A stretch of 64,000 bases of DNA from Aphanothece saxicola GSE-SYN-MK-01-06B. Lineage in GTDB: Bacteria > Cyanobacteriota > Cyanobacteriia > PCC-6307 > Cyanobiaceae. Every line of letters begins with the position of its first letter. Within the stretch, counting starts at the first letter, position 1. Below the pieces are notes generated by a model. That model was not told where the DNA came from, did not search any database, and saw nothing but the letters and a program-made list of their open reading frames with translations. Both the position numbers and the translations under genes were made by a program. The stretch covers positions 372,001-436,000 of the forward strand of contig JAHHGT010000002.1 of the NCBI GenBank assembly GCA_019359745.1, given 5' to 3'. This document shows positions 1 through 64,000 of the stretch, piece by piece.

Positions 1-325
1 CAGCGGCGATGACGCCCTCACTCTGCCGATGCTGGCGGTGGGCGCCGTGGGTGTGGTGAGTGTGGCCAGCCATCTGGTGGGCCCCAGGATCCGGGCCATG
101 CTCCTGGCCCATCTGAGCGGCGATGTCGCCGCCGCCCTGGACGCGCACCAGCAGCTGCTGCCCCTGTGCCGGGCGCTGTTCTGCACCACCAACCCCATCC
201 CCGTCAAAGCTGCGCTGGAGATCAGCGGCTGGCCGGTGGGTGCCCCCCGACTTCCCCTTCTTTCCGCCGATACCGACGTGCGACAGCGCCTTTCCTCGAT
301 CCTGGCCGCCCTGCGTCCCACCTGA
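1..325 (+). CDS. dapA: 4-hydroxy-tetrahydrodipicolinate synthase, C-terminal end (partial)
   Basis: This is the last 107 codons of DapA, which condenses pyruvate with aspartate semialdehyde at the start of the diaminopimelate/lysine branch in the cytoplasm. The frame is open from base 2 and reads [11 protein letters not shown], then [12 protein letters not shown]. This matches the DapA segment that follows the Schiff-base lysine, so the barrel's final strands and the C-terminal helices are present while the active-site half lies outside the window. The following gene is rnj, 75 bases downstream on the same strand. A lysC gene for the same pathway is at 11.7-13.6 kb. Confidence 0.9.
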
Positions 326-400
326 CGCCAAGGCTGATTTCCAGAGTTATCTCTGCTTCCGCTTCCCGTTCCTTCCACTGCCAACCCTTTCCTTTCCTAC

Positions 401-2413
401 ATGTCCAGTCAGAACGTCAATCCCATCGTCCGCTCCGGCAACGGCGCCAAACCCAAGCACCAGGGCCTGCGCGTCATCCCGCTGGGCGGCCTGCACGAGA
501 TCGGCAAGAACACCTGCGTCTTCGAATACGGCGATGAGCTGATGCTCGTCGATGCCGGCCTCGCGTTCCCCAGCGACGGCATGCACGGCGTCAACGTGGT
601 GATGCCCGACACGAGCTATCTGCGCGAGAACCAGAAGCGCATCCGCGGCATGGTGGTCACCCACGGCCACGAAGATCACATCGGCGGCATTCCCCACCAC
701 CTCAAGAACTTCAACATCCCGATCATCTACGGCCCCCGGCTGGCGATGTCAATGCTGCAGGGGAAGATGGAGGAGGCGGGCGTCACCGACCGCACCACGA
801 TCCAGACGGTCGGTCCGCGGGATGTGGTGCACGTCGGCCAGCACTTCAAGGTGGAGTTCATCCGTAACACCCACTCGATGGCTGACAGCTTCACGCTGGC
901 CATCACCACGCCCGTTGGCGTGATCATCTTCACCGGCGACTTCAAATTCGACCACACCCCGGTGGATGGGGAAACCTTCGACATCCAGCGCCTGGCCCAT
1001 TACGGCGAGCAGGGTGTGCTGTGCCTGTTCAGCGACTCGACCAACGCCGAGATCCCCGGCTTCACACCGCCGGAGCGGTCCGTGTTCCCGAACCTGGATC
1101 GCCACATCAGCCAGGCGGAAGGCCGGGTGATTCTCACCACCTTCGCCAGCTCGATTCATCGCGTCTCGATGATTCTCGAACTGGCGATGAAGAACGGCCG
1201 CAAGGTGGGTCTGCTGGGCCGCTCGATGCTCAATGTGATCGCCAAGGCTCGGGAGCTCGGCTACATGCGTGCCCCCGATGATCTGTTCGTTCCCATCAAG
1301 CAGATCCGCGACCTGCCCGACCGCGAAACCCTGCTGCTGATGACCGGCAGCCAGGGCGAGCCCCTGGCGGCCCTCAGCCGCATCTCCCGCGGCGAGCACC
1401 CCCAGGTGCAGGTGAAGTCCTCCGACACGATCATCTTTTCGGCCAGCCCGATCCCCGGCAACACCATCTCGGTGGTGAACACCATCGACCGGCTGATGAT
1501 GATGGGCGCCAAGGTTGTCTATGGCAAAGGCGAAGGCATCCACGTCTCCGGCCACGGTTGCCAGGAGGACCACAAGCTGATGCTGGCCCTGGCCAAGCCG
1601 AAGTTCTTCGTGCCCGTGCACGGTGAGCACCGCATGCTCGTCTGCCATTCCAAGACGGCCCAGTCGATGGGTGTGCCGGCCGATCACATCCTGATCATCG
1701 ACAACGGTGACGTGGTCGAACTCACCCCCGACACCATCAACAAGGGCGAACCGGTCAAGGCCGGCATCGAACTGCTGGATGCCTCGCGCAACGGCATCGT
1801 CGATGCCCGGGTGCTCAAGGAACGCCAGCAACTGGCCGAGGACGGTGTGATCACCCTGCTGGCGGTGATCACCACCGACGGCGTGATGGCAGCACCGCCG
1901 CGGGTGAATCTGCGCGGTGTGGTCACCGCCGCCGATGCCCGCAAGCTCTCGGTCTGGGCCGAACGGGAGATCACCTGGGTGCTGGAGAACCGCTGGAACC
2001 AGCTCGCCCGCAACACCGGTGGCAAGGCCCCCGATGTGGATTGGGTGGGTGTGCAGCGGGAGGTGGAGGTGGGTCTGCAGCGCCGCCTGCGCCGCGAGCT
2101 GCAGGTGGACCCGCTGATCATCTGCCTGGTGCAGCCCGCCCCGGCCGGCACGCCGGCCTACAAGGGCCGGGCCGATGCCGAGCCCGACACCCGTCCGGCC
2201 CCCCGCGCCGGCCGCAGGGATGGGGGTGGCCGCCAGGCGGCCGCCGCCGTGCCCCAGCGCCAGCTGGTGACCGCCGCCGCCGCTGCCGCTCCGGCGGCCA
2301 CCATCGCGGCGCCGGCCCCGGCGCCCGCAGCGGTCGTCACCAAGGCCCCCCCTGAGGAGCCGGAACCCACCGGCCGCGTCCGCCGCCGTCGCTCCGCCGC
2401 CACGGCGGGCTGA
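401..2413 (+). CDS. rnj: Ribonuclease J
   Basis: RNase J is a metallo-beta-lactamase/beta-CASP ribonuclease that processes and degrades mRNA from the 5' end and also cuts internally. The 670-residue protein has the metal-binding motif HGHEDH at residues 88-93, followed by the beta-CASP domain and a third conserved histidine block (PVHGEHRML). The last 80 or so residues form an Ala/Pro-rich tail ending in a basic RVRRRRS patch. Such a tail is common in cyanobacterial RNase J and probably unstructured; RNA or partner binding by it is inference. It lies just downstream of dapA and converges on a hypothetical gene 60 bases away. I saw no clear hairpin terminator between them. Confidence 0.95.
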   Translation: MSSQNVNPIVRSGNGAKPKHQGLRVIPLGGLHEIGKNTCVFEYGDELMLVDAGLAFPSDGMHGVNVVMPDTSYLRENQKRIRGMVVTHGHEDHIGGIPHHLKNFNIPIIYGPRLAMSMLQGKMEEAGVTDRTTIQTVGPRDVVHVGQHFKVEFIRNTHSMADSFTLAITTPVGVIIFTGDFKFDHTPVDGETFDIQRLAHYGEQGVLCLFSDSTNAEIPGFTPPERSVFPNLDRHISQAEGRVILTTFASSIHRVSMILELAMKNGRKVGLLGRSMLNVIAKARELGYMRAPDDLFVPIKQIRDLPDRETLLLMTGSQGEPLAALSRISRGEHPQVQVKSSDTIIFSASPIPGNTISVVNTIDRLMMMGAKVVYGKGEGIHVSGHGCQEDHKLMLALAKPKFFVPVHGEHRMLVCHSKTAQSMGVPADHILIIDNGDVVELTPDTINKGEPVKAGIELLDASRNGIVDARVLKERQQLAEDGVITLLAVITTDGVMAAPPRVNLRGVVTAADARKLSVWAEREITWVLENRWNQLARNTGGKAPDVDWVGVQREVEVGLQRRLRRELQVDPLIICLVQPAPAGTPAYKGRADAEPDTRPAPRAGRRDGGGRQAAAAVPQRQLVTAAAAAAPAATIAAPAPAPAAVVTKAPPEEPEPTGRVRRRRSAATAG

Positions 2414-2473
2414 TTGCCGTGATCCCTGTGGCTGGGGCCCGCCAGGAGCCTCGGCCGCAGGGTTGGCTGGGCC

Positions 2474-3163
2474 TCAGCCGATCCTGACCAGCATCAGGCC
2501 GCTGAGCAGGTCCTCATCGGCCTTGTCCTGGGACATGGCGGCGGTGACGGGTTCCTGCCAGGCGAGCTCCACGTCCTCAGCCAGGGCCGGATCGGCCTGG
2601 TGCAGCTCGATCAGTTCGGGCTCCTCCACCACGTCGGGAATCAACGAGGGCCCGCTCCAGGGGGCGGCCGGTGTCGCTGCCGGACCTTCGCCGGTGGTCG
2701 GCACCGTCTCCAGATCGCCGCTGGTGGCTGGTGTGGCCGGCGATTGGGTCAGCCAGGGGGCCGCCGGGCCAGTGACCCCCTGGCCGGGGAGCCCGGCGGT
2801 GGGCGCGTGAGCGCCGGTCACGGCTGCCTCGGTGGCCTGCACCGCTGGCGTCTCTTCAATCGCGCACTGTTTCAATCCCTGCTCGGCGATCCTGGTGAGT
2901 GCCGCCTCGCTGCTCTGGGCCGCCACGGCCCGGTAGTAGGCAGAGGCTGCGCTCTTTTCGGCGTAGCCATAGAGCTGGGTGTGGCCCAGCAGCAGTTGGA
3001 GACGCATCTGCAGCCCAACGAGCTGGGCGTTATCCGATGGCTGCTGCAGCAGCACCAGCAGCTCCTCCCCGTCCTGCAGCACCGTGGCCCATTGCTCCTT
3101 TGAATAGGCCTGCTCGATCACCGCGTAGCGCTGGGCGGCTTCGTTGGCGGTGAACTCAGCCAT
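2474..3163 (-). CDS. Conserved-looking hypothetical protein
   Basis: I do not recognise this 229-residue protein. Residues 1-105 look helical and TPR-like: repeated Leu/Gln/Ala-rich segments, with several ELL, QLL and LLG stretches. The middle (about 110-185) is Pro/Ala/Gly/Thr-rich and probably disordered. The C-terminus is acidic, ending LLSGLMLVRIG. No signal peptide or membrane helix is evident. Its start overlaps the 3' end of tilS by 8 bases on the same strand, so the two are probably co-translated. A scaffold or protein-interaction role is possible but unproven. Confidence 0.7.
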   Translation of the reverse strand: MAEFTANEAAQRYAVIEQAYSKEQWATVLQDGEELLVLLQQPSDNAQLVGLQMRLQLLLGHTQLYGYAEKSAASAYYRAVAAQSSEAALTRIAEQGLKQCAIEETPAVQATEAAVTGAHAPTAGLPGQGVTGPAAPWLTQSPATPATSGDLETVPTTGEGPAATPAAPWSGPSLIPDVVEEPELIELHQADPALAEDVELAWQEPVTAAMSQDKADEDLLSGLMLVRIG

Positions 3164-4187
3164 GGAGCGCGTCAGGCGTTCGGACCCACAGTGTGCTGCG
3201 ATCCCAGTGCAGTTGCCATCCTCCGGCCAGATCCAGTCGGCCTGGATGCCCTCCTCGGGCCAGGCGGGTCACCAGCGTCTCGAGGCTTCCTGCGCCTGGG
3301 TCGCTGCCCAGGTGCCGGTGCAGCCAGTGCTGCAGCAGCCGGCGCTGGCTGGCCGGGGCCAGGCTGGCCAGCCCCTGGCGCTGCAGCCGCCCGGGAGCCC
3401 CTTCGGCCTCCAGGGCCCCCAGGGCCAGCTCCATCAGGTCCGTTTCCGCGTCGAGCTGCTGCTCCAGCCGCTCCGCCTGGGCACTGATCCGTCGACTGGC
3501 TCCCGGGTGGAGGGCCTCCAGCACCGGCATCACCTCGGCGCGCAGACGGTTGCGGGCGAAGCGCAGATCCGCGTTGCTGCTGTCCTGCCAGACCGGCAGA
3601 TGGCGCTCCTGGCAGAGGCGGCCGGTGTCGGCGCGATCAAAGACCAGCAGGGGGCGGGCCAGCCGCAAGGCGCCGGCCTCCGGGCCCAGTGGGCGGCTGG
3701 AGCGCAGGCTGGCCAGGCCCCGCCGATGGCTGCCCCTGGCCAGGTTGAGCAAGATTGTTTCGGCCCGGTCGCTGGCGGTGTGACCCGTGACCACATGGGT
3801 GCACCGCGACTGGAGCGCCGCCTCGGTCAGGGCGTGGTAGCGCCAGTCCCGGGCCTCGGTTTCGCTGGCTGGGGCCGGATCGGCCCGATCGAGCCGCAGG
3901 GCCAGGCCCTGGCTGCGGGCCCACTGGAGCAGTTCCCCGGCCTGACGGGCGGCGTCCGGGCGCCAGCCGTGGTTTCCGTGCCACAGCTGCAGATGCCAGC
4001 CATGCAGGTGCTGCAGGTCGCGCAGGAGGGTGGTCAGGGCCATCGAATCCTGCCCGCCGGACACGGCCAGCAGCAGGGACCCTCCCGCCGGCAGCAGGCA
4101 GGGGTGCCGCAGCAGGTGGCGGTGCAGGCGTGCCTGGTCGCTTCCCCAGGGCCGCCGCGGCTGACTTGGGTCGGGTGGGAGAATCAC
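3156..4187 (-). CDS. tilS: tRNA(Ile)-lysidine synthetase
   Basis: TilS uses ATP and lysine to convert C34 of tRNA-Ile(CAU) to lysidine, so that the tRNA reads AUA. The 343-residue protein carries the PP-loop motif SGGQDS at residues 43-48, then the N-type ATP pyrophosphatase domain with TGHTASDRAET, as expected. The C-terminal half is short compared with E. coli TilS, which is usual in cyanobacteria. The start is a GTG, 23 bases from the divergent ycf23-type gene; the two presumably share a promoter region. The 3' end overlaps the next minus-strand gene. Confidence 0.93.
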   Translation of the reverse strand: MILPPDPSQPRRPWGSDQARLHRHLLRHPCLLPAGGSLLLAVSGGQDSMALTTLLRDLQHLHGWHLQLWHGNHGWRPDAARQAGELLQWARSQGLALRLDRADPAPASETEARDWRYHALTEAALQSRCTHVVTGHTASDRAETILLNLARGSHRRGLASLRSSRPLGPEAGALRLARPLLVFDRADTGRLCQERHLPVWQDSSNADLRFARNRLRAEVMPVLEALHPGASRRISAQAERLEQQLDAETDLMELALGALEAEGAPGRLQRQGLASLAPASQRRLLQHWLHRHLGSDPGAGSLETLVTRLARGGHPGRLDLAGGWQLHWDRSTLWVRTPDALHG

Positions 4188-4210
4188 GTCACGCTTCCGT
4201 TCGTCCGCCG

Positions 4211-4981
4211 ATGTCCCGCCTCTCCAGCCTGCCCACCGCCCTGCAGCAGGCGATCCGCCAGGGGCGCACGCTGAAGGTCATCGCCGGACTGGACAACTTC
4301 GATGCGGTCCGCGTGCGGCAGGTGGTCAGGGCCGCGGCCGCCGGTGGCGCCGACCTGGTGGATCTGGCCTGTGAGCCTGCCCTGGTGCGCCTGGCCCTGG
4401 AGCTGGCACCGCAGCTGCCGATCTGCGTCTCGGCGGTGGATCCGGCCCTGTTCCCCCCTGCCGTGGACGCCGGTGCGGCCCTGGTGGAGATCGGCAACTA
4501 CGACAGCTTCTATCCCCAGGGGCGCGTCTTCGGCGCTGAGGAGGTGCTGGCGCTCACCCGGCGCACCCGTGAGCTGCTCCCCGAAACAGTCCTCTCGGTC
4601 ACCGTGCCGCACACCCTGCCCCTCGACGGCCAGGAACGGCTCGCGGTGGAACTGGTGGCCGCGGGCGCCGATCTGATCCAGACCGAGGGTGGAACCAGCT
4701 CCCGTCCCCTCAGTGCCGGCGCCCTGGGCCTGATCGAAAAAGCCGCCCCGACCCTGGCGGCCGCCCATGCCATCAGCCGGGCGGTAGCGGTGCCGGTGCT
4801 GTGCGCCTCGGGTCTGTCGGCCGTCACGGTGCCGATGGCCCTGGCTGCCGGTGCCGCCGGTGTCGGCGTGGGCTCCGCCGTCAACCGCCTCGACGACGAC
4901 CTCGCCATGGTGGCGGTGGTGCGTGCCCTGCGGGAAGCGATGCCGGTGGCAGCGGTGGTTCACGGTGAACGGCCTCAGTAA
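4211..4981 (+). CDS. ycf23: Ycf23/DUF561 family protein
   Basis: This 256-residue protein matches the Ycf23 (DUF561) family of cyanobacteria and algal plastids, whose biochemical function is unknown. The sequence reads as a TIM-barrel relative: VIAGLDNFD near the N-terminus, GGADLVDLAC, LVEIGNYDSFYPQGR, GADLIQTEGGTSS, and a C-terminal GAAGVGVGSAVNRL resembling a phosphate-binding loop. I chose the ATG at 4211, which gives the conserved MSRLSS start. The open frame extends 27 codons upstream, but that stretch overlaps the tilS start and looks non-coding. It is divergent from tilS, and a membrane-protein gene follows 27 bases later. Confidence 0.85.
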   Translation: MSRLSSLPTALQQAIRQGRTLKVIAGLDNFDAVRVRQVVRAAAAGGADLVDLACEPALVRLALELAPQLPICVSAVDPALFPPAVDAGAALVEIGNYDSFYPQGRVFGAEEVLALTRRTRELLPETVLSVTVPHTLPLDGQERLAVELVAAGADLIQTEGGTSSRPLSAGALGLIEKAAPTLAAAHAISRAVAVPVLCASGLSAVTVPMALAAGAAGVGVGSAVNRLDDDLAMVAVVRALREAMPVAAVVHGERPQ

Positions 4982-5008
4982 GCTGATCGGGTCGCTGCTT
5001 CGACTCCC

Positions 5009-5431
5009 ATGGGCTCGCTTGCCTGGCTTCTGCAATGGCCGATCCGAGCGTTGATTCTGCTCCTGGTGGCCAGGTTGCCCCTGGGGGTGGAAATGGCGAG
5101 CTTCTCGGCCGCCCTGCTCTCGGCCATCGTCATCGGTCTGCTGGGCACGCTGCTGGTCGTGCCGCTGAAGCTGCTGCTGGGGCCCATCTGGTTCATTTCT
5201 TCCTTCGGGGGGGTGATCAGCCCGGTGTCGTTCCTGTTCAACTGGCTGATCACCATCATTCTGTTCGGCCTGGCTGCCTGGTTGATCAAGGGGTTCCGCC
5301 TGCACAACGGCCTGATCAGCGCCATCCTCGGAGCGTTGGCCTACAGCGTGCTGAGCAGCCTGGTACTTGGCTGGATGGGTCTGGATGTGCCCCTGACCAG
5401 GGCAATGGCGGCAGCTTCCGGGGTCGGCTGA
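5009..5431 (+). CDS. Phage-holin-like (PF04020-type) membrane protein
   Basis: This is a 140-residue, very hydrophobic protein with about four predicted membrane helices (near residues 8-25, 33-60, 72-92 and 100-120). The order and the short loop with WFISSFGG resemble the four-helix 'phage holin family' proteins (PF04020) that are common chromosomal genes in cyanobacteria. There is no sign of a prophage here, so the holin name reflects family membership rather than lysis. It lies between ycf23 and uvrB on the same strand. Function unknown. Confidence 0.75.
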   Translation: MGSLAWLLQWPIRALILLLVARLPLGVEMASFSAALLSAIVIGLLGTLLVVPLKLLLGPIWFISSFGGVISPVSFLFNWLITIILFGLAAWLIKGFRLHNGLISAILGALAYSVLSSLVLGWMGLDVPLTRAMAAASGVG

Positions 5432-5482
5432 TCGGTTTTCCGCGCCGAGCGGTTTCCAGGGGATGAACGCCAGAATGGCCTG

Positions 5483-7492
5483 ATGCCATTCCAGCTGCAC
5501 GCCCCCTACGTCCCCAAGGGAGACCAACCCACCGCCATCGAAGCGATGGTGAAGGGTGTTGACGGTGGCGAACGCTTCCAGACGCTGCTGGGCGCCACCG
5601 GCACCGGCAAGACCTTCTCGATCGCCAACGTGATCGCCCGCACCGGGCGTCCCACCCTGGTGCTGGCCCATAACAAGACGCTGGCGGCCCAGCTCTGCAA
5701 CGAGCTGCGGGAATTCTTCCCCAACAATGCCGTCGAATATTTCATCTCCTATTACGACTACTACCAGCCCGAGGCCTACGTTCCCGTCTCGGACACCTAC
5801 ATCGCCAAGACCGCCTCGATCAATGAGGAGATCGACATGCTGCGGCACTCGGCCACCCGCTCGCTGTTCGAGCGGCGGGATGTGATCGTGGTGGCCTCGA
5901 TCAGCTGCATCTACGGCCTGGGCATCCCTTCGGAATACCTCAAGGCCGCCGTCAAGTTCGAGGTGGGTGACAAGCTCGATCTGCGCGGCTCGCTCCGGGA
6001 TCTGGTCAACAACCAGTACTCCCGCAACGACATCGAGATCAGCCGCGGACGCTTCCGGGTGCGGGGCGATGTGCTGGAGATCGGACCTGCCTACGAAGAC
6101 CGGCTGGTGCGGATCGAGCTGTTCGGCGATGAAGTGGAAGCGATCCGCTACGTGGATCCCACCACCGGTGAAATCCTCCAGAGCCTGGAGACGATCAACA
6201 TCTATCCGGCCAAGCACTTCGTGACGCCCAAGGAGCGGCTGCAGGGTGCGATCCAGGCGATCCGGGCCGAGCTGCGCGAACGCCTGGATGTGCTCAACGG
6301 CCAGGGGCGACTGCTGGAGGCCCAGCGCCTGGAGCAGCGCACCACCTACGACCTGGAGATGCTGGAGCAGGTGGGCTACTGCAACGGGGTCGAGAACTAC
6401 GCCCGGCACCTGGCGGGCCGGGAGGCCGGTACACCGCCCGAGTGCCTGATCGATTACTTCCCCGACGACTGGCTGCTGGTGGTGGATGAAAGCCATGTCA
6501 CCTGCTCCCAGCTGCAGGCCATGTACAACGGCGACCAGAGCCGCAAGCAGGTGCTGATCGAGCACGGCTTCCGCCTGCCCAGCGCCGCCGACAACCGGCC
6601 CCTCAAGGGGGACGAGTTCTGGACAAAGGCGCGGCAGACGATCTTCGTCTCGGCCACCCCCGGCGCCTGGGAGCTGGCCCAGAGCAAGGGCCAGGTGGTG
6701 GAGCAGGTGATCCGCCCCACCGGTGTCCTCGACCCGATCGTGGAGGTGCGCCCCTCCGAGGGCCAGATCGATGATCTGCTCGGTGAGATCCGCGTGCGGG
6801 CCGATCGCCAGGAGCGGGTGCTGGTCACCACCCTCACCAAGCGCATGGCGGAGGACCTCACCGATTACCTGGCCGAGAACGGCGTGCGGGTGCGCTACCT
6901 GCACTCGGAGATCCATTCGATCGAACGGATCGAGATCATCCAGGATCTGCGCAACGGCGCCTACGACGTGCTGGTGGGGGTCAACCTGCTGCGGGAGGGC
7001 CTCGACCTGCCCGAGGTGTCCCTGGTGGCGATCCTCGACGCCGACAAGGAGGGCTTCCTGCGGGCGGAACGCTCCCTCATCCAGACGATCGGCCGGGCAG
7101 CCCGCCACATCGATGGGGTGGCCCTCCTCTATGCCGACAACCTCACCGATTCGATGGCCAAGGCGATTTCCGAGACGGAGCGGCGCCGGGTGATCCAGCA
7201 CGCCTACAACGAGCGCCACGGCATCACCCCCACCCCCGCCGGCAAGCGGGCGGGCAACTCGATCCTCACCTTCCTGGAGCTCTCACGCCGCCTCAGTGAC
7301 GACCAGCTGGAAGAGGCGGCCGACCAGGCCGAGCACAACGCGGTGTCCCTCGATGCGCTGCCCGAGCTGATCCGGCAGCTGGAGGAGAAGATGAAGGTGG
7401 CGGCGAAGAGCCTGGAGTTCGAGGAGGCCGCCAACCTGCGCGATCGCATCAAGAACCTGCGCCAGAAGCTTGTGGGCCGGCCGGCGGCCTAG
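5483..7492 (+). CDS. uvrB: Excinuclease ABC subunit B
   Basis: UvrB is the damage-verifying helicase-like subunit of nucleotide-excision repair, working with UvrA and UvrC. The 669-residue protein has Walker A GATGTGKT at residues 37-44, the beta-hairpin region with [10 protein letters not shown], a VDESH Walker B-type motif, the helicase motif QTIGRAARH, and the C-terminal UVR domain that contacts UvrC at about 630-657. Length and order match the family. I found no LexA-like operator upstream. The stop codon overlaps the 3' end of convergent mscL by 4 bases. Confidence 0.98.
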
Positions 7493-7881
7493 AGGGCGCG
7501 CCGATCCAGGGCTTCGGCCAGGCGATTGGCGGCGGCGGCCAGTTCGGCCTGGGGATCGGGCCCGACATCGGCGGCCTTGCTCTCCTCCTGGCGTTTCATC
7601 GCTTCGATGGCCCGCACGATCAGGAACACCACAAAGGCGATCACCAGGAAGTTGATCAGGGCCACGATCACCGCCCCGGCGGGCCAGGCGCTGATCGAAT
7701 TCACCTGCGCCGCCTTCAGGGCCGGCTCCAGCAGGCTCGTCATCACCAGGCTGACGATGGCATCGACCACCTTGCCGAAGGCACCGCCGATGACGACGGC
7801 CACCGCCAGATCGACCACATTGCCCTTGTTGATGAAATCCTTGAAGTCGCTCAGAAAGGAGGTGGCAGCGCGCCGGGCCAT
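7489..7881 (-). CDS. mscL: Large-conductance mechanosensitive channel
   Basis: MscL opens under extreme membrane tension to release solutes during hypo-osmotic shock. The 130-residue protein begins with the short amphipathic helix ([13 protein letters not shown]), followed by the pore helix M1 with the Gly/Ala pattern [19 protein letters not shown] periplasmic loop, the M2 helix ([17 protein letters not shown]) and a C-terminal charged bundle complete it. This is the normal MscL layout. It is the last gene of the minus-strand run that begins at 15.3 kb, and its end overlaps uvrB. Confidence 0.95.
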
Positions 7882-7913
7882 GGGTCAATCCGCGTAAGAC
7901 GCCCTTTCCTACT

Positions 7914-8699
7914 TCATGGCCCCAGGCCGCTGTCAGCGTCCTCCTTGCCATGGGTGCGGCCATGGAAGGCGATCAGTCCGGCGGCGGCAAGGGGAGGCGA
8001 CAGGTGGAAACCCTGGGCGGCCTGGACCCCCGCCTGCATCAGTGCCTGGAGTTGCTGGGCCGTCTCGATCCCTTCGGCGATGACCATCAGCCGGGACGCG
8101 CGGATCAGGGCGGTGAGTCCCTCCAGCCACTCAGGATTGGGTGTCTCCGGGGTGATCATGGCCAGCAGGTGGCGATCCACCTTGATGATGTCGAACGGGC
8201 AACGGCTGAGGATGGCGAGATTGGCACCCCCCAGCAGGTTGACGTCGTCGAGCGCAATCTTGATGCCGAGTTGCTGGGCCTGGAGCAGGCCTTCCAGGCC
8301 CAAAGTATCGGGAAGCCCCCGCTCGGTGACCTCCAGGATCAGCTGGGGAATCATGTCAGCCAGCCCGGATTTCATGGCGGCGTAGTACACCCCGCCCCGT
8401 CCGGCGATCTCCGGTGGAATGTTGAGACTGAGATGAACGTCAGGATGGCGCCTTAACCACTCCCGGAGTTCCGCCGCCGCGGTCTCGATCACCCAGTAGG
8501 TGAGCACACCTGAGGCCGGAGTGCACTCCAGGCATGGAATGAACTCCCCGGGCATCACGACGACACCATCGGCCCGTCGCCAGCGGATCAGGGCTTCGGC
8601 TCCGATGCAGTGGAGATCCGGTAGGGACAGGATGGGCAGATACTCAAGATAAAACTCACCCCTCGCCAGACCTTCTGCGATCTCCACGGGGTGGATCAT
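7914..8699 (-). CDS. EAL-domain protein, possible cyclic-di-GMP phosphodiesterase
   Basis: EAL domains hydrolyse cyclic-di-GMP, or sense it when degenerate. This 261-residue protein is essentially a bare EAL domain. It has EAL at residues 35-37, SLN (Asn93), EVTE (123-126), DD at 151-152, IIKVD (Lys173), AEGIE (209-212) and QGFHLS near 229. The metal-binding acids and the lysine are present, but the loop that usually reads DDFGTG is DDVNLL here, so catalysis is uncertain. There is no GGDEF, PAS or membrane segment. It lies downstream of the PQQ dehydrogenase gene on the same strand, 60 bases away, and upstream of mscL. Confidence 0.88.
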   Translation of the reverse strand: MIHPVEIAEGLARGEFYLEYLPILSLPDLHCIGAEALIRWRRADGVVVMPGEFIPCLECTPASGVLTYWVIETAAAELREWLRRHPDVHLSLNIPPEIAGRGGVYYAAMKSGLADMIPQLILEVTERGLPDTLGLEGLLQAQQLGIKIALDDVNLLGGANLAILSRCPFDIIKVDRHLLAMITPETPNPEWLEGLTALIRASRLMVIAEGIETAQQLQALMQAGVQAAQGFHLSPPLAAAGLIAFHGRTHGKEDADSGLGP

Positions 8700-8759
8700 G
8701 ACAATCGCCGTTGCATGCGAATGGTGATGTTTGGAAAGGAATGAACCTTACGCGAAAAA

Positions 8760-9920
8760 TCAGCGTTGTCCGATGGGTTCAAGCCGGAGCAGCTGGCCAT
8801 CGCCGGCCCCATCGGTGAGCACATACAGGAAACCGTCCGGTCCCTGGCGCACGTCCCGCACCCTGGCGCCGATGGCAATCGCCTGCTGTGCGGTCACGGA
8901 TCCCCTGGGGTTGGGGCGCAGCCGGTGCACCTGCTGCGACACCAGTCCGCCGGCAAAGAGATCACCTCGCCAGCCTGGATAGCGATCGCCGTCGTAGAGC
9001 GCCAGGCCGGAGGGGGCGATGGCAGGCGTCCAGACCAGCGCCGGATCCCGCAGGCCCGGGGCGCTGCTGTTCGGCGCGATGGCGGGGCCGAAGTACTCGC
9101 GGCTGTGGGTCACCGTCGGCCAGCCGTAGTTCACCCCGGCCTCGATGCGGTTGAGCTCGTCGCCGCCTCTGGCACCGTGTTCGCTGGCCCAGACCCGGCC
9201 GCCCTGGCGATCGATGGCCAGGCCCTGGATGTTGCGGTGCCCGAGGCTCCACAGCCCCGGCAGGGCGCCGGGCTTGCCGGCGAAGGGGGTGCCTTTGGCG
9301 GGGCTGCCGTCGTCGTTGAGGCGCAGAATCTTGCCCAGGGCGCTGCCCGGGTTCTGGGCCTGTTGGCGGATCAGCGCCCCCTCCAGCTGGAGCGGCGGGT
9401 TGCCTCCGTCACCGATGGCCAGCAGCAGGGTGCCATCGGGCAACCAGAGCAGGCGGGAGCCGAAATGCTGGCTGCCGGTCTTGCGTTGCGGCACGGCGAA
9501 CAGCACCTGCAGGTCGCTGAGGGCACGGCCGTCGAAGCGGCCCCGGGCCAGCCGGGTGTGGTTGGACGTGGCGCTGCCGGCCGCATAGGTGAGGTAGATC
9601 CAGCGGTTGGTGGCGAAGTCGGGATGCACGGCCACATCCAGCAGGCCCCCCTGGCCGGCGGCCAGCACCTCCGGCACACCGCGGATCGGCTCCGGTTGCA
9701 GCACTCCGCCCCGCACCAGGCGCAACCGGCCCGGCCGCTCCGTGATCAGCAGGTCGCCGTCCGGCAGCCAGGCCACGGCCCAGGGGTGCTCCAGCCCCTC
9801 CACCACCGGCACGCTGCGCACCGCGGCGGCACTGGGCGGCGGCTGGCAGCCCCCCAGGAGGGCGGGCACCAGCAGGGCCGCCGCCAGCCCATTCAGGATC
9901 CGGGAACGGTTGAAGGACAT
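8760..9920 (-). CDS. PQQ-dependent aldose sugar dehydrogenase-type lipoprotein
   Basis: The 386-residue protein belongs to the soluble glucose/sorbosone dehydrogenase (YliI/Asd-like) beta-propeller family, which oxidises aldoses with PQQ in the periplasm. Seen here are HPWAVAWLPDGDLLITERPGRL, LLDVAVHPDF, GSRLLWLPDGTLLLAIGDGG, LGHRNIQGLAID and SEHGARGGDELN, the usual blade motifs including the catalytic-type histidine. I chose the ATG at 9920 because it gives a lipoprotein signal (hydrophobic stretch ending LLGGC). It overlaps the upstream MBL gene by 28 bases, suggesting coupling. The substrate is unknown, as is the source of PQQ; cyanobacteria generally are not known to make it. Confidence 0.85.
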   Translation of the reverse strand: MSFNRSRILNGLAAALLVPALLGGCQPPPSAAAVRSVPVVEGLEHPWAVAWLPDGDLLITERPGRLRLVRGGVLQPEPIRGVPEVLAAGQGGLLDVAVHPDFATNRWIYLTYAAGSATSNHTRLARGRFDGRALSDLQVLFAVPQRKTGSQHFGSRLLWLPDGTLLLAIGDGGNPPLQLEGALIRQQAQNPGSALGKILRLNDDGSPAKGTPFAGKPGALPGLWSLGHRNIQGLAIDRQGGRVWASEHGARGGDELNRIEAGVNYGWPTVTHSREYFGPAIAPNSSAPGLRDPALVWTPAIAPSGLALYDGDRYPGWRGDLFAGGLVSQQVHRLRPNPRGSVTAQQAIAIGARVRDVRQGPDGFLYVLTDGAGDGQLLRLEPIGQR

Positions 9921-11719
9921 GGCGTGGGGGAGATTTCCAGCAGCACCAGGTCGCGCAGGTCGTGGAGCAGGGCCAGTTCGGTGCTGCTGAGCTGGCGCGG
10001 CCGGGTGTCGATCAGACACAGGGTGCCCAGACATGTGCCGTCGTCGAGGGTCAGGGGCGAGCCCGCGTAGAAGCGGATACGCGGCTCCCCCAGCACCAGC
10101 GGGTTGTCCGCGAAGCGGTCGTCGAGCCAGGTGTCCGCCACCAGCAGATCCGACTTCTGGCCGACCGCATGGGCGCAGAAGGCCAGATCGCGGGAGGTCT
10201 GGCAGGTGGCCAGGCCGTGGCACGACTTGAACCACTGCCGCTCCGCATCGATCAGGCTGATCAGGGCGATCGGCACGTCGAAGGCGGCGGCGGCGATCCG
10301 GGTGAGGCGGTCGAAGCGTTCCTCCCGCTCCGTATCCAGCAGCCCGAGTTCGCCCAGACGCCTCAGGCGCTGATGCTCGTCTCGCGGTGGCTGGGCCCGC
10401 TGCCAGCGGCAGGGGCTGCCCAGGCTCCAGGCCCGGAGCCTGGCCCGCAGGAAGCTTTCGGAGATGGGCTGCACCAGCCACTCGCTCACCAGGGGGTCGT
10501 CCCGCCGGGCCAGGCTTTCCCCGGCGGCCAGCATCAATACAGGCGTAACGGCCACCGCCGTGGCCAGGAACTGCCGCAGGCGGCGGGTCAGACCGGGGCC
10601 AGCCGGATGGGCCGCCGGCTCCAGCAACAGCACCGAGGCCCCCTGCTGTTCGAGGGCCTGCAGCAGGTCCGCTTCATCGCGGGCCACCCGGCAGGGCAGG
10701 CCCTCCAGGCGCAATGCGGTGGTGAGGGCCGCCTCCAGGTCCCTGTCCGCCACCCACACCAGGGCCCCAGGGCCGCTGGGCACCTCCGCCTGGCCACCAG
10801 CCGCTGCACCGGCCGCTGCTCCGGCCTCCGCTGCGGCGTCGGCGCCGCGGGTGGGGGAGGTGCGCAGCACCAGCCCCTCCGAGGCCGCCATCACCTCCAG
10901 TGCGGAGCCCCGGTCAGCCAGGTCGGCGTGCACCCGGGCCAGGATCAGATCGATGGCCGCATCGTTGCGCAGTGGATCGTGGTGGGTGAGCACCAGCCTG
11001 GCCACCCCCGCCTCCTCGCAGATCCGCACGGCGTATTCCACCGAGCTGTGGCCCCAGCCGAGCTTGGCCGGGAACTCCAGGGCCGTGTACTGGGCGTCAT
11101 GGATCACCAGGTCGGCCCCCTCGATGAACTCCGCATAGTGGAGGTCCTGGCCGGAGAGCGGGCCGCGGCCGCTGGCCAGCTCGGCGGCGTGGGGTTCGTG
11201 GTCGCAGCAGTAGACGACCGTGGCCCCATCGGCCTGGAGCCGGTAGGCCAGGGTCAGGGCGGGGTGGTTGAGGTGGTGGGTCGTCACCGTCACGTCGCCG
11301 ATGCGGAAGGTGCCTTCGCCCAGGTCGTGGTAGTGGATCGTGGCCGCGAACTGGTCGAGGGTGACCGGGAAGTAGGCGTGCTGCATCTGGCCGGAGAGCA
11401 CGCTGCGAAGGCTGCCCGAGAGGCCGCTGGGTCCGTAGACGTCCCAGGCGTGGCCGGGGGCGAAGAAGGGGGCGAAGAAGGGAAAGCCCTGGATGTGGTC
11501 CCAGTGGGTGTGGCTGATCAGCAGCGACCCCTCCATGCCGTCGGGGCTTTCCTGCATCAGGGCCTGTCCCAGGCCGTGGGCGCCCGTGCCGCAGTCGATC
11601 ACCAGCAGAGTGCCGGCGCCGGAGCGGACCTCCACACAGGAGGTGTTGCCGCCGAAGCGGAAGGTGTCGGGGCCGGGTTTGGCGATCGAACCGCGGGTTC
11701 CCCAGAACCGGACCAGCAT
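9893..11719 (-). CDS. Metallo-beta-lactamase fold hydrolase fused to pseudo-receiver and GAF domains
   Basis: This 608-residue protein has three parts. Residues 1-300 form an MBL-fold hydrolase with HTHWDH at 70-75 and further metal ligands in HHLNHP, CDHEPH and THHDP. It most resembles uncharacterised cyanobacterial and proteobacterial MBL proteins of the PhnP/RNase Z-like type. An Ala-rich linker follows. Residues of about 330-450 look like a response-regulator receiver in which the phospho-acceptor position reads LLLEP (Glu for Asp) and the conserved lysine is Gln (VQPI). About 475-600 is a GAF domain (FCAHAVG, LGEPRIRFYAGSPL, GTLCLID). Substrate and ligand are unknown. It overlaps the dehydrogenase gene downstream and follows lysC by 26 bases. 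Confidence 0.85.
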   Translation of the reverse strand: MLVRFWGTRGSIAKPGPDTFRFGGNTSCVEVRSGAGTLLVIDCGTGAHGLGQALMQESPDGMEGSLLISHTHWDHIQGFPFFAPFFAPGHAWDVYGPSGLSGSLRSVLSGQMQHAYFPVTLDQFAATIHYHDLGEGTFRIGDVTVTTHHLNHPALTLAYRLQADGATVVYCCDHEPHAAELASGRGPLSGQDLHYAEFIEGADLVIHDAQYTALEFPAKLGWGHSSVEYAVRICEEAGVARLVLTHHDPLRNDAAIDLILARVHADLADRGSALEVMAASEGLVLRTSPTRGADAAAEAGAAAGAAAGGQAEVPSGPGALVWVADRDLEAALTTALRLEGLPCRVARDEADLLQALEQQGASVLLLEPAAHPAGPGLTRRLRQFLATAVAVTPVLMLAAGESLARRDDPLVSEWLVQPISESFLRARLRAWSLGSPCRWQRAQPPRDEHQRLRRLGELGLLDTEREERFDRLTRIAAAAFDVPIALISLIDAERQWFKSCHGLATCQTSRDLAFCAHAVGQKSDLLVADTWLDDRFADNPLVLGEPRIRFYAGSPLTLDDGTCLGTLCLIDTRPRQLSSTELALLHDLRDLVLLEISPTPCPSTVPGS

Positions 11720-11745
11720 GCCGCCAACCTGTCGCCGCCCCAACC

Positions 11746-13581
11746 CTAGGCAGGGCAGGTGGTTCCGGCTGCTGGTGCTTCCGTTCCCTCGGCAGCGTGG
11801 CGGGTCGCTCCGCCGAGGCCGAAGGCCTGGTGCACCGCCTGCAGGGCCCGCACGCCATCGGCCTCCGCCACCACGCAACTGGTGCGGATCTCGCTGGTGG
11901 CGATCAGGGAGATGTTGATGCCCGCGTCCGCCAGGGAACGGAACATCCGCGCCGCCGTGCCGGCGGTGCAGGCCATCCCGGCGCCCACGGCGCTGACCCT
12001 GGCGATGGCCGGGCCCTCCTCGAAGCAGGCGCCGTCCCACTGGCGCAGGATCGGGGCCAGGGCCCGCTCGGCCCCCGGCCGGTCGTCGCGGCGCAGGGTG
12101 AAGCTCATGTCCCGCCGCCGGTCCTCTGGGCCTCCGTGGGTGCGTTCCGACTGCACGATCGCGTCCAGGCTGATGCCCGCATCGGCCAGGGCCCGGCAGA
12201 TGGCCGCGGCGGCCCCTGGCCGGTCGGGCACCCGCCGCACCGACACCTGGACCTGGTCGCGGTCGAGGGCCACCCCCCGCACCGCCGGATCGCCCAGGTG
12301 GCAGGGGGGCGGATCGTGGCGCAGCTGCTGGTCGGCCAGTTCGAACGCCTCCCCGGCCGCCCGCAGGGCCCGGGCCCCCAGCTGGCCATCCACCACGCAG
12401 CTCACCTTCACCTCACTGGTGGCGATCAGGCGCAGGTTGATGCCGAGGCGGGCCATGGTGTCGAACAGGCGGGCCGCCACGCCGGGGCGCCCCAGGATGC
12501 CGGCGCCGGCGATGCTCAGCTTGGCCATGCCCGCTTCGGCCGAGAGCTGGGCCCCATCGGCCCCCATGGCGGCCAGCACCTCCTGGCACACCTGGCGGGC
12601 CGATTCCATCTCCGACGCCGCCAGGGTGAAAGCGATGTCGTTGCTGGCCCCCTCGTGGATCGCCTGCACGATCAGGTCCACGTTCAGCCCGGCGGCGCCG
12701 AGGGCTTCGAACAGGGTGGCGGCCACCCCCGGCCGGTCGGGCACATGGGACAGGGCCAGCACCGCCTGGTCGGCCTCCAGCTCGGCCCCGTCCACGGGCC
12801 GGCCCAGCTCCAGCCCCTCACTGCCGATCGGCCGGGCCGGACCGCTGGTGAGCCGGGTGCCGGGGGCCTGGCTCCAGCTGGAGCGCACCGTCAGGGGCAC
12901 CCCGTAGTTGCGGGCGATCTCCACGGCCCGGGGGTGGAGCACCGCGGCCCCGAGGCTGGCCAGCTCCAGCATCTCGTCGCAGCTGACACTCGCCATCAGC
13001 TGGGCGTCGCTCACCTTGCGGGGGTCGGTGGTCAGCACCCCGGGCACGTCGGTGTAGATCTCGCAGCCGTCGGCGCCAAGGGCGGCCGCCAGGGCCACCG
13101 CCGAGGTGTCGGAGCCACCCCGCCCCAGGGTGGTGATCTCCGGGGTGCCGGCCTGGCCACTGCTGGTTCCCTGGAAGCCGGCCACCACCACGACGTGGCC
13201 GTCCTCCAGCAGGCGGCGCAGCCGTTCGGTGCGCACCTCCAGGATGCGGGCCCGGCCGTGGGCCGATTCGGTGATGATCCCCGCCTGGGTGCCGGTCATC
13301 GAGACGGCGGGCACGCCCTCGGCATGGAGGGCCATGGCCAGCAGGGCGATCGACACCTGCTCGCCCGTGGCCAGCAGCATGTCCATCTCCCGGCGCGGCG
13401 GGTCGCTGCAGAGGCTGGCGGCCATGCCCGTGAGCTGGTCGGTGGTGTGGCCCATGGCGGACACCACGATCACCAGTTCGTGGCCCTCCTCGCGGCTGGC
13501 GGCGATGCGGCGGGCCACCGCCCGGATCCGCTCGGTGTCGGCCACCGACGTCCCCCCGAACTTCTGTATCAGCAGGCCCAT
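11746..13581 (-). CDS. lysC: Aspartate kinase, four-ACT-domain type
   Basis: Aspartokinase phosphorylates aspartate, the first step to lysine, threonine and methionine. The 611-residue protein starts with the kinase signature IQKFGGTSVAD. It also has GRGGSDTSAVALAAALGAD and YTDVPGVLTTDPR, typical of the amino acid kinase fold (about 1-250). The rest contains four ACT-like repeats, each with a DRPG, GIN or GVAARLF signature, at about 270-335, 345-410, 430-510 and 525-595. This long form with two ACT pairs is typical of cyanobacteria and allows feedback control by lysine and threonine. It lies between holA and the MBL gene on the same strand. Confidence 0.95.
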   Translation of the reverse strand: MGLLIQKFGGTSVADTERIRAVARRIAASREEGHELVIVVSAMGHTTDQLTGMAASLCSDPPRREMDMLLATGEQVSIALLAMALHAEGVPAVSMTGTQAGIITESAHGRARILEVRTERLRRLLEDGHVVVVAGFQGTSSGQAGTPEITTLGRGGSDTSAVALAAALGADGCEIYTDVPGVLTTDPRKVSDAQLMASVSCDEMLELASLGAAVLHPRAVEIARNYGVPLTVRSSWSQAPGTRLTSGPARPIGSEGLELGRPVDGAELEADQAVLALSHVPDRPGVAATLFEALGAAGLNVDLIVQAIHEGASNDIAFTLAASEMESARQVCQEVLAAMGADGAQLSAEAGMAKLSIAGAGILGRPGVAARLFDTMARLGINLRLIATSEVKVSCVVDGQLGARALRAAGEAFELADQQLRHDPPPCHLGDPAVRGVALDRDQVQVSVRRVPDRPGAAAAICRALADAGISLDAIVQSERTHGGPEDRRRDMSFTLRRDDRPGAERALAPILRQWDGACFEEGPAIARVSAVGAGMACTAGTAARMFRSLADAGINISLIATSEIRTSCVVAEADGVRALQAVHQAFGLGGATRHAAEGTEAPAAGTTCPA

Positions 13582-13609
13582 GGGCTCGTCGCCGGCGCGT
13601 CGGGCTCGA

Positions 13610-14632
13610 TTATCGACGTGGGGCGTTGCCGGGCTGGGTCAGGGCGGCCAGCAGGAAGCCGTCCCGGAAGGCGTCGCCGGGGTCGGCGCCACGCTTGAGG
13701 GCGGCCTCCACATCGAGCAGGCGGCGCAGCAGGGCCAGCAGCTGCTCAGGGCTGTGGCCGCGGATCTGTTTGCGCATGACGTAGATCCGCTTGGGATTGC
13801 CGATCCCCGCCGCCTTGGCAATCACGGCCACGTCCTGCTCGCCACTGCGCTCCAGCAGGCACACCCACAGCCAGCCCCGGATCTGGCTGGCCAGGGCCGC
13901 CACAAGGCGCAGGGCCGGTTCGTTGGCCTCCAGCAGCGCTTCCACCAGGGCGATCGCCTCCGCGGGGTGCTGGGCCAGCAGGGCGTCCCCCACGGCCAGG
14001 CTGCTGGTGACCTGGCCGCCGATCAGGGCGGCCACCGCCTCGGCCGTGATTGGTCCGCCGCCACGGCCATCGCCACGGCCATCGCAGCTGCCGGCGTGAA
14101 GCGCCAGCTTCTCCAGCTCGCTGGCGAGCCGCAGGCCGTCGCTGCCGATCGCTTCGGCCAGCGCTTCGGCCGCCCCCGGGGCCAGGGCCAGACCACGCTC
14201 CCGGGCGGCACTCTCCACCCGCTCGATCTGGCCGGCCCCGTCCCAGATGGGCGGCAAGGTGAAGGATCGCTCCTCCGCCACGGCCCTCAGCCGCTTGGTG
14301 GTACGCAGCCGGGCGTCGGGCTTGCCCTCGCTCACCAGGAACAGGTGGCCATCGGCGGGGATCAGCTCGAGGGCGGTCTCCAGCTGGGCGGCCAGCTCCG
14401 CCGGACAGGCCTGGCAGAAGGGACTGCGCTGCAGCACCACCACCCGGGCCCCGGCGCCGAAGGGGGCCGTTCGGGCCTCCTCCAGGGCTTGGGCCGCCTG
14501 GCCGGGATCGCCACCATCGAGGCGGCTGAGGTTGATCGTGGCCCAGGCCGGATCCACCAGGGCCTCGACCTGGGCCGCCAGGGACCGCTGGCGGGCGGCT
14601 TCATCGTCGCCCCAGTAGAGGTGAATCGGCAT
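13610..14632 (-). CDS. holA: DNA polymerase III delta subunit
   Basis: The delta subunit belongs to the clamp-loader complex that opens the beta clamp during replication. The 340-residue protein starts MPIHLYWGDDE, matching the degenerate AAA+ N-terminus of cyanobacterial delta subunits. It continues with LFLVSEGKPDAR, the lid region (LASELEKLALH) and the C-terminal collar helices (GNPKRIYVMRKQIRGHSPEQLLALL). Its ATG shares one base with the stop of the upstream antitoxin-PIN fusion gene (TGATG), so its translation may depend on ribosomes finishing that gene. lysC follows 28 bases downstream. Confidence 0.92.
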   Translation of the reverse strand: MPIHLYWGDDEAARQRSLAAQVEALVDPAWATINLSRLDGGDPGQAAQALEEARTAPFGAGARVVVLQRSPFCQACPAELAAQLETALELIPADGHLFLVSEGKPDARLRTTKRLRAVAEERSFTLPPIWDGAGQIERVESAARERGLALAPGAAEALAEAIGSDGLRLASELEKLALHAGSCDGRGDGRGGGPITAEAVAALIGGQVTSSLAVGDALLAQHPAEAIALVEALLEANEPALRLVAALASQIRGWLWVCLLERSGEQDVAVIAKAAGIGNPKRIYVMRKQIRGHSPEQLLALLRRLLDVEAALKRGADPGDAFRDGFLLAALTQPGNAPRR

Positions 14633-15300
14633 CAGGGCAGGGGCGCCGGCAGGGGGAGGGCGGCGAGCAGGAGGGGGTCCCGGCTGATCATCGCCGTGGC
14701 GCCCCCCTGCAGGGCCGAGGCCAGCTCCAGGGCCACCTCGGGTGCCATCGCGGTGTGGCTGCCTGGCCGTTGCAGCCGCGCCGCCGCCAGGGCGACCTGG
14801 GGCGTGAGGCTCACCAGGCTCCAGGCCCCGGGGTCGCTGAACACCGCTTCGTAGCGGGCCGCCAGGGCCTCATCCCCGAGGCGCAGGGGGCCTTCCATCA
14901 GCGTCATCAAGGTGGCCATGCTGAGCACGCCCCGCCAGCGGCCTGCCGCGATCGAGGCGATCAGGGGCTCCGCGTGGCGGCTCGAGGCGTCGCCGCGCAA
15001 ATAAGGGATCAGCACCGTGGCGTCGACGGCCACAGCCGAGCCGAGGCTCAGGCTGGCGCTGCTCTCCAGGGGCTGGACCGGCCAAGGTTGGCTCGGCGGG
15101 AGGGGGTCAGGCCAGCAGGCGCGGCCGCTGCCCTTGAGGCTGATCAGGGCCTGCCGCTGGGGACGGTGGCGGCGCCAGAGCGGCACCAGGGCCGCCACCG
15201 GATGGCCGTGGCGCGAAATCAGGGTCTCCTCGCCCCCATGGGCCCGATCGAGCAGCTCGGGAAAGCGCTTCCTGGCCTCCAGGACGCCGAGGGTGTCCAT
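14632..15300 (-). CDS. Phd/YefM antitoxin-PIN toxin single-chain fusion
   Basis: This 222-residue protein joins two normally separate toxin-antitoxin partners. Residues 1-65 match a Phd/YefM antitoxin: MDTLGVLEARKRFPELLDRA, GGEETLISRHGHPVAALVPL and LKGSGRACW, the last being typical of the antitoxin tail. A 30-residue Pro/Ser-rich linker leads to a PIN ribonuclease-like domain at about 95-222, with VAVDATVLIPYL, TLMEGPLRLGD, MAPEVALELASAL (Glu at the usual third Asp) and ISRDPLLL. The frame is open throughout, so no frameshift is needed. It may be an inactivated, self-neutralised toxin or a regulator. A perfect TGTACA-based palindrome lies 25 bases upstream, and its stop overlaps the holA start. 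Confidence 0.82.
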   Translation of the reverse strand: MDTLGVLEARKRFPELLDRAHGGEETLISRHGHPVAALVPLWRRHRPQRQALISLKGSGRACWPDPLPPSQPWPVQPLESSASLSLGSAVAVDATVLIPYLRGDASSRHAEPLIASIAAGRWRGVLSMATLMTLMEGPLRLGDEALAARYEAVFSDPGAWSLVSLTPQVALAAARLQRPGSHTAMAPEVALELASALQGGATAMISRDPLLLAALPLPAPLP

Positions 15301-15324
15301 GGTGTTGGCGGCCAGAATTGAGTT

Positions 15325-15341
15325 CTGTACACAATGTACAG
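15325..15341. promoter_or_regulatory. Predicted autoregulatory operator of the Phd-PIN fusion gene
   Basis: The sequence is a perfect inverted repeat, CTGTACA, three bases, TGTACAG, containing two TGTACA hexamers with centres 9 bases apart. YefM-YoeB operators are known to be built from TGTACA cores, and Phd sites are similar palindromes. The start codon of the adjacent Phd/YefM-type gene is at 15300, so the palindrome sits where a repressor would block initiation. Binding is inferred. Confidence 0.6.
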
Positions 15342-15444
15342 GTTTTGATTTGGCTCGCCAGAGGCCTCCGCCCTCCCGGACCACGGCCACCGCCACGGCC
15401 AGGGTGCATCCCGTAGCCTCGCCGCTTCCCGTCCCGGTGCCCCC

Positions 15445-16107
15445 ATGCCGCGCCAGGCGAGCAACAGCCTCGAGGCCTCCCTCGATCACCCGATCTTCCA
15501 GGAGAGTGTGCGACGCATCCGCGCCTGGCTGGGGCCCACCGGCCTGGAGGGGGTGGAGCAGGAGGTTCTGGAGCGCCTGGTGCACAGCAGCGGCGATCTG
15601 GCCCTGGCGCCGGATCTGCGCCTCGGTCCGGGGGCTTGCGCCGCCGGCCTCAAAGCCCTGGCGGCCGGCGCGCCGATCCTCACCGACACGGCGATGGCGG
15701 CGGCGGCCGTGGCCCCCATGGCCCGGCGCACCTTCGCCAATCCGGTGCGTTCCGTGCTGGCCTGGGCGCCGCCCGTGGCACCCGCCGGAGGCACCCGGGC
15801 GGCAGCAGGGATGGAACGGGCCCTGGCGGAGCATCCGGGGGCGGTGGTGCTGGTGGGCAGCGCCCCCACGGCCCTGGAGCGGCTGCTGGAGCTGGTCGAG
15901 GCTGGAATCATCGCCGCGCCAGCCCTGGTGATCGGCATGCCGGTGGGGTTCGTGGGGGTGGCCGAGAGCAAGCGCCATCTCGCCGCCAGCGCCCTCACCC
16001 AGATCCGCCTGGAGGGCAGCAAGGGCGGCGCCGGCCTGGTGGGTGCCGCCGCCAATGCCCTGCTGCGCCGGGCCTGGCTGGATCAGGCGGCCCTGGATCC
16101 CGCCTGA
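15445..16107 (+). CDS. cobH: Precorrin-8X methylmutase
   Basis: CobH/CbiC moves a methyl group from C-11 to C-12 of the corrin ring, making hydrogenobyrinate or cobyrinate for (pseudo)cobalamin synthesis. The 220-residue protein shows the N-terminal [12 protein letters not shown], the catalytic histidine in VHSSGD (His47), [12 protein letters not shown], and the signature [15 protein letters not shown]. Length is normal. It is divergent from the Phd-PIN gene and overlaps the 3' end of mutS by 25 bases. No cobalamin riboswitch was seen in the 144-base upstream gap. Confidence 0.95.
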
Positions 16108-18833
16108 AGGCCCACCGCCACATGGCTGTTGGCCTCGATGCGGCCCAGCACCTGGCGGGCCCGCAGCACCACCGACGCGGGTACCCCGGCGAGCCGGGCC
16201 GCCTCGATGCCGTAGCTGCGGCTGGCGCCGCCCCGGCAGACCCGGTGCAGGAAGACCAGGTCGTTGCCGGTCTCCTCCACCAGCACCTGGGCGTTGCCCA
16301 CATTCGGTAGCAGCTCGGCGAGCTCGTTGAGCTCGTGATAGTGGGTGGCGAAGATGGTGCGGGCGCCGATGCCATCGGCCAGGTGCTCGGCGACGGCCCA
16401 GGCGATCGAGAGGCCATCGAAGGTGGCCGTGCCCCGGCCGATCTCATCGAGCAGCACCAGGGAGCGGGGGCTGGCGTGGTGAAGGATGTTGGCGGTTTCG
16501 GCCATCTCCACCATGAAGGTGGACTGGCCGCTGGCCAGGTCGTCCACGGCCCCCACCCGGGTGAAGATGCGGTCGGCGATGCCGAGGCGGGCGGAGCGGG
16601 CGGGGATCCAGCTGCCGATCTGGGCCATCAGCTGCAGCAGGCCGCTCTGGCGCAGATAGCAGCTCTTGCCGCTGGCATTCGGCCCGGTGAGCACGATCAG
16701 ATCGGGTGCCGCGGCGCCGCCGGCCTCCGAAGACCCCAGCTGCAGGTCGTTGGGGGTGAAGGACGCGTCGACCAGCAGCTGCTCCACCACCGGATGGCGC
16801 CCCGCCTCGATCTCCAGCTCGCGCCCCTCGCTGAGCTCGGGCCGGCAGTAGCCGCCGGTGGCCGCCACCTCCGCCAGGGAGGCCAGGGCATCGAGCTCCG
16901 CCACCAGCCGGGCGGCCGCCCGCACGGGCCCGGCCGCTTCCCCCACGCTGCGGCGCAGTTCGCAGAACAGGTCGTACTCCCGCTGGCAGGTGCGGGCCCG
17001 CAGCTGCAGGATCCGCCCCTCGCGGCCCTTGAGCTCGGGTGTGACGAAGCGTTCCTCGTTGGCCAGGGTCTGGCGGCGGATCCAGTGGTCCGGAACGGCG
17101 GCGGCCCGGGCCCGGCTCACGGCCAGGAAGTAGCCGAAGCTGCGGTGGTACTGGAGGCGCAGGTTGGGGTTGCCGCTGGCACGCCGTTCGATCGCCTCCT
17201 GCCGCGAGAGCCAGGCCTCCTGGTCGTCAAGCTGGTTGCGCAGGCCATCGAGGACCGGATCGACGCCGTCATGGAGCAGGCCGCCGTCGCTCAGCGATAG
17301 GGGTGGCGTCTCCACCAGGTGGTGGCGCACCTGTTCGGCCAGGGCGGCCAGCTCGGGCCAGGGACCCTTGAGGGCCGCCAGGGGGCCGCTGCGGCAGGAG
17401 GGCACCAGGGCCGCCAGGCGGGGCAGGCGCTCGAGGCCATCGGCCAGGGCCACCAGGTCGCGGGCGGAGGCGCTGCCGGCGCCGGCCCGGCCCGCCAGGC
17501 GCTCCAGATCCCCCATGGGCCGCAGAAGCCGGCGCAGACCAAGACGCAGGGGCCGCTGCTCCACCAGCTCGCTGACCGCCTCCTGGCGCTCCAGGATCGC
17601 CGGCAGGTCCACCAGCGGGGCCTCGATCCAGCGGCGCAGGCAGCGGCCGCCCATGGCGGTGGCGGTGCGGTCGAGGGCCCAGAGCAGGGAGCCCTGCAGG
17701 GCGCCGCCCAGCTGGGTGCGGGTGAGTTCCAGGTTGCGACGGGTCTGGGCGTCGAGCACCAGCTGGTCGCCGGCGTGCCAGAGCCGGGGCCTTTCCAGGG
17801 GGATCGCTGCGGCGCTCTCCTCTGCCGGCTGGGTGGTGTCCAGGTAGGCCAGCAGGCCCCCGGCGGCCCGCAGCGCCAGGGGCGCCTCCCCCAGCCCCAA
17901 CCCATCGAGGCTGGCCAGCCCGAAGCGGCGGCGCAGCAGGGCGGCGGCTTCGGTGGCGTCAAAGGGGGTGCGGGCCAGGGGGGTGAGCCGCAGGCCCTCG
18001 GGGCACCAGGCGGGGGAGTCCCCCTGGCCGGGCCACACCACCTCGGCGGGCTCCAACTGCAGCAGCTCCTGGTGCAGGCTGCCGCTGCCCATGCGCTCGG
18101 TCAGCCGGAACTCACCGGTGCTGACGTCGGCGACGGCCAGGCCCCAGCGGCCGGCGTGGCTGCCGTCGCCGTCGAGGACAACGGCGCACAACCAGTTGTT
18201 GCGGCGGGCCGCCAGCATGCCCTCCTCCAGCACCGTGCCGGGGGTCAGCACCCGGGTGATGCCCCGGCGCAGCAGGGCCCCCTTGGCGGGGGTGGCCTCC
18301 AGCTGGTCGCAGAGGGCGACACTGAGGCCGCGGCGCACCAGGTCGGCGCAATAGCGCTCGGCGGCGTGGTGGGGGATGCCCGCCATCGGCACCCGGCCCA
18401 GGGCCTTGCCGGCATCCTTGCCGGTGAGGGTGAGCTCCAGCAGGCGCGAGAGCAGGATCGCGTCCTCGAAGAAGAATTCGAAGAAGTCGCCGAGGCGATA
18501 CAGCAGCACCCGGTCCGGATGGGCCGCCTTCAGCTCCACGTAGTGGCGCAGCACCGGGGTGAGCGCCGCCGGGTCCACCAGGGAATGGTGGTGCCAGCGG
18601 GGCAGGTCGTCGTCTGGCTCCGGGCTCTCGCTCTTGGCGGGCTCAGGCTTCGGCACGGAGGGTCGCCGCCGGGCCCGGGGCCGGGCGCTGGCATCGGCCA
18701 GCAGGGTCTGGTCATCCAGGCCGCCCTCGCCATCGGGCTCGGGCGCCGGCGGGACCGGCGCGCCCCCGAACAGGTCGCCCTGCAGGCTGGCGTCGTCGCT
18801 GAGCGGGAGCTGCTGCTGCACTTCCCTGGCCAT
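16083..18833 (-). CDS. mutS: DNA mismatch repair protein MutS
   Basis: MutS recognises mismatches and small loops. The 916-residue protein has an N-terminal extension of about 100 residues rich in acidic residues and Pro, then the mismatch-binding domain ([17 protein letters not shown]), connector, lever/clamp and ATPase. The Walker A motif is GPNASGKS (about residue 715), followed by [20 protein letters not shown] and [11 protein letters not shown]. The N-terminal extension before the canonical start is typical of picocyanobacterial MutS. It lies convergent with cobH and divergent from ribH. Confidence 0.95.
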
Positions 18834-18880
18834 GGGCCCGCCGCCTGGAGCGCCCCGATCGTAGGGGCCCTGCCAGGGAG

Positions 18881-18949
18881 ATCCTCACGACCCTGGCGGT
18901 GGAGGCCCGGATGCTGCTCAACTGGGTCATGAGCTTCTGGATGGTCTGA
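18881..18949 (+). pseudogene. Possible short relic of a psbZ-like 3' end
   Basis: The frame ending in TGA at 18947-18949 reads [22 protein letters not shown]. Its last dozen residues resemble the C-terminus of the intact PsbZ encoded at 21024 ([12 protein letters not shown]): L, NW, MS and V align. A full psbZ would run into the mutS start, so only a fragment could remain. From memory, marine picocyanobacteria often carry psbZ beside ribH, which is why I note it. The match is short and could be chance. Confidence 0.2.
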
Positions 18950-18953
18950 GCCC

Positions 18954-19436
18954 TTGACGGTTTTCGAAGGCCGCTTCACCGACGTCGCCGATCTGCGGAT
19001 CGGCCTGGTGATCGCCCGTTTCAACGATCTGGTGACCGGCAAGCTGCTCAGCGGCTGCCTCGATTCCCTCTCCCGCCACGGCATTGATGTGGGCCCCGAG
19101 AGCAGCCAGCTCGACGTGGCCTGGGTGCCCGGCAGCTTCGAGATCCCCCTGGTGGCCCAGCGACTCGCCGCCACTGGCCGCTACCAGGTGGTGATCACCC
19201 TGGGGGCGGTGATCCGCGGCGACACGCCCCACTTCGACGTGGTGGTGGCCGAGGTGAGCAAGGGCGTGGCCGCCGTGGCCCGCGACACCGGCGTGCCTGT
19301 GATCTTCGGGGTGCTCACCACCGACACCCTGCAGCAGGCCCTGGAGCGGGCCGGCATCAAGAGCAACCTCGGCTGGAGCTACGGCCTCCAGGCCCTGGAG
19401 ATGGGCAGCCTGATGGCGGCGCTGCCGAAGCCATGA
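18954..19436 (+). CDS. ribH: 6,7-dimethyl-8-ribityllumazine synthase
   Basis: RibH makes the lumazine precursor of riboflavin from 5-amino-6-ribitylaminouracil and a 4-carbon phosphate. The 160-residue protein shows [21 protein letters not shown], the substrate loop [16 protein letters not shown], and [14 protein letters not shown] with the catalytic His. Homology requires the TTG start at 18954 ([10 protein letters not shown]); no ATG fits. The stop overlaps the next gene by 4 bases (ATGA), so ribH leads a co-translated run with rmlA and rmlC. Confidence 0.95.
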
Positions 19437-20341
19437 ACCGCAAGGGACTGATCCTGGCGGGGGGCAGCGGTACGCGCCTGGCGCCCCTCACCACCGCCGT
19501 CAGCAAGCAGCTGGTGCCGGTGTACGACAAGCCGATGATCTATTACCCGCTCAGCACCCTGATGCTGGCGGGCATCCGCGAGGTGCTGGTGATCACCACC
19601 CCCACCGACCAGCCCGCCTTCGAGCGGCTGCTGGGGGACGGATCGGCCTGGGGCATGGAGATCCGTTATGCGGTGCAGCCCAGCCCCGACGGGCTGGCCC
19701 AGGCGTTCCTGATCGGCGCCGATTTCCTCGACGGTGCTCCGGCGGCCCTGGTGCTGGGCGACAACCTGTTCCACGGCCACGACCTGATCCCCCAGCTGCA
19801 GGGGGCCAACGGTGAGCGGCCGGGGGCGACGGTGTTCGCCTACCCGGTGAGCGACCCGGAGCGCTACGGGGTGGTGGAGTTCAGCGGCGATGGCCGGGTG
19901 CTGAGCATCGAGGAGAAGCCGGCCCAGCCGCGCAGCCGCTACGCGGTGACGGGCCTTTACTTCTACGACCACACCGTGGTGGACCGGGCCCGCCAGGTGC
20001 GTCCCTCGCCGCGCGGGGAACTGGAGATCACCGACCTCAACCAGCTGTATCTCGATGAGGGCCTGCTGCGGGTGGAGCTGATGGGCCGCGGCATGGCCTG
20101 GCTGGACACCGGCACCCCCGATTCCCTGCACGAGGCCGCCAGCTACATCCGCACGCTGGAGAAGCGCCAGGGCCTCAAGGTGGGCTGCCCGGAGGAGGTG
20201 GCCTGGCGCCTGGGCTGGATCGACCACGGCCAGCTGGAGCGGCTGGCCCTGCCCCTGAAGAAATCCGGCTACGGCGACTACCTGCTGCGCCTGCTGCAGG
20301 AGGCCGCCAGCGACCACCTGGCCCTGGAGCCTCAGCGATGA
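19433..20341 (+). CDS. rfbA: Glucose-1-phosphate thymidylyltransferase
   Basis: RmlA/RfbA forms dTDP-glucose from glucose-1-phosphate and dTTP, the first step to dTDP-rhamnose and other dTDP-deoxysugars. The 302-residue protein has the nucleotidyltransferase signature [13 protein letters not shown] near the N-terminus, followed by [26 protein letters not shown] and [13 protein letters not shown]. Length is normal. It overlaps ribH upstream and rmlC downstream by four bases each. rmlB and rmlD are not in this window, so they must lie elsewhere. Confidence 0.97.
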
Positions 20342-20937
20342 ACGTGCAGTACCTGGCCGTCGATGGCCCCCTGCTGCTCACCCCGGCCGTCTACGCCGAT
20401 GAGCGGGGCTGGTTCAGCGAGAGCTGGAACCGGCGCCGCTTCGCCGATGCCCTCGGCAAGGAGGACGCCGACGCCCCCGAGTTCGTGCAGGACAACCACT
20501 CCCGCTCGGTGCAGGGGGTGCTGCGGGGCCTGCATTTCCAGCGGGCACCGCACCCCCAGGGCAAGCTCGTGCGCTGCACACTGGGGGAGGTGTTTGATGT
20601 GGCCGTCGACCTGCGCCAGGACTCCCCCACCCTGGGGAAGTGGGTGGGCGAGCGGCTCAGCGCCGAGAACCAGCACCAGCTGTGGGTACCGGTGGGCTTC
20701 GCCCATGGCTTCCTGACCCTCAGCCCGGTGGCCGAGGTGCAGTACAAGACCGCCGGCTACTGGAACCGGGAGTGCGAGCGCTCCCTGGCCTGGAACGACC
20801 CGGCGATCGCCATCGACTGGCCCCTGCAGGAGCTGCCGGCGCCCCACCAGCCCCTGCTGGCCCCCAAGGACGCCGCGGCCCCTGGTCTGGGGGCCCTGGC
20901 GGCTGCCGGGGATCTGTTCGCGCCCGACAACGTGTGA
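20338..20937 (+). CDS. rfbC: dTDP-4-dehydrorhamnose 3,5-epimerase
   Basis: RmlC epimerises dTDP-4-keto-6-deoxyglucose at C3 and C5 on the way to dTDP-L-rhamnose. The 199-residue cupin protein has the signature VLRGLHFQ with the catalytic His, the catalytic Lys in [18 protein letters not shown], and [14 protein letters not shown] later Tyr-rich stretch ([11 protein letters not shown]) is also canonical. It is translationally coupled to rmlA. A second, divergent copy is encoded at 24399. Confidence 0.96.
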
Positions 20938-21023
20938 AGGATGGCTCCGGCGGCGGGCAGGGTCCCACGCTGCATGGCAGGATCCCCAACGCTGCTTGAT
21001 CCGGCCTCGCGCCTTCCTGCCCC

Positions 21024-21212
21024 ATGCAGATCCTCAACACCCTCACCGTTCTGGCCCTGGTGGTGATGTCCTTCGCCCTGATCGTGGCGGTGCCGGTGCT
21101 GTACGCGAGCACCGAGGACAGCGGCCGCTCCAACCGCCTGATCCTGATCGGCGGCGCCGCCTGGGTTGCCTTGGTGCTGGTCAACTGGGGAATGAGCCTG
21201 CTGGTGGTCTGA
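21024..21212 (+). CDS. psbZ: Photosystem II protein PsbZ
   Basis: PsbZ (Ycf9) is a two-helix thylakoid protein that stabilises the photosystem II core and its antenna. The 62-residue product has helix 1 ([23 protein letters not shown]), a short polar loop with [10 protein letters not shown], and helix 2 ([20 protein letters not shown]). Length and topology match the family. It lies between rmlC and the polysaccharide exporter genes, on the same strand but separated by 86 and 53 bases, so it is likely transcribed alone. Confidence 0.93.
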
Positions 21213-21265
21213 GGTCGACAGGGTGACGGCGTGACAGCCTGCCCCGACCACCCCAGTCCCGCCGT

Positions 21266-22084
21266 ATGAGCGTCACTCGCATTCAGCCCAGACGTCGTTT
21301 TTCATTCTTTGAATGGAAGGAGATCGTTGAATATCGCGATCTCCTTTACTTCCTTTCACTGCGAGATATCCAGGTTCGCTACAAGCAAACCAGCCTCGGC
21401 GTCGTCTGGGTGATACTTCAGCCGTTGGTGCCGGCCATCATCTTTGCCGTGCTGTTCGGCAATTTCGCCCGCCTGCCCAGCAATGGCCAGCCGTATCTGC
21501 TGATGGTGTTCACGGGCCTGATCCCGTGGAGTCTGTTCAGCAACACCATCGGTCGGGCAGGGGGGAGCCTGGTGGGTAATTCCAACCTCTTGTCCAAGAT
21601 CTATTTTCCGCGCCTGATCATTCCCCTGGCCGCCATGGGATCGGTCGTGGTGGATGGTCTGGTGGGGCTGATGGTTTTGGTGGTGCTTCTGGCCCTCTTC
21701 GGTGTGGGTCTGGGATGGCACATGCTGGCGGCACCCTTCTTTCTTCTGGCGGCCTTCCTGATGGGTCTGGGACTCACACTTGTGGTGGCGTCCCTCAATG
21801 TCTATCACCGTGACTTCGGCTATGCCGTGCCATTTGCTCTGCAGGCCTGGAATTATCTGACTCCAATCGTTTATTCATCATCATTGATTCCGGAGAGGTG
21901 GCTGTTTCTCTATTCGTTGAATCCCACCGTGGGACTGATTGAGGGTTTCCGTTGGTCGATACTTGGTGGCGTGCCGATCACCACCACCATGTTCCTGAGC
22001 ATGTTGACCGGTCTGGTTGGCTCCCTGTTGATTGGCATGGCTGTGTTCCAGCGAATCGAGAGGGGCTTCGCCGACATCGTATGA
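21266..22084 (+). CDS. Polysaccharide ABC exporter, permease (Wzm/TagG type)
   Basis: This 272-residue protein is an ABC-2 type permease that, with its ATPase partner, flips lipid-linked O-antigen, capsule or teichoic-type polymers across the inner membrane. It begins with an amphipathic segment and RDIQVRYKQTSLGVVWVILQPLV, a family hallmark, followed by about six membrane helices (PWSLFSNTIGRAGGSLVGN, LIIPLAAMGSVVVDGL). Its stop overlaps the ATPase start (ATGA), so the two are co-translated. Local GC is lower than in the genes to the left, marking the island edge. Confidence 0.93.
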   Translation: MSVTRIQPRRRFSFFEWKEIVEYRDLLYFLSLRDIQVRYKQTSLGVVWVILQPLVPAIIFAVLFGNFARLPSNGQPYLLMVFTGLIPWSLFSNTIGRAGGSLVGNSNLLSKIYFPRLIIPLAAMGSVVVDGLVGLMVLVVLLALFGVGLGWHMLAAPFFLLAAFLMGLGLTLVVASLNVYHRDFGYAVPFALQAWNYLTPIVYSSSLIPERWLFLYSLNPTVGLIEGFRWSILGGVPITTTMFLSMLTGLVGSLLIGMAVFQRIERGFADIV

Positions 22085-23343
22085 GTGAGTCTTCCGATAT
22101 CGCCATTACCGTTCGGTCCCTTGGCAAGTCCTACAAAATCGGCCATCTGGAAACAGTGGCTGCCGATGATACGTCGGCAGGTGGGGCGCCCCAGCGGGGA
22201 ATCTGGCCTTGGCGACGAACTGGTGGTCGGCAGCGCCTGAGCAGCGAGACCTTCTGGGCGCTGCGGGATGTGGACTTCGATGTTCCCCGGGGCAAGGTGT
22301 TCGGTGTGATCGGCCGCAACGGCGCCGGCAAGAGCACCTTGCTGAAGATCCTCTCGAGGATCACCGAGCCCTCCACGGGCATGGCCGAGATCCGCGGACG
22401 GGTGGGATCCCTGCTGGAGGTGGGAACGGGCTTTCACCCGGAGTTCAGCGGACGGGAGAACATCTACCTCAACGGCACCTTGCTGGGCATGCGACGCCGG
22501 CAGATCGATCGAGTCTTCGATGCGATCGTTGATTTTGCCGAGGTGCACCGTTTCATCGATACCCCGGTGAAGCGCTATTCGAGCGGCATGTATGTCCGAT
22601 TGGCTTTTGCCGTCGCCGCCCACCTGGAGCCGGACATCCTGATCATCGATGAAGTGTTGGCGGTCGGCGACCTTCAGTTCCAGAAGAAGTGCCTCGGCAA
22701 GATGAAGGATGTCACCGGCCAGGGCCGCACGGTGCTGTTTGTGAGTCACAGTCTCACCACGGTCAACAGCCTTTGTGATACATGTATGTTGCTGGAGAAT
22801 GGCAGGGTCACTCAGATCGGCCCCACGGAATCCGTTACGGCTTCCTATTTCGCCAGCAGCGAAGAAACGTCGGGTTCATCGCTAGACCTCCGTTCGGATC
22901 CACCCGGCGACAGGTTCTGCCGCATGGTCGGGGCACGGATGGTGGACCGGTCCGGCGAAAGTCTCAGCTATGCCCACATTGACCGGGAGTTCGGCCTTGA
23001 GATGACGTATGAACTTCTGGAGCCCTCCACAGGACAGGTGATCCCGAATTTCCATTTCTTCACGGCTGGTCAGTGTGCCTTCATCACCAGTCCTCGTCAG
23101 GAGTCTCCTGTCACCTTGGGACGCCATCGGGCGACGGTCTGGTTGCCGGCGCGATTTCTCAATGAGGGTACCTATTCCGTCAACTTTGCGGCCACCACGC
23201 CGATGCCCCAGTGTTGTCATTTTCATGTGCAGGATCAGTTCTGTTTTCAGGTGATCGAAGATCTCCATGATGAAGCTCGTCATGGTGCTGTTCATAAGGT
23301 GCCCGGTGCAGTGCGGCCGCAATTGAACTGGAGCTTGCATTAA
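22081..23343 (+). CDS. Polysaccharide ABC exporter, ATPase with C-terminal extension (Wzt type)
   Basis: The 420-residue protein has an N-terminal ABC ATPase: Walker A GRNGAGKSTLLKIL, the signature VKRYSSGMYVRLAFAVA and Walker B ILIIDEVLAVGD. Residues of about 270-420 form a C-terminal beta-rich region. In Wzt proteins this domain binds the capped end of the polymer and gives export specificity, so chain termination by capping is a reasonable inference here. The true start is the ATG at 22081, inside the permease stop. An open frame extends upstream but is a shadow of the permease. Confidence 0.92.
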   Translation: MSESSDIAITVRSLGKSYKIGHLETVAADDTSAGGAPQRGIWPWRRTGGRQRLSSETFWALRDVDFDVPRGKVFGVIGRNGAGKSTLLKILSRITEPSTGMAEIRGRVGSLLEVGTGFHPEFSGRENIYLNGTLLGMRRRQIDRVFDAIVDFAEVHRFIDTPVKRYSSGMYVRLAFAVAAHLEPDILIIDEVLAVGDLQFQKKCLGKMKDVTGQGRTVLFVSHSLTTVNSLCDTCMLLENGRVTQIGPTESVTASYFASSEETSGSSLDLRSDPPGDRFCRMVGARMVDRSGESLSYAHIDREFGLEMTYELLEPSTGQVIPNFHFFTAGQCAFITSPRQESPVTLGRHRATVWLPARFLNEGTYSVNFAATTPMPQCCHFHVQDQFCFQVIEDLHDEARHGAVHKVPGAVRPQLNWSLH

Positions 23344-23374
23344 TGGCTCTTGTCTGGCGCTTGGGGCAGATGTC

Positions 23375-24397
23375 GTGGGAAGATGGACAACTGAAGTGAG
23401 TTGGCTTGCGATGCGCTCTCTGCTGGCCAGGATCCGGAGGAAGTTGGCCCGTATCGCTGCGTCGTCGGCCACTCGTCCTCCGTCCTCCAGGAATCAGGCC
23501 ATTGAGCGGATCCAGAGGAGACCAGGCCAGCTCGTGCCCTGGCTTGATCTCATCGGGCTTGTGAGGGCAGACTTTCCCGACAGTCTTCGTGAACAGGTCC
23601 TTTCCCATGACCTGACACGCAGTGGCGTGATTCTTTGCTTCCAGGAGGAGCTTCAGAACCGCATGTCTGACGATCTTCAGCAGGCCTCAAGGCGGCTGGA
23701 ACAGGAGGATGCTGTTTTGGTCTGCGGCGAAGTTGTGGCCGAGATGATTCGTCTCAAAACCATTGCCCAGTGCCGTGATGCCCATGCGGAAGGCAATTAC
23801 TACCGGGATGCTGAGCCCTACATCCAGAAGCAATGGGATGGGGTGATCTGGCCCATCATCAAGGATCTCGACTTCACTGAGGTGCTTGAACTCGCTCCCG
23901 GCCATGGACGCAATACGGAACTTCTGCGTCGGCTGGCAGGCTCGATCACTCTGGTGGATGTGAATCCGAATTGCATCGAAGCCTGCAGGGAGCGTTTCGG
24001 GGAGCATCGCGATGGATGCCGGTTCCGCTACTTCGTCACCGACGGCGATTCTCTGGCCATGGTCGAATCCGGGTCACTGACCCTGGTCTATTCCTTTGAT
24101 TCCATGGTGCATTTCGACTCGTCTGTGGTGCGAGCCTATGTCCATGAGATTGCTCGGGTCCTCAGGCCCGGTGGCAGTGCCTTCCTGCACCACTCCAACT
24201 ACGGCACCGTGGCGCCCAACAGCGACTGGGCTCACAATCCCGGCAACCGCAGCGACATGACCGCCGATCGGATGCGGGGATTTGCGGCGGAGGCCGGGCT
24301 GGACGTGGCGTTTCAGCGCCTCAGTGGCATCGCCGATGGCTGGGGTTTGGAGGATCTCGATGCCTTCACCGTGTTGCGCCGGCCCGCCCTCGCCTGA
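23375..24397 (+). CDS. Class I SAM-dependent methyltransferase with N-terminal extension
   Basis: The 340-residue protein ends with a Rossmann methyltransferase domain (about 165-320): VLELAPGHGRNTELL at about 170-184, VDVNPNCIEACRERFG and FDSMVHFDSSVV, with RVLRPGGSAFLHHSNYG as the post-I region. The first 160 residues are not recognised and are partly basic, with an EQEDAVLV segment. I list the GTG at 23375; the ATG at 23411 (MRSLLARIRRK) is a good alternative. It follows the exporter ATPase by 31 bases, so a role in O-methylating a sugar or capping the exported chain is plausible but inferred. Confidence 0.8.
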   Translation: MGRWTTEVSWLAMRSLLARIRRKLARIAASSATRPPSSRNQAIERIQRRPGQLVPWLDLIGLVRADFPDSLREQVLSHDLTRSGVILCFQEELQNRMSDDLQQASRRLEQEDAVLVCGEVVAEMIRLKTIAQCRDAHAEGNYYRDAEPYIQKQWDGVIWPIIKDLDFTEVLELAPGHGRNTELLRRLAGSITLVDVNPNCIEACRERFGEHRDGCRFRYFVTDGDSLAMVESGSLTLVYSFDSMVHFDSSVVRAYVHEIARVLRPGGSAFLHHSNYGTVAPNSDWAHNPGNRSDMTADRMRGFAAEAGLDVAFQRLSGIADGWGLEDLDAFTVLRRPALA

Positions 24398-24398
24398 G

Positions 24399-24947
24399 AT
24401 GGACGAGCCCAGCCACCGCGCCACGGCCCTCAAGGGCGTGTTGGAAATCCTGCGCCACCCGCACGGCGATCACCGTGGCCGTTTCCTGAATGTCTTCCGG
24501 CGCGGGGAATGGAACCAGCTCTGGGGGGAGGACCGGCCGATCGAGCAGGTGAATCTCAGCCACAACCCACGGCCCGGCACGGTCCGGGGACTGCATCTGC
24601 AACGGGGAACGCCGGCCGAGGTCCGCTTGGTCAGTTGCGTGGTGGGCCGTGTGTGGGACGTGGCCGTCGACCTGCGGGCACACTCCGCCACGCGCGGCCG
24701 TTGGGTGGCGGTGGAGCTCAGTGCCGAAGCCGGCAACTCCCTGCTGATCCCCACGGGCTGTGCCCATGGTTTTCAGGTGCTGGAGCCGGACAGCGCCTTG
24801 CTTTACCTCCACGGGGCTCCCTATCGCCCAACGGAGGAGACGGGTGTGCGCTGGGATGATCCCCAGCTCGGCATCGACTGGCCGATGGAGCCCAGGGAAT
24901 TGAGCGAGCGCGACCGGTCGCTGCCTCGGCTGGAGGTCCTGCCATGA
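24399..24947 (+). CDS. RmlC-like dTDP-4-dehydrosugar epimerase (second, divergent copy)
   Basis: This 182-residue cupin belongs to the RmlC family: VRGLHLQRG with the catalytic-type His, VWDVAVDLRAHSATRG, LIPTGCAHGFQVL and WDDPQLGIDWP. The lysine that follows the histidine in normal RmlC (QGKLV, seen in the copy at 20338) is replaced by arginine (AEVRLV). It may therefore be a C3-only or otherwise specialised epimerase. Its start nearly touches the upstream methyltransferase stop and its own stop overlaps the C-methyltransferase start, suggesting joint action on a 4-keto sugar. Confidence 0.88.
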   Translation: MDEPSHRATALKGVLEILRHPHGDHRGRFLNVFRRGEWNQLWGEDRPIEQVNLSHNPRPGTVRGLHLQRGTPAEVRLVSCVVGRVWDVAVDLRAHSATRGRWVAVELSAEAGNSLLIPTGCAHGFQVLEPDSALLYLHGAPYRPTEETGVRWDDPQLGIDWPMEPRELSERDRSLPRLEVLP

Positions 24948-26185
24948 CCCACCATTGCCGGCACTGCGGAACGCCCCTGCAGCACGAGGTGATCGATCTC
25001 GGTCATCAACCGCCCAGCAATGCCTACCTTTGCGAGGCGAAGCTGAGTCAGCCGGAGGTCACGTTTCCCCTGCGCGTGTACGTGTGCTCGACCTGCTGGC
25101 TCGTGCAGTTGCCCATGCATGCCCCGGCAGATGCGTTGTTCACGGCGGATTACGCCTACTTTTCCAGCACTTCCATCACCTGGTGTCAGCATGCTGAGCG
25201 GTTCGTCAAGGCGGCCGTTGAGCGCCTTTCGCTGGGGCCCGGTAGCCTGGTGGTGGAGGTGGCCAGCAACGATGGCTATCTGCTCCAGTACGTGAAGGCC
25301 AAGGGGATTCCATGCCTCGGCATCGAGCCCACCCATGCCACGGCGGAGGCGGCGAGGAGCAAGGGCATCGAAACCCACGAACGTTTCTTCGGCGGCGACC
25401 TGGCCGACGAGCTCGTCTCCCAAGGTTTCAGGGCCGACCTGCTGGTGGCCAACAATGTGCTGGCCCATGTTCCTGACATCAATGACTTCCTGGCGGCCAT
25501 TGCCCGGGTGCTCAAGCCCTCAGGCTTAGCGTCGGTGGAGTTTCCCCATCTCCTGCGGCTGCTCGATGGTAACCAGTTCGACACGATCTACCACGAGCAT
25601 TACAGCTACCTGAGCCTCACCACATTGCAGCGGATGGCGGAGGATGCTGGTCTGATGGTGCTCGACGCTGAGGAGATCACCACCCATGGAGGCAGTCTGA
25701 GGGTGTGGCTCGCCAGCAGGGGTGAGGTGGCCGCCGATTCCCAGTTGCCATCGGAACAGCGCGCGGTGGAGGCTGTGCTGGCCCATGAGGCTGCCGCTGG
25801 TCTCACCACTCTGGCGGCCTACGTTCGCTGCCAGGAACGCGCCCTGGAGGCAAAGTTTGCCCTCATGGAGTACCTCCTGGGGGCACGAAGGGCCGGCCGA
25901 CGGGTACTTGCCTATGGAGCTGCTGCCAAGGGGAATACCCTGCTGAACTTCGCTGGCATCCGGAGTGATCTGCTCGGGGCTGTCGCTGATCTGGCCCCAA
26001 GCAAGATCGGAAAATGGCTCCCAGGGAGTCACATCCCCATCATCAGTGTCGATGACCTTCTGCTGAGGCAGCCCGATGAGCTGCTCGTGCTTCCCTGGAA
26101 TCTTGCGGCCGAAGTGAAGGCCCAGCTCAGCGGCAGGATCGACATCCCTGTGAAGGTGGCGATCCCGACCCTCAGGGCCATCTGA
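24944..26185 (+). CDS. Sugar C-methyltransferase (TylC3/NovU/EvaC type)
   Basis: The 413-residue protein has the three-part layout of NDP-sugar C-methyltransferases. There is an N-terminal zinc site (CRHC at 5-8 and CSTC near 49-52), a central SAM-binding domain (VVEVASNDGYLLQYV near 103), and a C-terminal domain with YGAAAKGNTLLNF and DLAPSKIGKWLPGSHIPI. Family members add a methyl to a 3-keto carbon of a dTDP-deoxysugar to make branched sugars. The HEHYSYLSL stretch carries the expected catalytic-region histidines. Its start overlaps the RmlC-like gene and an aminotransferase gene follows after 3 bases. Confidence 0.88.
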   Translation: MTHHCRHCGTPLQHEVIDLGHQPPSNAYLCEAKLSQPEVTFPLRVYVCSTCWLVQLPMHAPADALFTADYAYFSSTSITWCQHAERFVKAAVERLSLGPGSLVVEVASNDGYLLQYVKAKGIPCLGIEPTHATAEAARSKGIETHERFFGGDLADELVSQGFRADLLVANNVLAHVPDINDFLAAIARVLKPSGLASVEFPHLLRLLDGNQFDTIYHEHYSYLSLTTLQRMAEDAGLMVLDAEEITTHGGSLRVWLASRGEVAADSQLPSEQRAVEAVLAHEAAAGLTTLAAYVRCQERALEAKFALMEYLLGARRAGRRVLAYGAAAKGNTLLNFAGIRSDLLGAVADLAPSKIGKWLPGSHIPIISVDDLLLRQPDELLVLPWNLAAEVKAQLSGRIDIPVKVAIPTLRAI

Positions 26186-26188
26186 GTC

Positions 26189-27313
26189 ATGGACGATCTC
26201 CAGCTCCCCAGAATCCCTTACACAAGGCCATCCATCACGGAGCTGGAAGTGGCCTATGCCACCGATGCGGCCCGGAATGGTTGGGGGGAGCATTGCTATG
26301 ACTACATCATCAGGTTCGAGGAGGCTTTTCGTCAGCACCTTGGGGTGCGCCATGCCCTCGCCACGAGCAGCTGCACCGGCGCGCTGCACATGGGCTTTCA
26401 TGCCCTTGGGATCGGCCCGGAAGACGAAGTGATCATGGCGGACACCAACTGGGTCGCCACGGCGGCTCCCATCGTCCACCTTGGTGCTGTACCGGTGTTT
26501 GTTGACATTCTGTCGGATAGCTGGTGTCTGGACCCTGATCAGGTGGAGGCCACGATCACACCGAAGACCAAGGCCATCGTGGCGGTTCACCTTTATGGCA
26601 ATCTCTGCGCCATGGATCGGCTTCTGGACATTGGTGAGCGCCATGGAATCCCCGTGATTGAGGACGCCGCCGAAGCAATCGGGTCCCAGTGGTATGGCAG
26701 GCGGGCAGGCAGCCTCGGCCGCTTCGGTGTGTTTTCCTTTCATGGCACCAAGACATTGACCACCGGAGAGGGTGGAATGTTTGTCACCAATGACAGCAAC
26801 TTGTATGAGCAGGTGCTCACCTTGTCCAACCATGGCCGTGCCAGGGGTGAACCCAGACAGTTCTGGCCTGAACGGGTTGGTTTCAAGTACAAGATGAGCA
26901 ACATCCAGGCGGCGATCGGATGCGCACAGCTGGAAAGAATTGATGATCTCATCAGGGAGAAGCGTGAGACATTTATGCGTTATTGGGAACTCTTCTCTTC
27001 CTTGCCTGTTCGAATGAATCCAGAGCCTCCCCATGTGGTGAATGGGTACTGGATGCCCACGATGGTGGTGGATGAGTCTGTAACGTTCGATCGTGATCAG
27101 CTCCTGCAAGCGTTGCAGGATCATGGAATTGATGGCCGGGTCTTTTTCTGGCCACTGAGTTCTACGGCCATTCCTGGAAGAAAGGCTTCGTTGCGTCCAT
27201 TTCTTTCGGAGACGATTCACCAGAGAAGCATCAACCTGCCGAGTTACTCGGGTTTTTCCCAGCATGATGCTGTGCGTGTTCATCGGCTCGTGCTGCAGCA
27301 CCTCACGGGATAG
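26189..27313 (+). CDS. DegT/DnrJ/EryC1/StrS aminotransferase (perosamine-synthase-like)
   Basis: PLP-dependent sugar aminotransferases of this family convert keto-NDP-sugars to amino sugars. The 374-residue protein has TSSCTGALHMGFHALGIGPEDEV, VIEDAAEAIGSQW and FSFHGTKTLTTGEGGM with the PLP lysine, then YKMSNIQAAIGCAQLERID. The pattern is close to GDP-perosamine synthase (PerA/RfbE), but substrate cannot be read from sequence alone. It forms a tight cluster with the C-methyltransferase and the RmlC-like epimerase. GC and codon use are lower than in the core. Confidence 0.9.
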   Translation: MDDLQLPRIPYTRPSITELEVAYATDAARNGWGEHCYDYIIRFEEAFRQHLGVRHALATSSCTGALHMGFHALGIGPEDEVIMADTNWVATAAPIVHLGAVPVFVDILSDSWCLDPDQVEATITPKTKAIVAVHLYGNLCAMDRLLDIGERHGIPVIEDAAEAIGSQWYGRRAGSLGRFGVFSFHGTKTLTTGEGGMFVTNDSNLYEQVLTLSNHGRARGEPRQFWPERVGFKYKMSNIQAAIGCAQLERIDDLIREKRETFMRYWELFSSLPVRMNPEPPHVVNGYWMPTMVVDESVTFDRDQLLQALQDHGIDGRVFFWPLSSTAIPGRKASLRPFLSETIHQRSINLPSYSGFSQHDAVRVHRLVLQHLTG

Positions 27314-27374
27314 ACCCAGGCACCTTTGACCCTGTGCCGCGTTACTGAGTTCCTTACCACCCACCCCTGATTCC

Positions 27375-28121
27375 ATGACCACTGATGATCGAGAACAATT
27401 CGAGAAGGGCAGGGAGGAGAACTGTCTGGCCCTGGGCCAGGATCAGGAAGCCTTCGCCCATTCCCTTGCTCTGATCACCGAGCTTGACCGGTACGACTAC
27501 TCCTACCTCTGGACCTGGATGGGCGTACCGATTATTCAGATGCCTGCGGATGTTCTTGCGACCCAGGAAGTCATCTGGATTACCAAGCCTGATGTCATCA
27601 TCGAGACCGGGGTCGCAAGGGGAGGATCGGTTCTCTTCATGGCTTCGATCCTTGAGATCCTGGGCAATGGGCGAGTCATCGGAGTGGATATTGACATTCG
27701 GCCCCACAATCTTGAAGCTATCCAGAGTCATCGACTGGCCCACAGGATTGATCTGATCCAGGGTGGATCAGTCGAGGACTCCACCCTGGATAAGGTGCGG
27801 CGCCTGATTCCTGATGGGGCCAGGGTGATGGTGGTCCTGGACAGTGATCACAGTCGTCAGCATGTACTGGAGGAATGCCGCGCCTATGGTCCGTTGGTGA
27901 CCCCGGGGTGTTACCTAGTGGTTGCCGACACATTGGTGGGCCATGTGGAGGAGGATCAGGCGCCGAAGAAACGCTCCAAACTCTGGTTCAAGGGGGATGA
28001 ACCTTTGTCGGCTCTGCGTGATTACCTGCAGGAGCAGGACCGTTTTGAGCCGGATCCGGTTCTCAACGGAAAACTGGTGCTGTCGTCTTCCCCCGGCGGA
28101 TATCTTCGCTGCAGGTCATGA
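27375..28121 (+). CDS. CmcI/rhamnosyl O-methyltransferase-like protein
   Basis: The 248-residue protein matches the CmcI family (cephalosporin hydroxylase/methyltransferase; PF04989-like), which includes rhamnosyl O-methyltransferases in surface-glycan clusters. Seen are the TWMGVPIIQMPADVLATQEVIW stretch, SAM-binding VIIETGVARGGSVLFMASI, GVDIDIRPHN, and metal-site-like VVLDSDHSRQHVLEE. The C-terminus ends GGYLRCRS. Co-location with sugar genes favours O-methylation of a deoxysugar over any antibiotic role. Its stop overlaps the GNAT gene start. Confidence 0.8.
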   Translation: MTTDDREQFEKGREENCLALGQDQEAFAHSLALITELDRYDYSYLWTWMGVPIIQMPADVLATQEVIWITKPDVIIETGVARGGSVLFMASILEILGNGRVIGVDIDIRPHNLEAIQSHRLAHRIDLIQGGSVEDSTLDKVRRLIPDGARVMVVLDSDHSRQHVLEECRAYGPLVTPGCYLVVADTLVGHVEEDQAPKKRSKLWFKGDEPLSALRDYLQEQDRFEPDPVLNGKLVLSSSPGGYLRCRS

Positions 28122-28618
28122 GCCTGCGCCTGAGGCGGTTTCGCCCCCTTGTCGATGAACCCATCCTCCGGGAGATGAGGTCGGATATCCCGCTGCAGCA
28201 TCGCCTGCTGGCCCATCCTGATCCCACCGCGCCTGTCGATGTGCTGGCATGGGTCAGTCGGAGGGAAGCGCTGGGATGGTTCCGGGTGGTCGAGTTGAAG
28301 GAGACCATCACCGCAGGCTTCGTCCAACTGACCGACCGCCATGGATTAGACCGGTATGCCTGGGTCGGCATCGCTCTGCATCCCCGTTGGCAAGGATCTG
28401 GCTGGGGAAGGAGGGCGATGCAGGCGTTGGCTGAAGAGGCGAAAAGCGGCTTGGACCTGCGCAAGTTGATGCTGCAGGTGAGGTCGGACAATCAGAACGC
28501 ACGCCACCTCTATGGAACGCTTGGTTACCGCGAAGTTGGCGAGCTCAGGCACCATTATTTTGACGGAAGTGAGTATCACGATGTCACGATGATGGAATTG
28601 TTGCTGGAGGGGGCGTGA
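28118..28618 (+). CDS. GNAT-family N-acetyltransferase
   Basis: The 166-residue protein has the GNAT acetyl-CoA signature WVGIALHPRWQGSGWGRRAMQALAEEA and the C-terminal NARHLYGTLGYREVGE. These match RimJ/RimL-like acetyltransferases. In sugar clusters such enzymes acylate amino sugars; this fits the neighbouring aminotransferase and WbqC genes but is inferred. It overlaps CmcI upstream and the WbqC gene downstream by 4 bases each. Confidence 0.85.
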   Translation: MSLRLRRFRPLVDEPILREMRSDIPLQHRLLAHPDPTAPVDVLAWVSRREALGWFRVVELKETITAGFVQLTDRHGLDRYAWVGIALHPRWQGSGWGRRAMQALAEEAKSGLDLRKLMLQVRSDNQNARHLYGTLGYREVGELRHHYFDGSEYHDVTMMELLLEGA

Positions 28619-29331
28619 CGACGGTTGCCATCTCTCAGCCCATGTACTTCCCCTGGGTTGGATTTATGGCTCAGATGGCATTGGCAGATGTGCTGATCTG
28701 GCTGGACGATGCCCAGTTTTCCAAGGGTTCGTTTACAAACCGTGTTCAAGTCAGGTATGGCGAGACCACGAAATGGATGACAATACCATTGGTCCGCAGT
28801 GCTTCCTTCCCACGGATCATGGATCTGGGACTTCCAGGAGAAGACATCTTTCAAGCCCATCGATCCTTGTTGGCTCAGAGTCTGCGGGGACGACCCTTCC
28901 GGCAGCAGGCGCTGAGAGTGTTCGATGAAGCAATGGCCTCCGATAGTCTTCTGGATCGTTTGATTGCCAGCGCGGAAGTCTCTGCCGATCGCTGGGGAAT
29001 TCTGCCAGCAAGGCGACTGCGGTCGTCCACAATGGGCATCGATGGCACTTCCTGGAATCGCGTTCTCCACCTGGTCCAGGCGGTTGGTGGAACCCGTTAC
29101 ATCACTGGGCATGGAGCAGCTGGCTATCTTTGCCATGAAGCCTTTGATGCTGCTTCCATTCGGGTGGAGTACATGGTTTATGATCCAGTACCATGGGATC
29201 AGGTGGATGATTTCTTTACCCCTTACGTTGCCAATCTTGATCTCTACGCTTCCGTTGATCCCCGTAGGGCTCGTGAGCATCTTCGTCCAGGTGTTCTCGG
29301 ATGGCGAGAGCATTTAAGGAGCCTCAGATGA
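28615..29331 (+). CDS. WbqC-like family protein
   Basis: The 238-residue protein matches WbqC/PF08889-like proteins found in O-antigen loci, apparently linked to amino-sugar modification but of uncertain biochemistry. The family signature is present at the N-terminus: AISQPMYFPWVGFM, LADVLIWLDDAQFSKGSFTNR and WMTIPL. The start is GTG at 28615, in the overlap with the GNAT gene; no ATG precedes the conserved segment. The stop overlaps the next ATG. Confidence 0.8.
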   Translation: MTTVAISQPMYFPWVGFMAQMALADVLIWLDDAQFSKGSFTNRVQVRYGETTKWMTIPLVRSASFPRIMDLGLPGEDIFQAHRSLLAQSLRGRPFRQQALRVFDEAMASDSLLDRLIASAEVSADRWGILPARRLRSSTMGIDGTSWNRVLHLVQAVGGTRYITGHGAAGYLCHEAFDAASIRVEYMVYDPVPWDQVDDFFTPYVANLDLYASVDPRRAREHLRPGVLGWREHLRSLR

Positions 29332-30161
29332 CATTACTCACGGATTCTGACAAGCGTCACTTCGAGGAGCTGGGCCTTCTTCTTCTGAAGGGATTTTATG
29401 ATGTTCCCAACCAGATCGAGCCCATCCTCGAGGGTATCAGACGGATCGTCGAGATTTTATGTCGTAAGTATCACGTGGAAGCCCCTACACATACAGCTCA
29501 CCATGCCATGACAGAGGCTTTCATGGCATTGATTCAACGGGATCGTGCCCATGGAGGTGAGATCTATGACGCCGTTAAGCAGATACCCGAGTTCATGCAG
29601 CTCGTCAGTGATGTCCGCAATTCCAGTCTGTTTCGGGAGCTCCGCGAGGGATCCATCCCTGGATTAGCTGCTGGCGGTTACGGCATACGGATTGATTGCC
29701 CTGGTGAGGCCACCTTCAAGGCTCCCTGGCATCAAGAGTTCCCTGCCCAGTTGCGCAGCCTTGATGGCATTGTCTACTGGACACCGCTCGTGACGATTCG
29801 GCCCTCCTTGGGCCCGGTCGAAGTCTGCGTCGGATCCCATCGTGAGGGTATCGTTCCCGTCCTCAGTCCAGCGGAGTCAGCTCAGAAGGGCGCCTATGCG
29901 CTTCGTTTAGTTGGGGAGGCGGAACGGCTGGCAAGGTATCAGCATCAATCTCCGCTTACGGAGCCCGGTGACCTTCTGATGATGGACTTTCTGACCCTCC
30001 ATCAGTCTGGAGAGAACGTCGATGTCTTCCCTCGCTGGTCCATCCAATTCCGCTATTTCAATTTTGCTAATCCACTGGGAGTGAAGATTGGCTGGAAGGG
30101 GTCTTTCGCTGGTGGCCAGGACTTTCGTGCTATTCTTGCTGAAGCGGGAGTTGCGATATGA
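29328..30161 (+). CDS. Phytanoyl-CoA dioxygenase-like Fe(II)/2-oxoglutarate oxygenase
   Basis: The 277-residue protein looks like a PhyH-type oxygenase. It has an HxE-type iron motif (PWHQEFPAQL), a distal histidine in FLTLHQSGEN and a downstream arginine in PRWSIQFRYFN that would hold 2-oxoglutarate. The start at 29328 has AAGGAG 7 bases upstream and overlaps the WbqC stop. Family members hydroxylate varied small molecules; in this place a sugar or lipid substrate is possible. The substrate is unknown. Confidence 0.72.
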   Translation: MTLLTDSDKRHFEELGLLLLKGFYDVPNQIEPILEGIRRIVEILCRKYHVEAPTHTAHHAMTEAFMALIQRDRAHGGEIYDAVKQIPEFMQLVSDVRNSSLFRELREGSIPGLAAGGYGIRIDCPGEATFKAPWHQEFPAQLRSLDGIVYWTPLVTIRPSLGPVEVCVGSHREGIVPVLSPAESAQKGAYALRLVGEAERLARYQHQSPLTEPGDLLMMDFLTLHQSGENVDVFPRWSIQFRYFNFANPLGVKIGWKGSFAGGQDFRAILAEAGVAI

Positions 30162-30168
30162 GCGCAAC

Positions 30169-31335
30169 ATGATGAGCAATACCATGAACGAATGTCGAGT
30201 TTGTGGTGCTTTGCTGCCGAATCCTGATTATTCGGCATCTGCGCCAGCGCTCACATCCATTGCTACCCATCTTGCGATTCCGACCCAGATCTATGTTTGT
30301 CGGAACTGCGGCCATGGGCAATCTCCCGACTTGCCAAAAATACAGGAATTCTATGATACTCAGTATCGGATTTCATTGCAGTCAGATCAGCATGATCAGC
30401 TCTATGAGGTTCGTGATGGTGAGCCTGTCTTTCGCACACAGCGCCAAGCAGAAATGCTGGCGGCGATGAAACTACCTTTACAGGCAAGGGTACTGGATTT
30501 CGGAGCGGCCAAGGGAACCACGCTGCGGACATTGCTTCAGGCGAGGCCTGATCTACGTCCATCAATCTTTGATGTCAGTAGTGATTATGTGACATTCTGG
30601 CAGGATTGGGTCCCAGAGTCTGAACAGGCCATCCATCACATTCCGGCCGAGTGGCAAGGACGTTTTGATCTGGTCACGGCCCATTTCGTTGTTGAGCATG
30701 TCGTTGACCCCATCGGAACATTGCAGCAACTTGCTGGATTGCTGGCGCCCGCCGGCAGGTTGTTCTTCACAGTTCCTGACCCTCTCGGCAACACGGGCGA
30801 TTTCCTGGTGGTTGATCATGTCAACCATTTCACGACCTCAAGCCTGATCAGGACATGTGAGGCCTCAGGCCTTGTGCCCCTCACGCTTGCCGGTGATCTG
30901 TTCCGCGGCGCGTATGTCGTCATTGCGGAGAAGCTTTCGGTTTCTGGTTCGCGCAGTGGTTCCATTCAGTGCGATGTTGCTTCAGACATCCATCAGGCAC
31001 TCGAAGCCTTGGCTTTCTGGACCAAGGCGATGGATTTTCTTGATGATGATCAAGGGAAAGACAGTCAGGCCCCTACAGCGATTTATGGTGCAGGATTTTA
31101 CGGTGCGTTGATCGCAGCCCGGCTTCAACAACCTCCAATCTGTTTCCTGGATAGAAACACTTATCTCCAAGGCAGAGATTATCTGGGTGTCACTGTGGTA
31201 GCTCCTGAAGAATGTCCTGATTCTGTCCGCAGAATCTATCCTGGCCTTAATCCATCCCATGCAAGATCCATTCTGGCAAATGCTGATGGCTGGCTGCCTC
31301 CCCATGCAAGGATCCATTTTCTTGCCGATGCCTGA
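30169..31335 (+). CDS. Class I SAM methyltransferase with N-terminal zinc ribbon
   Basis: The 388-residue protein has two CxxC pairs at the N-terminus (CRVC, CRNC), then a Rossmann methyltransferase (VLDFGAAKGTTLRTLL, HFVVEHVVDPIGTLQQLAGLLAPAGRLFFTVPDP). A third region of about 100 residues has YGAGFYGALIAARL and a closing NADGWLPPH. The layout parallels the sugar C-methyltransferase at 24944 (zinc, SAM and a nucleotide-like C-terminal domain), but the catalytic central motif differs. The start is uncertain: ATGs lie at 30169, 30172 and 30184. Confidence 0.8.
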   Translation: MMSNTMNECRVCGALLPNPDYSASAPALTSIATHLAIPTQIYVCRNCGHGQSPDLPKIQEFYDTQYRISLQSDQHDQLYEVRDGEPVFRTQRQAEMLAAMKLPLQARVLDFGAAKGTTLRTLLQARPDLRPSIFDVSSDYVTFWQDWVPESEQAIHHIPAEWQGRFDLVTAHFVVEHVVDPIGTLQQLAGLLAPAGRLFFTVPDPLGNTGDFLVVDHVNHFTTSSLIRTCEASGLVPLTLAGDLFRGAYVVIAEKLSVSGSRSGSIQCDVASDIHQALEALAFWTKAMDFLDDDQGKDSQAPTAIYGAGFYGALIAARLQQPPICFLDRNTYLQGRDYLGVTVVAPEECPDSVRRIYPGLNPSHARSILANADGWLPPHARIHFLADA

Positions 31336-31340
31336 TCTCA

Positions 31341-31365
31341 GCCCGCATCCATCAGCGGATGTGGC
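31341..31365 (+). other. Hairpin after a methyltransferase gene
   Basis: A stem with GCATCC pairing to GGATGT (one G-T pair), extended by GCC/GGC across a bulge, encloses a 6-base loop directly after the stop. No T-run follows, so it is at best a weak or Rho-type end. Confidence 0.35.
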
Positions 31366-31416
31366 TTGCAACCGATGTTCACTGCCTGACATGCGGGTAT
31401 CCATCCACGACCATTG

Positions 31417-32304
31417 ATGAATCAGCTCCCTTTGGTGACTGTTGGAATACCGACGTACAACAGGCCTGACTTACTGCAACGATCGCTCCGGCTGATCCGT
31501 GCTCAGTCTTATCAGAATCTGGACATCGTTGTTTCCGACAATGCCTCCCCTGATTCCCGTGTGATGGAACTGGTATTGGCTGAAGCCCAGGCTGACATGC
31601 GCATACGATATTTTAGGCAGGATGCCAACATCGGCCCCAGTGCTAACTTCATTTATGTCCTTCGTCAGGCGAAGGGTTCTTTTTTCATGTGGGCAGCGGA
31701 CGATGACGAGTGGCACCCAACATTCATCGAGAAACTGCTTGCTCCGCTCCTGAGATACCCCAAGAGCGGTTTGTCATTCTGTGATTTTGATGTGAGCTAT
31801 CCGGATGGGTCTCTTTGCAGGGACTATGGATCGTTTTCTCAAGCCTATAGGGACTTTATCCATAACGATGGATTCAGCCGTGTGAGCCAGTACGCCCTTC
31901 AGCCGCCTGAGCGAGGTAAGGCCAATCTGATTTATGGTCTTTATCGCAGGGAGGCTTTAATTGATGCTTCTGTGACGAGGTTCTTTCACTCCAAGGCCTG
32001 GGGTGCTGACATGCTGTTTGTCTGCGATGTTCTATCCCGTTGGTCGTTCAATCTTGTTGAGGAAAGGCTGTACACCGTTGGAATCCCTTACGCATCAACT
32101 GATTCGGCAGATCCTGGAGCTGGCAACGAGCCTCAGGGTCAGCGGCCGCACCGAGGGAGACTTATGGCCAGTCACCTGAATTACTTTTTTGTTTATGTTC
32201 GCATCATGGCAAGAACTCCTGACTCGAATCCCGTGTCATTCATGGCTTTCCTCCTGCGCCTTCTGCCATTGGTGCTCCGCTGGATGAAGCTGGACTTGGC
32301 GTAG
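31417..32304 (+). CDS. Family 2 glycosyltransferase
   Basis: The 295-residue protein shows the GT2 GT-A fold: VTVGIPTYNRPDLLQRSLRL, IVVSDNASPDS, and the nucleotide/metal motif WAADDDEWHP. It likely transfers a sugar to a lipid-linked acceptor on the cytoplasmic face. I chose the ATG at 31417; a TTG immediately upstream (31414) is an alternative. The C-terminus ends in a short hydrophobic stretch (VSFMAFLLRLLPLVLRW) that may contact membrane. Spacing of 81 bases from the preceding gene suggests a new transcription unit or a processing site. Confidence 0.87.
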   Translation: MNQLPLVTVGIPTYNRPDLLQRSLRLIRAQSYQNLDIVVSDNASPDSRVMELVLAEAQADMRIRYFRQDANIGPSANFIYVLRQAKGSFFMWAADDDEWHPTFIEKLLAPLLRYPKSGLSFCDFDVSYPDGSLCRDYGSFSQAYRDFIHNDGFSRVSQYALQPPERGKANLIYGLYRREALIDASVTRFFHSKAWGADMLFVCDVLSRWSFNLVEERLYTVGIPYASTDSADPGAGNEPQGQRPHRGRLMASHLNYFFVYVRIMARTPDSNPVSFMAFLLRLLPLVLRWMKLDLA

Positions 32305-32448
32305 TTCCCGTTGTCTTCGGATCATCCAGCCAGGAGGCTTCATCGGCCGTTTCCGAGCTTCTCAATTGTGAGCATGGCTGAGATCAGGGTCGAAGGCGGG
32401 TGCGGGAGGGGTAGTAATATCAACCGCAGGAAGCCCCCAGTGGAATGC

Positions 32449-33990
32449 ATGGCGACACTTGAGCAGCACGCCAGCAATATTGTTTCTCAGAATGGCGAGG
32501 ATGGCATCCTTGCTGAAATCTTCGAGCGCATCCAGCCTCGCTCCAGGATGTGCGTTGAATTCGGCGCCTGGGACGGCAAGCACCTCAGCAATACGTGGGC
32601 ACTTTGGCACGAAGCAAGCTGGTCTGCTGTGCTGATCGAAGGGGACCGTGAGAGATTTCTGCTGCTGAAGCAGTCCATCAGCAGCTTCCCTTCAGTGAAG
32701 GCTGTTCATGCTTATGTTGCCTCCACAGGGCCCAGCTGTCTTGACAGTCTGCTGGCAGCAGAGGGGATTGTGCCTGATGGCATTGATCTTCTGTCGATCG
32801 ATATCGATGGTGATGATTATCATGTGTGGGACTCATTGAACGCGTTTCGCCCCAGGGTCGTTGTCGTTGAGTACAATCCAACGATTCCTCCGGAGTTGGA
32901 TCTTGTGCAGCGGCAGGGTGAGTATTTCGGCGCTTCTGCCGCAGCTCTGACTCGCCTGGCCAGGGAGAAGGGCTATGGATTGGCGGCCTGCACTGCCACC
33001 AATTGCATCTATGTTCTTGAGGATGACTTTACAGCTCTTGGTATCCCTGAACTTGACCTGATCAGTCATTTCGACAGAAGTCAGTTGTGTCATGTGATCA
33101 ATGCCTATGACGGCCGCACCTACCTGACCACCAAGCCTGTCTACTCGCGTCCTCTGCCGCTGGCTTCCTATGCCTATTGGTCGGAGCGGCTGAAGCAGAA
33201 TCTTTGTTCAGGAGCGGCTGAAACAATCCTTCCTGCCGAAGGCCTGCAGCCGGTCAGTCTGGTGCTCGAGTCGCTTCTTCCCCGGCGGAGCCTCAAGGAA
33301 CGCGTTCAGGCGATGCTGGGCCGGACAGCTGCCGGTTTCTGGAATCAGGTCGTCGCCATCGTCACCTCACTCCCCCCCTATCGCTTCGTCGAGCGGTTGG
33401 TTCAGTATCTAAAGCGGCGGGCGAAGGAGCGCTCCCTGATTCGTGCCTGGCGGCGTTCCGGCAGTCCTGTCCCCCCACCCCACCTCTACAAGCAGAAGCT
33501 GCTGACGCGTTATGCCTCCCGCTATCGGCTGGCAACGCTTGTGGAAACCGGCACTTACCTGGGTGACATGATCTTTGCCCTGCGCCAACGCTTCAAGACC
33601 ATCATCTCCATCGAGCTCAGCAACGACCTCTGCGAGCGAGCCCAGCAGCGTCTGCGTGAGTTTCCCCATATCTCCATCATCCAGGGGGACAGCTCGCGTG
33701 TACTCCCGGATATTCTGGAAGGTCTGAAGGTTCCGACCCTTTTCTGGCTAGATGGCCACTATTCGGCTGGCAATACGGCCCTCGGGGACAGGGAAACGCC
33801 CGTGTCTGCGGAGGTGGATGCCATTCTGAGGCACCCCGTGCCTGGCCATGTCGTGCTGATCGATGACGCGCGCAACTTCGACGGCACCCATGATTACCCC
33901 ACCCTCACGGCCCTGAGTGATTACGTCCACAGGGTGTTTCCGAAAGCTGAGTTCACGGTGAAAGACGACATCATCCGGATCGTTCTGTGA
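32449..33990 (+). CDS. Two-domain protein: FkbM-like domain plus second SAM methyltransferase-like domain
   Basis: The 513-residue protein (from the ATG at 32449) joins two Rossmann-type domains. Residues of about 10-245 resemble FkbM-type methyltransferases: NGEDGILAEIF, MCVEFGAWDGKHLSNT and LLSIDIDGDDYHVW. A linker of about 100 residues rich in Arg and Leu follows. Residues of about 345-513 look like another SAM methyltransferase with LVETGTYLGDMIFALRQ and FWLDGHYSAG. Two open starts lie upstream (32311 TTG, 32374 ATG), but the residues between them and 32449 look non-conserved. Whether both domains are active is unknown. Confidence 0.75.
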   Translation: MATLEQHASNIVSQNGEDGILAEIFERIQPRSRMCVEFGAWDGKHLSNTWALWHEASWSAVLIEGDRERFLLLKQSISSFPSVKAVHAYVASTGPSCLDSLLAAEGIVPDGIDLLSIDIDGDDYHVWDSLNAFRPRVVVVEYNPTIPPELDLVQRQGEYFGASAAALTRLAREKGYGLAACTATNCIYVLEDDFTALGIPELDLISHFDRSQLCHVINAYDGRTYLTTKPVYSRPLPLASYAYWSERLKQNLCSGAAETILPAEGLQPVSLVLESLLPRRSLKERVQAMLGRTAAGFWNQVVAIVTSLPPYRFVERLVQYLKRRAKERSLIRAWRRSGSPVPPPHLYKQKLLTRYASRYRLATLVETGTYLGDMIFALRQRFKTIISIELSNDLCERAQQRLREFPHISIIQGDSSRVLPDILEGLKVPTLFWLDGHYSAGNTALGDRETPVSAEVDAILRHPVPGHVVLIDDARNFDGTHDYPTLTALSDYVHRVFPKAEFTVKDDIIRIVL

Positions 33991-33999
33991 GGTGGGTGC

Positions 34000-35010
34000 T
34001 TGACTGATCCGCTCGTCTCCGTGGTGCTTCCTGTATACAACTGTGAGGACTATCTAGGCGCCGCCATCGAGAGCATCTTAAGCCAATCCTTCCACTCTTT
34101 CGAGTTCATCATCATCAATGATGGATCGAAGGACCGATCCGCTGAGGTGATGACGGGATTTCAGGATGAGCGCATCCGTATCGTTCACCAGACCAACCAG
34201 GGCCTGGCCGCCACCCTCAATCGGGGTATCGCCCTGTCCAGAGGTCAGTACATCGCCAGGCAGGATCAGGATGATCTCTCCTATCCCGAGCGTCTGGCCC
34301 GGCAGGTGGCCCACATGGAGGCCCATCCCGATTGCGTACTGCTGGGAACCTGGGCGCAGATCCTGGAGGTCGATCGGCCGGTGGATCGCTTCCATCGCCA
34401 TCCCGTGGATGAGGCCGAACTGCGCTATCTGATGCTGTTCAACAACCCCTTCGTGCACAGTTCGGTGATGCTGCGCAAAGAAGCTGTGCAGCAGGTTGGT
34501 GGCTACACCACCGATCCCGAGCGCCAGCCCCCGGAGGACTTCGAACTCTGGTCCCGTTTGTCTCGGGTCGGTCAGGTCGCCAATATCGGCGAGGTTCTGC
34601 TGGCCTACCGCGAAATCCCCGGCAGCATGTCGCGGGTCGGACCGTCGCCGTTTCGGCGCCGTCTGATCATGATCTGCGCCGAGAACCTGGCCGCCGCTGC
34701 CCAGGTCTCCCCTGATGACCCCGATGTTGTCGCCATTGCCTCCCTCACCCATGGTGAGGCGGAGGCCCTGCCGGGTCGTCCCGATTTTTCGCGGATGGAG
34801 TCCCTGATGCTCCGGGCGATCGCGAGTTTCGCCCCCGACCCGCAGGCCCTCTCCCTCCGGCAGGACGCGCTGGGCCGCATTGAGGCGATGCGGGCCGGCT
34901 GGATGATGCGGGATTCCGCCGCCTATGGCCTCCTCCATACGGTGGGCCCGGTCCGCAACGTCGCCAAGCGGATCTGGCGGCTGCTCCAACGTTTCAGGAG
35001 GACCCGTTGA
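34000..35010 (+). CDS. Family 2 glycosyltransferase
   Basis: The 336-residue protein opens with SVVLPVYNCEDYLGAAIESILSQS and IIINDGSKDRS, the GT2 start, and carries QDQDDLSYPERLARQV as the metal/nucleotide motif and ED..LWSRLSRVG as the acceptor-site region. The TTG start at 34000 is 9 bases after the previous stop and has a GAGGTGG run just upstream. GC rises again from here rightward. The stop overlaps the next gene's TTG by 4 bases. Confidence 0.9.
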   Translation: MTDPLVSVVLPVYNCEDYLGAAIESILSQSFHSFEFIIINDGSKDRSAEVMTGFQDERIRIVHQTNQGLAATLNRGIALSRGQYIARQDQDDLSYPERLARQVAHMEAHPDCVLLGTWAQILEVDRPVDRFHRHPVDEAELRYLMLFNNPFVHSSVMLRKEAVQQVGGYTTDPERQPPEDFELWSRLSRVGQVANIGEVLLAYREIPGSMSRVGPSPFRRRLIMICAENLAAAAQVSPDDPDVVAIASLTHGEAEALPGRPDFSRMESLMLRAIASFAPDPQALSLRQDALGRIEAMRAGWMMRDSAAYGLLHTVGPVRNVAKRIWRLLQRFRRTR

Positions 35011-35942
35011 AGACGCTCGTCATCGGCGGCGCCGGTTTCATCGGATCCGTCGTCAGTCAGCTCCTTCTGGCCACCGGACGGGAGGTGACCATCATTGGAC
35101 GTCGTCAGCCTGGTGAACACCGCACCGTCGCCGGCTGCAGCTATCGCTGCGCCGACCTGGGCAACCGGGCCCAGATGGCCGAGATTCTCGAGGCCGACTG
35201 CGAAGTCATCGACCTCGCCTATGCCACCGTTCCCAAGACCAGCTTCGGCGATCCGCTGTTCGATCTGCAGGCCAATCTGCCGGCGAATGTGGCGTTGCTG
35301 GAGGAGTCCATGGCGGTGAGGGTGCGTCGGCTGCTGATCGTCTCCTCCGGAGGCACGGTGTACGGCCGCTCCCGGTCCCTGCCCATGGACGAAGCCCACC
35401 CAACCGCTCCCGTCAGCCCCTACGGCATCACCAAACTCACCATCGATCACTATGCCCTGATGTTTCATCACACGCGCGGCCTGCCGGTGGTTGTGGTGAG
35501 GCCGGCCAATGCCTATGGGGTGATGCAGCGCGCCAGATCGGGCCAGGGATTCCTCGCCACCGCCATCGATGCGATCGTTTCAGGACGCACCATTGAGATC
35601 TATGGGCCCGAGGGCACGATCCGCGACTACATCCATGTCGATGATGTGGCCCGCGGCATCATTGCGGCCCTGGAGGGTGGCCAGGATGGCGAGATCTACA
35701 ATCTCGGCACCGGCATTGGCACCAGCAATCTTGAAGCCCTGGAGTTGCTGCGGCCCCTGGCCCGCCAGGCTGGCCGTGCCGTCACCGTGAGCCATCTTCC
35801 CCAGCGACGCTTTGATGTCGAAGCCAACGTGCTCGACAGCGCCAAGCTCACCGCCACATCCGGCTGGCGTCCCCAGGTGCCCCTGCAGCAGGGGCTGGCC
35901 CAGATGTGGGAGCATGCCCTGGCGGCGTCTAGCTCCGCCTGA
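35007..35942 (+). CDS. NAD-dependent sugar epimerase/dehydratase
   Basis: The 311-residue protein is an extended short-chain dehydrogenase. It has VIGGAGFIGSVV near the N-terminus, SSGGTVYGRSR, and the catalytic YGITK. The C-terminal substrate domain has DYIHVDDVARGI and NLGTGIGTSN, as in UDP-glucose/galactose 4-epimerase relatives. The start codon TTG is within the previous gene's end. A galE homologue also sits at the end of the island, so this one may act on a different NDP-sugar. Confidence 0.88.
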   Translation: MKTLVIGGAGFIGSVVSQLLLATGREVTIIGRRQPGEHRTVAGCSYRCADLGNRAQMAEILEADCEVIDLAYATVPKTSFGDPLFDLQANLPANVALLEESMAVRVRRLLIVSSGGTVYGRSRSLPMDEAHPTAPVSPYGITKLTIDHYALMFHHTRGLPVVVVRPANAYGVMQRARSGQGFLATAIDAIVSGRTIEIYGPEGTIRDYIHVDDVARGIIAALEGGQDGEIYNLGTGIGTSNLEALELLRPLARQAGRAVTVSHLPQRRFDVEANVLDSAKLTATSGWRPQVPLQQGLAQMWEHALAASSSA

Positions 35943-35972
35943 CGACCCCCCACGCTCCTTCAGTCCTGACCC

Positions 35973-36719
35973 ATGGGAATTCTTTCGCGGCTGCTGGATC
36001 TTCGCGGGTCCTCCGCCGAACGTTCGACATCCCTGGATCCCTTCCTAGGCACGGCCAACCCCTCCCGCAATCCTGCCTGCGGGGAATTTGAGGTGGACGG
36101 CTGGGTCACCTCCGCGTTTGTGGCCCGCACCCTGGTCCCTGTGGTCGGGGTCCATCCCTTTCCCCTCCAGGAACTGATGCTGATGACGGCGACGGTCTGT
36201 CGTTTCCAGCCCTCCCTGATCTTTGAATGGGGCACCAACATCGGCAAGTCGGCGCGAATCTTCCATGAAATCGCCCAGTATTTCCATATCCGTACCACCA
36301 TCCATTCCTGCGATCTGCCCGACGACGTCGACCATGTGGAACACCCCCACGCCCAGCGGGGCGCCATGGTGCGGGGTCTTGAGGGTGTCCAGCTCCACCA
36401 GGGCGACGGCCTGACCACCTCCCTCGGGCTTTGGGAGCAGGCGGGGCGTCCCCCCTCTCCCCTCTTTTTCCTCGACGGTGACCACAGCCATGCCAGCGTC
36501 AGGCGGGAGATCGACGGGATCCTGGCGGCCATTCCCGATCCAGTCCTGCTTCTTCATGACACCTTTTTCCAGTCCCCTGAGTCCGGCTACAACATCGGCC
36601 CCCGCCAGGCCGTTGAGGAGTCCCTGGCCGCCCATCCCGGCCGCTTCCAGGCGGTGCATTCGGGCCTCAGTCTCCCGGGCATGACCCTGCTCTATTCCAC
36701 CGCCCCGGCTGCGGCGTAG
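35973..36719 (+). CDS. Class I SAM methyltransferase-like protein (Methyltransf_24 type)
   Basis: The 248-residue protein has a Rossmann SAM-binding core: LIFEWGTNIGKSARIFHEIAQ, SCDLPDDVDH and LFFLDGDHSHASVRREI. This resembles the Methyltransf_24 group found in glycan clusters, where members O-methylate sugars. No signal peptide is present. It lies between an epimerase and a glycosyltransferase, 30 and 23 bases away. The acceptor is unknown. Confidence 0.8.
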   Translation: MGILSRLLDLRGSSAERSTSLDPFLGTANPSRNPACGEFEVDGWVTSAFVARTLVPVVGVHPFPLQELMLMTATVCRFQPSLIFEWGTNIGKSARIFHEIAQYFHIRTTIHSCDLPDDVDHVEHPHAQRGAMVRGLEGVQLHQGDGLTTSLGLWEQAGRPPSPLFFLDGDHSHASVRREIDGILAAIPDPVLLLHDTFFQSPESGYNIGPRQAVEESLAAHPGRFQAVHSGLSLPGMTLLYSTAPAAA

Positions 36720-36742
36720 GTTCGCCCCAGCCCCGCCGGCCC

Positions 36743-38038
36743 ATGAAGATCCTCCATACGGTCGAGTCCTACCTGCCGGCCCGCCATGGGATGTCGGAGG
36801 TGGTGCGGCAGATCTCCGAGCGGCTGGTGGCCCGGGGCCACGACGTCACCGTGGCCACCCGCTCCGACCCGGCGCGCACCGGGGAAAGCATCGAGGGGGT
36901 GAAGGTCAGGGGATTCGACGTCCAGGGCAAGAGTGCGGTGGGGGTCTGGGGGGATGTCTCCGGCTACCAGCGCTATCTGCTGGCCTCCGATGCTGACGTG
37001 ATCGTGAATTTTGCGGCGCAGCAGTGGGCCACCGATCTGATGCTGCCGCTGCTGCCCCAGCTGAAGGCCCGCAAGGTGTTCGTTCCCACGGGCTTCTCCG
37101 CCCTGGGCGATCCCACTTTCGCCGCCTACTTCGCTGCCATGGGGGAATGGATGCGCAGCTATGACACCTGCGTCTTCCTCTCCGACTCCTATCGCGACAT
37201 CGACTTCGCCCGCCGCGAGGGCGTCGAGCGCATCGCCATCATTCCCAACGGGGCGGCCGCCGAAGAGTTCGAGCGCCCCCGCGACCCGGGGCTGCGGGCC
37301 CGGCTCGGGATTCCCGAGGACGACCTGCTGATCCTGCATGTCTCCGGCTACCTGTCGGTGGCCAAGGGGCAGGCCGAAGCCCTGGAGATCTTCTCCCATT
37401 CCCAGCTGCGGCAGGCCACCCTGCTGCTGGTCAGTCCGGATTTCGCCCACTCCCTGGCCCGCTCCCTGACCCCGCGGCAGCTGGCCCGCGGCCTTTACCA
37501 CCTGCTGCGGGGCAAGGGGCTGCGGGCCCTGGCCTTCCCCACCCAGCTGCAGGTCATGAAGCGTCTCAACCGGCGCCGCAACGCGGCGGCCGGCCGGCAG
37601 GTCGTCGGCCATGCGCTCTCGCGTTACGACACGGTGAGTGCCTTCCTCGAGGCCGACCTGCTGCTGTTCCCCTCCTGGATCGAGTGTTCCCCCCTGGTGC
37701 TGTTCGAAGCCGCCGCGTCCCACACGCCCTTCCTGGTCACGCCGGTGGGCAATGCGGCCGAGATCATCAGCTGGACCGGGGGTGGCGAGCTGTTGCCCGG
37801 TGAGCGCAGTGACGACCGGGAAGGCAGCGTGCGGGCCGATGTGGCCGCCGGGACCCAGCGGCTGGAGGCCCTGGTGGTCGATGCCCCCGCCCGCACCAGG
37901 ATGGCCGCCTGTGCCCACCGGGCCTGGCAGGCCCACTTCACCTGGGAGCGCATCGCCGACCAGTACGAACGGCTGTACCGCTGCCTGCTGGAGGGGGAGG
38001 CGATCACCGACCAGTTCCCGGCCCCGCCCCAGCTCTGA
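36743..38038 (+). CDS. Family 4 glycosyltransferase
   Basis: The 431-residue protein has a GT-B fold: N-terminal HTVESYLPARHGMSEVVRQISERL, then IIPNGAAAEEFE, ILHVSGYLSVAKGQAEALEIF, and the donor-binding LLLFPSWIECSPLVLFEAAASHTPFLVTPVGN near 310-345. This matches GT4 retaining glycosyltransferases of polysaccharide clusters. The stop shares its last base with the ATG of the next gene. The sugar transferred is unknown. Confidence 0.9.
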   Translation: MKILHTVESYLPARHGMSEVVRQISERLVARGHDVTVATRSDPARTGESIEGVKVRGFDVQGKSAVGVWGDVSGYQRYLLASDADVIVNFAAQQWATDLMLPLLPQLKARKVFVPTGFSALGDPTFAAYFAAMGEWMRSYDTCVFLSDSYRDIDFARREGVERIAIIPNGAAAEEFERPRDPGLRARLGIPEDDLLILHVSGYLSVAKGQAEALEIFSHSQLRQATLLLVSPDFAHSLARSLTPRQLARGLYHLLRGKGLRALAFPTQLQVMKRLNRRRNAAAGRQVVGHALSRYDTVSAFLEADLLLFPSWIECSPLVLFEAAASHTPFLVTPVGNAAEIISWTGGGELLPGERSDDREGSVRADVAAGTQRLEALVVDAPARTRMAACAHRAWQAHFTWERIADQYERLYRCLLEGEAITDQFPAPPQL

Positions 38039-38940
38039 TGCGCACCCTCACCCTGATCTTTTCCAAGGATCGGCCCCTGCAGTTGCAGGCGACCCTGGCG
38101 TCGTTCGCTCTGCATTGCCGGGAGGCGGCGCAGACGCCGGTCACGGTGCTCTACCGGACCAGCTCAGAGGCGTTCGCCCTGGGTTACGCCCAGCTGCAGC
38201 AGGAGTTCCAGGGCCGGCTCCTGATCGACTGGGTGGAGGAGCGCTCCTTTCGCCACGATCTGCTGGCCTGCCTGCGGCAACCCCCCGCCGCGTCCCGATG
38301 GCGCAGGATCCTGGACCGGCTGAGGCTGCGCTCCTGGCGTCCGCGCTGGGAGCAGCTGCTGTTTCTCGTCGACGACAACATCTTCGTGCGGCCCTTTTCG
38401 TTGCAGGCGATCCATGGCGCCCTGGAGCAGCAGCCCTCCGCCATCGGCTTCTCCCTGCGCGTCGGCCGTAACACCACGCGCTGCTATTCGATGAACTGCG
38501 GGCAGCCGCTGCCGGATTTTCAGCCGGTGGCTTCGGGTCTGCGGTTTCGCTGGGTGGGCCAGACCGGCGACTTCGGCTATCCGATCGAGGTGTCCAGTTC
38601 CGTCTATCGCCTCGCCGATCTGATCGGCCTGCTGCGGACGCTCCCTTACACCAACCCCAACCGTCTCGAACAGGTGCTGTCCTCCTCCAGTTCCCTGTTT
38701 GCTTTCAGCAAGCCCGATCTGCTCTGTTTCGAGCAGTCGGTGGCCTTCTGCGCGCCGATCAACAAGGTGCAGACCATCCTCGACAACCGGGCCGGTGAAA
38801 GTGATGACTACTCCAGTGAGGCTTTGCTGGGGCGCTACCTGGACGGCCAGCGGGTGGATGTCGAGAGCCTGCGGGATTTCCTTCCCCAGGCGGCCCATGT
38901 GGAAATCGATCTGCCGCTGCATGCCACCCCGTCGCCGTGA
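38038..38940 (+). CDS. Putative glycosyltransferase-like protein of unassigned family
   Basis: The 300-residue protein is not one I can place with confidence. It begins LTLIFSKDRPLQLQATLASF, like the first strand and helix of a GT-A enzyme. The block LLFLVDDNIFVRPFSLQAI resembles a DxD-type metal motif at the right distance, and VGQTGDFGYPIEVSSSVYRL follows later. It lies between two clear glycosyltransferases and overlaps both, so a sugar-transfer role is a fair guess. A different sugar-modifying role cannot be excluded. Confidence 0.65.
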   Translation: MRTLTLIFSKDRPLQLQATLASFALHCREAAQTPVTVLYRTSSEAFALGYAQLQQEFQGRLLIDWVEERSFRHDLLACLRQPPAASRWRRILDRLRLRSWRPRWEQLLFLVDDNIFVRPFSLQAIHGALEQQPSAIGFSLRVGRNTTRCYSMNCGQPLPDFQPVASGLRFRWVGQTGDFGYPIEVSSSVYRLADLIGLLRTLPYTNPNRLEQVLSSSSSLFAFSKPDLLCFEQSVAFCAPINKVQTILDNRAGESDDYSSEALLGRYLDGQRVDVESLRDFLPQAAHVEIDLPLHATPSP

Positions 38941-39755
38941 CGGCGTGCATCGCGACCCTGCTCTGCATGAAGGGGGACACACCGCCGGCCCTGGCCCTGC
39001 GGGCCATCCGCAGCACGGCTGCCAGTCTGGCCCCCGGCGATCTGCTGTACCTGCGCGTCGATGGGGGCCAGCTCACGGACCCCGACCGCTTCCGAGCTGC
39101 CGCCGCCCCCGCCACGCTGGTGCTGCGGGAGGTGGCGGAATCCCGAGGACTCGCCCACGGCCTCAACCAGCTTCTTGAGGAGGCGCTGCGGGATCCCGGT
39201 GTGGTCTTCCTGGCGCGAATGGATGCCGATGATGAATCCCTTCCCGGGCGCATGGCGTGCCAACGCCAATACATGGTCGAGCACCCAGACGTTGACATTC
39301 TTGGCACGGCCTGCCACGAAGTGGATGAGCACGGCACCTATCTTCAGCTCAAGCGGATGCCCATCAGCCACGCTGCCATCGTGGCCACGTTGCCGCGCAG
39401 CAACCCCCTCAATCACCCCACGGTGATGCTGCGTCGCCGGGTTTTCGCGTCCGGTCTCCGTTACCGCGAAGATGTGAAACGCACGGAGGACTATCACCTC
39501 TGGATCGCGGCGGCGACGGCGGGCTTCGTGTTCGCCAACCTGCCGGAACCGCTGCTGAACTTCCAGCGGGACTCCGCCTTCTTCCGGCGCCGTGGCGGCT
39601 GGCTGCAGGCCTGGGCGGATCTGCATGTGCGGCTCCGGGCGATGCGGGAGCTTCAGTTGTATTCACCGATGAATCTTCTGTGGGCGGTTGCCGCCTTTGG
39701 CCTTCGCATCCTGCCGGCAAGCCTGCAGAAGTGGCTCTATCGCCGACTGCGGTAG
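38937..39755 (+). CDS. Family 2 glycosyltransferase
   Basis: The 272-residue protein has the GT2 core: FLARMDADDESLPGRMACQRQYM, NPLNHPTVMLRRRVF and VKRTEDYHLWIAAA. The usual first-strand VSVVIPxYN motif is altered (CIATLLCMKGDTPP), as in some short GT2 proteins. The GTG start is inside the previous gene's end. Its 3' end converges on galE with a 19-base overlap. The donor is unknown. Confidence 0.85.
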   Translation: MTACIATLLCMKGDTPPALALRAIRSTAASLAPGDLLYLRVDGGQLTDPDRFRAAAAPATLVLREVAESRGLAHGLNQLLEEALRDPGVVFLARMDADDESLPGRMACQRQYMVEHPDVDILGTACHEVDEHGTYLQLKRMPISHAAIVATLPRSNPLNHPTVMLRRRVFASGLRYREDVKRTEDYHLWIAAATAGFVFANLPEPLLNFQRDSAFFRRRGGWLQAWADLHVRLRAMRELQLYSPMNLLWAVAAFGLRILPASLQKWLYRRLR

Positions 39756-40834
39756 CCGTTACGGTTCCGCTGCCGCCAGGCCCACCCATCCCGACAGATG
39801 TCCTCGAGGCTGCGCGTTGTGGACCAGCCGAGAAGATCCTTGGCGGCAGTGGAATCGGCCACGCTCTCCGCCACATCGCCTGGCCGGCGGGGTGCATACT
39901 CATAGGCGACAGGACAGCCGTTGATCCGTTCGAATGCCTGGATCATTTCCAGCACGGAATGGCCATGGCCACTGCCCAGGTTGAGGGTCAGGATCTGTTC
40001 GTCTGAGGCCAGGAGCACCTCCAGGGCCTGCCGATGGCCTTCGGCCAGATCCATCACATGAATGAAGTCACGAATGCCGGTGCCATCAGGTGTGGGCCAG
40101 TCGGAGCCGAAGATCTGGACGTGGGGCCGGATCCCCATGGCCACCTGCGTGATCAGTGGAAAAAGATTCGAAGGCACCCCATTGGGGTCCTCGCCGATGC
40201 AGCCGCTGGGGTGGGCACCGACAGGGTTGAAATAGCGCAATCGCGCGATGCGCCAGCCCGGCTCACTCTGGCCGATGTCGGCCAGCAGCTGCTCGACAGC
40301 CGCTTTGGTCTGTCCGTAGGGATTGGCCGGATGAATGCAGGCACTTTCCGGTATCGGTAAGGCCTCCGGGAAGCCGTAGAGGGCGGCGGTGCTGCTGAAC
40401 ACGATGGTTCTGCAGGCGTGACGGCGCATGGCCTCCAGCAGGCAGCGCGTGCCCTCGACATTGACGTGCCAGTAACTGAGCGGTTGCTGGATCGAGTCAC
40501 TCACCGCTTTGAGACCGGCGAAGTGGAGAACGGCCGTGACTTCTGAGCTCTCCCCGGGGCTTGTGGATCGAAACGCCTGATCTAAGTCCTCGGGACTTCT
40601 GATGTCACCGTTGATGAAGATCAGTTGGCTTTCGCCCGTGGCCGATGTCCATTCCTGATGGCTGTTGCGATGGCATGGGCTGAGATTGCAGAGCTCGGCG
40701 ACGCGGTGCAGTGCTTCCACGCTGCTGTTCTGCAGGTTGTCGACAGCAACCACGTGATAGCCCGCATCGATCAGCACGAGACAGGTGTGGCTGCCGATGA
40801 AACCGGCTCCTCCAGTGATCAGGACAGTCGCCAA
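39737..40834 (-). CDS. galE: UDP-glucose 4-epimerase
   Basis: GalE interconverts UDP-glucose and UDP-galactose (often also the N-acetyl forms). The 365-residue protein begins ATVLITGGAGFIGSHTCLVLI. It also has VLHFAGLKAVSDS, FSSTAALYG, the YGQTK catalytic pair and RDFIHVMDLAEGH. The start is a TTG at 40834; a nearby ATG (40847) is in another frame. It lies head-to-tail after the sugar transferase gene (33 bases), on the strand opposite the rest of the island. Confidence 0.94.
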   Translation of the reverse strand: MATVLITGGAGFIGSHTCLVLIDAGYHVVAVDNLQNSSVEALHRVAELCNLSPCHRNSHQEWTSATGESQLIFINGDIRSPEDLDQAFRSTSPGESSEVTAVLHFAGLKAVSDSIQQPLSYWHVNVEGTRCLLEAMRRHACRTIVFSSTAALYGFPEALPIPESACIHPANPYGQTKAAVEQLLADIGQSEPGWRIARLRYFNPVGAHPSGCIGEDPNGVPSNLFPLITQVAMGIRPHVQIFGSDWPTPDGTGIRDFIHVMDLAEGHRQALEVLLASDEQILTLNLGSGHGHSVLEMIQAFERINGCPVAYEYAPRRPGDVAESVADSTAAKDLLGWSTTRSLEDICRDGWAWRQRNRNGYRSRR

Positions 40835-40867
40835 AGACCGTAGCCATTCATGTTTGATCCTACGAGG

Positions 40868-42265
40868 TCATGGAACTCTTCGCATGGCCTTGAGCTTGGC
40901 CCTGGATGGCAGTTGGCAGCTGACAGGCTGGGCCCCTCGGGCTCTTGCCAGGAGGCGGATTGTCTTGATCAGGATAAGAACATCAAGCATCAGACCGGCA
41001 TTGCGCAGATAATAAAGGTCGTAGCTGAGCTTCATCCTGCTGTCTTCAATGCTGGCGCCATAGGGATAGCAGACCTGAGCCCAGCCGCTGAGGCCGGGTC
41101 GCACCCAGTGGCGCACGCGATAATGCTGGATTTGTTGTTCAAGAGTGTCCTCAATCTCGGGTCGTTCAGGTCTCGGACCGATCAGGCTCATCTCACCCTT
41201 GAGCACGGCAATCAGCTGGGGCAGTTCATCGATGCGAAGCCGTCTCAGTGTGTTTCCCACCAGGGTGACCCGTGGGTCATCGCGGCTGGCCCAGCGGGCC
41301 CCACGCGACTCTGCTTCCTGGCACATGGTTCTCAACTTCCACACTTCGATGGCCTCTCCGTAGAGGCCTGTGCGCCGCTGGCGGTAGAGGATGCCCCCCC
41401 CGTCTTCGAGCCGGATGGCGATGGCGGCGATCAGCAGGATTGGCGCCGTGACGACCAGCAGCAGACTGGCGACGATCACGTCTCCCAGGCGTTTGAGCCG
41501 CCATCCCCAGCGGTTCGGTTGCAGTTCGAACCCATCCGCCTGAAGCAGCCAGCGGCTTGAGAACAGCTCCGGGGGAACCCGTTGCAGGTGATGCTCGGCC
41601 CAGATCACCAGGCTGCAGACGCTGGCGCCGCGTTCGCGCCGTGCCAGCAATTTCTGCAGCAGGGCATCGTTCAGTTCAGCGGCTTCGCTCACCGCGATGC
41701 CATCCACCGTCAGCAGAGTCGTCTCGAAGTCCGGTGCAAGCGCCCGGCAGTCGCAGTAGTGGAGATCGAGCAGAGGCTGCCCACCGTCACGCTCCAGCTC
41801 CCGTTGAACCACGTTCAGTTCGGCGGCCTCCCCCACCAGCAGCCAGGCCTGGCGCTGACTCAGCAGGCGGGTGACGACCAGTTGGGCTGTTCCGGAGGCC
41901 AGGGTGACCGCCGCCAGCAGGGGAAGGATGAAGTTCCGGAACGTTCGCGGGTCTTCAACCTTCAGTCCCCAGTTGAGTACCACGACGACGACGGCGAGCA
42001 CCAGCAGCGCAACCACGACGGTGGCGCCGAGCCGCCGGCGCTGGGAATCCCGCTGCCCCTGGTCGGGCTTCGAGTAGCGCCCCAACAGGTACGAGACCCC
42101 GACCCAGAGGCCGACCAGGCCCACGATCGAACCGGTGACCCCGGCCCAGCGGTCGAACCGCTGCAGGAACAGGCTGTTGTAGGTGCCCAGCAACAGCAGG
42201 GTGTCGAACAAGGCGAGCCCCAGCAACAGCCGTCGCTGTCTCAGCCAGGGAGTTCGCCACCACAT
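40868..42265 (-). CDS. Polyisoprenyl-phosphate sugar-1-phosphate transferase (WcaJ/WbaP type)
   Basis: This 465-residue membrane protein starts polysaccharide synthesis by placing a sugar-1-phosphate on undecaprenyl phosphate. It has four N-terminal membrane helices (about 10-120) and a Rossmann-like soluble middle. The C-terminal catalytic domain has IVASLLLVVTAPILLIAAIAIRLE, WKLRTMCQEAE, RLRIDELPQL and MSLIGPRPERPE, ending near VRPGLSGWAQV. Which sugar is transferred (galactose, glucose or other) is not clear. It forms a two-gene unit with galE. Confidence 0.93.
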   Translation of the reverse strand: MWWRTPWLRQRRLLLGLALFDTLLLLGTYNSLFLQRFDRWAGVTGSIVGLVGLWVGVSYLLGRYSKPDQGQRDSQRRRLGATVVVALLVLAVVVVVLNWGLKVEDPRTFRNFILPLLAAVTLASGTAQLVVTRLLSQRQAWLLVGEAAELNVVQRELERDGGQPLLDLHYCDCRALAPDFETTLLTVDGIAVSEAAELNDALLQKLLARRERGASVCSLVIWAEHHLQRVPPELFSSRWLLQADGFELQPNRWGWRLKRLGDVIVASLLLVVTAPILLIAAIAIRLEDGGGILYRQRRTGLYGEAIEVWKLRTMCQEAESRGARWASRDDPRVTLVGNTLRRLRIDELPQLIAVLKGEMSLIGPRPERPEIEDTLEQQIQHYRVRHWVRPGLSGWAQVCYPYGASIEDSRMKLSYDLYYLRNAGLMLDVLILIKTIRLLARARGAQPVSCQLPSRAKLKAMRRVP

Positions 42266-42414
42266 GCCTTGCCGCCACCGCCTTCCCTGGACTTTATGGG
42301 CGCTTCCGCCTGGCGCCAGAGACCGACGGATTTGGCGTCATCGCCCCCATTTGACCGAGGGGCCCCCCATGGGGCATGCTCATTTCGCCGACGTTGTTCG
42401 GCATGGTCCAGCCC

Positions 42415-42432
42415 ATTGCCTCAACAGGCAAT
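42415..42432. other. Hairpin upstream of tRNA-Gly
   Basis: A perfect 7-bp stem, ATTGCCT/AGGCAAT, with a CAAC loop ends 20 bases before the tRNA. It may be part of a tRNA leader or an end signal for neighbouring transcripts. No T-run follows on either side. Confidence 0.3.
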
Positions 42433-42452
42433 CCTGTGCAGGCCCATCGAGT

Positions 42453-42524
42453 GCGGATGTAGCTCAGTGGTAGAGCATCTCCTTGCCAAGGAGAGGGTCG
42501 AGAGTTCGAATCTCTTCATCCGCT
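42453..42524 (+). tRNA. tRNA-Gly(GCC)
   Basis: The 72 bases fold as a full cloverleaf: acceptor GCGGATG/CATCCGC, D-stem GCTC/GAGC, anticodon stem TCTCC/GGAGA with loop TTGCCAA (anticodon GCC at 42485-42487), and a T-loop TTCGAAT on a 5-bp stem. The discriminator base is T and no CCA is encoded. It decodes GGC and GGU. Its last 9 bases overlap the end of the acetyltransferase gene on the opposite strand. Confidence 0.98.
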
Positions 42525-42980
42525 TGTCTGTTTCAGCATCAGCCGCTGGCTGTCCACCCGGCTGAAACCCAGCTTTTCGTAGAAGCCCTCCCCCGTGGTG
42601 GTCATCAGGTAGACCCGTTCGGCCGCCGTCACCTCCGGGCTGGCCAGCAGCTCCTCGACGATCCGCCGCCCGACCCCCCGGCCCTGCTGGTCCTCGGCCA
42701 CCACCACGTCCCAGAGCACGGCGCGGAACACGCCGTCGCTGGTGGCGCGTCCGAAGCCCACCAGCGTGCTGCCCTGCCAGGCGCTGACCACCACCTGGCT
42801 GCCGCTCAGCATGCGGCCCAGCTGGGAGGGACGCCGGCCGGTGGCCCAGAAGCTGTGGCCGTCGAGCAGGGCGCCAAGGGCCGCCAGCTGCCAGCGCAGG
42901 CGCAGGCACAGGACGCCGTGGCGGATCAGCCGGATCGGGGCGGCGGCGGGGCCTGGGGGCCTGGGGATGGCGGTGCTCAA
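42516..42980 (-). CDS. GNAT-family acetyltransferase
   Basis: The 154-residue protein (from a TTG at 42980) has the GNAT core: GRATSDGVFRAVLWDVVVAEDQQGRGVGRRIVEELL and a C-terminal FYEKLGFSRVD. Substrate is unknown. An upstream ATG at 43112 would add 44 residues (MAESKESCCCKG) that look unlike GNAT and would leave only 44 bases for the divergent secA promoter, so I prefer the shorter form. Its TGA lies within the acceptor stem of the opposite tRNA. Confidence 0.72.
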   Translation of the reverse strand: MSTAIPRPPGPAAAPIRLIRHGVLCLRLRWQLAALGALLDGHSFWATGRRPSQLGRMLSGSQVVVSAWQGSTLVGFGRATSDGVFRAVLWDVVVAEDQQGRGVGRRIVEELLASPEVTAAERVYLMTTTGEGFYEKLGFSRVDSQRLMLKQTSG

Positions 42981-43156
42981 CGGGCCGGGGTGGAGGGCAT
43001 CAGCTGTAAATCCTGCTCGGCGGCCGGTGCCGGAGGGCTCTGCAGGTGCGGATCTCCGACGAAAAGGACGCCGAGATCCCTTGCAGCAGCACGATTCTTT
43101 GCTCTCAGCCACGATTTTGCGATGGTAGGGTAAGCAACTACGGATAGGCCTTCTCC

Positions 43157-45991
43157 ATGCTCAAGCTGCTGCTGGGTGATCCCAATGCCCGCAAGCTGAA
43201 GCGCTACCAGCCGCTGGTGTCCGACATCAACCTGCTGGAAGAGGAGATCGAGCCGCTCAGCGACGAGGAGCTGCGGGGCCTGACGGCCGAGTTCCGCCAG
43301 AAGCTGGAGAAGCCCGAGACGGCCGCGCGCCGCAAGGCCCTGCTCGATGAGCTGCTGCCCCAGGCCTTCGCGGTGGTGCGAGAAGCCGGCAAGCGGGTGC
43401 TTGGCATGCGCCACTTCGATGTCCAGCTGATCGGCGGCATGGTGCTCCACAACGCCCAGATCGCCGAGATGAAGACCGGCGAGGGCAAGACCCTGGTCGC
43501 CACCCTGCCGGCCTACCTCAACGCCCTCACCGGCCGCGGGGTCCATGTGGTCACCGTGAACGACTACCTGGCCCGCCGCGACGCCGAGTGGATGGGCCAG
43601 ATCCACCGCTTTCTGGGGCTGAGCGTCGGTCTGATCCAGCAGGACATGAGCCCGCCGGAGCGGCGCCGCAACTACGCCTGCGACATCACCTACGCCACCA
43701 ACTCGGAACTGGGCTTCGACTACCTGCGCGACAACATGGCGAGTGACATCGCCGAGGTGGTGCAGCGCGAGTTCCAGTACTGCATCATCGACGAGGTGGA
43801 CTCGATCCTCGTTGACGAGGCCCGCACCCCCCTGATCATTTCCGGCCAGATCGAGCGGCCCCAGGAGAAGTACATGCAGGCGGCCCGGATCGCCGGCGAG
43901 CTCGTGCGTGCGGCCGAAATGGGCAAGGACGGCATTGATCCCGAGGGCGACTACGAGGTTGACGAGAAGCAGCGCAACGTCACCCTCACCGACGAGGGCT
44001 ACCAGAAGGCCGAGCAGCTGCTCGGCGTTCAGGACCTGTTCAACCCCCAGGACCCCTGGGCCCACTTCATCAACAACGCCCTCAAGGCCAAGGAGCTGTT
44101 CGTCAAGGACGTCAACTACATCGTCCGCGACGCCGAGGCGGTGATCGTCGACGAGTTCACCGGCCGGGTGATGCCGGGACGCCGCTGGAGCGACGGCCTG
44201 CACCAGGCGATCGAGGCCAAGGAGGCCCTGCCGATCCAGCCCGAGACCCAGACGCTGGCCAGCATCACCTACCAGAACTTCTTCCTGCTCTACCCCCGCC
44301 TGGCCGGCATGACCGGCACCGCCAAGACCGAGGAAGTGGAGTTCGAGAAGACCTACAAGCTGGAAGTGGCCGTGGTCCCCACCAACCGGGTCCGCTCCCG
44401 CTCCGACTGGCCCGACCAGGTGTACAAGACCGAAACGGCCAAATGGCAGGCCGTGGCCGCCGAGACCGCCCAGGTGCACAAGTCCGGTCGTCCCGTGCTG
44501 GTGGGCACCACCAGCGTGGAGAAGTCGGAGCTGCTCTCCACCCTGCTGCAGGAGCAGGCGATCCCCCACAACCTGCTCAACGCCAAGCCGGAGAACGTGG
44601 AGCGGGAGGCCGAGATCGTGGCCCAGGCGGGCCGGGCCGGCGCCGTCACGATCGCCACCAACATGGCCGGCCGAGGCACCGACATCATCCTTGGCGGCAA
44701 CAGCGACTACATGGCCCGCCTCAAGCTGCGGGAGGTGCTGCTGCCCCGGCTGGTGCGTCCCGAAGAGGGCCACCGCCCGCCGGTGCCCCTGCAGCGCTCC
44801 ACCGAAGCGCCGGCCGGCTTCGGTGGCGCCGTGGCCCCCAGCTCCAGGCCCGCCACCGAGGCCCGGGCCATCGGCAACCTCTACCCCTGCAGCCTCTCCG
44901 AAGACACGGAGAAGGCCCTCTCTGGCTTCTCCCGCGAGCTGGTGGCGGCCTGGGGCGACCGCACGCTCACCGTGCTCGAACTTGAGGACCGCATCGCCCA
45001 GGCGGCGGAGAAGGCCCCCACCGACGACCCCCAGATCCAGCGCCTGCGGGAGCTGATCGCCCAGGTGCGTGCCGAGTACGACGGGGTGGTCAAGCAGGAG
45101 GAGGGCCAGGTGCGGTCAGCCGGCGGCCTGCACGTGATCGGCACCGAGCGCCACGAATCGCGCCGCGTCGACAACCAGCTGCGGGGCCGGGCGGGCCGCC
45201 AGGGCGACCCTGGCAGCACCCGCTTCTTCCTCTCCCTCGAGGACAACCTGCTGCGCATCTTCGGCGGCGATCGGGTGGCGGGCCTGATGAATGCCTTCCG
45301 GGTGGAGGAGGACATGCCGATCGAATCGGGCATGCTGACGCGCTCCCTGGAGGGGGCCCAGAAGAAGGTGGAGACGTACTACTACGACATGCGCAAGCAG
45401 GTCTTCGAGTACGACGAGGTGATGAACAACCAGCGCAAGGCGGTGTACACCGAGCGGCGCCGGGTGCTGGAGGGAAGGGAGCTCAAACAGCAGGTGATCG
45501 GTTATGGCGAGCGCACCATCGACGACATCGTCGAGGCCTACGTGAACCCGGACCTGCCGCCCGAGGAGTGGGATCTCAGCCGCCTTGTTGAGAAGGTGAA
45601 GGAGTTCATCTACCTGCTGGCGGATTTGTCCCCTGATCAGGTGAGCGGCCTCTCGATGGAGGAGCTCAAGGCCTTCCTGCAGGAGCAGATGCGCAATGCC
45701 TACGACATCAAGGAGGGCCAGATCGAACAGATGCGCCCCGGTCTGATGCGGGAAGCGGAGCGTTTCTTCATCCTCCAGCAGATCGATACCCTCTGGCGTG
45801 AGCATCTGCAGGCCATGGAGGCCCTGCGGGAGTCGGTGGGTCTGCGGGGCTACGGTCAGAAAGATCCCCTGATCGAATACAAGAATGAGGGGTACGACAT
45901 GTTCCTGGAGATGATGACCCAGATGCGCCGCAACGTGATCTATTCGATGTTCATGTTCCAGCCCCAGGTGCCGCAGGCGGTGACGGCCTGA
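43157..45991 (+). CDS. secA: Preprotein translocase ATPase SecA
   Basis: SecA drives protein export through SecYEG. The 944-residue protein has Walker [12 protein letters not shown] near 105, [15 protein letters not shown], the [11 protein letters not shown] helicase motif and [30 protein letters not shown]. It has an insertion of about 120 residues after GGN ([11 protein letters not shown] to [13 protein letters not shown]), typical of cyanobacterial SecA. The usual C-terminal zinc motif (CxC...CH) is absent; the protein ends in [14 protein letters not shown] VapBC pair follows on the same strand. Confidence 0.97.
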
Positions 45992-46028
45992 GGATCGGTA
46001 AGGGTAGAATCTTCATCTCTTCTACCCT
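45980..46028 (+). promoter_or_regulatory. Predicted vapBC promoter and operator
   Basis: A perfect 9-bp inverted repeat (AGGGTAGAA at 46001-46009, TTCTACCCT at 46020-46028, 10-base spacer) lies between the secA stop and the antitoxin start. Its left arm contains TAGAAT (46005-46010), a good -10 element; a weak -35-like GTGACG is at 45980-45985, within the secA end. VapB-type antitoxins usually repress their own promoters at such repeats. It could also act as a weak end of the secA transcript, though no T-run follows. Confidence 0.6.
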
Positions 46029-46043
46029 GGTGGCGCCGTGGGC

Positions 46044-46313
46044 ATGAACATCAAGGATCCTGAAGTGCATGCCATGGCACGAGAGCTGGCTGCCCGCCGG
46101 TCCACCACCGTGACCAATGCGGTGCGACAGGCCCTCAGCGCCGAGCTTGAACGCAGCCAGCACGAGGAGGAAGAGATGGCCGGTGTGGTCGCGGCTCGGC
46201 ATGCACGGCTTCAGGAACTTTTACAGCGATTTCGCCAGATTCAGTGGCCGGAGGGTGTGACCAGCAAGGAGTTGCAGGACGAGCTCTATGACGACCATGG
46301 GTTGCCGGTGTGA
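46044..46313 (+). CDS. Type II antitoxin, VapB/PSK_trans_fac-like
   Basis: The 89-residue protein matches the VapB-like antitoxins of the Rv0623 type (PF07704): MNIKDPEVHAMARELAARRSTTVTNAVRQALSAELER, a ribbon-helix-helix-like DNA-binding start. The C-terminal half, with RFRQIQWPEG, likely wraps the toxin. An in-frame GTG at 46038 is an alternative start. Its TGA overlaps the toxin ATG. An inverted repeat upstream is a likely binding site. Confidence 0.85.
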   Translation: MNIKDPEVHAMARELAARRSTTVTNAVRQALSAELERSQHEEEEMAGVVAARHARLQELLQRFRQIQWPEGVTSKELQDELYDDHGLPV

Positions 46314-46705
46314 TGGTGGTGGATACCTCTGCTTTGGTGGCGATCCTCAAGGCAGAAGCAGAGGCAGCGGCCCTCCTGCACTGCTTGGGCGCGAGTCGCA
46401 ACAGCACCATCGCCATGCCCACCCTGCTGGAGGCTCAGATGGTGATGGTCAGCCAGGTTGGTGACGCCGGATTGGTTGACCTGGAACTGCTGCTCAGCCG
46501 AGCTGAGATCCGGCCCTTGGCCTTCGATGCGAACCATCTGCGCTGGGCTCTGCATGGGTGGCATCACTACGGCAAGGGTCGCCACCGGGCAGGCCTGAAC
46601 TTCGGTGATTGCTTTAGCTATGGCTTGGCCATGGCCCTGGATCGGCCCCTGTTGTTCAAGGGCGATGACTTTTCGCGCACCGATGTGAAAGTGGCCGTGT
46701 TCTGA
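46313..46705 (+). CDS. VapC-type PIN ribonuclease toxin
   Basis: The 130-residue protein is a PIN-domain ribonuclease toxin, normally held inactive by the adjacent antitoxin. The four usual acidic residues are seen in MVVDTSALVAIL, LLEAQM, FGDCFSYGLAMAL and KGDDFSRTD. The ATG at 46313 overlaps the antitoxin stop; a GTG at 46310 is also possible. The target RNA is unknown. It converges on cysE 15 bases away. Confidence 0.88.
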   Translation: MVVDTSALVAILKAEAEAAALLHCLGASRNSTIAMPTLLEAQMVMVSQVGDAGLVDLELLLSRAEIRPLAFDANHLRWALHGWHHYGKGRHRAGLNFGDCFSYGLAMALDRPLLFKGDDFSRTDVKVAVF

Positions 46706-46720
46706 AGACGCTTCGCTCCT

Positions 46721-47470
46721 TCAGTTGGGGATGCCCGGGTTGTCTCCCAGAAACTCGAGGATCTCTCGATCGCGCAGGTTCTGGGCCTTGCCGCTGCATG
46801 GCTCCTGCAGCGGCCGGCCGGCGGCCACTTCCTTCAGGCAGGCCTGCAGCCGGTTGACGTCGTTCTCCAGGCTGTCGATCCGCTCCATCAGGTTGCGGAT
46901 CACCGAGGCCTCCGCATCCGGCAGGGCGGAGTGGGCCAGGGGATCGATCCGGGCCCCCGCCTGGTGGATCACCCGGCCGGGAATGCCCACCACGGTGCTG
47001 TCGGCCCCCACGTTGCGAAGCAGCACCGAGCCGGCGCCGATGCGGGTGTTGGTGCCCACGGTGATGGCCCCCAGCACCTTGGCTCCCGCCCCCACCACCA
47101 CGTTGTCCATCAGGGTGGGGTGGCGCTTGCCGTGCTCCTTGCCGGTGCCCCCCAGGGTCACGCCCTGGTAGAGGAGGCAGTTGTCGCCGATGACGCTGGT
47201 TTCACCGATCACCACGCCCATGCCGTGGTCGATGAACACCCCACGGCCGATCCGGGCACCGGGGTGGATCTCCACCCCCGTGAACAGGCGTCCCAGCTGG
47301 CTCAGCAGCCGCGGCAGCAGGGGCAGGCCGAGGCGCCAGAGGCGGTGGCTGAGGCGGTGCAGTTCCAGGGCGTGGAAGCCCGGATAGCAGAGCAGGATCT
47401 CCAGGGTGCCCCGGGCGGCCGGATCCCTCTGCCGGATGATGGCCAGGTCGGCCCGGAGTGCATCGAGCAT
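46721..47470 (-). CDS. cysE: Serine O-acetyltransferase
   Basis: CysE makes O-acetylserine, the acceptor of sulfide in cysteine synthesis. The 249-residue protein has the N-terminal helical part and the left-handed beta-helix core: [40 protein letters not shown] and [29 protein letters not shown]. Length and motif order are normal. It lies 12 bases downstream of a GntR regulator on the same strand, so they probably form one operon and the regulator may control it. Confidence 0.95.
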
Positions 47471-47482
47471 GGGTTCTGGCCC

Positions 47483-48472
47483 TCAGACTGCCAGGAGGCC
47501 GATCTCCTTGCGCAGTTGGTCAATGGTGGCGGCGCCAAGGTAGCTCTGCGCACAGTGCACCATCGGCAGGCGCATCAGCTGGGCCCGGTTCTGGCGCAGG
47601 GTCTGCTCCACCAGGGGCAGGCTGGGCTTGTCGCAGATCACATGGCTGGAGGCCCGCAGCAACGCCAGCAGGCGGCTGCTGGTGTCGGGATTGGCCGTCA
47701 TCACCAGCAGCTCATTACCTCGCATGCTGTGCAGGATCACCTCGGCGGCCCGCAGGATTCCCGGGCTGATGCTCACCAGGCCCACGCAGCTGCCGGGGCG
47801 CAGCTCCTTGAGCATGCCCAGTTCGTGGCCGAAGTCGTTGAGGTCGACCGGCACGGCCCGCACCCCGTGCACCTTGGCGATCTGCTCCACCTCCTGGAGG
47901 AAGTAGCGGCTGGTGACCACCGTTCCCTTGCTGGAGGTTTCCAGCACCGATTCGAGCTCCTCGATCGGCACCACCTCGACGGGCACCTCCAGGCTGGGCT
48001 TGAGTTCCTCGGCGATCAGGATCGAGGCGCCGATGTCCTCGCGGGAGGTGCTCACCAGCACCCGGGCGCCGCAGCGCAGCCGCCAGTCGATCTCGCGGGT
48101 GAGCAGCTCCCGCGCCTGCTGCAGGGTGCAGCCGGCATTCAGCAGGCCATCGACGCTCTGGCGCACCTCCCGGTCAATGTCCGGAAGGGCCTTGCTGCGC
48201 AGCCCCGGCGGCGGCTTGATCTCGCGCGGGTTCTGCTGGTCGCGCACATAGATCCCTGAGCCGGCCATGGCCTCCACCACGCCGTCGGTTTCGAGCTGGC
48301 GGTAGACCTTGCTGATCGTGTTGCGGTGCAGGCCTGTCTGCATGGCCAGCTGGCGGGTGCTCGGCAATCGGTGGCCCGGCGGGTAATGCCGGGCAGCGAT
48401 GGCGAAGCAGATCTGGTTGTACAGCTGGGTCGACGCCGGGATGTCGCTCTCCTGCTGAATGTGAAAACGCAC
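47483..48472 (-). CDS. GntR-family transcriptional regulator
   Basis: The 329-residue protein (GTG start at 48472) has an N-terminal winged helix of GntR type: STQLYNQICFAIAARHYPPGHRLPSTRQLAMQTGLHRNTISKVYRQLETDGVVEAM. The remaining 230 residues form a ligand-like domain with VSTSREDIGASILIAEELKP and TVVTSRYFLQEVEQIA, not the common FCD, UTRA or aminotransferase effector. It precedes cysE in the same direction. The in-frame open stretch upstream of the GTG overlaps the divergent hydrolase gene and is ignored. Confidence 0.85.
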   Translation of the reverse strand: MRFHIQQESDIPASTQLYNQICFAIAARHYPPGHRLPSTRQLAMQTGLHRNTISKVYRQLETDGVVEAMAGSGIYVRDQQNPREIKPPPGLRSKALPDIDREVRQSVDGLLNAGCTLQQARELLTREIDWRLRCGARVLVSTSREDIGASILIAEELKPSLEVPVEVVPIEELESVLETSSKGTVVTSRYFLQEVEQIAKVHGVRAVPVDLNDFGHELGMLKELRPGSCVGLVSISPGILRAAEVILHSMRGNELLVMTANPDTSSRLLALLRASSHVICDKPSLPLVEQTLRQNRAQLMRLPMVHCAQSYLGAATIDQLRKEIGLLAV

Positions 48473-48550
48473 GCCAGTGTGGCCAGGGGTTCTGGCCGCC
48501 ACCCTAAGGAGCTTTGGGCCCCGTGACAATTCCCCCGTTGTCATACGACC

Positions 48551-49363
48551 ATGTGCCGGTTGCCCTGTGCCGGTTTGTCCCCTTCCGATTCCGTCGCCTC
48601 CTGGCTGCAACTCGACCCCCGGCGGCCGGACCAGGTGCCGCTGCGCTGCTGGTGGGCCAGGCCCACCGACGCGCCGCCTCGCGGCGGCGTTCTGGTGCTG
48701 CCGGAGGTGTTTGGGATCAACGGCTGGATCCGCAGCGTCACCCAGCGGCTGGCCGAGGCGGGCTACGCGGCCCTGGCGGTGCCCCTCTATGCCCGCACCG
48801 CCCCTGAGCTGGAGCTGGGTTATGGCCCCGGCGACCTGGCCCTGGGCCGCCACCACAAGGAGCTCACCCGCACCGACCAGTTGCTGGCCGATGTGGGCCT
48901 CGCCGCCGACTGGCTGCAGCAGCAGTTGCCTGCCCCTGCCGCCGGCCTGGGTTGTGTGGGGTTCTGTTTCGGCGGCCACGTCGCCCTGCTGGCGGCCACC
49001 CTGCCCCAGGTGGCCGTCACGGTCGATTTCTACGGAGCCGGCGTCGCCTCAGGCCGCCCCGGCGGCGGTCCCGCCAGCCTGGAACTGGTGCCGTCGATCG
49101 ACGGCACGCTGCTGTGCATCTGCGGCAGCGAAGACCCCTTGATCCCGGCGGCGGATGTGGCGGCGATTGGAACAGCCCTTTCGGCCGCCAACGACGCCCG
49201 GGTTCTGGCCGCGGTCCCGGCCCAGCCCCACCGCCTGGTGCTGCTGGAGGGGGGGCACGGCTTCATGTGCTCGGCCCGGTCCGACCATCGCCCCGAGGCG
49301 GCGGCGGCAGGCTGGTCACTCCTGCTCGACAGTTTCGAGCAGGCGCTGGGGGCGCCAGGGTAA
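48551..49363 (+). CDS. Dienelactone hydrolase family protein
   Basis: The 270-residue alpha/beta hydrolase has the catalytic triad of dienelactone hydrolases: Cys in GCVGFCFGGHVAL, Asp in CGSEDPLIP, and His in EGGHGFM. A VLPEVFGINGWIRSV block, also typical, precedes them. Real substrates of cyanobacterial members are unknown. It is divergent from the GntR gene, with 78 bases between. Confidence 0.9.
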   Translation: MCRLPCAGLSPSDSVASWLQLDPRRPDQVPLRCWWARPTDAPPRGGVLVLPEVFGINGWIRSVTQRLAEAGYAALAVPLYARTAPELELGYGPGDLALGRHHKELTRTDQLLADVGLAADWLQQQLPAPAAGLGCVGFCFGGHVALLAATLPQVAVTVDFYGAGVASGRPGGGPASLELVPSIDGTLLCICGSEDPLIPAADVAAIGTALSAANDARVLAAVPAQPHRLVLLEGGHGFMCSARSDHRPEAAAAGWSLLLDSFEQALGAPG

Positions 49364-49377
49364 GCCTGTGGGCGGGA

Positions 49378-49959
49378 TCAGCTGGCCGCAGCGGCCGCCG
49401 TCTTGCCGGCCGCCTGCTTGCGCGGGCTCAGGAACATGATCATGTTGCGGCCTTCCCGCTTGGGGGGCTGCTGGATCTCGGCGTTTTCCTCGAGGTCCTT
49501 GGCCATGCGGTAGAGCAGCTGCTCGGCCAGGGCCGTGTGCTGGATCTCCCGGCCCCGGAAGATCACCGTGCACTTCACCTTGTCGCCGGATTTGAGGAAG
49601 CGCACTGCCTGACCGATCCGCACCTGGTAGTCGTGCGAGTCGATCTTGTAGCGCATCTTCACCTCCTTGACCTCGGTCTGGTGCGACTTCTTCTTGGCCT
49701 CCTTGGCCTTCTTCTCCTGTTCGAACTTGTACTTGCCGTAATCCATGATCCGGCAGACCGGCGGATCGGCCTTCTCGCTCACCAGGACCAGATCCAGCTC
49801 GCGGTCGCGGGCGACCTCAAGGGCCGCCTCTCGGGTGATGACTCCCAGTTGACTGCCGTCCGCATCCACCACACGAAGGTTGGGGTAGCTGATGCGGTCG
49901 TTGATGTTGGGCAGCTCCCGCACGGGAGCACGGCGATCAAAACGGGGACGGGGAGGCAT
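49378..49959 (-). CDS. infC: Translation initiation factor IF-3
   Basis: IF-3 keeps ribosomal subunits apart and checks the initiator codon/anticodon match. The 193-residue protein shows [30 protein letters not shown] at the N-terminus, [24 protein letters not shown] in the linker, and [23 protein letters not shown] in the C-terminal domain. Length is normal. A short Ala-rich tail closes it. The start is ATG, 20 bases from the end of miaA on the same strand. Confidence 0.96.
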
Positions 49960-49979
49960 TCACAGGGGCGGTTAGCTGT

Positions 49980-50915
49980 TCACCCTAAACCGCCCGTGGC
50001 CGCTCCCATCGCCTGTTGAAGCACATCGGCCTCCGAAGCCCCGGCCGAGGCCCTATCCGTCAGCCAGAGGGGCTGGTGCTGGCGCCGGAACCAGGTGCGC
50101 TGCCGTTTGGCGTACTGCCGGGTCCGCCGCTCGGTGAGGGCGATGGCGGCGTCCCGCTCCAGGTCGCCCCGCAGCAGCCGCGCCGCTTCGCCATAACCGA
50201 TCGTGGCCAGCAACGGGCAGTCGGCGCCGAAACGTTCGATCAGCTGGGCCGTTTCCTGCACAAGTCCGCCGGCGTAGAGGGCGGCTGTTCGGCGGCCGAT
50301 GCGCTGGGGCAGGTCGGCCGGATCCAGGCCCAGCTCCAGCACCCGCCAGGGGGGAGGGCACTGCGTCTGCTGGGCTGACAGGGGCCGCCCTGTGGCATAG
50401 AGCACCTCCAGGGCCCGGATGGTGCGGACGGCGTCGGCCGGCGCGATGCGCATCGCCGCCCGGGGATCGTTCTGCTGCAGCAGCTGGTGGCACACCACCT
50501 GACCCAGGGCGGTGAACTGGTCCCGCAGGGCCGGCTGGGGCGGCACCGCCGGCGGCTGCAGGCCCGCCAGCAGGGCCTTGAGATAGAGCCCGCTTCCCCC
50601 CACCAGCAGGGCCACGCCCCGGCGCTGGTGTTCCGCCGCGATCGCGGTGCCCGCCAGGGCCGTGAACTCCTGCAGGGTGAGCGGCTGGTCGGGGTCGCTC
50701 AGATCCAGCAGTTCGTGGCGCACCCGGGCCCGCTGCTCGGGGGTGGGCTTGGCCGTGCCCACGTCCATGTGGCGGTACATCTGGCGCGAGTCCACCGACA
50801 GCACGGCCAGATCGAGGGCCTCGGCCAGCTCGATCGCCAGGGCGGTCTTGCCGCTGGCCGTCGGGCCGAGCAGGGCGATCACCAGGGGCAGATCGGCACC
50901 GGGGAGGGACGCCAC
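49980..50915 (-). CDS. miaA: tRNA dimethylallyltransferase
   Basis: MiaA adds a dimethylallyl group to A37 of tRNAs reading UNN codons. The 311-residue protein has Walker [18 protein letters not shown] near the start, [19 protein letters not shown], and [12 protein letters not shown]. The start is uncertain: a GTG at 50915 gives a normal length and begins a few residues before the P-loop. The open frame continues upstream by about 66 codons with Pro-rich, non-homologous sequence. It is upstream of infC, with gyrB divergent at 51167. Confidence 0.92.
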
Positions 50916-51166
50916 GGGGGTCGGGAGCGGCGGCCGCAGGCCGGGCGCGACAGGGGGATCGGGCCATCCTGCCGGAGGTGGGATCGAGGGGTGATTGCAC
51001 CCCTGGCGCAAATCGGTTCCCAGAGGCGTCTCTGGGGCTCTCCGGGACGGCGGTGGTAGATTGGCCTTTGCGCAGCGTCCTTTGGGAGCCGCTTCGCCCC
51101 ATTGCCGCCCCACCGCCCCTGGGATTCGCCGCCCTTGTCAGCCCCCTGGGGAGAGCCCTTTTCTGA

Positions 51167-53124
<1,958 letters not shown>

Positions 53125-53125
<1 letters not shown>

Positions 53126-53460
53126 TGACCCCACGCCATCCAATGGCTGTGCCGGCCTGGCGCTGGGCCGCCCTGCTCGGGTTCGCCCTGCTGGCGCCGG
53201 CGGCCCTGCCCGCCGGCGGTGGTGATCGGCGCTTGCCGGACGTCCGCCGCCGCGAGCGCCAGGCTGAGCCCTTGCTCAGCAACGGCACCATCGGGCTCCA
53301 CTGCGCCCCCCGCTGCCAGGCGCCGGTGCTGGCGCGACTGGAAACCGGAGCCCCGCTGCGGGTGTTGCGTGAGTGGATGGAGCCCGGCGGCCGCCGATGG
53401 CTCCAGGTGGAAGCTTCCACCGCCGCCGGGCAGCCCAGCCGCGGCTGGCTGGCGGGCTGA
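53125..53460 (+). CDS. Small exported SH3-like protein
   Basis: The 111-residue protein has an N-terminal signal-like stretch (WRWAALLGFALLAPAALPAGGG) and a C-terminal half reminiscent of bacterial SH3 domains (NGTIGLHCAPRCQAPVLARLETGAPLRVLREWM, RRWLQVEAS). Such domains often bind peptidoglycan or metals. Function is unknown. Its ATG shares a base with the gyrB stop, so it is translationally coupled to gyrB. Confidence 0.65.
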
Positions 53461-53493
53461 ACTGCCGGCGCTTCGGGGTCAGGCCCTGGACGC

Positions 53494-53973
53494 TCAGGCG
53501 GCCAGGGCCTTCTCGATCGCGGCCACCAGTTCAGCCCCGTCCGGTTCCACGGCGCTCTTGAAGCGGGCCAGCACGGTGCCGTCCTTGCCGATCAGGAACT
53601 TCTCGAAGTTCCAGGCCACGTCACCGGCGGGTTCGGCCTGGGTGAGGGTGTCGTAGGGCGCCGTCTTCGAGCCGGTGGCATGCACCTTGTCGAACAGGGG
53701 AAAGTCGGCCCCGTAGGTGGTGGAGCAGAACTGCTGGATCTCGTCGAGGCTGCCCGGTTCCTGGGCGCCGAAGTCGTTGCAGGGGAAGCCGAGCACCGTG
53801 AAGCCCTGGGACCCGTAGGTCTCCTGCAGCTTCTGCAGGCCGGCGTACTGGCGTGTGAAGCCGCAGCGGCTGGCCACGTTGACGATCAGCAGCACCGTCC
53901 CTGCCCATTCGCCGAGCCGGCGCTCTTCGCCGCTGGCGCTGCGCACCACCACGTCACTCACGTTCAGCGTCAC
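53494..53973 (-). CDS. Glutathione/thioredoxin peroxidase-like protein
   Basis: The 159-residue protein belongs to the GPx family, here the Cys type that usually draws electrons from thioredoxin. It has NVASRCGFTRQYAGLQ with the peroxidatic Cys, FPCNDFGAQEPG (the usual Gln in FPCNQFG is Asp here; the second Gln is kept), and WNFEKFLIGKDG. The GTG start at 53973 gives the expected length; the frame runs upstream to overlap mgtE's 5' end, which I treat as non-coding. It reduces hydroperoxides in the cell. Confidence 0.87.
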   Translation of the reverse strand: MTLNVSDVVVRSASGEERRLGEWAGTVLLIVNVASRCGFTRQYAGLQKLQETYGSQGFTVLGFPCNDFGAQEPGSLDEIQQFCSTTYGADFPLFDKVHATGSKTAPYDTLTQAEPAGDVAWNFEKFLIGKDGTVLARFKSAVEPDGAELVAAIEKALAA

Positions 53974-54040
53974 GGATTTCTGGAGAGGGAAGGTCGCCGC
54001 GGACCCTAGCGGCTGAGCCCATACACTCGTATTCACCGGC

Positions 54041-55429
54041 ATGCGAGGAGCGATGGCTGAGGCCTCCGCCGTCGCCGAGGTGGTGGCCCGCCAGTTGGAG
54101 GGACTGCTGCAGGCGGGCAACTACGACGGCGCCAAACTGCTCCTGCAGCCCGTGCAGGCGGTGGATTCCGCTGAAGCGATCGGCACCCTGCCGCGCACGC
54201 TGCAGGCACTGGCCTTTCGGCTGCTGCCCAAGAACGAGGCGATCGAGGTCTACGAGTACCTCGATGGCTCGGTGCAGCAGAGCCTGCTGGAGCGGTTGCG
54301 CTCCGGTGAGGTGCTGGAGCTGGTGGAGGAGATGTCCCCCGACGACCGGGTGCGGCTCTTTGATGAACTGCCGGCCAAGGTGGTGCGGCGGCTGCTGGCG
54401 GAGCTCAGCCCGGCGGAGCGGCGGGTCACGGCGCAGATGCTGGGCTACGAGGCCGAAACCGCCGGGCGCCTGATGACGACGGAGTTCATCGACCTCAAGG
54501 AGTTCCACAGCGCCCAGCAGGCCCTCGACATCGTCCGCCGCCGCGCCCGCGACACGGAGACGATCTACAGCCTTTATGTGACCGACGCCTCGCGCCACCT
54601 CAGCGGCATGCTCTCGCTGCGGGATCTGGTGACGGCGGATCCGGAGGACCGGCTGGGGGATGTGATGACGCGGGAGGTGATGAGCGTCGCCACCGACACC
54701 GACCAGGAGGAGGTGGCCCGGGTGATCCAGCGCTACGACTTCCTGGCCGTGCCGGTGGTGGACCGGGAGCAGCGGTTGGTGGGGATCGTCACGGTCGACG
54801 ACGTCATCGACGTCATCCAGCAGGAGGCCACCCGCGACCTCTACGCCGCTGGCGCCGTGCAGGCCGGCGACGAGGACGACTACTTCCGCAGCAACCTGTT
54901 CACCGTGGCCCGTCGCCGGGTGGTGTGGCTGCTGGTGCTGCTGGTGGCGAACACCGGCACCTCGGCTGTGATCGCCTCCGAGCAGCTGGTGCTGAAGCAG
55001 GTGGTGCTGCTGGCGGCCTTCATCCCGCTGTTGATCGGCACCGGCGGCAACGTCGGGGCCCAGAGCTCCACCGTGGTCATCCGGGGCCTGAGCACCCAGC
55101 GGCTCCAGTCCCTGGGCCCCTGGCGCACCATCGGCCGGGAGCTGATCGCCGGGGCGCTGCTGGGCGGTCTGCTGGCGGTGGTGGTGGTGCCCTGGGCCTG
55201 GACCATGGGCGGCAGCGCGCTGGTGGCGACCTCGGCCGGCATCAGCCTGGTGGCGATCACCACCCTGGCCGCCACTGCGGGCGCGGCCCTGCCCCTGCTG
55301 TTCGACCGCCTCGGCCTGGATCCGGCCCTGATGTCGGCCCCGTTCATCACCACGGCCACCGACGTGGCCGGCGTTTTCATCTACCTCAAGACCGCCCAGC
55401 TGCTGCTGCCGAGGCTGGGAATGGGGTGA
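54041..55429 (+). CDS. mgtE: Magnesium transporter MgtE
   Basis: MgtE is a Mg2+-gated Mg2+ channel. The 462-residue protein has the N domain (about 1-130), two CBS domains (LMTTEFIDLKEF and VMTREVMSVATD, then FLAVPVVDREQRLVGIVTVDDVIDVI) and five membrane helices (about 290-462) with the pore segment PLLIGTGGNVGAQSSTVVIRGL. This is the complete family layout. The ATG at 54041 and the in-frame ATG at 54053 are both possible starts. A sigma factor gene lies 77 bases downstream. Confidence 0.96.
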   Translation: MRGAMAEASAVAEVVARQLEGLLQAGNYDGAKLLLQPVQAVDSAEAIGTLPRTLQALAFRLLPKNEAIEVYEYLDGSVQQSLLERLRSGEVLELVEEMSPDDRVRLFDELPAKVVRRLLAELSPAERRVTAQMLGYEAETAGRLMTTEFIDLKEFHSAQQALDIVRRRARDTETIYSLYVTDASRHLSGMLSLRDLVTADPEDRLGDVMTREVMSVATDTDQEEVARVIQRYDFLAVPVVDREQRLVGIVTVDDVIDVIQQEATRDLYAAGAVQAGDEDDYFRSNLFTVARRRVVWLLVLLVANTGTSAVIASEQLVLKQVVLLAAFIPLLIGTGGNVGAQSSTVVIRGLSTQRLQSLGPWRTIGRELIAGALLGGLLAVVVVPWAWTMGGSALVATSAGISLVAITTLAATAGAALPLLFDRLGLDPALMSAPFITTATDVAGVFIYLKTAQLLLPRLGMG

Positions 55430-55506
55430 CCCGGCGGATCGACGCTTTCTGAGAGGAGTTCACACTTCGTGATGTTACGCTTTACAGATAGTTATGGATC
55501 GGTTCC

Positions 55507-56541
55507 ATGGTCGCCGCCCTCGCCCTCGCCCAGCCATCCACTCCCGTCGCTGTCCAGACGGTGGTCCGCGCCTCCCCGGGCCGTTCCATGCCCCCGGTGG
55601 ATGGCGATCTGGTCCGCTCCTACCTGCGGGACATCGGCCGGGTGCCGTTGCTCAGCCATGAGCAGGAGATCACCCTGGGCCGCCAGGTGCAGGAGCTGAT
55701 GGCCCTCGAGGAGATGCGCGAGGAGCTGAAGATGCGCTCCGGCGGCAGCGATCCGAGCCAGCAGGAGCTGGCGGTGGCGGTGGGCCTGCGGCCCGAGGTG
55801 CTGCGCAAGCGCCTGCACGCCGGCCGCCGCGCCAAGGAGCGGATGGTGGCCGCCAACCTGCGCCTGGTCGTGAGCGTGGCGAAGAAGTACACCAAGCGGA
55901 ACATGGAGCTGCTCGACCTGATCCAGGAGGGCACGATCGGCCTGGTCCGGGGCGTCGAGAAGTTCGACCCCACCCGCGGCTACAAGTTCTCCACCTACGC
56001 CTACTGGTGGATCCGCCAGGGCATCACTCGGGCGATTGCCGAGAAGAGCCGCACGATCCGGCTGCCGATCCACATCACCGAAACGCTCAACAAGCTCAAG
56101 AAGGGCCAGCGGGAGCTGAGCCAAGAGCTGGGCCGCACCCCCACCCTGAGCGAACTGGCCGTCGCGGTGGAGCTCCCCGAAGAGGAGGTGAAGGACCTGC
56201 TCTGCCGGGCCCGCCAGCCGGTGAGCCTCGAAACCAAGGTGGGCGATGGTGAAGACACCGAGCTGCTGGATCTGCTGGCCGGTGACGACCTGCTGCCGTC
56301 CGAGCTGGTGGATGGCGAGTGCCTCAAGGGCGACCTGCGGGCCCTGCTCGACCAACTGCCGGACCTGCAGGGCCGGGTGCTGAAGATGCGCTTCGGCATC
56401 GATGGCGAGGAGCCGATGAGCCTCACCGGCATCGGCCGCATCCTGGGAATCAGCCGCGATCGGGTGCGCAACCTGGAGCGCGACGGCCTGGCCGGTCTGC
56501 GCCGCCTCAGCGACGCCGTCGAGGCCTACGTGGCGATCTGA
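55507..56541 (+). CDS. Group 2 sigma-70 family factor
   Basis: The 344-residue protein is an RpoD-like sigma factor. It has region 1.2 ([21 protein letters not shown]), region 2 ([54 protein letters not shown]), region 3 and region 4 ([29 protein letters not shown]). It lacks the long region 1.1 of the housekeeping SigA and has about 30 divergent N-terminal residues, as in cyanobacterial group-2 factors. Its regulon is unknown. No clear -10/-35 pair could be picked upstream. Confidence 0.93.
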
Positions 56542-56616
56542 TTGCGCCGTTTGCGAGGCTTGGGGCCAGCACGCAGCTTCCCTTCCATGGCCGGCACGCC
56601 CCCGGAGGAGGCCACG

Positions 56617-57348
56617 ATGGAGGTGGTCAGTCTCTTTCCCCGCTATCTGCTGCAGGGCCAGTTGGCCCCGTCACAGCTGGCCGATCTGCTGGCCATGGCC
56701 CGGGCGGTGCTGGCGGCGCCCGAACGCAGTCCCGATGCTTCGGTCAAGCTGGCCGGCCAGCTGTCCCAGCAGCGGGAGCTCGGCCCCGACCACCCCGCCG
56801 CCGCCGAGCTTTGCCGCTCGGTGATCCTGCCGGCCTGTGAGCGCTGGATCCGCCACGTGATCGACCAGCAGCCGCCCCAGGGCCGCGGCCCCTGGACCCC
56901 GGGCCGCTATGGCCTGCAGATGATCGACCTGTGGCTCAACGCCCAGCGCGCCGGCGACTACAACCCCACCCACACCCACGGCGGCAGCTTCTCCGGCGTG
57001 CTGTTTCTTCAGGTGCCCCCCCAGATCAATGCGGAGCGCTTCGACGGCCAGCTCTGCTTCCATGGCCCGGAGGAGTGGCACATCCAGAGCTTCCGCACCG
57101 GCATGGCTCATTACGTGCTGCCGGTGCCGGGAGATTTCTATGTGTTTCCGGCCTGGCAACCCCACTCGGTGCCCCCGTTCCGCGGCGAAGGGGAGCGCTG
57201 GTCGATCGCCTTCAACGTGGTGGCCGTGCCCCAGCCGCCGCCCCGGCCTGCCGCTTCACCCGTCGCGGTCCAGGGGGCCGTCCAGGGCTTCGCTCAGGGG
57301 AATGTCTCCCTTTCCAGCACCCGCCCCCGGCCGGGGGGATTCGTCTAG
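56617..57348 (+). CDS. TIGR02466-like Fe(II)/2-oxoglutarate oxygenase
   Basis: The 243-residue protein matches the cupin-like '2OG-Fe(II) oxygenase' family found in cyanobacteria (TIGR02466/PF13759). The iron motif THTHGGSFSGVLFLQVP and the later FPAWQPHSVPPFRGEGERWSIAFNVVAVP supply the His and Arg. The start at 56617 has GGAGGAG 6 bases upstream (56604-56610), better than the ATG at 56587 or the TTG at 56542. The C-terminus is Pro/Gln-rich. The substrate is unknown; mutY follows 8 bases later. Confidence 0.82.
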   Translation: MEVVSLFPRYLLQGQLAPSQLADLLAMARAVLAAPERSPDASVKLAGQLSQQRELGPDHPAAAELCRSVILPACERWIRHVIDQQPPQGRGPWTPGRYGLQMIDLWLNAQRAGDYNPTHTHGGSFSGVLFLQVPPQINAERFDGQLCFHGPEEWHIQSFRTGMAHYVLPVPGDFYVFPAWQPHSVPPFRGEGERWSIAFNVVAVPQPPPRPAASPVAVQGAVQGFAQGNVSLSSTRPRPGGFV

Positions 57349-57356
57349 GGCGAGGC

Positions 57357-58478
57357 GTGCTGGATCCGGCTTCGCTTGAGCTGCTTCGGCACACCCTGCT
57401 GGCTTGGTGGGAGTCCAACGGTCGCCACGACATCCCCTGGAAGCGACACCCCGACGGATCGCGCCCCGGGGCCGGGGAGCCCCTCGATCCCTTCGGCGTG
57501 TGGGTGGCCGAGGTGATGCTGCAGCAGACCCAGCTGGCGGTGGTGCTGCCCTACTGGTACCGCTGGATGGCGGCGTTCCCCGACCTCAGAAGCCTCGCCG
57601 TCGCCAGCGAGCACGACGTGCTGATGCTCTGGCAAGGCCTGGGCTACTACGCCCGAGCCCGCCGCCTGCACGGCGGGGCTCAGCAACTGGTCGCGGCGGG
57701 TGGCGATCCCTGGCCGCGCACGCTGGAGGGCTGGATGGCCCTGCCGGGCATCGGCCGCAGCACCGCCGCCAGCATCCTCTCCTCCGCCTTCGATCTGGCC
57801 CACCCGATCCTTGATGGCAACGTCCAGCGGGTGCTGGCCCGGCTGGTCGCCCATCCGGAGCCTCCGAAGCGGCAGCTGGCCCAGTTCTGGTGGCTGAGTG
57901 AAACCGTTCTCGACCCCCACCAGCCCCGCGCCTTCAACCAGGCCCTGATGGACCTGGGCGCCGGCGTTTGCACCCCCCGCCAGCCCTGCTGCGGCACCTG
58001 CCCCTGGCGCGGGCACTGCGCTGCCTACGCTGCCGGCGATCCCGCCCGTTTCCCCGTGAAGGACACCACCACCCCCATCCCCTTCCAGGTGATCGGGGTG
58101 GGCGTGGTGCGGGACGGCGATGGGAGGGTGCTGATCGATCAGCGGCTCCAGGAGGGCCTGCTGGGCGGCCTGTGGGAATTTCCGGGTGGCAAGCAGGAGC
58201 CGGATGAAGCGATCGAAGCGACGATTCAGCGGGAGCTGCGGGAGGAACTGGCCATCGAGGTGACGGTGGGGGAGGAGCTGATCACCCTCGAGCACGCCTA
58301 CAGCCACAAGCGGCTGCGCTTTGTGGTGCATCTCTGCCAATGGCTGGCGGGAGAGCCGCAGCCCCTGGCCTCCCAGCAGGTGCGCTGGGTGGCACCGGAG
58401 GAGCTCGCCAGCTACCCCTTTCCGGCCGCCAACGCCCGCATCATCGCGGCGCTGCACGCAAGGATTGCGGCGGGCTGA
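57357..58478 (+). CDS. mutY: A/G-specific adenine glycosylase
   Basis: MutY removes adenine mispaired with 8-oxoguanine. The 373-residue protein (GTG start at 57357) has WVAEVMLQQTQLAVVLPYW, the helix-hairpin-helix ALPGIGRSTAASI, and an iron-sulfur site spaced CX6CX2CX5C in CTPRQPCCGTCPWRGHC. A C-terminal NUDIX-like 8-oxoG recognition domain follows (WEFPGGKQEPDEAIEATIQRELREEL). Domains are complete. It overlaps convergent tsaE by 38 bases. Confidence 0.94.
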   Translation: MLDPASLELLRHTLLAWWESNGRHDIPWKRHPDGSRPGAGEPLDPFGVWVAEVMLQQTQLAVVLPYWYRWMAAFPDLRSLAVASEHDVLMLWQGLGYYARARRLHGGAQQLVAAGGDPWPRTLEGWMALPGIGRSTAASILSSAFDLAHPILDGNVQRVLARLVAHPEPPKRQLAQFWWLSETVLDPHQPRAFNQALMDLGAGVCTPRQPCCGTCPWRGHCAAYAAGDPARFPVKDTTTPIPFQVIGVGVVRDGDGRVLIDQRLQEGLLGGLWEFPGGKQEPDEAIEATIQRELREELAIEVTVGEELITLEHAYSHKRLRFVVHLCQWLAGEPQPLASQQVRWVAPEELASYPFPAANARIIAALHARIAAG

Positions 58479-58959
58479 AGCCCGGTGGCGTGATCCGGGC
58501 CAACCGGCCCTCGCCCGTTTCGGTGTGGCTCAAGTCCACGTCCCAGGCACCCTCCGGCCGGAAGCTGAGCCGCTCGGGCCATTCCACCGCCATCACGGCG
58601 CCGATGCGGCGGGCCTCCTCTTCCTCCTGGGCGAAGAGTTCGTCGGCCGCGGCGCTCTGCTCCAGCCGATAGAGATCCAGGTGCACCAGGGCAGAGGTGC
58701 CCGCGTCGGGGCCGGCGTCGGTGTCGTAGTGCTGGGCCAGGGCGAAGGTGGGGCTGCTGATCGGTTCGGCGATGCCCAGCCCAGCGGCCAGTCCCTGCAC
58801 CAGCGACGTCTTGCCCGTGCCCAGTTCCCCCCGCAGCAGCAGCAGGACGCCGTCACCGGCAGCAGCGGCGATCAGTTGCGATGCCAGCCGCCGCCCCAGG
58901 GCGTCGGTGGCGGAGGGGTCCGCCAGATGGCACACCTCAATCGCGTCATTCGTTTCCAC
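58441..58959 (-). CDS. tsaE: tRNA threonylcarbamoyladenosine synthesis ATPase TsaE
   Basis: TsaE is the ATPase partner of the TsaB-TsaD complex that makes t6A37 on ANN-decoding tRNAs. The 172-residue protein has Walker A LLRGELGTGKTSLVQGL, SSPTFALAQHY and LVHLDLYRLEQ, with VEWPERL nearer the end. This order is diagnostic. The C-terminus overlaps mutY. The start is divergent from ahcY by 92 bases. Confidence 0.93.
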   Translation of the reverse strand: METNDAIEVCHLADPSATDALGRRLASQLIAAAAGDGVLLLLRGELGTGKTSLVQGLAAGLGIAEPISSPTFALAQHYDTDAGPDAGTSALVHLDLYRLEQSAAADELFAQEEEEARRIGAVMAVEWPERLSFRPEGAWDVDLSHTETGEGRLARITPPGFSPPQSLRAAPR

Positions 58960-59026
58960 CCTTGTAGATTGCCTCCAAGCGAGCCCGAAGCCTCGGCGTC
59001 TCTGCAGATATTTCCATTGTTTCGTC

Positions 59027-59040
59027 CTCCCGTCAGGGAG
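59027..59040 (+). promoter_or_regulatory. Hairpin covering the likely ahcY ribosome binding site
   Basis: CTCCC (59027-59031), a GTCA loop and GGGAG (59036-59040) form a 5-bp stem. The right arm is the only Shine-Dalgarno-like run before the ATG at 59052, 11 bases away. A CTTTT follows. The stem could hide the site, but it is short. Confidence 0.3.
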
Positions 59041-59051
59041 CTTTTCCCTTC

Positions 59052-60494
<1,443 letters not shown>

Positions 60495-60500
60495 GCGGCA

Positions 60501-60533
60501 ACGGCCCGGCGCTGCTGGCAGCGCTCGGGCCGT
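60501..60533 (+). terminator. Strong GC hairpin after ahcY
   Basis: ACGGCCCG pairs with CGGGCCGT, and inside it GCGCTGC pairs with GCAGCGC around a TG turn, with a one-base bulge: about 15 bp in all. It lies 6 bases past the ahcY stop. No T-run follows, so it may be a Rho-type or processing barrier rather than a classic terminator. Confidence 0.5.
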
Positions 60534-60568
60534 CGTGGAAGACTGGCGCCTCTGATCCGGCTGGCCCG

Positions 60569-61225
60569 ATGGCGATCGAACTGGTCCAGAAGCTCCCCGA
60601 GATGATCGGGGCGGCCGTGGAGGCCAACCCGGCAGCGGGCTATGGCGCGATCTTCGCGGCCATGTTTCTGGAGAACCTGTTCCCCCCCATTCCCTCCGAG
60701 CTGATCATGCCGCTCGGGGGTTTTTTTGTGCATCAGGGCAAGCTCTCCCTGATTCCGGTGGTGCTGGCCGGCCTCCTGGGCACAGTTCTCGGCGCCCTTC
60801 CCTGGTACGGCATCGGACGGCTGGTGAACGAGGAGCGCATTGAGCACTGGCTGGAGCGCCACGGACGCTGGATCGGCATCAGCCCCCAGGAACTGCGCCG
60901 CAGCCGCCGCTGGTTCAGCCGCCACGGCACGGCCCTGGTGTTCTGGGGCCGGCTGGTGCCCGGCATCCGCACCCTGATTTCCGTCCCCGCCGGCATCGAG
61001 ATGATGCCGATGACGCCCTTTCTGCTCTGGACCACCGCCGGCAGCCTGATCTGGACCCTGCTGCTGACGTTGGCGGGCCTGGCGCTGGGGGAGGGCTACA
61101 CCAAGGTCGAGCTCTGGATCGAGCCCGCCGCCAGGGTGGTGAAGGTGCTGCTGGTGCTGGCGGTCCTGGCCGGTGCCGTGTGGCTGGGGCTGCGCATCTG
61201 GAAGCAGAGCCGCAACAGCCCCTGA
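60569..61225 (+). CDS. DedA-family membrane protein
   Basis: DedA/SNARE-associated proteins are polytopic inner-membrane proteins, some acting as lipid flippases. The 218-residue protein has FLENLFPPIPSELIMPLGGFF, GALPWYGIGRLVNEERIEHWLERHGRW, and WGRLVPGIRTLISVPAGIEMM with the conserved acidic/Arg pattern, then a last helix VLLVLAVLAGAVWLG. Topology of five or six segments is as expected. The exact cargo is unknown. Confidence 0.92.
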   Translation: MAIELVQKLPEMIGAAVEANPAAGYGAIFAAMFLENLFPPIPSELIMPLGGFFVHQGKLSLIPVVLAGLLGTVLGALPWYGIGRLVNEERIEHWLERHGRWIGISPQELRRSRRWFSRHGTALVFWGRLVPGIRTLISVPAGIEMMPMTPFLLWTTAGSLIWTLLLTLAGLALGEGYTKVELWIEPAARVVKVLLVLAVLAGAVWLGLRIWKQSRNSP

Positions 61226-61265
61226 TCCATCGCCACCGGCTGACGGCCAGCGGCACCGGAACAGT

Positions 61266-61290
61266 AAAAAAGGCGCCCCGGGGGGCGCCT
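61266..61290 (-). terminator. Intrinsic terminator of ssb
   Basis: Read on the minus strand, an 8-9-bp GC stem (AGGCGCCC/GGGCGCCT) is followed by six T (61266-61271 on the plus strand are A). It lies 76 bases past the ssb stop and also sits after the DedA gene. The plus-strand side has only TCTCTGG, so it works mainly for ssb. Confidence 0.75.
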
Positions 61291-61366
61291 TCTCTGGCTT
61301 CGGACGCTTGATAACCCGGCTGGGTCACTGGCACAAGCCCCCGGACCGAAAGTCCGGCCGAAACCC

Positions 61367-61762
61367 TCAGAACGGCACTTCTTCCTCACTGGGTTCGCCG
61401 CCACCGAAACCGCCGCCGAAGCTGCCACCGCCGCCGCCCTCGGCGTCCCGTTTGCTGCCCAGCAGCTCCAGCCGGTCGACCCGGATCACCGGCTTGCTGC
61501 GCTCCTCGCCACTGGCCCTGTCCGTCCAGCGGTCGAGCTTGAAGGAACCGATGATGCCGATCAGGGCACCCTTGCGGACATAGTCGGCCGCCACCTGGGC
61601 CTGCTTGCCCCAGATCTCCAGGTTGAACCAGTCCGGTTCGTCGTCGCGGCTGCGGCGGTTGACCGCCAACGTGAGGTTGGCAACCATGCTGCCGGATTCG
61701 AAGTAACGGACCTCCGGGTCGCGGCCGGCCCGGCCGACGAGGGTGATGGAATTGACGCCCAT
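61367..61762 (-). CDS. ssb: Single-stranded DNA-binding protein
   Basis: The 131-residue protein has an OB-fold (NSITLVGRAGRDPEVRYFESG, WFNLEIWGKQAQVAADYVRKGALIGI) and a Gly-rich tail ending in the acidic tip EPSEEEVPF, the classic SSB partner-binding end. It coats single-stranded DNA in replication and repair. The ATG at 61762 gives the conserved MGVNSITLVG start. A much longer open frame continues upstream opposite mreB and is a shadow. It is divergent from mreB. Confidence 0.96.
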   Translation of the reverse strand: MGVNSITLVGRAGRDPEVRYFESGSMVANLTLAVNRRSRDDEPDWFNLEIWGKQAQVAADYVRKGALIGIIGSFKLDRWTDRASGEERSKPVIRVDRLELLGSKRDAEGGGGGSFGGGFGGGEPSEEEVPF

Positions 61763-61921
61763 GGCGTGCTCCTGGAACGAGTGGATCAATGATGGGGCAC
61801 CCCGATCGGGGGCCTCTCCCTTTCCGTTCCACCCTTCGTCCCGGTTGTCACACCCACCGGAGGTTGGCCGGTCGGCAGGAATCGCCCCACCTATGATTGA
61901 CCGCTGCCAGAGGCCTTGCCC

Positions 61922-62968
61922 GTGTTTTTCCGCCGTTTCCAGTTCTCCCGCGATATCGGCATCGACCTGGGGACGGCCAACACACTGATGTACGTCTCGG
62001 GCAAGGGGATCGTGCTGCAGGAGCCGTCCGTGGTGGCGATCGACCTGGAGCGCGGCACCCCCCTGGCGGTGGGTGAGGAGGCCAAGCTGATGCTGGGCCG
62101 CACCCCCGGCAACATCCGGGCGATCCGGCCCCTGCGCGACGGGGTCATCGCCGACTTCGATGCCGCCGAGCAGATGATCAAGAGCTTCATCCAGAAGGGC
62201 AACGAGGGTCGGGGCGTGATCGCGCCCCGTCTGGTGATCGGCATCCCCAGCGGGGTCACCGGCGTCGAGCGCCGCGCCGTGCACCAGGCCGGCCTGGCCG
62301 GGGCCCGGCAGGTGCACCTGATTGATGAGCCGGTGGCGGCCGCCATCGGCGCCGGCCTGCCCGTGACCGATCCGGTGGGCACGATGATCGTTGACATCGG
62401 CGGTGGCACCACCGAGGTGGCCGTGCTCAGCCTGGGCGGCACCGTGCTGAGCGAGTCGGTGCGGGTGGCCGGTGATGAGCTCAGCGACGCCATCAGCGTG
62501 TACCTCAAGAAGGTGCACAACCTGGTGGTGGGCGAGCGCACCGCCGAGGACATCAAGATCCGCATCGGCTCGGCGTTCCCCGACGACGGCCACGACGAGA
62601 CCTCCATGGACGTGCGGGGTCTGCACCTGCTCTCCGGCCTGCCGCGCACGATCAACATCCGTGCCGGAGACATCCGCGAAGCCATGGCCGAGCCGCTCAA
62701 CGTGATCGTCGAAGCGGTCAAGCGCACGCTGGAGCGTACCCCTCCCGAGCTCGCGGCCGACATCGTCGATCGGGGCATCATGCTCGCCGGCGGCGGTGCC
62801 CTGGTGCGGGGCATCTGCGACCTGATCAGCCACGAGACCGGCATCCTCACCCACGTGGCCGAAGACCCCCTGCTCTGTGTGGTCAACGGCTGCGGCATGG
62901 TCCTGGAGGACTACAGCCGGCTGGAGCGGGTGCTTGACACCCCCGAATTTCTCCGTCAGACGGCCTGA
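61922..62968 (+). CDS. mreB: Rod shape-determining actin MreB
   Basis: MreB is the bacterial actin that guides cell-wall synthesis along the membrane. The 348-residue protein has the phosphate-1 motif DIGIDLGTANTLMYVSGKGIVL, VIGIPSGVTGVERRA, EPVAAAIGAGLP, VDIGGGTTEVAVLSLGG and GGGALVRGICDLI. Start choice: GTG at 61922 has AGAGG 8 bases upstream; TTG at 61916 is an alternative that adds two residues. mreC starts 5 bases after the stop. Confidence 0.95.
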   Translation: MFFRRFQFSRDIGIDLGTANTLMYVSGKGIVLQEPSVVAIDLERGTPLAVGEEAKLMLGRTPGNIRAIRPLRDGVIADFDAAEQMIKSFIQKGNEGRGVIAPRLVIGIPSGVTGVERRAVHQAGLAGARQVHLIDEPVAAAIGAGLPVTDPVGTMIVDIGGGTTEVAVLSLGGTVLSESVRVAGDELSDAISVYLKKVHNLVVGERTAEDIKIRIGSAFPDDGHDETSMDVRGLHLLSGLPRTINIRAGDIREAMAEPLNVIVEAVKRTLERTPPELAADIVDRGIMLAGGGALVRGICDLISHETGILTHVAEDPLLCVVNGCGMVLEDYSRLERVLDTPEFLRQTA

Positions 62969-62973
62969 TCCCC

Positions 62974-63714
62974 ATGCCGGCATGGCGCTGGCTGCGTTTC
63001 GTCCAAGGCTCGTCCCTGCGACGGATCACCCCCTGGCTGCTGGTGCTGCTGGCCCTTGTGGCCGTGCGCCTCAGCAAGGGGGCCCTGGTTGCCGACACCT
63101 ATGCCCTCCTGAGCCGACCCTTCTGGCCCGGGACGGCCCAGGCCGAATGGCTGCAGTCCGCCCGACGGGTCGAGGACGGGGCCCGGCTGGCCCAGCTGGA
63201 GCAGGACAACCAGCGGCTGCGCACCCTGCTGGAGCTGCAGAAGCAGAACCCCAACCGGGTGACGGCCCCGGTGATCTCCCGGGATGGCTCCGGCTGGTGG
63301 CGGCAGCTGCTGCTTGGCCAGGGGGCCCTCAGCGGCATCCGTGCCGGCCAGGCGGTGCTCGGCCCGGGCGGCCTGGTCGGCCTGGTGGGCAGCGTCACGC
63401 CCAGCACTGCCAGCGTCACCCTGCTCACCGATCCCCGCAGCCGGGTCGGCGTGTGGGTGGGGCGCACCCAGCACCACGGCCTGCTCACCGGCATCGGCGC
63501 CGGCCGGCCCCTGCTGCGCTTTCTGGAAAAGGATCCCCAGGCCCGCCCCGGTGATGTGGTGGTGACATCGCCCGCCAGCACCCTGGTGCCGCCGAACCTG
63601 CCGGTGGGCGTGATCCAGACCATGGACGCCAACGCCGACCCGGCCCCAGAGGCGGTGGTGCAGCTGATCGCGCCGGTGTCGGCCCTCGACTGGGTGCAGG
63701 TGCAGGTGCGCTGA
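62974..63714 (+). CDS. mreC: Rod shape-determining protein MreC
   Basis: MreC links MreB to periplasmic wall synthases. The 246-residue protein has one N-terminal membrane helix (ITPWLLVLLALVAVRLS), a coiled-coil (ARLAQLEQDNQRLRTLLELQKQ), and the MreC beta-barrel domain (RDGSGWWRQLLLGQGALSGIRAGQAVLGPGGLVGLVG, PGDVVVTSPAS). This is the usual layout. The stop overlaps the mreD ATG (TGATG). Confidence 0.93.
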   Translation: MPAWRWLRFVQGSSLRRITPWLLVLLALVAVRLSKGALVADTYALLSRPFWPGTAQAEWLQSARRVEDGARLAQLEQDNQRLRTLLELQKQNPNRVTAPVISRDGSGWWRQLLLGQGALSGIRAGQAVLGPGGLVGLVGSVTPSTASVTLLTDPRSRVGVWVGRTQHHGLLTGIGAGRPLLRFLEKDPQARPGDVVVTSPASTLVPPNLPVGVIQTMDANADPAPEAVVQLIAPVSALDWVQVQVR

Positions 63715-64000
63715 TGGACCTGCTCACCCGGCAGCCCCTGCTCGCCGCCTCCGCCCTGCTGGTGCCGTTGCTCGTCCTGGCCTCACCGGGATGGCTCAGC
63801 CTCGACGGCGTCGGCCCCTGCTGGGCGGTGCTGTGGCTGCTTCCCTGGGCGCTGAGCGACGGTCCGTTCTCCGGGGCCTGCGCCGGGCTCGCCCTGGGGC
63901 TGCTGCTGGATGCGGTGTACCCCGGCGGTGTCACCCAGGCGCCCGCCCTGCTGCTGCTGGGCTGGTGGTGGGGCCGGATGGGACGGCGGGCACCACCGAT
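63714..64000 (+). CDS. mreD: Rod shape-determining protein MreD (partial, cut by window end)
   Basis: The first 95 codons read MDLLTRQPLLAASALLVPLL, then Leu/Gly/Ala-rich membrane segments (WAVLWLLPWALSDG, SGACAGLALGLLLDAV, LLLLGWWWGRMG). This fits MreD, a small multi-helix partner of MreC, by its place directly after mreC and its strong hydrophobicity. Too little is present to confirm by motif. The gene overlaps mreC by one base. Confidence 0.8.
   Translation, partial: MDLLTRQPLLAASALLVPLLVLASPGWLSLDGVGPCWAVLWLLPWALSDGPFSGACAGLALGLLLDAVYPGGVTQAPALLLLGWWWGRMGRRAPP

Follow-up and report, generated by a model that had tools for sequence, protein, structure and literature searches.

A TGTACA inverted repeat before a Phd/YefM-PIN fusion gene, very probably its operator, and the recurrence of the site in fusion-bearing genomes

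When an antitoxin is joined to a dead toxin half, the product may be an evolutionary dead end or a working protein, a question left open in the available text of PMC4826407. The locus described here raises it in a concrete form. Within the window (the whole 64-kb stretch of DNA analysed), a gene that joins a Phd/YefM antitoxin domain to a PIN-like part is preceded by a pair of TGTACA hexamers. A sequence-only reading had pointed out that YefM-family antitoxins bind TGTACA cores, and paired cores are indeed described for YefM and Axe in the accessible parts of PMC7730913 and PMC4803016. Is the pair the operator of the fusion, and is the fusion a functional autorepressor? Our comparisons make it probable that the protein is a domesticated toxin-antitoxin fusion acting as an autorepressor at 15325-15341, with extra sites on the chromosome. 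The features concerned are as follows.

13610-14632, minus strand: holA, DNA polymerase III delta subunit, downstream and co-directional (PF06144/PF21694)
14632-14634, minus strand: fusion stop codon TGA, with a one-base overlap with the holA ATG (TGATG), read from the sequence
14632-15300, minus strand: Phd/YefM-PIN fusion gene, 222 aa (stop at 14634-14632; homologues in 51/400 family genomes)
14677-15030, minus strand: degenerate PIN domain, residues 91-208 (PF01850, E 7.5e-4, below the Pfam cut-off)
15178-15300, minus strand: Phd/YefM domain, residues 1-41 (PF02604, E 4.3e-9, above cut-off)
15325-15341, no strand: operator-like inverted repeat CTGTACACAATGTACAG, two TGTACA 9 bp apart, read from the sequence and kept in orthologues
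15445-16107, plus strand: cobH/cbiC, divergent neighbour (PF02570, E 1.2e-54)

The inverted repeat and the gene that follows it

The two hexamers, at 15326-15331 and 15335-15340, are each palindromic, and in CTGTACACAATGTACAG two 7-bp arms flank a 3-bp centre that is not self-complementary. The sequence-only reading had described a perfect 17-base palindrome 25 bases before the fusion start. Both hexamers are present and the motif does precede the gene, but 14 of the 17 positions are self-complementary and the gap to the ATG (15298-15300, minus strand) counts 24 bases. With up to two mismatches allowed, CTGTACANNNTGTACAG is found once in the 64 kb, where 0.02 copies are expected, and 2 of 100 shuffles gave one. 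No other two TGTACA in the window have starts at a distance of 6 to 39 bp. Single hexamers are themselves commoner in the window than expected (8 vs 1.7), so that one on its own would carry little weight; the six others stand at 6522, 32069, 44421, 45444, 48418 and 51258. A scan of 15250-15480 gave no match to a sigma-70-type promoter. The scan does report a terminator-like stem followed by TTTTGATTTG, as expected if the hairpin were a plus-strand transcription terminator. However, the motif occupies the gap between divergent genes, the T-run is not conserved in orthologues and T-runs are rare at the remote copies described below; this reading has been rejected, and we give it practically no weight.

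The fusion scores 36.4 bits against PF02604, above the cut-off of 29.8 that defines the Phd/YefM family, and this domain is matched at E 0.01 in all 26 homologues scanned; the PIN domain is matched at the same threshold in 15 of the 26. Alignment of the fusion profile with nine local PIN toxins by hhalign gave a probability of 95.6%, while structure prediction from 13 close sequences gave no usable model (pLDDT 39.1). A sequence search of the PDB with the fusion profile at E 0.01 returned a single match, to VapB46 (6jqy), over the N-terminal part (E 7e-5). A sample of 400 family genomes yielded homologues at E <= 1e-10 in 51, and close relatives in named records include Cyanobium, Synechococcus, Aphanothece cf. 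minutissima and 'Microcystis elabens'. A PADLOC run reported nothing, and a plasmid search gave one partial antitoxin match. Where a type II toxin-antitoxin system has a separate adjacent toxin gene, the toxin-like part is here in the same chain and the next gene is holA.

The order cobH (divergent, upstream), fusion, holA (co-directional, downstream) is found at 51 of 53 homologous loci, the two exceptions being short contigs (L230 without cobH, L234 without holA). The junction with holA reads TGATG in 14 of 15 same-genus genes and TGAATG in the remaining one. Given that the fusion gene runs straight into holA, the amount of a DNA polymerase III subunit may here be under the control of an antitoxin-type repressor.

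Two relatives differ at this place. In G019 a pair of separate Phd/YefM and PIN genes, from a different subfamily, lies in the cobH-holA gap (L181, 304-1037), and thus toxin-antitoxin genes have entered this gap on more than one occasion. In G040, CAG stands where the usual fusion ATG is found (L005:2160), with no in-frame ATG, GTG or TTG upstream; on this sequence, the gene must start elsewhere or be impaired.

Conservation of the site and state of the protein

In 16 same-genus (g1) orthologues, the mean column identity is 0.99 over the 17-bp block, 0.64 over the 30 bp before it and 0.73 over the 18 bp after it. A seventeenth row, the contig-end remnant L020 with two arm mismatches, is left out of these means; L011 and L018 have one arm mismatch each. 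The distance from block to start is steady at 23-27 bp in the g1 orthologues and that to cobH is very variable. The sequence-only reading would have been contradicted by a lack of the palindrome in orthologous loci, and the comparison did not contradict it. A relaxed pair, [CT]GTAC[AG]-N3-[CT]GTAC[AG], lies within 150 bp upstream at 41 of 53 homologous loci vs 0 of 106 control stretches inside genes, and the exact TGTACA-N3-TGTACA at 29 of the 53. The 12 loci without the relaxed pair comprise five near misses (L011, L213, L216, L221, L224), two that keep one TGTACA (L214, L220), two with partial or broken genes (L232, L234) and three with nothing operator-like within 150 bp upstream (L197, L202, L227). 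Symmetry is kept in some divergent operators (CGTACGGACCGTACG, CGTACAGTCTGTACG), and those of L225 and L228 contain four TGTACA in 9-bp steps. At three g9 loci (L210, L218, L223) the fusion's own operator is CGTACANTCTGTACA, so that the exact TGTACA pair may be the wrong query in that genus.

TGTACA is absent from all nine fusion-less cobH/holA gaps read. Fifteen other Phd/YefM genes, 12 of them from G000 or same-genus relatives and with G072 and spirochaete MAG genes among the set, have neither TGTACA nor the relaxed pair within 150 bp upstream (0/15). Because the site is kept near the fusion start and is missing from fusion-less gaps and from other Phd/YefM genes, the palindrome is tied to the fusion, and on this comparative evidence it is very probably its operator. 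The earlier suggestion that the DNA-binding half has probably kept its site is likewise supported by the conservation in orthologues. Two other attributions were rejected, that of a generic Phd/YefM operator on the 0/15 count and that of a cobH operator on the variable distance to cobH and the fusion-less gaps without TGTACA.

The protein itself appears to be maintained. Across 15 orthologues, dN/dS is 0.13 for residues 1-45, 0.56 for residues 46-63, 0.82 for the linker (64-86) and 0.26 for the PIN part. Judged by these ratios, the fusion protein is under purifying selection. Since the value is below 1 in both domains, at about 0.13 in the Phd part and 0.26 in the PIN part, decay is argued against, in agreement with the proposal that the gene is functional rather than decaying.

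What is maintained in the PIN half does not appear to be its catalytic site. Four alignment columns, acidic in 14-17 of the 17 local PIN toxins, correspond to residues 93, 133, 189 and 208 of the fusion; MAFFT with these 17 toxins places D93, T133, V189 and D208 there, and hhalign against nine PIN toxins from the fetched loci places D93, T130, V189 and D208. Twenty-six homologues were compared, chosen among the 53 loci so as to be intact and well spread. Residue 93 is D in 24 of them and E in two, residue 133 is R in 15, T in eight, E in two and H in one, and residue 208 is D in 12, H in nine, N in four and Q in one; residues 130 and 189 are acidic in none. The canonical quartet is therefore complete in 0 of 26 homologues, whether taken at 93/133/189/208 (MAFFT) or at 93/130/189/208 (hhalign). 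By alignment, the toxin half has lost its canonical catalytic residues and looks catalytically inactive. At residue 192, E is found in 24 homologues and D in two, and residue 136 is E or D in 20. Taking 136 as one of the acids and moving the third and fourth gives a less likely register, in which 8 or 4 of the 26 homologues would have all four, so that the PIN half may have a residual or altered activity.

These acids have to be weighed in another light as well, as the fusion could still be an active, self-inhibited toxin like EzeT, with ordinary autoregulation and with other acids used in its PIN half. Purifying selection on that half agrees with this, as do the acidic residues at 93 and 192 in 26/26 and at 136 in 20/26, and EzeT is a known single-chain system according to the text available of PMC4826407. 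However, no homologue has the full quartet in the registers found (0/26), D stands at 208 in just 12 of them, and R or T is the usual residue at 133. We consider an active toxin quite unlikely.

The autorepressor reading, which we prefer, may be put as follows. The repeat at 15325-15341 would be the DNA-binding site of the Phd/YefM half, within the promoter region of the fusion. One dimer would sit on each TGTACA, the two dimers lying adjacent at 9 bp, and accumulating protein would shut off the fusion-holA transcript that the two genes presumably share. The PIN half would no longer be a normal RNase and may be kept as a folded part, perhaps pairing or bridging dimers, while the same protein would occupy a few further chromosomal copies of the site.

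Further copies of the site on the chromosome

Whole genomes were scanned for the exact pair, in a set of 99 (the genome itself and 98 relatives) and in 400 genomes of the family. In the first set it occurs in 17 genomes, namely 15 g1 genomes with the fusion, G038 and the distant G079. In G038, whose assembly is 88% complete, cobH, holA and the fusion are unmatched at that locus. Among the 400 family genomes, 37 have fusion and site, 9 the site only, 14 the fusion only and 340 neither. There are 173 exact sites in the 51 fusion genomes, with 1 for a reversed-pattern control, and 20 in the 349 fusion-less genomes, with 12 for the control. Five of these 20 are in G038 and three in G285, and the remaining 12 are at control level. 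With the fusion's own promoter sites excluded, the gene-site association has a genus-stratified chi2 of 34 (strata g64, g74 and g89 left out). The tie is present in genera g60 and g75 as well and is absent within g9 (p 0.66) and g77 (p 1.0). In the holA tree (25 of 30 rows readable) the g1 fusion genomes all fall on one side of one branch (15/15 readable fusion rows), and the g1 counts are therefore non-independent. For sites with one mismatch in 42 g1 genomes, the medians are 7 in the 16 with fusion vs 2 in the 26 others, a weaker difference than with exact sites (reversed control 0-2 per genome). By these counts, in fusion-bearing genomes the site is spread to, or kept at, a few other chromosomal places, and the fusion protein probably binds a few of these further copies too.

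Sites and intact gene do not coincide everywhere. Broken or partial fusions are accompanied by five sites in G228, two in G262 and three in G217. The frame-broken fusion of G009, by contrast, goes with no exact site. Sites are also present in G182, G274 and six other genomes in which an intact fusion was not found. In G285 (L301/L307) the fusion has been reduced by two in-frame deletions to 73 residues, still in the gap from cobH to holA; a coupling of holA translation to it is perhaps the reason why the frame persists. Three TGTACA-N3-TGTACA sites lie elsewhere in this genome. Both G009 and G285 count in favour of the autorepressor reading. Genomes with sites in which an intact fusion was not found would suit another DNA-binding protein of the same lineages reading TGTACA-N3-TGTACA, with the fusion merely downstream of one site, and so would the single clade of the g1 fusions and sites and an unfused Phd/YefM gene in G274 (L300) with two TGTACA 8 bp apart upstream. 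Nevertheless, the gene-site tie recurs in g60 and g75 and the distance from operator to start is nearly fixed in g1, which makes a different regulator very improbable.

The positions of the remote copies were read for 106 sites outside the fusion's own promoter in 25 genomes, a subset of all those listed, with genes called by codon score; an intact fusion was not found in five of the 25 (G038, G079, G182, G274, G285). The sites comprise 29 between convergent, 50 between tandem and 16 between divergent genes, 6 inside a called frame and 5 without a called neighbour on one side. Within 100 bp, 65 of 112 facing 3' ends have a site vs 17 of 82 facing 5' ends, as raw counts. Because they lie near gene 3' ends, most remote sites are not promoter operators, and the idea of a promoter regulon is weakened. 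The wider consensus is about ATTC-TGTACA-NNN-TGTACA-GAAT, the commonest centre being GCC/GGC (67/106).

Several places recur, namely between a HEAT-repeat gene and the thiC TPP riboswitch, by comEC and beyond the lepA 3' end. At three others (nusB/ftsY, mazG/RF-1-like and rimM/manC) both flanking genes are common to g9 and g75. A thiC match was obtained in 40 of 42 genomes, and 30 upstream regions were fetched, of which 25 were readable by a start motif; the exact pair is present in 11 of 17 rows from the fusion clade or G038 vs 0 of 8 other readable rows, where no inverted repeat exceeds 5-6 bp. The palindromic arms around the core upstream of thiC (L309-L325) are up to 19 bp long and co-vary between species (AGTT/AACT, GGTT/AACC). 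Seven sites in G038 and other g1 genomes (L123, L138, L145, L154, L156, L185, L187) have the TTG/CAA centre of the fusion's own operator and long similar flanks; this class looks like a dispersed repeat. The site of L138 lies 570 bp from a frame that is transposase-like by eye.

Could all these sites be REP-like dispersed extragenic palindromes, present for reasons of their own such as an RNA 3'-end hairpin or mobility, and linked to the fusion by shared ancestry? Much of their placing would fit, with many at gene ends or in convergent gaps, as would the 23 of 106 that have uninterrupted arms of at least 5 further pairs, the long flanks common to the TTG/CAA class, and the confinement of the thiC pair and of the g1 fusion genomes to one clade. 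Per genome, however, there are only 1-11 exact sites. The TGTACA core is constant where arms and centre differ between sites, with the reservation that the search itself asked for exact TGTACA; an adjacent T-run is found at only 6 of 106 sites, three places with both flanking genes are common to g9 and g75, and the fusion-less genomes other than G038 and G285 do not exceed the control. We regard this explanation as unlikely, with a modest chance of being right.

A broader role for the autorepressor may also be considered. As a one-chain, sequence-specific chromosomal protein, the fusion would repress the operon that it forms with holA. At the remote copies, mostly next to gene 3' ends and in convergent gaps, it would act as a boundary or roadblock and help to end or separate transcription in bacteria without Rho. 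In Synechococcus elongatus, which has no Rho, most transcription units are reported not to be ended by known pathways (PMC13289151, in the text available), and the gene-end sites bear on that open question. We put this proposal forward as a speculative and rather unlikely one. Whatever their role, the remote sites that track the gene provide exact DNA sequences for testing the fusion protein. Beyond what the sequence-only reading had proposed, the locus has what looks like a catalytically lost toxin half, a gene that runs into holA, a 9-bp spacing and a site that recurs across the genome.

Comparison with known systems

No paper naming this fusion protein was found among the matches listed, which cover titles and the starts of abstracts, with subscription papers mostly outside. 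The closest parallel for the site is offered by the YefM-YoeB and Axe-Txe operators, where a Phd/YefM domain goes with paired TGTACA upstream of the antitoxin gene (accessible parts of PMC7730913 and PMC4803016). The cores of the YefM-YoeB operator are 12 bp apart centre to centre in the portion of PMC7730913 consulted, whereas the hexamers before the fusion are 9 bp apart. The fusion also differs in having no separate toxin gene, a PIN part in place of YoeB and holA as the next gene. For the protein, the N-terminal match and the pairing of Phd with PIN recall VapBC systems with a Phd-type antitoxin such as VapB46 (6jqy). The partner of VapB46 is a PIN toxin. In contrast to these systems, the fusion is one chain and its catalytic acids are not conserved.

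Single-chain arrangements have been described before. The Phd-RelE fusion of Ralstonia eutropha (yb_293189) likewise joins a Phd antitoxin to a presumed dead toxin; its toxin part is thought inactive, and whether it is a 'dead-end' or functional was left open, as far as the text of PMC4826407 is available. The present fusion has a PIN half instead, and a working protein is favoured by the conservation of gene and operator and by remote sites whose presence follows that of the gene. EzeT and Slr1999, the latter a HicA-HicB fusion, also carry toxin and antitoxin in one polypeptide (PMC4963859 and PMC4826407, in part), but they are built from other domains and EzeT has an active kinase half.

For the remote sites, MqsA offers a precedent, as an antitoxin whose action extends to other genes by way of palindromes resembling its operator (PMC4803016, in the part available). 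It belongs to a two-gene system, unlike the fusion, and its known remote sites are promoters. REP elements resemble the remote sites in being repeated extragenic palindromes near gene ends; the sites described here differ from them in being few in copy number, in having a fixed TGTACA core and in being tied to one protein.
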